32,599 nucleotides of DNA from Polyangia bacterium (GTDB taxonomy: Bacteria > Myxococcota_A > Polyangia > Polyangiales > Polyangiaceae): the NCBI GenBank assembly GCA_030433055.1, contig JAUILJ010000001.1, forward strand, positions 1 through 32,599, given 5' to 3'. Under the pieces are notes generated by a model. That model worked only from the letters and a program-made list of their open reading frames with translations. It made no database searches and was not told the origin of the DNA. The translations under genes and the position numbers were made by a program. This document shows positions 1-32,599 of the stretch, one piece after another. Each line of letters begins with the position of its first letter. Position 1 is the stretch's first letter.

Positions 1-85
1 AGCCCCAGAACACCAGCAGCGCAGCTCCTCCCAAGACCGCGATCTGGAGCGCCCAAGTCCGCGCGTGCGATACCTGCGACTTCAT
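1..85 (-). CDS. N-terminus of a truncated CDS with hydrophobic signal/anchor segment (MKSQVSHARTWALQIAVLGGAALLVFWG...)
   Basis: Reverse strand from CAT at 83-85 reads open to the window edge and gives a basic then hydrophobic N-terminus; too short for a family call. Confidence 0.45.
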   Translation of the reverse strand, partial: MKSQVSHARTWALQIAVLGGAALLVFWG

Positions 86-249
86 CGGAGCCCGCTACTC
101 TAGTACACTCGCACCGCTGCGGAGCGGCCAATTCGCCGGGTGTGGGGACGCAGCGACCAGAACCCGGCACGAGTGCTGGGACGCGCGAAGGACCGACCAG
201 CGGGGGCCACTGGGAAATGCCTGCGCTGATTCCGCAGGTGCGCAGGCAT

Positions 250-310
250 ATCACTGCGGCATCACGCTGCGGCATCACGCTGCAACATCACGCTGCGGCG
301 AAACTGCGGC
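250..310. repeat. 13-bp minisatellite, unit ATCACGCTGCGGC
   Basis: Units at 261-273, 274-286 (variant ...CAAC) and 287-299, flanked by shorter degenerate copies at 250-260 and 300-310. Confidence 0.8.
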
Positions 311-400
311 AGCACTGCTGACCCGCGCCACGAGCGATTTGGCGTTTGGTCAGCCAGGCGCATTGAATCGCAACCGTGAGCCCGAATATTCTTCGAGGCC

Positions 401-2092
401 ATGCTCACCTTCAGTCAAGACGGACCCACCGCGGAACGCCAGATGCGCGCGGTGATCTTCTACCTGACGACCTTCGGCTACATCGATGGCGACTTCGACG
501 ACTCCGAGAAGACGTTCGTCCGCGACTACATCAAGAAGCTCGTCGAGCATCGCGTCGATGGCGCGGTCGCCAAGGACGACGCGAAGCTGCGCGGTGAGCT
601 GATCGGGAAGTACACCAAGCATTTCCACGAGGTTTTTGAAGGCATCGATCGCCAGGTGAAGGACTTGTTCACTGAGGCGGTAGCTGATGGCGAGAACCAA
701 GATCAGTTCGTACACTCCAAGCTCAAGCTGCGCTGCTTCGAGATCTTCAAGTCGTTCGACCAGAAGAATCAAGAGGGGCTGATGGATACCATCGACGAGC
801 TGATCCACGCTGACGGTCAGGTGCACCCCGCCGAGCTCAAGTTCCGCGGGGAGCTAGCTCACCTGCTGGAGGAGGATCTCGAGGTCGAGCTCATCGAAGA
901 CGACGAGGACCGCAAGCCGGTCGCCATCGGCGAGACCACCAAGCCGGCGCTGGCTCAAGACAACCATCCCTTCTTCGATCAGTTCGAGCACCACTACAGC
1001 AAGGACCCGGGCAAGCTGCTCAAGCAAATCAAGGCCGACCGCGAGTTGCTCGACAAGGTGATCGGCCTGTTCGAGGATCAGCGAGCGCGCGGCAATGGCA
1101 AGCTGAAGGGCAAGAAGCAAGTCCAGGAGTTCGCGGGTCAGGATCCGCTCCTGGACAGCCACGTCTACATCCACCCCGCCAAGCAGGACGTGGACTACGA
1201 ACTCACGGTAGTGGGTGACCTTCACGGCTGCTACAGCTGCCTCAAGGGCGTGCTCATGCAGTCCGACTTCTTCACCAAGGTCGGTAAGTACCGCGCGGAT
1301 CCAGCCAACTCTACCTACCCGGTGCTGGTGCTCCTGGGCGACTACATCGATCGCGGCATGTTCAGCTACCAGGGCGTGCTGCGCTCGGTGCTGCAGGTGT
1401 TCTCCACCGCGCCCGAACACGTGTACGTGCTCCGCGGCAACCACGAATACTACTTCGAGCACCAGGGCAAGGTTTACGGAGGCGTGAAGCCGGCGGAGGC
1501 CATCAACACCCTCAAGCCCCACGTGCCAGCCGAGGTCTTTCAGCACTACATGAAGCTGTTCGACGCCATGCCGAACATGCTGTTCTTCGATCGCTTCCTG
1601 TTCGTGCACGGCGGGATCCCGCGGGACCTGCTGCTCAAGGAGAAGTACGAAGATCTCTCGAGCCTCAACGACTGGGACATCCGCTTTCAGATGATGTGGA
1701 GCGATCCTTCCAGCGCCGATGTCATCCCCGCGTCGCTCCAGGAACAGTCAGCCCGCTTTCCCTTCGGCCGCCTGCAGTGTCAGGCGTTCCTCCAGCGCAT
1801 GGGGTGCCACACCCTGGTGCGCGGCCACGAGAAGTTCGACGAAGGCTTCAAGCGCATCTACGACGACGAGAACCAGCTGCTGATCTCGCTATTCTCCGCT
1901 GGAGGCCATGACAACCACGACCTGCCCAAAGAGAGCAGCTACCGCTCGGTGACCCCCAAGGCGATGACCCTACGCCTGAAGAACGGGGCCAGCGAGATCA
2001 CCCCCTGGCTCATCGACTACCAGTCCTTCAACGATCCCGATCGCAATCGCTTTTTCCAGGTGGAACCGGAGATCGAGCACCGCATGGGCTGA
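401..2092 (+). CDS. PPP-family (calcineurin-like) protein phosphatase with TerB-like N-terminal region
   Basis: VVGDLHGCYSC, LLGDYIDRG, LRGNHEYY, FVHGGIPRD motifs; N-terminal helical segments GYIDGDFDDSEKTFVRDYI and HADGQVHPAELKFRGEL resemble TerB acidic repeats. Confidence 0.85.
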   Translation: MLTFSQDGPTAERQMRAVIFYLTTFGYIDGDFDDSEKTFVRDYIKKLVEHRVDGAVAKDDAKLRGELIGKYTKHFHEVFEGIDRQVKDLFTEAVADGENQDQFVHSKLKLRCFEIFKSFDQKNQEGLMDTIDELIHADGQVHPAELKFRGELAHLLEEDLEVELIEDDEDRKPVAIGETTKPALAQDNHPFFDQFEHHYSKDPGKLLKQIKADRELLDKVIGLFEDQRARGNGKLKGKKQVQEFAGQDPLLDSHVYIHPAKQDVDYELTVVGDLHGCYSCLKGVLMQSDFFTKVGKYRADPANSTYPVLVLLGDYIDRGMFSYQGVLRSVLQVFSTAPEHVYVLRGNHEYYFEHQGKVYGGVKPAEAINTLKPHVPAEVFQHYMKLFDAMPNMLFFDRFLFVHGGIPRDLLLKEKYEDLSSLNDWDIRFQMMWSDPSSADVIPASLQEQSARFPFGRLQCQAFLQRMGCHTLVRGHEKFDEGFKRIYDDENQLLISLFSAGGHDNHDLPKESSYRSVTPKAMTLRLKNGASEITPWLIDYQSFNDPDRNRFFQVEPEIEHRMG

Positions 2093-2177
2093 GCCAGACG
2101 CTCCCCTATTTCCACACGGGTTTGGGGGAGAGGTTCAACGCAGCTCCTCACCCCCGACCACAAGGAAGCAGGTACGG

Positions 2178-3029
2178 TCAGGCCGCGGCGACGTACTGCG
2201 CTTGACCACCGAGGGACTGCGCCAGCTTCTTCCGTGCGCGGCTCTCTAGCTGGCGTGCGCGCTCGCGGCTGATTCCCATGCGCCTGCCGAGCTCCGCGAG
2301 GCTCAGCGCCTCTCCGTCTTCAGCCATCAGGCGCTCCCGCACGATGCGTCGCTCTCGGGCGTCCAGCTCACTCAGGGCGCGCTCCACGATCTTCTGGACG
2401 ACCTCCTGCCGCTGCCGACGCATCAGGCCGGTCTCCTGGCACTCGTTGTCGCCCTCGAGCTGCTCGATCATGGGAGACGAGTCGTCCCTAACGGTGCGGT
2501 CCAGAGAGACGTCACCCGAGTCGAGGCGTTGCAGCATGGCCTGGAGGCTGTCGTCGCTCAGATCGAACTGTTTCGCTAGAGCCTGCTTGACGAGCTCCGG
2601 GTCCCCAAGCTTCGCCTGCAGGCGCGCCCGCTCGCGGCGTAGCTTGAAGAACATGCGACTACGCATGACGCCGCTTCGCGTCTGCACGATGCTCCACGTC
2701 GCGAGCACGTGGTTGATCATTCGCGCGCGGATCCAGAACGCGGCATAGGTGCCGAAGCGATAGCCGAGCTCCGGCTCGAACTTGTCGAGGGCCTGCAGCA
2801 CTCCGACGTTGCCCTCAGCCATCAGATCGGAGAGCGGCACCCCATAGGCGCGCAGCTTCCGAGCGATCGCAGTGACTGCCCGCAGCTGGGAGCCGATCAG
2901 ACGCTCTCGAGCCTTTGGGTCTCGGTGGTTCTTCCAGGCCCAGGCCAGCTCGAGCTCTGCTTCGCGGGACAAGCTGGGGAACTTGGTGGCTAGCGCGTCA
3001 TAGCGACTGACAACGGGATCTCGATACAT
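2178..3029 (-). CDS. RNA polymerase sigma-70 family factor, RpoH (sigma-32)-like
   Basis: DLMAEGNVGVLQALDKFEPELGYRFGTYAAFWIRARM (region 2), SRMFFKLRRERARL (RpoH-box-like), SLAELGRRMGISRERARQLESRARKKL (region 4). Confidence 0.9.
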   Translation of the reverse strand: MYRDPVVSRYDALATKFPSLSREAELELAWAWKNHRDPKARERLIGSQLRAVTAIARKLRAYGVPLSDLMAEGNVGVLQALDKFEPELGYRFGTYAAFWIRARMINHVLATWSIVQTRSGVMRSRMFFKLRRERARLQAKLGDPELVKQALAKQFDLSDDSLQAMLQRLDSGDVSLDRTVRDDSSPMIEQLEGDNECQETGLMRRQRQEVVQKIVERALSELDARERRIVRERLMAEDGEALSLAELGRRMGISRERARQLESRARKKLAQSLGGQAQYVAAA

Positions 3030-3073
3030 GGGGGCTGCTCCTGGTGGCGTCGTGCGGCCTCACCGCACCCCCC

Positions 3074-3103
3074 TATCATTGTCCAAGACAAAACTTTGTC
3101 AAC
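3074..3103 (-). promoter_or_regulatory. Candidate promoter of the sigma gene: -35 TTGACA (complement 3098-3103), weak -10 near complement 3074-3080
   Basis: Perfect -35 hexamer on the minus strand about 70 bp upstream of the ATG; -10 is weak (TGATAG-like); lies inside the GACA repeat array. Confidence 0.4.
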
Positions 3104-3166
3104 TCCAGACATCTCATTTGTCTACGATTTGTCCAATGTCTGTCTAGGCTATGTCCAATAGGTGTA
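3096..3166 (-). promoter_or_regulatory. 11-bp direct-repeat array (minus-strand nTnGACAnA), candidate MerR/CarH-type operator
   Basis: Plus-strand TTGTC at 3096, 3118, 3129, CTGTC at 3140, ATGTC at 3151, GTGTA at 3162: all in 11-bp register (the 3107 unit is not conserved). Confidence 0.65.
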
Positions 3167-3386
3167 ACCGGTTGGATTTGCAGGACCTATCCAGTCTGAG
3201 CCGCGGATGAACCGGCGGAGTGAACATGGACAAATGTTCTACAAATCGCCCCCGCGCGTTCGGCGGGGCCGCGTCGCCTGACTCGAGCTGGAATCGCGAC
3301 GCGCCGAGCCCCCGGCGCTCAGCACTGCGACGGTCGATCCCCGCGGAACTGAGAAGGGCCGCCAGGTGCGCTTCGAGGAGGGCGGC

Positions 3387-4325
3387 TCAGGTGTGCTGGA
3401 GCTTCAACACGTCGAGCAGCGACGTCAGCGACTTCCAGTCGGTCACCACGGCGTAGCGAGAGTCATCGAAGCGCAGCGCTGGAGCCAGCGCCCCCCCCAC
3501 CCACAGGGCGCTGAAGCGCGGCAGGCGCTCGAGCAACTCGTGAATCGCAGCGCGTGCGCACTCGACATCGTAGCCGAGCGCCACCGACAGCCCGACGGCG
3601 TGCGCTCGCATGGCCGCCGCCGCTTCGATGATGTCCTCGATGGGCGTGTTGACTCCGACCACCCGCGGCCGCACGCCGCGGCTCGCGGCGATCAGGCTGA
3701 CCAACTCGAGCCCCAGGCCATGCTGCTCATCGGGCAAGGTGGCCAGCAGCAGCACCGGCCCGCTCTCAGGCTCGATGTCGAACAGGAGCTGGCGACAGCG
3801 CGAACTGAGCTGCTGGCTGAACAGGTGCTCGTGGCGCACGGCGAGCTCGCCCAGCTCCCACTCCGCGCCCACGCGCTCGATCAGCGGTGCGGCGTACTCG
3901 ATGGCGAAGCGCTCGGCGCCGAGGCTGACCGCCGCGTCGGCCAGCGCGTCGCGCACGAAGTCCACGTCCTCTTGCTTGAGGCGCTGAATCACCGTCTCGA
4001 GCTCGGGTGGTGGCAGCTTGACAACGCTGGCGCGCTCGGCCCCCGCGCTCCGCTGAAGCAGCGCCCGGAGCTCCTCTTCGCTCATCTGCGCCGCCTCCCC
4101 GGCGCGCGCGCCAACATCCATGGCCCGCCGGATCAAGACCAGGCGATTGACGTCAGCATCGGAGTAGACCCTCGCTCCGCTGGCGGTGCGGCTGGGCACC
4201 GGAAAGCCATACCTCCGCTCCCAGATACGCAGCTTGTCTGGGGTGATTCCGGTGAGCCGCGCGGCGACCCCGATGGAATACTCGGACGGCACGGGGTCTT
4301 CAGGATCTGGGAGCTGGGACGACAT
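3387..4325 (-). CDS. MerR-family regulator with cobalamin-binding domain, CarH/CarA/LitR-like
   Basis: MerR HTH YSIGVAARLTGITPDKLRIWERRYGFPVPSRTASGARVYSDADV; W-x9-EH motif (WELGELAVRHEH); B12 ligand-type segment LPDEQHGLGLELVSLIAASRG. Confidence 0.88.
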   Translation of the reverse strand: MSSQLPDPEDPVPSEYSIGVAARLTGITPDKLRIWERRYGFPVPSRTASGARVYSDADVNRLVLIRRAMDVGARAGEAAQMSEEELRALLQRSAGAERASVVKLPPPELETVIQRLKQEDVDFVRDALADAAVSLGAERFAIEYAAPLIERVGAEWELGELAVRHEHLFSQQLSSRCRQLLFDIEPESGPVLLLATLPDEQHGLGLELVSLIAASRGVRPRVVGVNTPIEDIIEAAAAMRAHAVGLSVALGYDVECARAAIHELLERLPRFSALWVGGALAPALRFDDSRYAVVTDWKSLTSLLDVLKLQHT

Positions 4326-4369
4326 GCGACCATCCGGTGTGTCGAACCATCTGGAGCGTTAGTCAATGG

Positions 4370-7300
4370 TCAGTGGGCAGTCGACGCTCGGTTACCCCTC
4401 CAGCCGACGCTGGATTCGCCGACTCTCCGCGCTGCGCCTCCCGTACGGACCAGCACTTGCCGAATACTCCAGCCTTCCTCGGCTTCGATGACCTGAATGG
4501 CACGCCCCTGCTTGGTACCGACGACGTCGCCTCCGCGGAAACACACACGGTTAGTGAGAAGTGCAGGTACTCGCTCTCCCGCCACCGTGAGCCCACGCAG
4601 GTTCAGGGGGTCCGCAGCGCTGATTGACACCAGCTCGGGCTCCGCGTTCTCCCTCCGCAGAGCCCGCAGCTGACTGACCGCCTCGGGCAGCGCGTACTGC
4701 TCTCCGGAAAACCCAGCGACGAATCTGCCGCCCCGGATCTCTCCCCGTGCCTCGAGCCGCCGCAGCACCCGCACCAGATCGCGCCACGGAGGTAGCGCAG
4801 ACTCCCGCTCGAGCAGTCGGCGGAAGACAACCCCCCAGCGCACCAGCAGCCTGCGAGCGACCTGCTCCATTTGAATCCCCGCGGTATCAGTAGACACAGT
4901 GTTCCGACTGGCAGGTTGAGGTGTGCAAGCTGCGGTGGAATCAAACGCTGCGGTGGAATCAAATAGAGACCAGCGACCACCGAGTTCCATCCCCTGCCCG
5001 GCGCGCCTGCCGTGGCGCCTGTGAGCCTGGCCGCGTTGTGCCGCGGGCACGATGAGCGCGCGGAGGCCCGCAAAGCTATCGCTGTTGGCCAACCCGAGGG
5101 CCACCAGCTCCGCGAGCCCTTCCTCGACCTGGGTGCGCAACAACCCGCTGCGCCCCATCAGGTCCATGAAGAAACACGCGCCTGCCTGGCGAAGCACTTC
5201 CCGGATGCGCGCCGCTGCGGGCGACAGCTCAGGGGCGTCGTTCGTCCCCTTGCCTTCGCTGTTTGGCAGCGTGCTCTCTGCGCACCACACGCCGAGGTTC
5301 GTGCGGCTTACGAGGGCAACGGGGGTAGCGCGAACCGGAGCGGGCTTTCCGCGCCTCGCTCCAGCCTGCGCCGCGGGCGGCGTGCGACGCAGCCACGTGA
5401 CGCGCCCAGAGAGGCACAGCAGATCCAACCACGCGGGATCATAGTCCGCGATCCGAGCAGGCAGGATCTCGTGCTCCCATGCCGCGGCGGGCGCCTCGAA
5501 GCCCTCCAGCTGATCCAGCACCTGAGCCAGGGCGTCGGGTCCCGAGCCCTGATGCCCGGGTTCGACGCGCTGCCAGCGTAGCAAGAAGCGCATGAAGTCG
5601 GTCTGCGGAACCGGTTCGATTTCACTCCTCAAGCGCGCGAGCGTGTAGCGATGAATGCGCGCCAAGAGGCCGCGTTCACACCACTCGGTTCCTCCAGCCT
5701 CGAGGGTCGCGTCGGCAGCGGTGAAGCGACCGCGGAGGACGAAGCCCTCGGTCTCCAGCGTGAGCAGCGCGACCTCCACCTGAGGCGCCTCCAGGCCTAG
5801 CTCCTGAGCAAGTCGAGGTGTACGCACCGGACCGCGACACTCCACCTGGCCCCGCACCAATTCCACGAGGATTTCTTCTGGGGTGCGTTCGATCTGGGGC
5901 ACGAGCTTCTTGGGGATCTCCAGTGTCGGCGATTCCTTTGCTCCAGCGTAGAGCCGGCGTAGCTCCGCCAAGCGCTCCACCGCGGCCCACACGGACTGCC
6001 CATCGGGCAGGGCGAGGCGAGCGGCACGGCCGCTCGCCCCGAGGGCCCGAAGCCCATCGAGCCACCCGAGCTCGTCCGCGCTCTCGTGCCGCACGACACC
6101 GAGGACCTGCAGCGCATCAGCGAGCTCGTCCTGATCTCGCACGTTGGGCCAGGCTTCGTCCTGGACGCGCAAGATGGCCTCCGGGTCCAGCGCACCGAGC
6201 TCGCTGGCCTGCGCGGGAGAGAGCCACCGCCTGGCAGAGACCGCCTGGGTTCGGCGCTCCTCGAGGGGCGCATCGTCGAGGAACGCGTAAGGGCGCGCAC
6301 TGAGGATCTCCAGGGAGAGCGGCGAGGGCTCAGTGAGATCCCGGGCTATCAGGCGCTTGTGCCCTCCCACCACCTGACCGAGCAGCGCTTCGAAGGCTTG
6401 CACGTCCATCGCCTCGACCAGACAGTCGCTCACGGTCTGCTGCACGAGCGGGTGGTCAGGGACTTCACGCGGACCTGCGAGGTTCTCCTGGCATGCGACC
6501 TGATCCGGAAAGACGAGCGTGAGGAGATCTGCGGCGTTCATGCGCTGGAGCCGAGGTGGTACCCGGCTTCCTCCACGGAAACGCGAGATGGCCAGTGAGC
6601 GCGTCGCGTTCCAGCGCCAGCGCGTCTCGAACATTGGCGCGACGAGCAGCGCCTGGATGAGCAGGGGCCGCACGGTGTTGGGGTGCAGGTAGCTGAAGAC
6701 CTCTTCCAGCGGGAACGAGTGAGTAGGCCCCAGGGAGAGAATCAGTGCATCCTCGGTAGCTGCGGCTTGAAGCTCGAAATTGAAGCGCTGACAGAAGCGT
6801 TTACGCAGGCTCAGCCCCCACGCGCGATTGACGCGACCGCCAAACGGAGCGTGGAGCACCAGCTGCATGCCACCGCTCTCGTCAAAGAAGCGCTCGAGGA
6901 CCAAGGTGTCCTGAGTTGGCAGGCAGCCAAGCGCCTGATACGCCGCAGCCAGATACTCGATGAACTGGCTCGCCGCGGCGCGTGGCACCGCAGCGCTGGT
7001 GTAGCGCTCTGAGAGTGCCGCGAGTGCCTCGGCGCTCGGCGGACCGCCAGCTAGCGCACACAGGTCTTCGTCCACCTGGGCACGCAGGCGACTGACCGCC
7101 AGGGAAAGCTCGTCCGTGCGGGCCGGCGCCTCCCCGAGCCAAAACGGGATGCTCGGTGGCAGGCCCTTCGCGTCCTCTACACGGACCCGGCCCGGTTCGA
7201 CCTTGACAATGCGCCACGAAGCATTTCCCAACTGGAAAATATCACCGGCCATGCTCTCGATCGCGAAGTCCTCGTTGATCGTACCGACGAAGTAGCCGCC

Positions 7301-8863
7301 GGGATCAGCGACGACCTCGTAGTCGAAGGTGTCTGGAATCGCTCCGCCATTGGTCATGGCCGTCAGACGAGCGCCGCGGCGCGGCTTGATCAGCTCGCCA
7401 ACCCGATCATAGAACAGGTGAGCACCGCGACGGCCGCGACGCGTGGTGAAGCCGTCCGCGAGCATTTCCAAGATCGCGTCGAACGTCTCACGCGGCAGAT
7501 CACGGTAGGGATGGGCGCGCTTGACCAGCTGATACAGCGCGTCGCTCTGCCACTCCTCTTCGGCTGCGACCGCCGCTACGAGTTGCTGGGCCAAGATATC
7601 GAGCGGCGCGATGGGGATCTGAACCTGGTCGAGCTCACCTCGCTCGAAGGCGTGCAGGAGCGCTACCTGTTCGACCAGCTCGTCGCGCGAGAGCGGGAAC
7701 ACTCGGCCCTTGGGCACGCCTCCCAGGCTATGACCCGCGCGGCCCACACGCTGGAGCAACGTTGCGATGCTCCTGGTGGAGCCGAGCTGGCACACCAGCT
7801 CGACCGCACCGACGTCGATACCCAGCTCGAGGCTCGCGGTGGCGACCAGAGCCGAGAGTTCCCCGGACTTCAAGCGTTGTTCCGCGCGAAAACGCTGCTC
7901 ACGAGAGAGCGAGCCATGATGTGAGGTGACCTTGTCGTCACCCAGCCTGGTCGCCAAGTGGCGTGTCACTCGCTCAGCCACGCGCCGGGTGTTGACGAAG
8001 ACCAGCGTGGTCTTGTGTTCGCCGATCAGCTCGGCGACGCGATCGTAGATCTCCTCCCAGACTTCTCCGGCCATGACGGCCTCGAGTGGGCTCGACGTCA
8101 CCTCGATGGCCAGGTCCAGGTGGCGCTTGTGTCCGGTATCCACGATATGGACAGCCCGGGGGCGGCCCCGGCTCTCCTCACCCCCCAAAAATTCGGCGAC
8201 GCGCTCGATCGGCTTCTGCGTCGCTGAGAGGCCGACGCGCACGAACCCTGGCGCGAGCGCTTCGAGGCGCTCGATACTGAGCGCCAGATGGCTGCCCCGC
8301 TTGTCCCGCACCAGCGCGTGGATTTCGTCCACGATCAGCGTACGCACGCCCTTGAGCAGCTCCCGGCCGCCCTTGCTCGTCAGCAAAATGTAGAGCGACT
8401 CCGGTGTCGTGACCAACACGTGGGGCGGCTTCTTCAGCATGCGGGCGCGCTCGCTCGCCGCCGTGTCACCGGTGCGCACGCTCACCCGCAGAGCAACGTC
8501 TGGTAGGCCGCGCTGCCTCAGTTCCTCACGGATCCCTTCTAGCGGGAGCTGCAGGTTCTTTTCCACGTCGTTGCTGAGCGCCTTGAGCGGCGACACGTAC
8601 AGCACGTAGCAGCGCTCTTCGAGCTCAGACTGGAGGCCAAGCTCGATCAGCTCGTTGAGCGCCGAGAGGAACGCGGCGAGGGTCTTGCCGGACCCGGTGG
8701 GTGCGGCGATCAAGGTGTGCTCCCGCGAGGCGATCAAGGGCCACCCGGCCAGCTGTGGCGCGCTCGGTTCACCCAGCTCGCGTGAGAACCAGGCGCGCAC
8801 CGCGGGGTGAAACAACTCAGGAGCGCCGGGTCGCTGCGTCCGCTTGGCCATCCCAGGCAGCAT
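4370..8863 (-). CDS. lhr: Large Lhr-type DEAD/DEAH ATP-dependent helicase
   Basis: [15 protein letters not shown] (Walker A), VDEIHAL (DEVH-type box), [53 protein letters not shown]; about 1500 aa, as in Lhr; start may be at the internal MAKRTQ. Confidence 0.92.
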
Positions 8864-8978
8864 GGCGCTCGGTTGCCGCGGGATCCAGCCAAGCGGAGTC
8901 GCTTGACGCGGCCTCCTGACACCCCGTTGGCAAAAGCCTCTTGCTCATTGTTGGTCTGGGCGCTGCAATGGCCGCCCT

Positions 8979-9530
8979 ATGGCGCACTATGAAGCCGGCC
9001 CCGGGGATCTGGAGCTGATCGTCGAGACGTTCAGTGAAGGGATTGGGGCGCGCATGGCCTACGACGTCAGCGTCCGCTGTTCGGAGCTGAACGTCTCAGC
9101 CGACGTGGACCCGAGCCAGCCGGAGTCGCTGAGCGGTAGCGTCGAAATCCCCATCGCCGCGTTCGTGGCCCACGCCCTGCATCGCAACAAGTCGCGGCGG
9201 CCTGCGGAGCTGAGCAGCTCCGACGCACGACAGATCGGCGAGAAGAGCAGGGACAAACTGCGAGAGGCGTTCGGCTCCCACATTCGCCTGAAGCTGACGG
9301 CCGAACGCCGTGCGGGCGAAGCGGTGGTGCTCGCCGAGGTCGAAGGTGCGGGCACGACGCTGCGCCTGAACGTCAGCGCAACCCCCAAGGCCGACGCCCT
9401 GGAGCTGAGTGGCACGGGGGAAGCATCACTGAGCCGACTCGGCGTGCCCAAGGTCAAGGCACCGCTGGGACTCATGGTGGTGGCCGATCGCGTGCAGCTG
9501 AAGCTGAGCGGGCGACTCCGCCAGGCCTGA
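8979..9530 (+). CDS. Hypothetical protein, possibly YceI-like
   Basis: Intact 183-aa ORF on the non-overlapped strand; YceI resemblance is weak and judged by eye. Confidence 0.55.
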   Translation: MAHYEAGPGDLELIVETFSEGIGARMAYDVSVRCSELNVSADVDPSQPESLSGSVEIPIAAFVAHALHRNKSRRPAELSSSDARQIGEKSRDKLREAFGSHIRLKLTAERRAGEAVVLAEVEGAGTTLRLNVSATPKADALELSGTGEASLSRLGVPKVKAPLGLMVVADRVQLKLSGRLRQA

Positions 9531-9569
9531 GCATACGGCGGGGCCCCGCGTCTGCTAGACTCGGACGCG

Positions 9570-10631
9570 ATGCACCTGCTCGGGCTGCGCATCGCTGGGC
9601 TCATGCCCTTTCGCGATATCGTCTTACCGTTCGTGGACGATAGCGGGGAGCCGCGCATGCTCACTGTACTGTATGGCGCCTCGGGTGTCGGCAAGACCAC
9701 GGTGATTCACGCCATCGGTTCGACGCGCCCGGGCTACGCCATCGCGCAGCCCAAGGCTGCCTCCATGGCACCGCCAGGCGCACAGGAATTACCATGGGCA
9801 AATGCCGACTGGCGCCTGGGTGACGATGACCCGGAGCGGCCTCATGCGCTGCGCATCTCCTCCCCTGGCGCAACGCTGTTCCAGGACCCGGAGACCGAGC
9901 TGCTGCGGCGGCGCGAGCAGGCGCTGTTCGACAAGATCGCGAAAGACCGCGGCTTCGTCTTCCTGGCGTTCGCCAGCACGCGCTGGTTCTCTCGCCAACC
10001 GCTCGTGCTCAGCTCGCCGTCGCGGGGGGTGGCGCGCTACGACGTTCGCACCCCACACAGTCTGGATGACGCGACTCGCAGTGATCTTTCTCGAGAGACC
10101 AAGCAGGCGCTCGCATACGCCGAGATCGGTTCCGCGCTGCAACGTGCGAGCGGCTCTCGCGTCGCAGCCCCCAAGCTCGAGATCCTGGGGGCCGCCATGC
10201 GCACAGCGGTCAACGGCGTCGTCAGCCTGACTGGGCACGTCTATCATGGCCTGGACCCGATGACGTTCGAGCCGTTGTTCTCGTCGCCCAGCGGGCAACG
10301 GCTGGCTTTCGACTCGCTGCCGAATCAGGCGCGCCACCTGGTCGCGTTCGCCGCACTGCCGACCCGGGCGCTGTGGGCAGCCTATCCTGGCTCGGACCCG
10401 CGTGTGAGCGAAGGCGTGGTGTGTATCGACGACGTCGACCTGCATCAGGACCGTGGGGCTCAGGCGCGCCTGCTGCCAGCGCTGCGCGCCGCGCTGCCCG
10501 GCGTGCAGTGGATCCTGACCACCTCTTCCTCCGAGGTCGCAGGCAGCGCCGACACGCGAGACGTGCTCGCGCTACGCTGGGACGACGATGAGGTGGCGCT
10601 CTACGCAGGCGTCGAGGCGCGAGTGCACTAG
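9570..10631 (+). CDS. ABC/RecF-type ATP-binding protein (putative AAA ATPase)
   Basis: LYGASGVGKTTVIHAIGSTRPG (Walker A), GVVCIDDVDLHQD (Walker B-like). Confidence 0.75.
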   Translation: MHLLGLRIAGLMPFRDIVLPFVDDSGEPRMLTVLYGASGVGKTTVIHAIGSTRPGYAIAQPKAASMAPPGAQELPWANADWRLGDDDPERPHALRISSPGATLFQDPETELLRRREQALFDKIAKDRGFVFLAFASTRWFSRQPLVLSSPSRGVARYDVRTPHSLDDATRSDLSRETKQALAYAEIGSALQRASGSRVAAPKLEILGAAMRTAVNGVVSLTGHVYHGLDPMTFEPLFSSPSGQRLAFDSLPNQARHLVAFAALPTRALWAAYPGSDPRVSEGVVCIDDVDLHQDRGAQARLLPALRAALPGVQWILTTSSSEVAGSADTRDVLALRWDDDEVALYAGVEARVH

Positions 10632-10812
10632 CGCCAGGGGCGGCAGATGCTGGGACTTTTCCCGCTCTTTTCTGCAAACGGCAGAACATGAGCACCCCCA
10701 GCTGATCGGTTCTCTGCCCCTTGGATCACATCCCTACGACCCCCGTGGCCGCATGGCGCGCACGGGCCGGGACGGTTGCGATCGCCGCGCATTCCCGTGC
10801 GGCACTAACTGA

Positions 10813-10832
10813 CACGCGTCTTCCGACGCGTG
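10813..10832. other. Perfect 8-bp hairpin CACGCGTC-TTCC-GACGCGTG in leader of the glycine-rich lipoprotein gene
   Basis: Inverted repeat 10813-10820/10825-10832 with 4-nt loop, 35 nt before ATG 10868. Confidence 0.5.
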
Positions 10833-10867
10833 CGCTGGCTTCGGCTCGAAGCCTGTTGGAGAGGTGT

Positions 10868-11587
10868 ATGCGACGACTTGCAGTGGGTGTGATGGTGCTG
10901 ATTGCCGTGGGCTGTAATCAGATCGAGGAGGGCACGGGAGGGTCCAGCCAGCGCTCGGAGGGCGAGCCGCCTGACAGCGCAGGCTACGGTGGCGGGTACG
11001 CCACCGGTGGTATGCCCGCCTACGGTGGCGACTCCGCAGGGGGGAGCTACGCGACGGGAGGTGGACCGAGCCATGCCGGCGAGTGCAGTGGCGGATCCGG
11101 ATATGGCGGAGACAGCGGATGGGGAGGCGACGCGGGTGACTCTGGCTGGGGAGGCTCGGGTCAGGCGGGAGACTCCGGATGGGGCGGCTCCGGAACGGGC
11201 GGAGATCCCGGATGGGGTGGCTCGGGTCAGGCGGGAGACTCCGGATGGGGTGGCACCGGACAAGGCGGCGACCCGGGATGGGGTGGCACCGGACAAGGCG
11301 GCGACCCGGGATGGGGTGGCACCGGACAAGGCGGCGGATGTCCGGATCCCGGAGGCAACGCTGGAGCAGGTGGCGGTTGCGCAGGCACGCCTTGCGACCA
11401 GGACTACGTGGACTGCATGAACGCTGGGGCGCCTCCGGAAGTCTGCGAACCCCTGCTAGAGGAGTGTACGGGCCCTGCACCTGAGCCGGCCGACCCGTGC
11501 CAAACCGAGCTAGACGAATGCCTGCATTTCCTCCCGGATTCTCCCGAGGCGTGCTGGCAGCGTTACGACTACTGCCTGGGTCAGTGA
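10868..11587 (+). CDS. Glycine-rich, Cys-rich putative lipoprotein
   Basis: Start MRRLAVGVMVLIAVGC (lipobox-like) preceded by GGAGAGG; the upstream ORF extension looks spurious. Confidence 0.7.
   Translation: MRRLAVGVMVLIAVGCNQIEEGTGGSSQRSEGEPPDSAGYGGGYATGGMPAYGGDSAGGSYATGGGPSHAGECSGGSGYGGDSGWGGDAGDSGWGGSGQAGDSGWGGSGTGGDPGWGGSGQAGDSGWGGTGQGGDPGWGGTGQGGDPGWGGTGQGGGCPDPGGNAGAGGGCAGTPCDQDYVDCMNAGAPPEVCEPLLEECTGPAPEPADPCQTELDECLHFLPDSPEACWQRYDYCLGQ
11138..11335 (+). repeat. Six in-frame 33-bp repeats encoding D(S/P)GWGG(S/T)GQ(A/G)G
   Basis: Unit starts at 11138, 11171, 11204, 11237, 11270, 11303. Confidence 0.85.
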
Positions 11588-12153
11588 AGTCGCGCGTGGA
11601 GCGGCTGTAGGTCGAGGATCTGAGCTTCCGCATCCAGGAAGTAGCTCGAACGCTCCTGAATCGCAGTATCCGAAAAGTAGAGGCGCGCCAGACGGAAGAA
11701 GAGCCCGTGATGGCGCGCCTCTGCACGCGTCAGCTGCACGTAGACTTCCCTGAGCTCCCCCTCCGGTAGTGCATCACGCACCAGGCCCATGCGCTCGCAA
11801 CCGCGGGCTTCCACGACGCCAGCCACGATCAACATGTCGAGCAGGCGCTCCTCACGGCCCGTGCGCACGAGCTTTCGCAAGGCTCCAACGTACTCGTCTT
11901 GGTAGTCGTTGGCGAAGCTCAAGCCGCGCGCCCGCAGCACGCGATACATCACGTGAAAGTGCTCCAGCTCCTCACGGGAAAACGCGATCAGCTCATCGAG
12001 CATCTCGTGGCGATCTGGGTAGCGTACGACGAAGCTCATACCCAGCGCCGACGCCTTGCGTTCACACGCGGCATGATCCACGAGGAAAGAGTCGAGGTCC
12101 TCCATCACGGCCTTCAGCCACTCAGCGCGGGACGGCGCGCGAAGCTCGAACAT
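11581..12153 (-). CDS. miaE: MiaE-like tRNA-(ms2io6A) hydroxylase
   Basis: Ferritin-like diiron pattern: DHAACERKASALGMSFVVRYPDR, SREELEHFHVMYRVLRARG, VEARGCERM, EARHHGLFFRLA. Confidence 0.85.
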   Translation of the reverse strand: MFELRAPSRAEWLKAVMEDLDSFLVDHAACERKASALGMSFVVRYPDRHEMLDELIAFSREELEHFHVMYRVLRARGLSFANDYQDEYVGALRKLVRTGREERLLDMLIVAGVVEARGCERMGLVRDALPEGELREVYVQLTRAEARHHGLFFRLARLYFSDTAIQERSSYFLDAEAQILDLQPLHARLH

Positions 12154-13380
12154 TCAGCTCGCCTCGGGGGGATGCACGCACAGCACGCTCTCCTCCGAGG
12201 GCACGCCGATGCGCAGCGGGAAGCCGTAGTGACCCGTTCCGCGGTGCACGTAGAGGCGATCCAAGCCTCGCGCCCACAGGCCGTGATCGGGAATACGGCT
12301 GAAGAGCGCAAGCATGGTGTGCGGCAATCCAAGGCTCAGGAGCCCAACCTGGCCGCCGTGAGTGTGCCCGGACAGCACGAGGTCCGCCTCACCCGGCGCC
12401 AGGTGAACGAACGCGCCGGGGTCATGCAGCAGCACCACCCGCAGCGCCCCGGGCACGCGAGGATGCGCCTCGCACGTCACCTGCATGCGCTCACGTCGCC
12501 CGCGGAACGCGTAGTCGATGCCGAGGATCTGCACGGGGCCCACCGGCGTATCGACGACTCGAGCGTCGTCGATCAACAGCTCCGCCCCGACGTGCTGCAG
12601 CGCGCGCGCCACCGTCCCCGGAGCCTCCAAGTCGTGATTGCCACGGCACGCGAAGACTCGACCGGGCAGCGCGTTCAGCGGCTCGAGCGCGGCACCCAGC
12701 AAGCTCGGATCGGCCTGGGACTCCATGGTCAAGAAGTCTCCCGTGAGCAACACCAGATCCGGCTGCCGTGCCACGGCCCGCTCCGCGATGCGCCTCAACC
12801 GTTCGACGCTCATGAACGGGCCGAGGTGGGGGTCGGTGATCTGGACGATGCGCAGCGGGCGACCACTCAGCGCCTTATTTTCCACCCGGATTCTTTTCAG
12901 GGCCGGGTCTCCCTCACCAACGCTCGCTAGATGGCCACCGAAACGGCCCGCCCGGATGTGAACCTCCGTCTCCCGTGTTCGCAGTGACTGAACCAGACCA
13001 AACGCCCCGACCAGGTACGGCAGCCACACGCCGGGCACGTTCCAGCCGAGCGCGAAGGCGATCGCCCACGGGAACGTGAATAGGGTGCTCGCTGCGAACC
13101 ACGACCCTGGCAGGCTGACCAGCAGTCGGTAGCCAATGGGCATGAGCCGAGGCCAGATCAACAGCACCGCCTGCACGAAGACCATGGCGTGGAGATAGAC
13201 GAAGAGGTACCGCAGCGCCGGGATCTCCGGCAGCCGCGAATAGACCGCTATCGCCATCAGGTTGTGCAAGGCGATCACTACCCCGCGGAAAACCGCATAG
13301 GGGCGTGACCGCAGCCACCAGGCGCTCAGCACGACCAGCGCCCAAGCAATCCACGACAGCGTCGTGAAGCTCCAGCTCAC
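12154..13380 (-). CDS. Membrane-associated metallophosphoesterase, YkuE-like
   Basis: N-terminal TM segments; ITDPHLGPF, LLTGDFL, CRGNHD, LVLSGHTHGGQVGL motifs. Confidence 0.88.
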   Translation of the reverse strand: MSWSFTTLSWIAWALVVLSAWWLRSRPYAVFRGVVIALHNLMAIAVYSRLPEIPALRYLFVYLHAMVFVQAVLLIWPRLMPIGYRLLVSLPGSWFAASTLFTFPWAIAFALGWNVPGVWLPYLVGAFGLVQSLRTRETEVHIRAGRFGGHLASVGEGDPALKRIRVENKALSGRPLRIVQITDPHLGPFMSVERLRRIAERAVARQPDLVLLTGDFLTMESQADPSLLGAALEPLNALPGRVFACRGNHDLEAPGTVARALQHVGAELLIDDARVVDTPVGPVQILGIDYAFRGRRERMQVTCEAHPRVPGALRVVLLHDPGAFVHLAPGEADLVLSGHTHGGQVGLLSLGLPHTMLALFSRIPDHGLWARGLDRLYVHRGTGHYGFPLRIGVPSEESVLCVHPPEAS

Positions 13381-13606
13381 GCGCCGGCTCCAGCGACCGA
13401 GTTCGTCACGGCCGACCGAGTCACAGCGGACACGAAGGGCCAGCCTGGGGAGAGTCGTGAGCGCTTCACCGAACAGCTTCTGGGGCTGATCGGCCCAGAT
13501 TGCAAGCCTGCGAGGCGCCAGAATCAGCCGCAGGTCGCTGCATTGCGCCCAGGAACGCAGCTGTCCAGCGGAGCAATTCGTGCACTGGTGCTAGGCTCCG
13601 CGGCCC

Positions 13607-14482
13607 ATGGACTACGTCGGCCGAATCTTCCGTCCGCCATCCGAAGCGCGCAGCCTGCTGCTCCAAGTCAGCGTCGGCTGCAGCCACAACCGTTGCGGCT
13701 ACTGCGATATGTATCGCGACAAGCGGTTCACGATAAAGCCGTGGGACGTGATCGAGCGTGACATCCAGGAAGCCCGGGCGCTGGGGCCGCGCTTCGAGAA
13801 GCTCTTCCTGTGCGATGGCGACGCGCTCATCTTGCCCACCAAGCGCCTGCTACAAATCCTCGAAGCAGTCGCCCGGGAGCTGCCCTGGATCCAGCGCGTA
13901 GGCGTCTATGGAGACACCCGGAGCGTCGGGCGCAAGAGCGTGGAGGAGCTCAAGGCGCTGCGCGAAGCAGGGCTTGGCATCGTCTACCACGGCTTCGAAT
14001 CCGGCGACGACGAAGTGCTCGAGTTGATCGACAAGGGCGGCACCCGAGCGGAGTGTATTGCCACCGCGGAAAAGCTAACCGCCGCAGGCATCTCCCACTC
14101 CGTCATGATTCTGCTCGGGGTTGGGGGTGAGGAGCTCTCGGAGCAACACGCCAGGAACACCGCCTCTCTGCTCACCGAGATGGACCCGCCGTATGCGGGC
14201 GCGCTCACGACCACTCTCGTCCCCGGCACCCCACTGTTCGAGGCCGCCCAGCGAGGCGAGTTTCGTCTTCCGGGCAAATTTCGCATGCTGCAGGAGCTGC
14301 GCACCATCGTCGCGGAGAGCAACCTCACCGCTTGCCGCTTCTCGTCGAACCACGCGAGCAACTATCTGCCTATCAAGAGCGAACTGCCCCGGGACAAGGC
14401 CGAGGTCGTACGCATCCTCGACGCCGTGATCGCCAGAGGTGACGAGGGCCTGCTGAAACCAGAAGCATTCCGAGGTCTCTAG
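13607..14482 (+). CDS. Radical SAM protein
   Basis: VGCSHNRCGYCDMYRDKRF (CX4CX2C cluster motif of this subgroup), then GFESGDDEVLELIDKG. Confidence 0.85.
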   Translation: MDYVGRIFRPPSEARSLLLQVSVGCSHNRCGYCDMYRDKRFTIKPWDVIERDIQEARALGPRFEKLFLCDGDALILPTKRLLQILEAVARELPWIQRVGVYGDTRSVGRKSVEELKALREAGLGIVYHGFESGDDEVLELIDKGGTRAECIATAEKLTAAGISHSVMILLGVGGEELSEQHARNTASLLTEMDPPYAGALTTTLVPGTPLFEAAQRGEFRLPGKFRMLQELRTIVAESNLTACRFSSNHASNYLPIKSELPRDKAEVVRILDAVIARGDEGLLKPEAFRGL

Positions 14483-14557
14483 CGAACGCTGGGTCAGGGC
14501 ACGAATCCGTTACACAGCTGTCGCCGCAAAGGCATGCGGGCTCGTTAGGAGCGCTGC

Positions 14558-16186
14558 ATGAGCCTCTCTCGCCGCAACTTTCTTCGGTCCACCGGTGCGC
14601 TCGGCGCCGCGTCCCTCCCCGTCTCGTGCAGCAGCGAAGACGCCGCGGAGGAGCGCGATCACCTCGACCAGTATGAGTACGACGGTCCCCTCGGACCGGA
14701 GCTGCTCTTTCAGCACGGCGTCGCGAGCGGCGATCCACTCCCGGACGCGATCATCCTCTGGACACGCGTTTCCCCAGAGAAACCTGATGAGGCGGTCGAG
14801 GTCTGGTGGGAGATTGGCACTGATCGCGCCTTCAACCAGCGCGTCGCGGTCGGCACCGTGATGGCGAACGCGGATCACGATTTCACGGTGAAAGTCGACG
14901 TCGAGGGGCTCAGGCCAGGCGCGACCTACTACTTTCGGTTCAAGTCACTGGGCCGAACATCCCCCGCGGGCAGGACCAAGACGGCGCCCAGTGGTGAAGT
15001 GAAGCGGCTTCGCTTCGGCGTGACCAGTTGCTCATCCCTGGCTCACGGCTACTTTCATTGCTACCGGGACCTGGCGAGGGAGCTGGACCTGGACGCCATC
15101 CTCCACCTGGGTGACTACATCTACGAGTACGGCAACGGGGAATACGGTGACGTGCGCAGCTACGAGCCGGAGCACGAGATCCTCACCCTCGAGGACTACC
15201 GGATGCGTCACGCCCAATACAAGCGCGACCCCGATCTCCAAGCCGTGCACCGGGAGCATCCATTCATCGCGGTGTGGGACGACCACGAGACCGCGGACAA
15301 CTCGTACGCTGACGGCGCGGAGAACCACGACCCGGCGACCGAGGGTGAGTGGGCGGCGCGAAAGGCTGCGGCCATTCAAGCTTACACCGAGTGGATGCCC
15401 ATCCGTGGCGGCGAAGACGGAAAGATCTTTCGGTCTTTCTCATACGGTAATTTAGCCGACCTGATCTTCCTGGACACCCGCCTGTGGGGACGAGACGAAC
15501 AGGACGGAAAGCTGCTGGGCGAAGCTCCCGTGGAGGAGCCGGGGCGAACGCTGCTCGGCGACGACCAAGAGACGTGGCTGGACGATCAGCTGAAGACGAG
15601 CCAGGCGCGGTGGCGGATCGTGGGGCAGCAGGTGATGATGGCGTTTCTCAAGACACAGGGCGCGCCCAACTCCGAGGGCGGTGGCACGCTCGTGAATCAC
15701 GATCAGTGGCAAGGCTACCCAGGTTCACAGCAGCGATTCATGTCCCTGCTCAAGGACAACCAGATCGACAACGTCGTGGTGCTCACCGGTGACATCCACA
15801 GCGGCTGGGGGTGTGATCTCACCCCCGATCCCAACAACCCCGATGCGTACGACCCCGCCTCCGGCAAGGGCTCGGTGGCGGTGGAGTTCGTGACCTCCGC
15901 CGTGACGTCCCCAGGGTTTCCGGCGGGAATCGACAATGTGGTGAAGCAGGCGCTCGGCGAGAACCCGCACATCAAGTACTCCAACGTTACTCAGCGCGGC
16001 TTCTTCCTGTTGGACCTCGACGCCCAGCGGGCCCAGGCGGCCTGGTACGTCTACGACGACATCGAGAGCCCCGACGGTGGCGTGAAGAGTCTCGACGCCG
16101 TCCTGGAGACCCAGAGCGGCGCCAACTTCCTGGTGCCCGCGGACGAGCCAGCAGATCCCAAGTCTGCGCCACCCGGTGCCCCCTGA
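14558..16186 (+). CDS. phoD: PhoD-type alkaline phosphatase, Tat signal
   Basis: SRRNFLR twin-arginine motif; LHLGDYIYEYGNGEYG, AVWDDHETADNSYADGAENH, VVLTGDIHSGWG. Confidence 0.9.
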   Translation: MSLSRRNFLRSTGALGAASLPVSCSSEDAAEERDHLDQYEYDGPLGPELLFQHGVASGDPLPDAIILWTRVSPEKPDEAVEVWWEIGTDRAFNQRVAVGTVMANADHDFTVKVDVEGLRPGATYYFRFKSLGRTSPAGRTKTAPSGEVKRLRFGVTSCSSLAHGYFHCYRDLARELDLDAILHLGDYIYEYGNGEYGDVRSYEPEHEILTLEDYRMRHAQYKRDPDLQAVHREHPFIAVWDDHETADNSYADGAENHDPATEGEWAARKAAAIQAYTEWMPIRGGEDGKIFRSFSYGNLADLIFLDTRLWGRDEQDGKLLGEAPVEEPGRTLLGDDQETWLDDQLKTSQARWRIVGQQVMMAFLKTQGAPNSEGGGTLVNHDQWQGYPGSQQRFMSLLKDNQIDNVVVLTGDIHSGWGCDLTPDPNNPDAYDPASGKGSVAVEFVTSAVTSPGFPAGIDNVVKQALGENPHIKYSNVTQRGFFLLDLDAQRAQAAWYVYDDIESPDGGVKSLDAVLETQSGANFLVPADEPADPKSAPPGAP

Positions 16187-16328
16187 TGGCGGAACAGTGG
16201 CGCAGAGCCACGAAGCGGCGTGGGGGCTCCAAATCGCTCCGCGACGGACCGAGATGTCCTGGCCGCTGCGTTGCGTCAGCCGACCTTCCTTGAGTCCTCG
16301 CCGCTCGTCGGTGTAAGCCAGGCGTCGC

Positions 16329-17309
16329 ATGGCAGACACAATGCAGGCGGTGGTCGCGGAGAGCTTGTCCGGAGTCAGTGATCTGCGGATCGGCAAGCAG
16401 CCAGTCCCAGAACCCAAACCGGGCCAGGTACTGGTACGGGTGAAAGCGGCAGGCATCAACTACGCCGACGTGATGCAGGCGCGGGGGCTATATGCGGGTG
16501 GACCGAAGCCGCCGTACATCGCTGGCGTAGAAGCCGCTGGCGAAGTCGTGGAGACCACCGAGGGCAGCAGCCTGAAGGTCGGCGACCAGGTGATGGGCTA
16601 CGGCGTCTCCGCGTTCGCGGAGTACATCGCGTGGCCCGCCGGCAACCTGTTGCCACTCCCCGACGGCTGGACGATGGAGCAAGGCGCTGCCTTCCCCGTG
16701 CAGTGGCTCACCGCTTACGGCTGCCTCAAGACCGTCGGTCGGCTCCAAGAAGGCGACTCGGTCTTGATCCACGCGGCCGCGGGTGGGGTGGGTCTCGCCG
16801 CGACCAAGCTCGCCAAGCACCTGGGCGCCAAGGTCTTCGCGACCGCGTCGAGCCAGGAAAAACTGGAGCTAGCGAAGGCCCACGGCGCTGACGAGCTGAT
16901 CAACTATTCCACGCAGGACTTCGTCGCGGAAGTGAAGGCGCGCACCGAGGGCCAGGGCGTAGACCTGGTGCTAGAAATGGTCGGAGGAGAGACCTTCGAG
17001 CGCAATTTCCGCGCAGTAAAACCCTACGGTCGTATCGTCGTATTCGGCTCTGCTACGGCGAAGCAGGCGGTGATTGACAACACCACGCTCATCTTCAAGC
17101 CAGTGGAGGTCATCGGCTACCACCTGGCGGTGATGGCGCAGAAGCGCCCAGACTTGATGATGCCGTGCCTGGGCGAGGTGATGCAGCTCGTTCGCAAGGG
17201 CATCATCAACCCCGAACCGCCCACGACCTTCCCCTTGGCTGACGCAGTGCGCGCCCTGAGTGATCTCGAAGCCCGCAAGACCACGGGCAAGCTCGTGCTG
17301 ATCCCATGA
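16329..17309 (+). CDS. Zinc-independent quinone oxidoreductase (MDR superfamily)
   Basis: GINYADVMQARGLY, AGVEAAGEVVE, VLIHAAAGGVGLAATKLAKHLGAKVFATASS. Confidence 0.9.
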   Translation: MADTMQAVVAESLSGVSDLRIGKQPVPEPKPGQVLVRVKAAGINYADVMQARGLYAGGPKPPYIAGVEAAGEVVETTEGSSLKVGDQVMGYGVSAFAEYIAWPAGNLLPLPDGWTMEQGAAFPVQWLTAYGCLKTVGRLQEGDSVLIHAAAGGVGLAATKLAKHLGAKVFATASSQEKLELAKAHGADELINYSTQDFVAEVKARTEGQGVDLVLEMVGGETFERNFRAVKPYGRIVVFGSATAKQAVIDNTTLIFKPVEVIGYHLAVMAQKRPDLMMPCLGEVMQLVRKGIINPEPPTTFPLADAVRALSDLEARKTTGKLVLIP

Positions 17310-18091
17310 GGCTCAGAGGGATCGGAGCTTGCTGTGCATCGCTTGGCCTGCTCCTCGTAGGATGCGCTACCGCCGCTCGACGACCCGCAGTGAGTGACTC
17401 AAAGCCCAAGCCGACGCACGGCGCGTCCGAACGGCCGGAAGCGGCAGGTGGCGCCCATGGTGAACACCACGTGACCGCCCATGCTGAGCACCACGGCCAC
17501 CACGCGGCGACAGCCAACCACCGTTTCGACGACCCGGAGCGCTGGGCGAAAGTATTCGACGACCCGGAGCGAGACGCCTGGCAAAAGCCCGACGTCGTGC
17601 TCGATTTCCTCGGCCTTTCACCGGACGCCGTCGTCGCGGATCTGGGTGCTGGCACGGGCTACTTCTCCGTGCGCCTGGCTCAGCGTGTTCCGCGAGGAAA
17701 GGTCTTTGCAGTCGACGTCGAGCCCAAGCTGCTCGATCACCTGAGCAAGCGCGCGGCGAAGGCCAAGCTCGAGAACATCGCCACTGTCCTCGCGGAGCCC
17801 AACGACCCGAAGCTTCCGCGGGACCTCGACCTCGTGCTGGTCGTGGACACCTATCACCATATCTCCGAGCGCGTTCCCTACTTCGAGCGCGTGCTGCGCC
17901 GCCTCAAGGCGCAGGGTCGCGTCGTGATCGTCGACTTCCGCCTCGGTGAGTTGCCCGTTGGTCCACCCGACGACCACAAGATCTCCCAAGACCAGGCTCA
18001 CACGGAGATGGAGGCGGCGGGCTTTCAGCTGTGCGCTGAACTGAAGAGCCTCCCCTACCAGTACGTGCTCAGCTTCGGGGCGCGCTGCTAG
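17306..18091 (+). CDS. Class I SAM-dependent methyltransferase with lipoprotein-type signal and His-rich linker
   Basis: LLLVGCATAA lipobox-like; HGEHHVTAHAEHHGHH; VVADLGAGTGYFSVRLAQRVPRGKVFAVDVEP; ATGA overlap with upstream CDS. Confidence 0.85.
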   Translation: MRLRGIGACCASLGLLLVGCATAARRPAVSDSKPKPTHGASERPEAAGGAHGEHHVTAHAEHHGHHAATANHRFDDPERWAKVFDDPERDAWQKPDVVLDFLGLSPDAVVADLGAGTGYFSVRLAQRVPRGKVFAVDVEPKLLDHLSKRAAKAKLENIATVLAEPNDPKLPRDLDLVLVVDTYHHISERVPYFERVLRRLKAQGRVVIVDFRLGELPVGPPDDHKISQDQAHTEMEAAGFQLCAELKSLPYQYVLSFGARC

Positions 18092-18149
18092 GCGGGATAG
18101 CGCCGCTACACTGCCACCAGGGCGCGGCGAATCGAATCGCAGGCGCACC

Positions 18150-18830
18150 TCACTGAGCGGCCGCCGCGGCTAGCTGCTCACCTGCGTTGCGCTCGACGTA
18201 GAACACACCCAGGCCGTTCCACCAGCCCTTCTCGGAGTGGTCGCCATCGAGTTCCCTCTCCCACAGCACACCGAGCTGGCTCGCGCGCAGCGCCTCACGA
18301 GTTGCCGCACGGATAACTTTGTCGTTCCAGTCATCGACCAGAAGCACGGCTCGGTGCGCCAGGATCGGCTCTGCAGCGACCACGCCGTGGTAGGTACCGG
18401 CGAACGAATGATCCCCGTCGTAGAAATACACTCCGATTGGCGCCGGGATCCGTTGCTCACGGAACAGGCGCGAACTGGTGGTGTGGTGGAAGACGATTCG
18501 CGCGCTGCGGTCCCGATAGCGCTCGATATTCCTGTAGAGCGCTTGCTTCGCCAGGCAGCCGAGCCCCGTGAAGCGCCCGACCAAGCGAAACTTGTCGCAG
18601 GCAAAGCAGGTGCGACCTGGATTGTCGATCGCAGCCGACATCAGAGTGCGTCCCTTCCAAGTTCCCACCTCCAGGTAGTGCTCCTCAGGCGCCATGTTTC
18701 GCACCAGGTCATTCAGAAACCGACAGACCCGAGCACTGGACAGCCCCTCGATGTCGACGAGGGGTTCGGCCGCCTCGTAGTCCTGATGCTCCTCCAGCAA
18801 CGTGGCCGCGATGTTTTCCTGCATGGTCAT
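18150..18830 (-). CDS. Class I SAM-dependent methyltransferase (Methyltransf_24-like)
   Basis: YLEVGTWKGRTLMSAAIDN, VYFYDGDHSFAGTYHGVVAAEPILAHRAVLLVDDWND. Confidence 0.72.
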   Translation of the reverse strand: MTMQENIAATLLEEHQDYEAAEPLVDIEGLSSARVCRFLNDLVRNMAPEEHYLEVGTWKGRTLMSAAIDNPGRTCFACDKFRLVGRFTGLGCLAKQALYRNIERYRDRSARIVFHHTTSSRLFREQRIPAPIGVYFYDGDHSFAGTYHGVVAAEPILAHRAVLLVDDWNDKVIRAATREALRASQLGVLWERELDGDHSEKGWWNGLGVFYVERNAGEQLAAAAAQ

Positions 18831-19223
18831 CTCCCAAGATCAAGCGGCGCCGCGACGAGCGCACGCGCCAGCGACTAAGGCATATCCTCGTGGATACGTT
18901 TGGGCCACCGTGGCCCGCCAGGGGCACATCGCAAAGCTCATGCCACCGACGGTGGCGCAGCCAGGCGGCGACGCGAGCCAGAGCTACCAGGGCCCTGGCA
19001 CTGGGCGCCCAGTGCGTATTCGCAGGCGCTTTACGCGAACCCGGCTATGCACCCGAAGCGGGTACCGCCCGGCGGCATGGCTGCGCTGCAACCTCCCAGC
19101 AAGGCGTGGCCGCGACCACCGCGTGCGGCGCCGGCACACTCGCGTGGTTGAGGAATCACACCCTGGTGACCCACTTCCGCACGGTTACGTTCAGCAGCTC
19201 GCGTTCGCAACAATGCGAGTGGC

Positions 19224-19640
19224 TCAATCTCCCAAGACGTGCACGATCAGCTGGCGATTGTGAGGCCGATCTCGATGCTCCCACAGGTAGATTGCCTGCC
19301 AGGTGCCGAGCCCCAGCTTGCCTCGGACGATGGGCACGGACTCGCTGGTCTTGGTGATCGCGCTGCGCACGTGCGCGGGCATGTCGTCCGGCCCCTCGTC
19401 ATCGTGCTCCCAGCGCCTGGCGCGGGGTACCTGCTCCGCCATCCAACGCTCCAGATCCCGGAGTACCGCTGGGTCAGCATTCTCCTGAATTACCAGGCTC
19501 GCTGACGTGTGACGCACGAAGAGGGTACACAGGCCGGTCTCGACTCCCGCAGCTTGAACCACTTGTGCGACCTGTGGGGTGATGTCACGAAACCCCACGC
19601 CGCTGGTGGAAATCTCGACGATTTGCTGGTGCGTCTTCAC
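19224..19640 (-). CDS. YjbQ/UPF0047 family protein
   Basis: TGLCTLFVRHTSASLVIQENADPAVLRDLERW, GKLGLGTWQAIYLWEHRDRPHNRQLIVHVLGD; start taken as GTG (VKTHQQ) to avoid overlap with the divergent gene. Confidence 0.87.
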   Translation of the reverse strand: MKTHQQIVEISTSGVGFRDITPQVAQVVQAAGVETGLCTLFVRHTSASLVIQENADPAVLRDLERWMAEQVPRARRWEHDDEGPDDMPAHVRSAITKTSESVPIVRGKLGLGTWQAIYLWEHRDRPHNRQLIVHVLGD

Positions 19641-19686
19641 AGGGATACGTATGCGATGATTCGCTGCCGAGCGAAAGCTCCGACTG

Positions 19687-20643
19687 TTGCCCCTCATGCC
19701 GTCTCCCGCCCAGACCACGTTGAATCGAGCCCGCGCCGAAGCGATGGGTCGAGTCGACCGCTTCTTCTCGGCCGGGCGCGTGCGGCGCTGGGTGCGCTCC
19801 CTCTACCTGGCGATGCTGGAGCATCACGCGGGCCGGGTAGCCGGAGCGATGGCGTTCGATCTGTTCTTGGCCATGATTCCGCTCCTGGCGCTCGCGGGCT
19901 GGGCGCTGGGTCTGCTGGTTCGGCGACGACCGGAAGCCCTGGAGAGCGCGACGCTGCTACTGGAGTGGACCCCCACTGACGTTCAGAGTGTGCTCAGTCA
20001 GCAGCTCGGGCGCTACGCGGAGAGTGCAGCCGTGGCGCCGCTGGCATCCCTGGGCGCGTTGTGGCTCACGAGCGGAGCTTTCCACACGGTAATGAATGTG
20101 TTCGAGGGCGCCCTCAAGGCAGACAGGCGCCCTTGGTGGACCAAGCGCCTGCTCAGCCTGGGGTGCGCCGCCGTAGTGGTCGCTGCCGTACCGCTGATCG
20201 CTTGGCTGGCGGTGGCGGTCGCGGGTGGCCCCGTTGCCATCCTGCACGCGACGCTGGAGAACGAATCGGCAGATCTCGAGCTGGCTCGCGCCGTAGTCAG
20301 CCTGGTCACGTTCATCGGCATGACTGCGTTCACCGCGGGTTTTTTCCGCGTGGCAGTGAAACGGCCTGGCGTTCGGCGGCGCGTCTGGCCGGGCGCCGCC
20401 ACGACGGTATGCCTCGGAGCCCTGGCGTCGTGGGGATTCGCAGCGTACGTCAAGGAGCTCTCCCGCTTCACCCTGTTCTACGGGAGCCTGGCGACGGTCG
20501 CAGTGCTGATGTTGTGGCTGTGGTTGTGTTGCGCGGCGTTGCTGTTAGGCGGCGAGGTCAACGCGCAGCTCGAGGGCGTGCGCGGACCGAGCAATCCACC
20601 GGAGCCGGTGCGAGACTCCGAGCCGCCGGCCTCTGTCGGCTGA
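19687..20643 (+). CDS. YihY/BrkB family inner-membrane protein
   Basis: AGRVAGAMAFDLFLAMIPLLALAGWALG, several TM segments, FTLFYGSLATVAVLMLWLWLCCAALLLGGEVNAQLE. Confidence 0.9.
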   Translation: MPLMPSPAQTTLNRARAEAMGRVDRFFSAGRVRRWVRSLYLAMLEHHAGRVAGAMAFDLFLAMIPLLALAGWALGLLVRRRPEALESATLLLEWTPTDVQSVLSQQLGRYAESAAVAPLASLGALWLTSGAFHTVMNVFEGALKADRRPWWTKRLLSLGCAAVVVAAVPLIAWLAVAVAGGPVAILHATLENESADLELARAVVSLVTFIGMTAFTAGFFRVAVKRPGVRRRVWPGAATTVCLGALASWGFAAYVKELSRFTLFYGSLATVAVLMLWLWLCCAALLLGGEVNAQLEGVRGPSNPPEPVRDSEPPASVG

Positions 20644-20645
20644 CG

Positions 20646-21761
20646 CTACTCTCCGGCGTCGATATCGGAGGCGACGCACACCCCGTAGCCTTCGGGGAAG
20701 TTGGCCGGAGCCTGACAGCGCCCCGTCCCACACTCGGAGTTGGCGGCGCCCAGCTTACAGATACGCACGCAAAGGCCGGATGCCTGAGAGCAGATGTGAC
20801 CGGCAGCGCACGGGCACTCTTGCCCCGCGGTTCCGGCGCCCGGGGGAACGCAGGAGGTCGTGCCATCCGCGCGCACCACGGTACAGGCGGTGCCCGCCTT
20901 GCATACACAGCCCGCGTTGGGATCCGTGCCATCACACGGATACGGTTCCCCCAAGCTGCAGTTGTCAGCAGGCGCGCACACCGGGACGCTGAGCTGGCCA
21001 TGTTCAGCGCTCGCGTCATCTCGCAGCGGGCGCGATGCGCAGAAGGTGCCATCCTCGCAGCTCGTCTCTGTGTCGCAACAGAATGGCCGGCAGCGCCCCA
21101 GATTTTCCTCACCCACACACCCGAGCCCAGGCACGCAATCCGCGGAGGAAGTGCACGGCTCGCCGGACTCACGATCTCCTGAGAGTTCGCAACGTCTCAC
21201 CATGTCGCTCGCAGCTTCCCTACGGATATGGCAAGCGAATACCGGCGTCTCGCCTGGTGGCAATCCCTTCATCGACGAGCCCGCTCCGGCGGTTCCACCG
21301 CCGTCGCTACCAGCAGCGCCTCCCGCTTGGGCACCAGCGTCTGCAGATGCGCCTCCAGCGCCGCCGGTACTCGGGCCAGCTCCGCCGGTGCCCGCGCCGC
21401 CAGCGTTCGCGCCTGCGCCGCCTCCGGACCCCGCCGTGGGCGTATAGTCCTTGCACGACATGGGATCATCGGGCTGACAATCGCCTGCGCCACACGCTGG
21501 CGCACCGCCGGTGCCGCCCGTACCGCCGCCGTCAGTCAGCGGTACATCGAGCGCCGATCCATCCCCAGGGTCGCCCCCACAACCGACGCACCCGCCGCTG
21601 CCACCAAACCCACTCCCACCGCCACCGCCCGAAGTGGCTTCGCTAGCCGAGCAGCTCGCGCCAAGCGCGATCGCGAACAGCCCCAAGGCGAACACGGCGC
21701 CCGCGCGAGAGATCCAACGCGTCTGAATGGCGGCTTCCGAGGATAAGTGGGTCATGTCCAA
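20646..21761 (-). CDS. Glycine-rich, Cys-rich exported protein/lipoprotein
   Basis: Hydrophobic N-terminus FALGLFAIALGASCSAS, long Gly/Ala-rich spacer, Cys-rich C-terminal part. Confidence 0.72.
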   Translation of the reverse strand: MDMTHLSSEAAIQTRWISRAGAVFALGLFAIALGASCSASEATSGGGGGSGFGGSGGCVGCGGDPGDGSALDVPLTDGGGTGGTGGAPACGAGDCQPDDPMSCKDYTPTAGSGGGAGANAGGAGTGGAGPSTGGAGGASADAGAQAGGAAGSDGGGTAGAGSSMKGLPPGETPVFACHIRREAASDMVRRCELSGDRESGEPCTSSADCVPGLGCVGEENLGRCRPFCCDTETSCEDGTFCASRPLRDDASAEHGQLSVPVCAPADNCSLGEPYPCDGTDPNAGCVCKAGTACTVVRADGTTSCVPPGAGTAGQECPCAAGHICSQASGLCVRICKLGAANSECGTGRCQAPANFPEGYGVCVASDIDAGE

Positions 21762-22009
21762 GCGCCGGCCATCAAGCCGGTTCTACTCAGATATACAGCA
21801 CGCTACGTGCCAAGGCGAACACGTGACGGACAAACACGCCACCCCGACACGAGGAGCGACGGCAAAAACGCCTGAAAGCACTCAGGGAGGGACGAACGCA
21901 GCGCCCGAGTGCCCCACGGGTGTGGCCTGCTCCGCTCGGCAGGACGAGGCTGACTCTGGCAACGCTGTCGCGATCGCTTGCGCCAAACTACGGCGTTGCC
22001 AGAAGCGAG

Positions 22010-24070
22010 CTACTTCAACGCGACGTTCATGACGACCGTGTTGGCGGCACTGTCATAGACGCGCACGCTCAACATGACAGGGCCTTTGCCAGCGATGGGA
22101 GCAACGTCTGCGTCAAACTCCTCCTTCGCCTCATCGAAGATGCCGTCCTTCGGATCGAAGGGGAACCACTCATTGGTACCCGCGACGGAGATCTCGATGC
22201 GCTGGATCGGCCCTACTCCGTCGACCGCGGTGCCGGTGATGCGCCGGCCGTTGGCAGAGAGGCCCTTGATGGCGGGGGGCGTGTTGTCGACGATGATCAC
22301 GTTGCTCTCGAGCCGGTGCCGCTTCACCCGCGAAGGGGTGTTGCTCGGAGAGTCGCTGGCGGTCACCCGCACGCGGTATTTGCCCTCGGGCAAGTCTCCG
22401 GTTTCCCAGGCGTAGCTCGTAGCCGTGACCTTCTCGTTGGGCTTTTCCAGAGGGTAATAGGTGGTGGTCCCCACCAAGCGGTACTCGAGGTGATAGTCGA
22501 GGATATCGTTGTCCGGATTGTCGACGCGCCAGGTCAGGTTGACTTTGGTGCTTGGCTTCGCGGAAACCGGGCCGCCGGAAGACTGCATTCCGGGGTTGGT
22601 GTTGCTCTTCACCTTGACGTCGATGTTGGTAACGACCGCCTTCAGGTTGTCGGTGATGAACGGGAGCGTGACTTCGGTGAGCTCAGCCTTCGGGTCCTTC
22701 GACCACCGCGCGCGCACCTGGATGAACCGACCAGCGGGGCTCTTCACTTCGCCAGGAGCGGTGAGACCACCGCTCCATGGGCTCCAGGAGTCATCCGGCT
22801 CTTTGGTGTTGCCGGTGCGCGTGCTGAACTCCAGCAGCCCTTCGGACTCCCAGGACATGCGCCCGAAGGTCGCGCGAAGGTTTGCGTCAAGCACCTTGCT
22901 CGTCCAGACGGCGTCGGGGCCGCCCACTCCCCGCACGGGGTGGACCACCACCGGGTCGCTCGCGATGACGTACTTGGTCTTGCCGCTCATGATGAGCTGG
23001 GAAACCTGGCGCTCCTCGACGTCGGCGATCAGCACCGAGTTGTGGGCGTCGTCAACGGTGTGGATCTTCCCCTCGGCGCCGCTACCCACGTAGGGCTTCC
23101 CATCGTCTCCCACCGTGAGCGTGACGAAGTGCTCCGAGGAGTCCTCGAACAACTTCTCCGGGGCGCCGTCCTTGTCGAAGACGTAGAGCATGCCCTTGCC
23201 GCGGGTCTTGGGGGGAGTGGGGACCGGACCGCTGACACTCAAACCGGACGAGAACGACGCATAGCTGCCCGCGGAGATCTCGTTGGCGATCGCGTACACC
23301 AGGCCACCTGCTCCAAAGGCGATCCCCCGTACCTCCGTGGCGGAGAAATCGTAGACGACCTTGGGGGCCTTGTTTCCGCCTTGAACCTGGTAGAGCTTGC
23401 CCTTCTCTCCGCCACCGACGTACACCTTTCCGTCCGGAGATACCGCGACGCTCATCAGGTGCTTCTCGTCGGAGGTCATGAAGACCTGGGCCTGCCCCTG
23501 CTGGGTGATGCGGTAGACCTTGCCTTCCGGCCCAGTCGCCGCGTACACGACCCGCGCCTTCTCGTCGTACGCGAGGGCCCAGATGTGCTTGGCGTTGGGC
23601 AGCTTGGCCAGCGTCGTCAGCTTGCCTCCCTCCCACTTCTTGACCTCGCCCCCAGGCAAGGTGCCGAGGATCACGGCCCCCCCCCAGGCTTCCACCATCG
23701 AGGTGATGGCGAGGGTCTTGGTCTCCGCGAGCACGGTGCTCTTGGCTCCCTTCAGCGCTATGAGCTTGCCCTCGTTGCCGGTGCCGAGGAGCAGCGTTCC
23801 GTCCTTCTGGACGAGCGCGCTCCACACCGTATCGGCCCCCTCGATACCCACCTTGCCCAGGTTCAACCCAGCGCGCACCCGGCCCGCAGAGTCGATAGCG
23901 ACGCCCTTGAGATCCCCGCCTTCGAAGTCCGACTTCGTGCCGAGGTCGAACGTGCGAGTACCCACCGCGGAAGCGGTGGAGGGAAACAGCGCGGAGAGCA
24001 GCAGACCAGAGATAACCAACCCGGAGGCATGGGCGAGACGTGAAGCGAGGCGTAGTTTTGACATGTGCAT
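22010..24070 (-). CDS. Exported beta-propeller-like protein with C-terminal fibronectin/Ig-like region
   Basis: Signal peptide ASGLVISGLLLSALFPSTASA; repeated GxVYxxTGPEGKVYRI / DGKVYVGGGEKGKLYQV blades; start taken at internal MHMSKLRL. Confidence 0.7.
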   Translation of the reverse strand: MHMSKLRLASRLAHASGLVISGLLLSALFPSTASAVGTRTFDLGTKSDFEGGDLKGVAIDSAGRVRAGLNLGKVGIEGADTVWSALVQKDGTLLLGTGNEGKLIALKGAKSTVLAETKTLAITSMVEAWGGAVILGTLPGGEVKKWEGGKLTTLAKLPNAKHIWALAYDEKARVVYAATGPEGKVYRITQQGQAQVFMTSDEKHLMSVAVSPDGKVYVGGGEKGKLYQVQGGNKAPKVVYDFSATEVRGIAFGAGGLVYAIANEISAGSYASFSSGLSVSGPVPTPPKTRGKGMLYVFDKDGAPEKLFEDSSEHFVTLTVGDDGKPYVGSGAEGKIHTVDDAHNSVLIADVEERQVSQLIMSGKTKYVIASDPVVVHPVRGVGGPDAVWTSKVLDANLRATFGRMSWESEGLLEFSTRTGNTKEPDDSWSPWSGGLTAPGEVKSPAGRFIQVRARWSKDPKAELTEVTLPFITDNLKAVVTNIDVKVKSNTNPGMQSSGGPVSAKPSTKVNLTWRVDNPDNDILDYHLEYRLVGTTTYYPLEKPNEKVTATSYAWETGDLPEGKYRVRVTASDSPSNTPSRVKRHRLESNVIIVDNTPPAIKGLSANGRRITGTAVDGVGPIQRIEISVAGTNEWFPFDPKDGIFDEAKEEFDADVAPIAGKGPVMLSVRVYDSAANTVVMNVALK

Positions 24071-24196
24071 TTTTAGACGAGCGAGAGTCGAGCCAGGCGA
24101 GGCGCTAGGCGGCCTCAATGAGTTTCTCTACAGTTTCCAGGAGTAGTGTGGTTCCGGGAGTAGTGGCGGTGGGCGATTCTTTGCGGTAACGGCGCG

Positions 24197-26116
24197 CTAG
24201 CGGATCACCGGGCGAACCTTCACTTGCACGCGATCCCCTCCCACAATGAACAGCGGAAGCGGCACGACCTGGCGCACCATGGGTGAGAACGAGTTCGGTG
24301 CCACGCTCGACTGCGTGGGCCGAATCATGTCCATCGCGCCGGGTGGGAGGTCTTCAGCGATCATCCCCTTGTACGCGACGCCCCCGGTCTGCGCGCTGTA
24401 GCTGACGATCAGCGACTTGGGCGGATAGATGGGATCCTCGAAGTTCTTGATCAGCTCGCCCAGGTTGTTCGGCGGCGCCTTGACCTTGTAGTGGGTGTAT
24501 CCCGGCGAAAGGCTGAGGCTCACGGTCTGGCCTGCCAAGTCCTTCGGCAGCGGGACCTTGATCACCCGCGTGATCTCTTTACCCGCCCAGGGCATCAACG
24601 TGAGGCGGATGCGAGCCGACTGGCCAGCGTCGACCTCGGGATCCAGGAGCTCAGTTCCCTTCAGCAGATAGATTTCGCGAGCGAAACGGAACTCGATCTC
24701 CATGGTGACGCCCTCGATGAAGGCGTACTCCCAGGGATTGTTCATGATCGCGCCGACGGCGCGCACCAGGTTCGAGCCGATGAAATCGCGGGGCGAGGGG
24801 GAGCCGCCCACCGAGACACCGAAGTCCTCGAGTTCGATCTCGCCGTAGCCTTTGATCTTGAGCTTGCTCGTCGCGTTCCAGCTGACGTCTTGGTTCTCTG
24901 CAGCGACGGCCTGCATGGCCGAACCAAGGGCTACCGCCACGAACGAGGGCGTCATGAACTTCTCGTGCGCTACCTCGAAATCCCACTTGGTGTAGGGGTT
25001 TCCAGGGACGCCCTTGATCTTCAGGCTCACCGGGAACGTCGGAGCCTGGAGCGACTGGTCGACGACAATCGACGCCTGACGGTCGTTGACCAGGGTGCCC
25101 ATGGGACGCACGGACTCGCCGATCTTGAACGAGCGGGACACGCTCGCCATGAAGTGCAGCACACGCCCGATGGTGGTGGGCAACGCCGTGTTGCCGGACA
25201 TCATCATCGGGTGGCCGAAGGCGACCAGCTTGTCACCCTCAACCCGGGTCACCGTGCCCAGGCCCATACCGCTCATATCCCCACGGATTAGCTCGACACC
25301 GATGGCTCCGCCGTCCTCGAACCTCGTCGGGGCGCCAGGCGTCACGCCGGAGCTACCCCCCGCCTGAAGCGGCTCGAGGCCCAAGGGGGCGAACAGTTCC
25401 CGCGCGACTTCGATCGCGCCGGTGGTCATGCCACCGATCATGATGGGCGTGGTAACCGGCCTGACGCCCGTCGTCTCACTGGGTGCCTTCGCGGCCTTGG
25501 CTTTGCCGATTTGCTCGGCGTGCTTCTTCAAGTCGTAGTCTTGAATCTTGCCGGCATAGCGCTGCTGTGAGCCCGTCTTGCGCAGCGCCTGCTTCGCCTT
25601 GCCGGCAGGCTTCTTGGGCAGCGCGTGCAGGGGCCAGCCATCAATCTGCTTGGGCAGCGGACGCACCAGGTCGTCCAACATCAGTCGGATTGGCGTCACG
25701 CCTGCGACCGGCTCTCTGCCAAAGGTCCAGCCATACGCGTAGGCGCCGATCATCTTGTTGTTGATGTAGATCGGGCTGCCGCTCATCCCCGCGACCGCCT
25801 TGGCCACCTCGAGGCGCGGGTGCTTGGTCTTGATCAGGATCGACTCCTGACGCGGCTGGAAGTTCTTCAACACGTCGATGACCTCGACCTCGAACTTCTC
25901 GGGCTTCGTGCCCTTGAACACGGTCAGGCCGTAGCCCTTCATGCCAGGCTTGATGTCCTTGACCGACATGATGTCGGGACGCGATGTGAGGCCCTCGGCC
26001 TTCGCGGCGTGGAGACCAATCGGGAGTGGAGCCAGCAGGCCGATGACGGCCGCAGCCGCGATGAATGTAGTCGCCCTCAAAGTCCGCCGAGCATACCACC
26101 AGGCTCGCGAGGGCAA
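24197..26116 (-). CDS. SpoIVB peptidase S55 domain-containing protein
   Basis: MSVKDIKPGMKGYGLTVFKGTKPEKFEVEVIDVL and AVAGMSGSPIYINNKMIGAYAYGWTFGREPVAGVTPI. Confidence 0.88.
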   Translation of the reverse strand: MPSRAWWYARRTLRATTFIAAAAVIGLLAPLPIGLHAAKAEGLTSRPDIMSVKDIKPGMKGYGLTVFKGTKPEKFEVEVIDVLKNFQPRQESILIKTKHPRLEVAKAVAGMSGSPIYINNKMIGAYAYGWTFGREPVAGVTPIRLMLDDLVRPLPKQIDGWPLHALPKKPAGKAKQALRKTGSQQRYAGKIQDYDLKKHAEQIGKAKAAKAPSETTGVRPVTTPIMIGGMTTGAIEVARELFAPLGLEPLQAGGSSGVTPGAPTRFEDGGAIGVELIRGDMSGMGLGTVTRVEGDKLVAFGHPMMMSGNTALPTTIGRVLHFMASVSRSFKIGESVRPMGTLVNDRQASIVVDQSLQAPTFPVSLKIKGVPGNPYTKWDFEVAHEKFMTPSFVAVALGSAMQAVAAENQDVSWNATSKLKIKGYGEIELEDFGVSVGGSPSPRDFIGSNLVRAVGAIMNNPWEYAFIEGVTMEIEFRFAREIYLLKGTELLDPEVDAGQSARIRLTLMPWAGKEITRVIKVPLPKDLAGQTVSLSLSPGYTHYKVKAPPNNLGELIKNFEDPIYPPKSLIVSYSAQTGGVAYKGMIAEDLPPGAMDMIRPTQSSVAPNSFSPMVRQVVPLPLFIVGGDRVQVKVRPVIR

Positions 26117-26296
26117 CTGGAAAGCGCACCCTACGGCTCAACCGGGGGCTGAGCGGGAGATCGAGCCCAGAAATGGCGGTCGTGAGCCGGTGTTCAGGAA
26201 CAGCCCCGCCAGCTGCCGCGTTCTGGTCAGCGCGCTCGACTCTGGAGGCTGACATGAGCTAGTGGTTCTTCACTAACCGGGGTCGAGAATAGGCAA

Positions 26297-26539
26297 ATGG
26301 ATTGGCTGATCGTGATCACACTCGCCGCGTCTTTCGGCGCGTTGGTCACCAGTCATTTGACCCTCTGCGCAGGCCTCGCCAAGCGCGAGGGGTTGTGGCG
26401 CGGCGCGCTGGCCTTCTTGCTGCCGCCCCTGGCTCTGGTGTGGGGGCTCACCCATCGGCTCCGCGTGCGCAGCGCCGTGTGGCTCACTTCGGCGGTGCTC
26501 TACGTCGTCGCGCTGATCGCTGCCAGCTCGGGCGCTTGA
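26297..26539 (+). CDS. Small (80 aa) two-TM hypothetical membrane protein
   Basis: MDWLIVITLAASFGALVTSHLTLCAG...LAFLLPPLALVWGLTH...AVLYVVALIAASSGA. Confidence 0.5.
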   Translation: MDWLIVITLAASFGALVTSHLTLCAGLAKREGLWRGALAFLLPPLALVWGLTHRLRVRSAVWLTSAVLYVVALIAASSGA

Positions 26540-26561
26540 GGGCTTGCATGCGCTCGAGGGC

Positions 26562-27245
26562 TTATTTGCGCTCGGGCGCTTCGCGGGTGAGCGGGTGCAT
26601 GCGTTGGAACCCCTCGAGCACCCAGCGGTCTCGCAGCCGCTTCGCGAGGGCCTCTTCACCGCGCCACGGGATAGCCACAGCGTAGATCAGGCATGCGTCG
26701 GGATACACATCTGGATACGCCGCCCAAGCTCCTGAGAAGAACTTCCGCTCCAGCCCAAGGTCGACATACCCGTCCACCAGCTTCACCAGCATCGGCTTGC
26801 CGCGATACTCACGACGCTTGGTGCGAAGCGGGCTGAGCCCAACCTCGAACGCTTCGACCTTGGGCCAGCCCCAAGCCTCGAAGCGCTTCGTGCAGCTGCG
26901 AGAGTCCGTGGGCTCGCCGCTGGGTACCGGCTGCACAAACACCAGCGCCATCACGTGGTGATCGTCGCCGTAGCGAAATCCCGTGAAGTGCTTCACCCCC
27001 CAGAACCTCACCCGCTTCCAGTGCTCCCAGTCAGGAGTGGGAGCATGCAGCTGGTCGTCCTTGTCGTTGCGAGACCCCCACGGTGCGTCGAGCAGCCGCT
27101 GCAGCGCGGCACGGTGGGGATTGTGTGCGTCGCCCCCTGGCTCCGCGACGCTGACCGTCTGTGGCTTGGGCGGAGCGCCAGGAGGTTGGCGAGACGCGCT
27201 GCCAGCGGCGCACCCGCACAGCGTGCTCACCCCAACGCCAACCAT
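26562..27245 (-). CDS. Hypothetical lipoprotein
   Basis: MVGVGVSTLCGCAAGS lipobox-like start; intact ORF. Confidence 0.6.
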   Translation of the reverse strand: MVGVGVSTLCGCAAGSASRQPPGAPPKPQTVSVAEPGGDAHNPHRAALQRLLDAPWGSRNDKDDQLHAPTPDWEHWKRVRFWGVKHFTGFRYGDDHHVMALVFVQPVPSGEPTDSRSCTKRFEAWGWPKVEAFEVGLSPLRTKRREYRGKPMLVKLVDGYVDLGLERKFFSGAWAAYPDVYPDACLIYAVAIPWRGEEALAKRLRDRWVLEGFQRMHPLTREAPERK

Positions 27246-27531
27246 GCAGAGCGCGCGTGCCCCTGACCGGCACCACCACCGCTGACTCACGCTCGCTCCC
27301 CGTCTCGGAGATCCCAAAGCTCGAGCGGGGTGAGCGCACGCTTCATTCGCGTAGTGTAGCACTCACGCTGCAAACGCCTCGTGTCCACGGGGTTTGGACG
27401 TCGCTGCCCGCCCTCACAATCACTCGCGTCCAGCGGAGGGCCGCATTTTCTGCCGGGGGCGCAGGCAAGCCTGCTCGGCTCTCCAACGAGCGAGATTCGC
27501 GCTCGGCACCAGACGGCAGGAGGCGCTGCAC

Positions 27532-27623
27532 CTACAGTCAGCCCCCTTACGGTCAGCCCTCACAGTCAGCCCTCACAGTCAGCCCTCACAGTCAGCCCTC
27601 ACAGTCAGCCCCTACAGTCACCC
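27532..27623. repeat. 13-bp minisatellite, unit TCACAGTCAGCCC
   Basis: Four perfect copies 27560-27611 with degenerate copies 27532-27544, 27547-27559 and 27612-27623. Confidence 0.9.
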
Positions 27624-27663
27624 CGGTACGACCCACGCTGAGACCACCCTGGAGGAACACTAA

Positions 27664-27747
27664 AACCTCAGCCAAAGCCCGCGAAACGCGGAGACTATCC
27701 CAAACGGGGTAGCGGAACTTTCGGAGACCCCGTTACTCTTTGAGGTT
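27664..27747 (+). ncRNA. Candidate structured leader RNA / cis-regulatory element
   Basis: Closing stem AACCTCA(27664-27670)/TGAGGTT(27741-27747); hairpin CCGCG-AAA-CGCGG (27679-27691); hairpin CTATCCC-AAAC-GGGGTAG (27695-27712); competing stem AACGGGGT(27703-27710)/ACCCCGTT(27727-27734). Confidence 0.5.
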
Positions 27748-27789
27748 GGGGAAGCCGGCGAGCGACGATCGCCGGACGAAAGGACTGCT

Positions 27790-30636
27790 ATGAACATCAC
27801 CAAGCTCATCAAGGTAGCAACCGCTATCGGCGTGTTGTCACTTGCTGGGTGCCCGGGACCAAACGGGCCAGGGCCCAACCCACCCCCTCCGCCCAAAGCG
27901 TTCGCTGACGAGGAGTGCGACCCCAACCAGATGAACCGCGCGGAACCGCTGATCGTCGACTGGCGCGGCAACGATCGGCTGAACCTCGAGGCGGCGATGC
28001 GCGACGGCATCGCTGTCGTCTCCTACAGCTGCAACGCGATCAAGCTCTTGCCCAATTGCCACGTCAAAGGTGACTACGGCTTCATCGGTGTCTCGACCAA
28101 GCAGGAGAAGCTGAGCCTCAAAGACCAGTCGGAGATCGTAGCCAACCTGCCGTTGACCGGCATGGCCTTGATCGCCAAGGCTGGCGGCCAGCTCAAGCAA
28201 GGCTCCGGCATCGATGTGCAGCTCATCATGGTGGGGAAGAAGCGCACCGCGATCAGTGACGTCGAGCGTGCGAGCCTGTCCGGCGAATGCGACGGAGCGA
28301 CCCACTTCGTTCAGGGCGCCACCGTGGGAGCGTTCATCGTCAGTACGGACTCCCAGGCCCTCGGCAGCGTCATGGCGGAGGTCATGGGCGGCGGCGGCAG
28401 CGCCTCGAGCGCCAAATCCAAGCAGAGCCAGGTCGTCGACGGCCAGCCGGATGAGTGCGACAAGGCGGATCCGTCAGCGGATCGCCCCCCGTCCCAGTGT
28501 CAGTCCGCGATGCGCCTCGATCTCGTGAAGATCTCCGGCATCGGCAAGGACGCCGCGAAGCCCAAGGAAGATGGCGATCTCGGCGCCAGCCAGACTCACG
28601 GCAAAGACACCGCGTCGTGCCCCCCGGGCCTCGTGTTGAGCGGCGGCAAGTGCACCAAGAAGTCGTCCGTCGTCGCAAACTACGAGGCGGAGTGTGCCGC
28701 CCAGTGTGGGAAGGGCAACATGGCGAGCTGCCGCCTCCAAGGCCTGCTGCAGGAAGACGGAGGTCGCTACAAGGACGCGACGAAGAGCTACTTGATCGCG
28801 TGCAAGGGTGGCGACGCCATCGCCTGCTCCAACGCGGGCTACATGTACCGCACCGGTCGCGGCGTACCGAAGCAAGACGAGACCGCGGCAAAGCTGATGG
28901 CGCTCGGCTGCGAGACGGGTGACGCCCGTGGCTGCACCGATCTCGGCTACTACTACGAGAAGGGGATCGGCGTTGCGGCGAGCGACAAGCAAGCTGCGAC
29001 CCTCTACAAGCGCGGCTGCGATGGTGGAAACCTCACCGGCTGCGCCAACTACGCCTACATGCTCAACACGGGCACAGGCGTCGACAAGAACCCCACGCAA
29101 GCGGCCGTCTACCGCCGGCGCGCGTGCCTCGCAGGCAACGCGCGATCGTGCAGCGATCTCGGCTACCAGTACGACCGCGGTCAGGGCGTGCCGAAGGACA
29201 TGGCGATGGCGCAGTCGCTGTACGTCAAGGCGTGCGATGGCGACAACGGCATCGGCTGCATGAACGCTGGCATCACCTTCGAAGAAGGCGAACGCGCGGA
29301 CATTTCCCGCGCGGCAACCTACTACCAGAAGGGTTGCAAGCTCGATTCAGGGACCGCCTGTCGCTTGCTCGGCGGGCTCTACCAAACCGGTCGTGGCGTC
29401 GCAAAGAGCAACGACCTCGCGCGGGCCTCCTTCAAGAAGGCGTGCGATCTGGGTGACTCCGAGGGCTGCAAGCTGGAGAAGACGATCGGCACGGCTAGCG
29501 CGCGCGCCGTCGCACCGTTCAAGCCGGGCACCCGCGTTCGCGCTACCCGCAGCTACGGAGGCAAGGTCACGGCCGGCATGACCGGCACCTACTACGGAAC
29601 CAACGGCAAGGAACCACCGGCGTTCGTCATCTGGGACAAGCGCATCGGAGAGAGCCCCTACTACTACACGGACGAGGGCGCCCCGGCAGGCAAGAACGAC
29701 TACGCCTTCTGGGTGCCCTGGGACGTGCTCGAGCGCGCCATGGCACCGGGCATGCGCATCCGCGCGACCCGCGATTACGACGGCAAGATCACCAAGGGCA
29801 TGCTGGGCACCTACTGGGGAACGAACGGGGGGAACCCTCCCGCCTTCGTGGTCTGGGACACGCGTATCGGCGCCAACCCGGTCTACTACAGCAAGGAAGG
29901 AGCTCCGCCCGGAAAGAACGACCACGCCTATTGGGTCCCGTGGGACACCATCGAGGAGGTGCTCAAGCCCGGGACGCGAGTCGTCGCGCTCAAGAGCTAC
30001 GACGGCAAGATCACCAAGGGCATGGAAGGCGTCTACTGGGGCACCAACGGCAAGAATCCCCCGGCGTTCGTGGTCTGGGACAAAGACCTCGGGTCGAGCT
30101 CCGTGTACTACGACGACGAGGGAGCGCCGCCGGGAGGCCGGTCCCACGCCTACTGGGTTCCGTGGGACACCATTGACGAGGCGCTCTCGAGTGGTGAACG
30201 CGTGATCGCGACCAAGAGCTACGACGGCAAGATCAAGCGCGGGATGATGGGGACGTACTACGGCACGAACGGCAAGAATCCGCCGGCGTTCGTGATCTGG
30301 GACGACTTCATCGGAAGCGATCCGGTCTACTACAGCGGCGGAGGCGCACCGCCTGGCCGCAACGGCTACGCCTACTGGGTCCAGTGGAACGTGATCCGCC
30401 AGGCCTTCGTCCCGGGGCGCAAGGTCAAGGCCGTGCGCAGCTACGACGGCAAGATCAACAAGGGCGACATCGGAGTGTACTGGGGCACGAACAGCGGCAA
30501 CCCGCCGGCTTTCGTGTTGTGGAACAAGACGATCGGCGCAAACCCCGTCTACTACACCTCGGAAGGAGCACCCCCTGGCAAGAACAAGAACGCCTACTGG
30601 GTGCCCTGGAACGTGATCCAGCCGCTCAATTACTGA
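27790..30636 (+). CDS. Lipoprotein with Sel1-like repeats and five C-terminal 74-aa repeats
   Basis: RBS AAAGGA 27779-27784; MNITKLIKVATAIGVLSLAGC lipobox; Sel1 units (GYMYRTGRGVPKQDETAAKLMALGCETGDARGCTDLG...) with Cys pairs; C-terminal YDGKITKGMxGxYWGTNGxNPPAFVVWD units. Confidence 0.9.
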   Translation: MNITKLIKVATAIGVLSLAGCPGPNGPGPNPPPPPKAFADEECDPNQMNRAEPLIVDWRGNDRLNLEAAMRDGIAVVSYSCNAIKLLPNCHVKGDYGFIGVSTKQEKLSLKDQSEIVANLPLTGMALIAKAGGQLKQGSGIDVQLIMVGKKRTAISDVERASLSGECDGATHFVQGATVGAFIVSTDSQALGSVMAEVMGGGGSASSAKSKQSQVVDGQPDECDKADPSADRPPSQCQSAMRLDLVKISGIGKDAAKPKEDGDLGASQTHGKDTASCPPGLVLSGGKCTKKSSVVANYEAECAAQCGKGNMASCRLQGLLQEDGGRYKDATKSYLIACKGGDAIACSNAGYMYRTGRGVPKQDETAAKLMALGCETGDARGCTDLGYYYEKGIGVAASDKQAATLYKRGCDGGNLTGCANYAYMLNTGTGVDKNPTQAAVYRRRACLAGNARSCSDLGYQYDRGQGVPKDMAMAQSLYVKACDGDNGIGCMNAGITFEEGERADISRAATYYQKGCKLDSGTACRLLGGLYQTGRGVAKSNDLARASFKKACDLGDSEGCKLEKTIGTASARAVAPFKPGTRVRATRSYGGKVTAGMTGTYYGTNGKEPPAFVIWDKRIGESPYYYTDEGAPAGKNDYAFWVPWDVLERAMAPGMRIRATRDYDGKITKGMLGTYWGTNGGNPPAFVVWDTRIGANPVYYSKEGAPPGKNDHAYWVPWDTIEEVLKPGTRVVALKSYDGKITKGMEGVYWGTNGKNPPAFVVWDKDLGSSSVYYDDEGAPPGGRSHAYWVPWDTIDEALSSGERVIATKSYDGKIKRGMMGTYYGTNGKNPPAFVIWDDFIGSDPVYYSGGGAPPGRNGYAYWVQWNVIRQAFVPGRKVKAVRSYDGKINKGDIGVYWGTNSGNPPAFVLWNKTIGANPVYYTSEGAPPGKNKNAYWVPWNVIQPLNY
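29518..30633 (+). repeat. Five tandem 222-bp in-frame repeats (74 aa each)
   Basis: Unit starts at 29518, 29740, 29962, 30184, 30406; conserved GxRVxAxxSYDGKIxKGMxGxYxGTNGxxPPAFVxWD...VYYxxEGAPPGKNxxAYWVPWDxI. Confidence 0.92.
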
Positions 30637-30656
30637 GCATCCACGGCACACACGAG

Positions 30657-30686
30657 AACGGCGGGCCCCAGCGGACCCGCCGTTTT
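30657..30686 (+). terminator. Rho-independent terminator downstream of the Sel1-repeat lipoprotein gene
   Basis: Perfect 9-bp stem AACGGCGGG/CCCGCCGTT, 10-nt loop, short T run, 20 bp after the stop. Confidence 0.75.
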
Positions 30687-30808
30687 CACGTTTGTCCTCA
30701 CCCCCGAACCCGAGAACGGCGATCGCTGGCGCTTAATATTCCACAGGGAATTGTTTCCCGCAGCAGAGCGTACCCCGCCTCCACTCACCGCCCGGGCTGC
30801 ACGCTCGC

Positions 30809-31222
30809 CTAGGCCTCGAGCGAGCGCTGCTCGTTCTGGGGGGGAGGGATGGCGCAACCTGCCGCATCACATCTCCCCGTCCACTTCAGTCGGTTCTTCG
30901 CGAAGCGCTCGTAGGCGAAGTCGAGTCCCTGGCGAACACCGGGGAGCCGCGTCAAGGCGACGACTGGTTTCAGTCCAACCGCGCCATACAGCCGCCGGAA
31001 GACCTCGACACCGGTGATCCACTCACCGCTCGAGAGGCGCCCGTGGATCTTGTCCATGAGCGCCTCGTACGTCGTCCCGAGCGCCTCCGCGTCGAAGCCG
31101 GGTGCGGCGATGTCGGTAAACCGGATCCGCTGTTTGCGATCCAGCTTCTGCAGCATGCGAATTTCTCGCATGCACAAGGGACACTCGCTATCGAAGAAGA
31201 CCTCGATCTCGTACTCGCTCAT
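30809..31222 (-). CDS. Thiol-disulfide oxidoreductase DCC family (DUF393)
   Basis: [32 protein letters not shown]; start at [10 protein letters not shown]. Confidence 0.87.
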
Positions 31223-31269
31223 ACGCGAGCTGTGAGACCAACGGGCAGCGATGTAAAGATCCAGCGACG

Positions 31270-31800
31270 ATGGGCGGAGCACGGGTGGTACGGACTCCCA
31301 GGTTGAGCCTCGAGGAGGCAACGCCCAACGACGCGGAGTTCTTGCTGCGCTTGATGAACGAGCCCGGCTGGCTCGAGCAAATCGGCAACCGCCACGTGCA
31401 CAGCATCAGCGACGCCGAGCGCTACATCGAGTCGCGCCTCGTGGAGAGCTACCGCAGCCACGGATTCGGGTTGTGGATCGTTCGCGAGCGCGAATCAGAG
31501 GAAGCGATTGGGCTCTGCGGGCTGGTTCGCCGAGGCTTCCTCCGCGGGATCGACCTCGGGTTCGCGCTGCTCGCCAGCGCTCAACGGCAGGGCTACGCGA
31601 CCGAGGCAGCACGCGCTTGCATCGACTACGCGCGAGGCGAACTGAAGCAGACCGAACTGCTCGCGATCACCGGAGCGACGAACGATCGCTCCAAGGCCCT
31701 GCTCGCGACGCTGGGCTTCGTCGGAGGCGAAGCGCTGCGCTTGCCGGACTCGAAGGAGACGGTGCTGCTCTATCAGCTGACGCTGGCTCCCGTGACCTGA
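31270..31800 (+). CDS. GNAT-family N-acetyltransferase (RimJ/RimL type)
   Basis: [68 protein letters not shown]. Confidence 0.88.
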
Positions 31801-31899
31801 AGCTCGGGGCGTGCCCCCAGCACCCGCGCTGCGTCCGTGCAGGGCGGCGCTGCGTGCGATGAGCTGGACAGAGCCCGCGCGCTCAGGCACCTAACAGCC

Positions 31900-32337
31900 A
31901 TGCAACCCTCGCTGATTAGCGCTGAGGCCTTCACTCAACTCTTCGATGAGCACATGCACATGGGCGACGACTTTCGCTTCAGCGTGCTCGAGCTGACGCG
32001 CGGTCGTGCCCGCATTGGCCTGGAAGCCTCGGAGAAGTTCCGCCGCCCTGGCGGCACGATCAGCGGGCCGACGCTGTTTGCCCTCGCCGACATGACGCTG
32101 TGGGCGGCGGTGCTGTCCGAGATCGGCATCCAGACCATGGCCGTCACCAGCGACATGACGCTGCACTTCTTACGCAAGCCACGGCTCAAGGCGCTGGTAT
32201 GCGAGGCGCACATCCTGAAGGTGGGCCGGCGACTGGTGCACGGTGACATGCGCCTCTGGCTGGCGGACGAGCCCGAGGTCGTATGCCACGCGAGCGGCAC
32301 CTACGCGCGGCCGGAGCCAGCCACGAAGGCGCCCTGA
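31900..32337 (+). CDS. Hotdog-fold PaaI-family thioesterase
   Basis: FRRPGGTISGPTLFALADMTLWAAVLSEIG, MTLHFLRKPRLKALVCEAHILKVGRRLVHGDMRLW. Confidence 0.8.
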   Translation: MQPSLISAEAFTQLFDEHMHMGDDFRFSVLELTRGRARIGLEASEKFRRPGGTISGPTLFALADMTLWAAVLSEIGIQTMAVTSDMTLHFLRKPRLKALVCEAHILKVGRRLVHGDMRLWLADEPEVVCHASGTYARPEPATKAP

Positions 32338-32394
32338 GCCGGAGGCGCCAGACTAAATTTCCGCGCGGCGATTAAACTTTCCGCGCGGCAACTA

Positions 32395-32599
32395 TCAGAC
32401 GGTGACGCTCTTCACACGGATCTTGTTGATATCGAAGACGCCAAGGCCGAGCTCCCCGGCAGTCTTGATGTACTTGGGCTCGCGTTTCACGTCGGCCAGC
32501 GACTTCATTCCGCGCTGCTTGCGCTCGTCGTCGATCACCTTCCACCCGTAGCGGTCCATCGCGACCGGATCCGTGGCGACGTACACCGCGCCGTGAGGG
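32395..32599 (-). CDS. C-terminal fragment of a DUF362 domain-containing protein (continues beyond the window)
   Basis: HGAVYVATDPVAMDRYGWKVIDDERKQRGMKSL; open to the window edge. Confidence 0.7.
   Translation of the reverse strand, partial: PHGAVYVATDPVAMDRYGWKVIDDERKQRGMKSLADVKREPKYIKTAGELGLGVFDINKIRVKSVTV

Follow-up and report, generated by a model that had tools for sequence, protein, structure and literature searches.

The region between a CarH-type regulator gene and an RpoH-like sigma factor gene in the analyzed window (32,599 nucleotides of a Polyangia bacterium, contig JAUILJ010000001.1) carries an array of tandem 11-bp repeats that overlaps the promoter of the sigma gene, and positions 3079-3172 are in all likelihood a dark-state operator through which the adjacent regulator would silence this gene. 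The regulator gene (3387-4325, minus strand) encodes a protein of 312 aa with a MerR-type winged helix, a B12-binding_2 domain, and a B12-binding domain. It lies directly upstream of the predicted target, the sigma gene (2178-3029, minus strand; 283 aa), with the array between both; a likely ribosome-binding site, AGGAG, can be read at 3038-3042 on the same strand, 8 nt before the sigma ATG. The initial annotation had proposed a CarH-type operator here, and this reading is supported by (i) the motifs of the regulator, (ii) the match to the published repeat, (iii) the embedding of the -35 element, and (iv) the matching register on the carH side.

Read directly on the minus strand, the array proceeds in 11-bp steps throughout as TTGGACATAGC, CTAGACAGACA, TTGGACAAATC, GTAGACAAATG, the degenerate AGATGTCTGGA, and then GTTGACAAAGT, which bears out the earlier description of GACA units in strict 11-bp register with one degenerate member; the array had been placed at 3079-3166, where it is indeed present, but the GTTACACCTA block reaches 3168, two bases past that end. 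In the register nnnnTnnACAn, five exact TnnACA repeats and one pseudo-repeat fill 3096-3161 without a gap, all on the minus strand: direct repeats 1 (3151-3161, CTATTGGACAT, T at 3157), 2 (3140-3150, AGCCTAGACAG, T at 3146), 3 (3129-3139, ACATTGGACAA, T at 3135), and 4 (3118-3128, ATCGTAGACAA, T at 3124), the in-phase pseudo-repeat (3107-3117, ATGAGATGTCT, at 3113 in this register), and direct repeat 5, which holds the -35 element (3096-3106, GGAGTTGACAA, T at 3102). A weak upstream pseudo-repeat on the same strand (3162-3172, ACCGGTTACAC) keeps the ACA in register, with G replacing T. A CarH operator is expected to comprise at least three tandem 11-bp TnnACA units; five exact units and one pseudo-repeat stand in phase here, and any other period from 7 to 16 yields at most two in-phase units. 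The core (3079-3166) has a GC content of 40%, compared with 61% for the whole intergenic region, and this composition favors T and A, so that a chance pattern in an AT-rich promoter had to be considered. Its probability is negligible: none of 5,000 dinucleotide shuffles of 3030-3386 reached three in-phase units (maximum, 2), and among 5,000 shuffles of the AT-rich core, 4 reached three units and none reached four, compared with the five observed. We rejected a chance origin on the basis of these core shuffles and of the 11-bp peak seen independently in relatives (see below). A scan of the 7.9-Mb assembly found the three-unit pattern solely at the array, as two overlapping matches, and the reversed control gave none. 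In addition, a CarH-type pair in phase, TGGACA-N5-TCTACA, is present on the plus strand at 3227-3243, about 70 bp upstream of the main array and in the opposite orientation, with no obvious plus-strand gene following it.

The promoter search of 2950-3450 returned a single sigma-70-like match (shuffle mean, 0.1), composed of the -35 element TTGACA (3097-3102, minus strand) and a putative -10 element, AATGAT (3075-3080, minus strand), separated by a 16-bp spacer. The TTGACA lies inside the last repeat, as the initial annotation had pointed out, and the array has the overlap with a -35 or -10 element that is expected of a CarH operator. The palindrome TTGTCCAAGACAA (minus strand, TTGTCTTGGACAA), which had also been noticed in the spacer, was found exactly there, at 3079-3091, and relatives conserve it at their carH and sigma promoters. 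Its GACA half-sites face in opposite directions, 7 bp apart, and do not follow the 11-bp phase of the array; the dyad overlies both the spacer and the -10 edge, with its center 12 bp from the end of the -35 element. A MerR-type winged helix together with a dyad between -35 and -10 could also mean that CarH acts as a classical MerR-like activator, twisting the dyad-bearing spacer of the sigma promoter. We consider this very improbable, since classical MerR activation involves a 19- to 20-bp spacer and a dyad centered 7 to 8 bp from the end of the -35 element (PMC5045206), and both the spacer length and the place of the dyad led us to reject it; moreover, the characterized CarH proteins repress (PMC9304148). 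A role of RNA structure was also discounted: there were zero Rfam matches, to riboswitches or other RNAs, in the window, and for a perfect hairpin at 3052-3068, in the 5' leader, folding was not better than that of shuffled sequences (z, 0.65).

The closest solved relative of the 3387-4325 product is Thermus CarH (5c8d; E value, 7.8e-24), and the sequence places the regulator with this protein. The RxWERRY motif is present (R33-x-W35-E-R-R-Y39) within a Pfam MerR_1 match (E value, 9e-15), and the Wx9EH motif is intact (W156...E166-H167); both are invariant in 25 aligned sequences, as are E200 and H202 of the ExHxxG motif at residues 200 to 205. An intact Wx9EH motif separates CarH from the B12-independent CarA and has been used as the criterion for myxobacteria, and the published form of the B12 motif is D/ExHx2G/P-x41-SxT/V-x22-27-GG (PMC9304148). 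In our protein the latter reads EQHGLG (at 200), x41, SVA, x27, and GG, with Ala replacing Thr/Val. By the myxobacterial criterion the regulator is thus CarH-like, with a single deviating residue in the B12 motif. We use the label CarH-type rather than that of a proven CarH equivalog, because the protein misses the cutoff of the NCBIfam CarH equivalog NF052513 (118 versus 400 bits) and because of the residue at the upper-histidine position: Glu follows Trp in the regulator, where Thermus CarH has His132, the upper histidine of the light-exposed form. With Glu at this position, the bis-His light state could not form as in Thermus.

Other MerR-type proteins also bind repeats, and a second, weak match to the regulator lies elsewhere in the genome, on contig C582; an unrelated direct-repeat regulator (e.g., another MerR protein, BldC-like) might occupy the array, with carH a mere bystander. 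We give this a slighter chance still than MerR-like activation, since the same repeats stand beside carH in many genomes and also precede carotenoid and light-response genes. The initial annotation had made its reading depend on orthologous loci keeping the 11-bp register, and this held for the carH upstream regions: in 31 such regions from other Polyangia, same-strand TnnACA pairs occurred 23 times at 11 bp and 8 times at 22 bp, compared with 0 to 1 at each of 7 to 10 and 12 to 15 bp. Three-unit arrays beside carH were found in nine of 108 family genomes (G000, G011, G028, G080, G093, G099, G104, G116, and G127); genes for GTP cyclohydrolase II and for fasciclin lipoproteins are preceded by carH-linked arrays, on the side facing away from carH. 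Other three-unit arrays lie before genes for amine-oxidase/desaturase-like, polyprenyl synthetase, SOUL, and polyketide_cyc proteins, predicted functions that fit a light response. Tandem repeats were thus found mainly on the carH side and before light-response genes, and at sigma promoters they are clear solely in the window; a few other sigma promoters have two units, and in several relatives the tandem repeats are weak or absent and the dyad alone is kept. At sigma promoters, it is mainly the spacer dyad that is conserved. Raw pattern counts were discarded as evidence, as the reversed controls are not far below the counts for the three-unit pattern (49 versus about 34 in the 108 genomes, where a single repeat in G013 makes up half of the control) or for the exact dyad promoter described below (11 versus 5 in the same genomes); the support rests on the positions of the sites and not on their numbers. 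Separately, we observed that fasciclin-domain lipoprotein genes (L111, L116, L234, L235, and L013) and DUF4397 lipoprotein genes (G024/G065; L109 and L110) adjoin carH, mostly behind CarH-type operators, which suggests that these are light-controlled surface proteins.

The dyad recurs at both carH and sigma promoters of relatives, where TTGAC is followed by TGTCYNRGACA starting at position 12 or 13. Among the exact matches to TTGAC-N5to9-TGTCYNRGACA in the 108 genomes, 9 of 11 lie at promoters of carH, of sigma genes, or of carH-adjacent partners (DUF4397 lipoprotein and DCC1-like/sigma). When one mismatch was allowed, G022 and G064 each had exactly two sites, one at their own carH and the other at an unlinked sigma gene; these cases weigh most, because neighborhood cannot explain them. 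Within 200 bp upstream of carH, the dyad was present in 36 of 80 loci, mostly from Burkholderiales and other Proteobacteria but also from Polyangia, compared with a background of 0.0033 per 200 bp elsewhere in the same loci, and none of four permuted dyads occurred upstream of carH; these counts include related species, which are not independent, and are not to be read as probabilities. Proteobacterial carH upstream dyads are often paired, 62 to 64 or 70 to 75 bp apart (about six or seven helical turns), e.g., in L166, L172, L182, L187, L190, L195, L218, L224, and others, and such pairs could reflect divergent promoters or looping.

The head-to-head arrangement raises the question of whether two regulators are involved, with CarH on the direct repeats and a different dimeric protein on the spacer dyad TTGTCYWRGACAA. 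The opposed half-sites, 7 bp apart and out of phase with the array, point in this direction, as do promoters that have the dyad without tandem repeats and the fact that the literature consulted describes CarH on direct repeats only (PMC9304148). On the other hand, the half-site GACA is the same in the dyad and the repeats, the dyad lies upstream of carH in several proteobacterial groups as well as in Polyangia, and the sigma-promoter dyad was found solely in genomes carrying the carH clade to which the regulator of the window belongs. We regard a second regulator as rather unlikely, and favor the reading of the dyad by CarH itself because the half-site is shared with the repeats and the dyad tracks carH.

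Within the sigma factor, regions 2 and 4 are present. The NCBIfam model rpoH_proteo is its best match of all sigma families, at 216.6 bits against a cutoff of 323.1, and the sigma-32 model gives 213.3 against 241; the protein is called RpoH-like because the RpoH cutoffs are missed though these are the best of all sigma families. In the tree, four carH-linked sigma genes (one from this genome, two from G036, and one from G007) group together, a grouping that is subject to a long-branch warning. G083 has two further carH-sigma pairs, which are divergent; their sigma genes are more distant and are preceded by two in-phase repeats. In G007, the dyad promoter is separated from the carH-linked sigma gene by a gene for a DCC1-like thiol-disulfide oxidoreductase (L105, 5987-6418). 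For many RpoH-like sigma genes in the family, the promoter has another strongly palindromic element, of the ACGTTACGT / GTAACGTAAC type (L034, L038, L041, L042, L044, L045, L046, L048, and L057), which in L033 stands beside a CarH-type dyad; this element suggests another conserved regulator.

With the repeats lying over the -35 element and the dyad over both the spacer and the -10 edge, the layout fits a blocking of RNA polymerase. In the dark, adenosylcobalamin-bound CarH would oligomerize on the tandem 11-bp repeats and probably also on the spacer dyad, covering the -35 element, the spacer, and the -10 edge, so that the housekeeping RNA polymerase could not start transcription of the sigma gene. 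Light would break the cobalt-carbon bond of the cofactor, the oligomer would fall apart, and the sigma factor would be made and would turn on its own gene set. We infer CarH binding and repression, rather than activation, from this arrangement, and the link between light and derepression follows the characterized CarH proteins (PMC9304148).

The 275 bp upstream of carH in this genome contain neither a repeat array nor the dyad; only 44 bp (4326-4369), free of both, separate it from the upstream Lhr-type helicase gene (4370-8863), and carH may here, unlike in relatives, be transcribed from the helicase promoter. No match to the phytoene synthase family or to the photolyase family was found in the 7.9-Mb assembly, which is 82% complete, so that absence is not proven; carotenoid or photolyase genes were accordingly set aside as the local output. 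Given that the array is the sole three-unit site, that carH has no array or dyad just upstream, and that the search for phytoene synthase and photolyase came up empty, the principal and perhaps sole direct target may be the sigma gene, with light relayed through the sigma regulon. Two-unit repeats outside the array occur genome-wide at 5 sites, compared with 4 in the control, and further CarH targets can therefore not be named. Elsewhere in the window, we observed an AAA-type ATPase gene (9570-10631, plus strand) whose product weakly matches PtuA, a retron-associated effector (44.8 bits against a cutoff of 500), and, at 24197-26116 (minus strand), a protein matching SpoIVB peptidase S55, a family best known from spore formers, in this Polyangia-type genome.

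Published CarH operators, including that of Myxococcus xanthus, consist of tandem 11-bp nnnnTnnACAn repeats with the -35 element TTGACA inside one of them (PMC9304148). The putative operator in the window shares with those of Myxococcales, Thermus thermophilus, and Bacillus megaterium the 11-bp repeats, a pseudo-repeat, the embedded TTGACA, and an adjacent or coregulated gene of the CarH-type MerR/B12 class, but differs in (i) the predicted target, an RpoH-like sigma gene where the known operators control carotenoid genes, (ii) the five exact repeats in one array, instead of three or four, (iii) the additional head-to-head GACA dyad in the spacer, and (iv) a carH gene without an operator just upstream (PMC9304148). 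In Pseudomonas, the class II LitR proteins PplR1/PmlR2 recognize TGTACA-N12-TGTACA (PMC9758184); they are likewise MerR-type repressors of light genes with ACA half-sites overlapping -35 but, unlike CarH, class II works with a LOV protein and not through its own B12 photochemistry. A full-text literature search for CarH together with RpoH gave a single match, a review (PMC12627116) that cites Azospirillum RpoH2 in the alphaproteobacterial photo-oxidative stress response; an RpoH-type sigma factor serves a light-related stress response there, and control by a B12 light sensor is not described. The open literature, which leaves subscription papers mostly outside, yielded neither CarH-type control of an RpoH-like sigma factor nor a description of the spacer dyad.

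A link from light sensor to sigma factor is itself known: in Streptomyces, the B12-type regulator LitR is coupled with an ECF sigma factor, LitS. As in the window, a CarH/LitR-type light sensor is connected to a sigma gene in a two-step cascade; the likeness drawn here is one of gene pairing, and LitS is an extracytoplasmic-function sigma factor, whereas the sigma factor of the window, with regions 2 and 4, is most like RpoH. What is already known is therefore the CarH operator and, from LitR-LitS, the sensor-to-sigma link; what appears to be new is a sigma target in an assembly in which phytoene synthase and photolyase were not found, plus the conserved spacer dyad. The geometry of repeats plus dyad is not described for CarH in the literature consulted for comparison (e.g., PMC9304148). 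We propose, tentatively and at somewhat less than even confidence, that a CarH branch spread over Polyangia and several Proteobacteria uses an operator made of both tandem 11-bp repeats and a head-to-head GACA dyad, and that this operator has been transferred to RpoH-like sigma genes in several Polyangia, making a B12-light-sigma cascade possible without carotenoid genes.

To conclude, CarH is the model B12 photoreceptor and, to our knowledge, has been characterized almost exclusively as repressing carotenoid genes directly, while the arrangement in this bacterium suggests that light switches on a whole sigma factor program and not carotenoid genes alone. In Burkholderiales and Polyangia, the conserved spacer dyad gives a sequence feature by which CarH targets can be predicted, and it poses the structural question of how DNA-binding domains that dock on head-to-tail repeats would read a head-to-head site. 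If a CarH-type sensor does gate an RpoH-like sigma factor, a light switch with a single target would become a global one, in bacteria with an unstudied light response.
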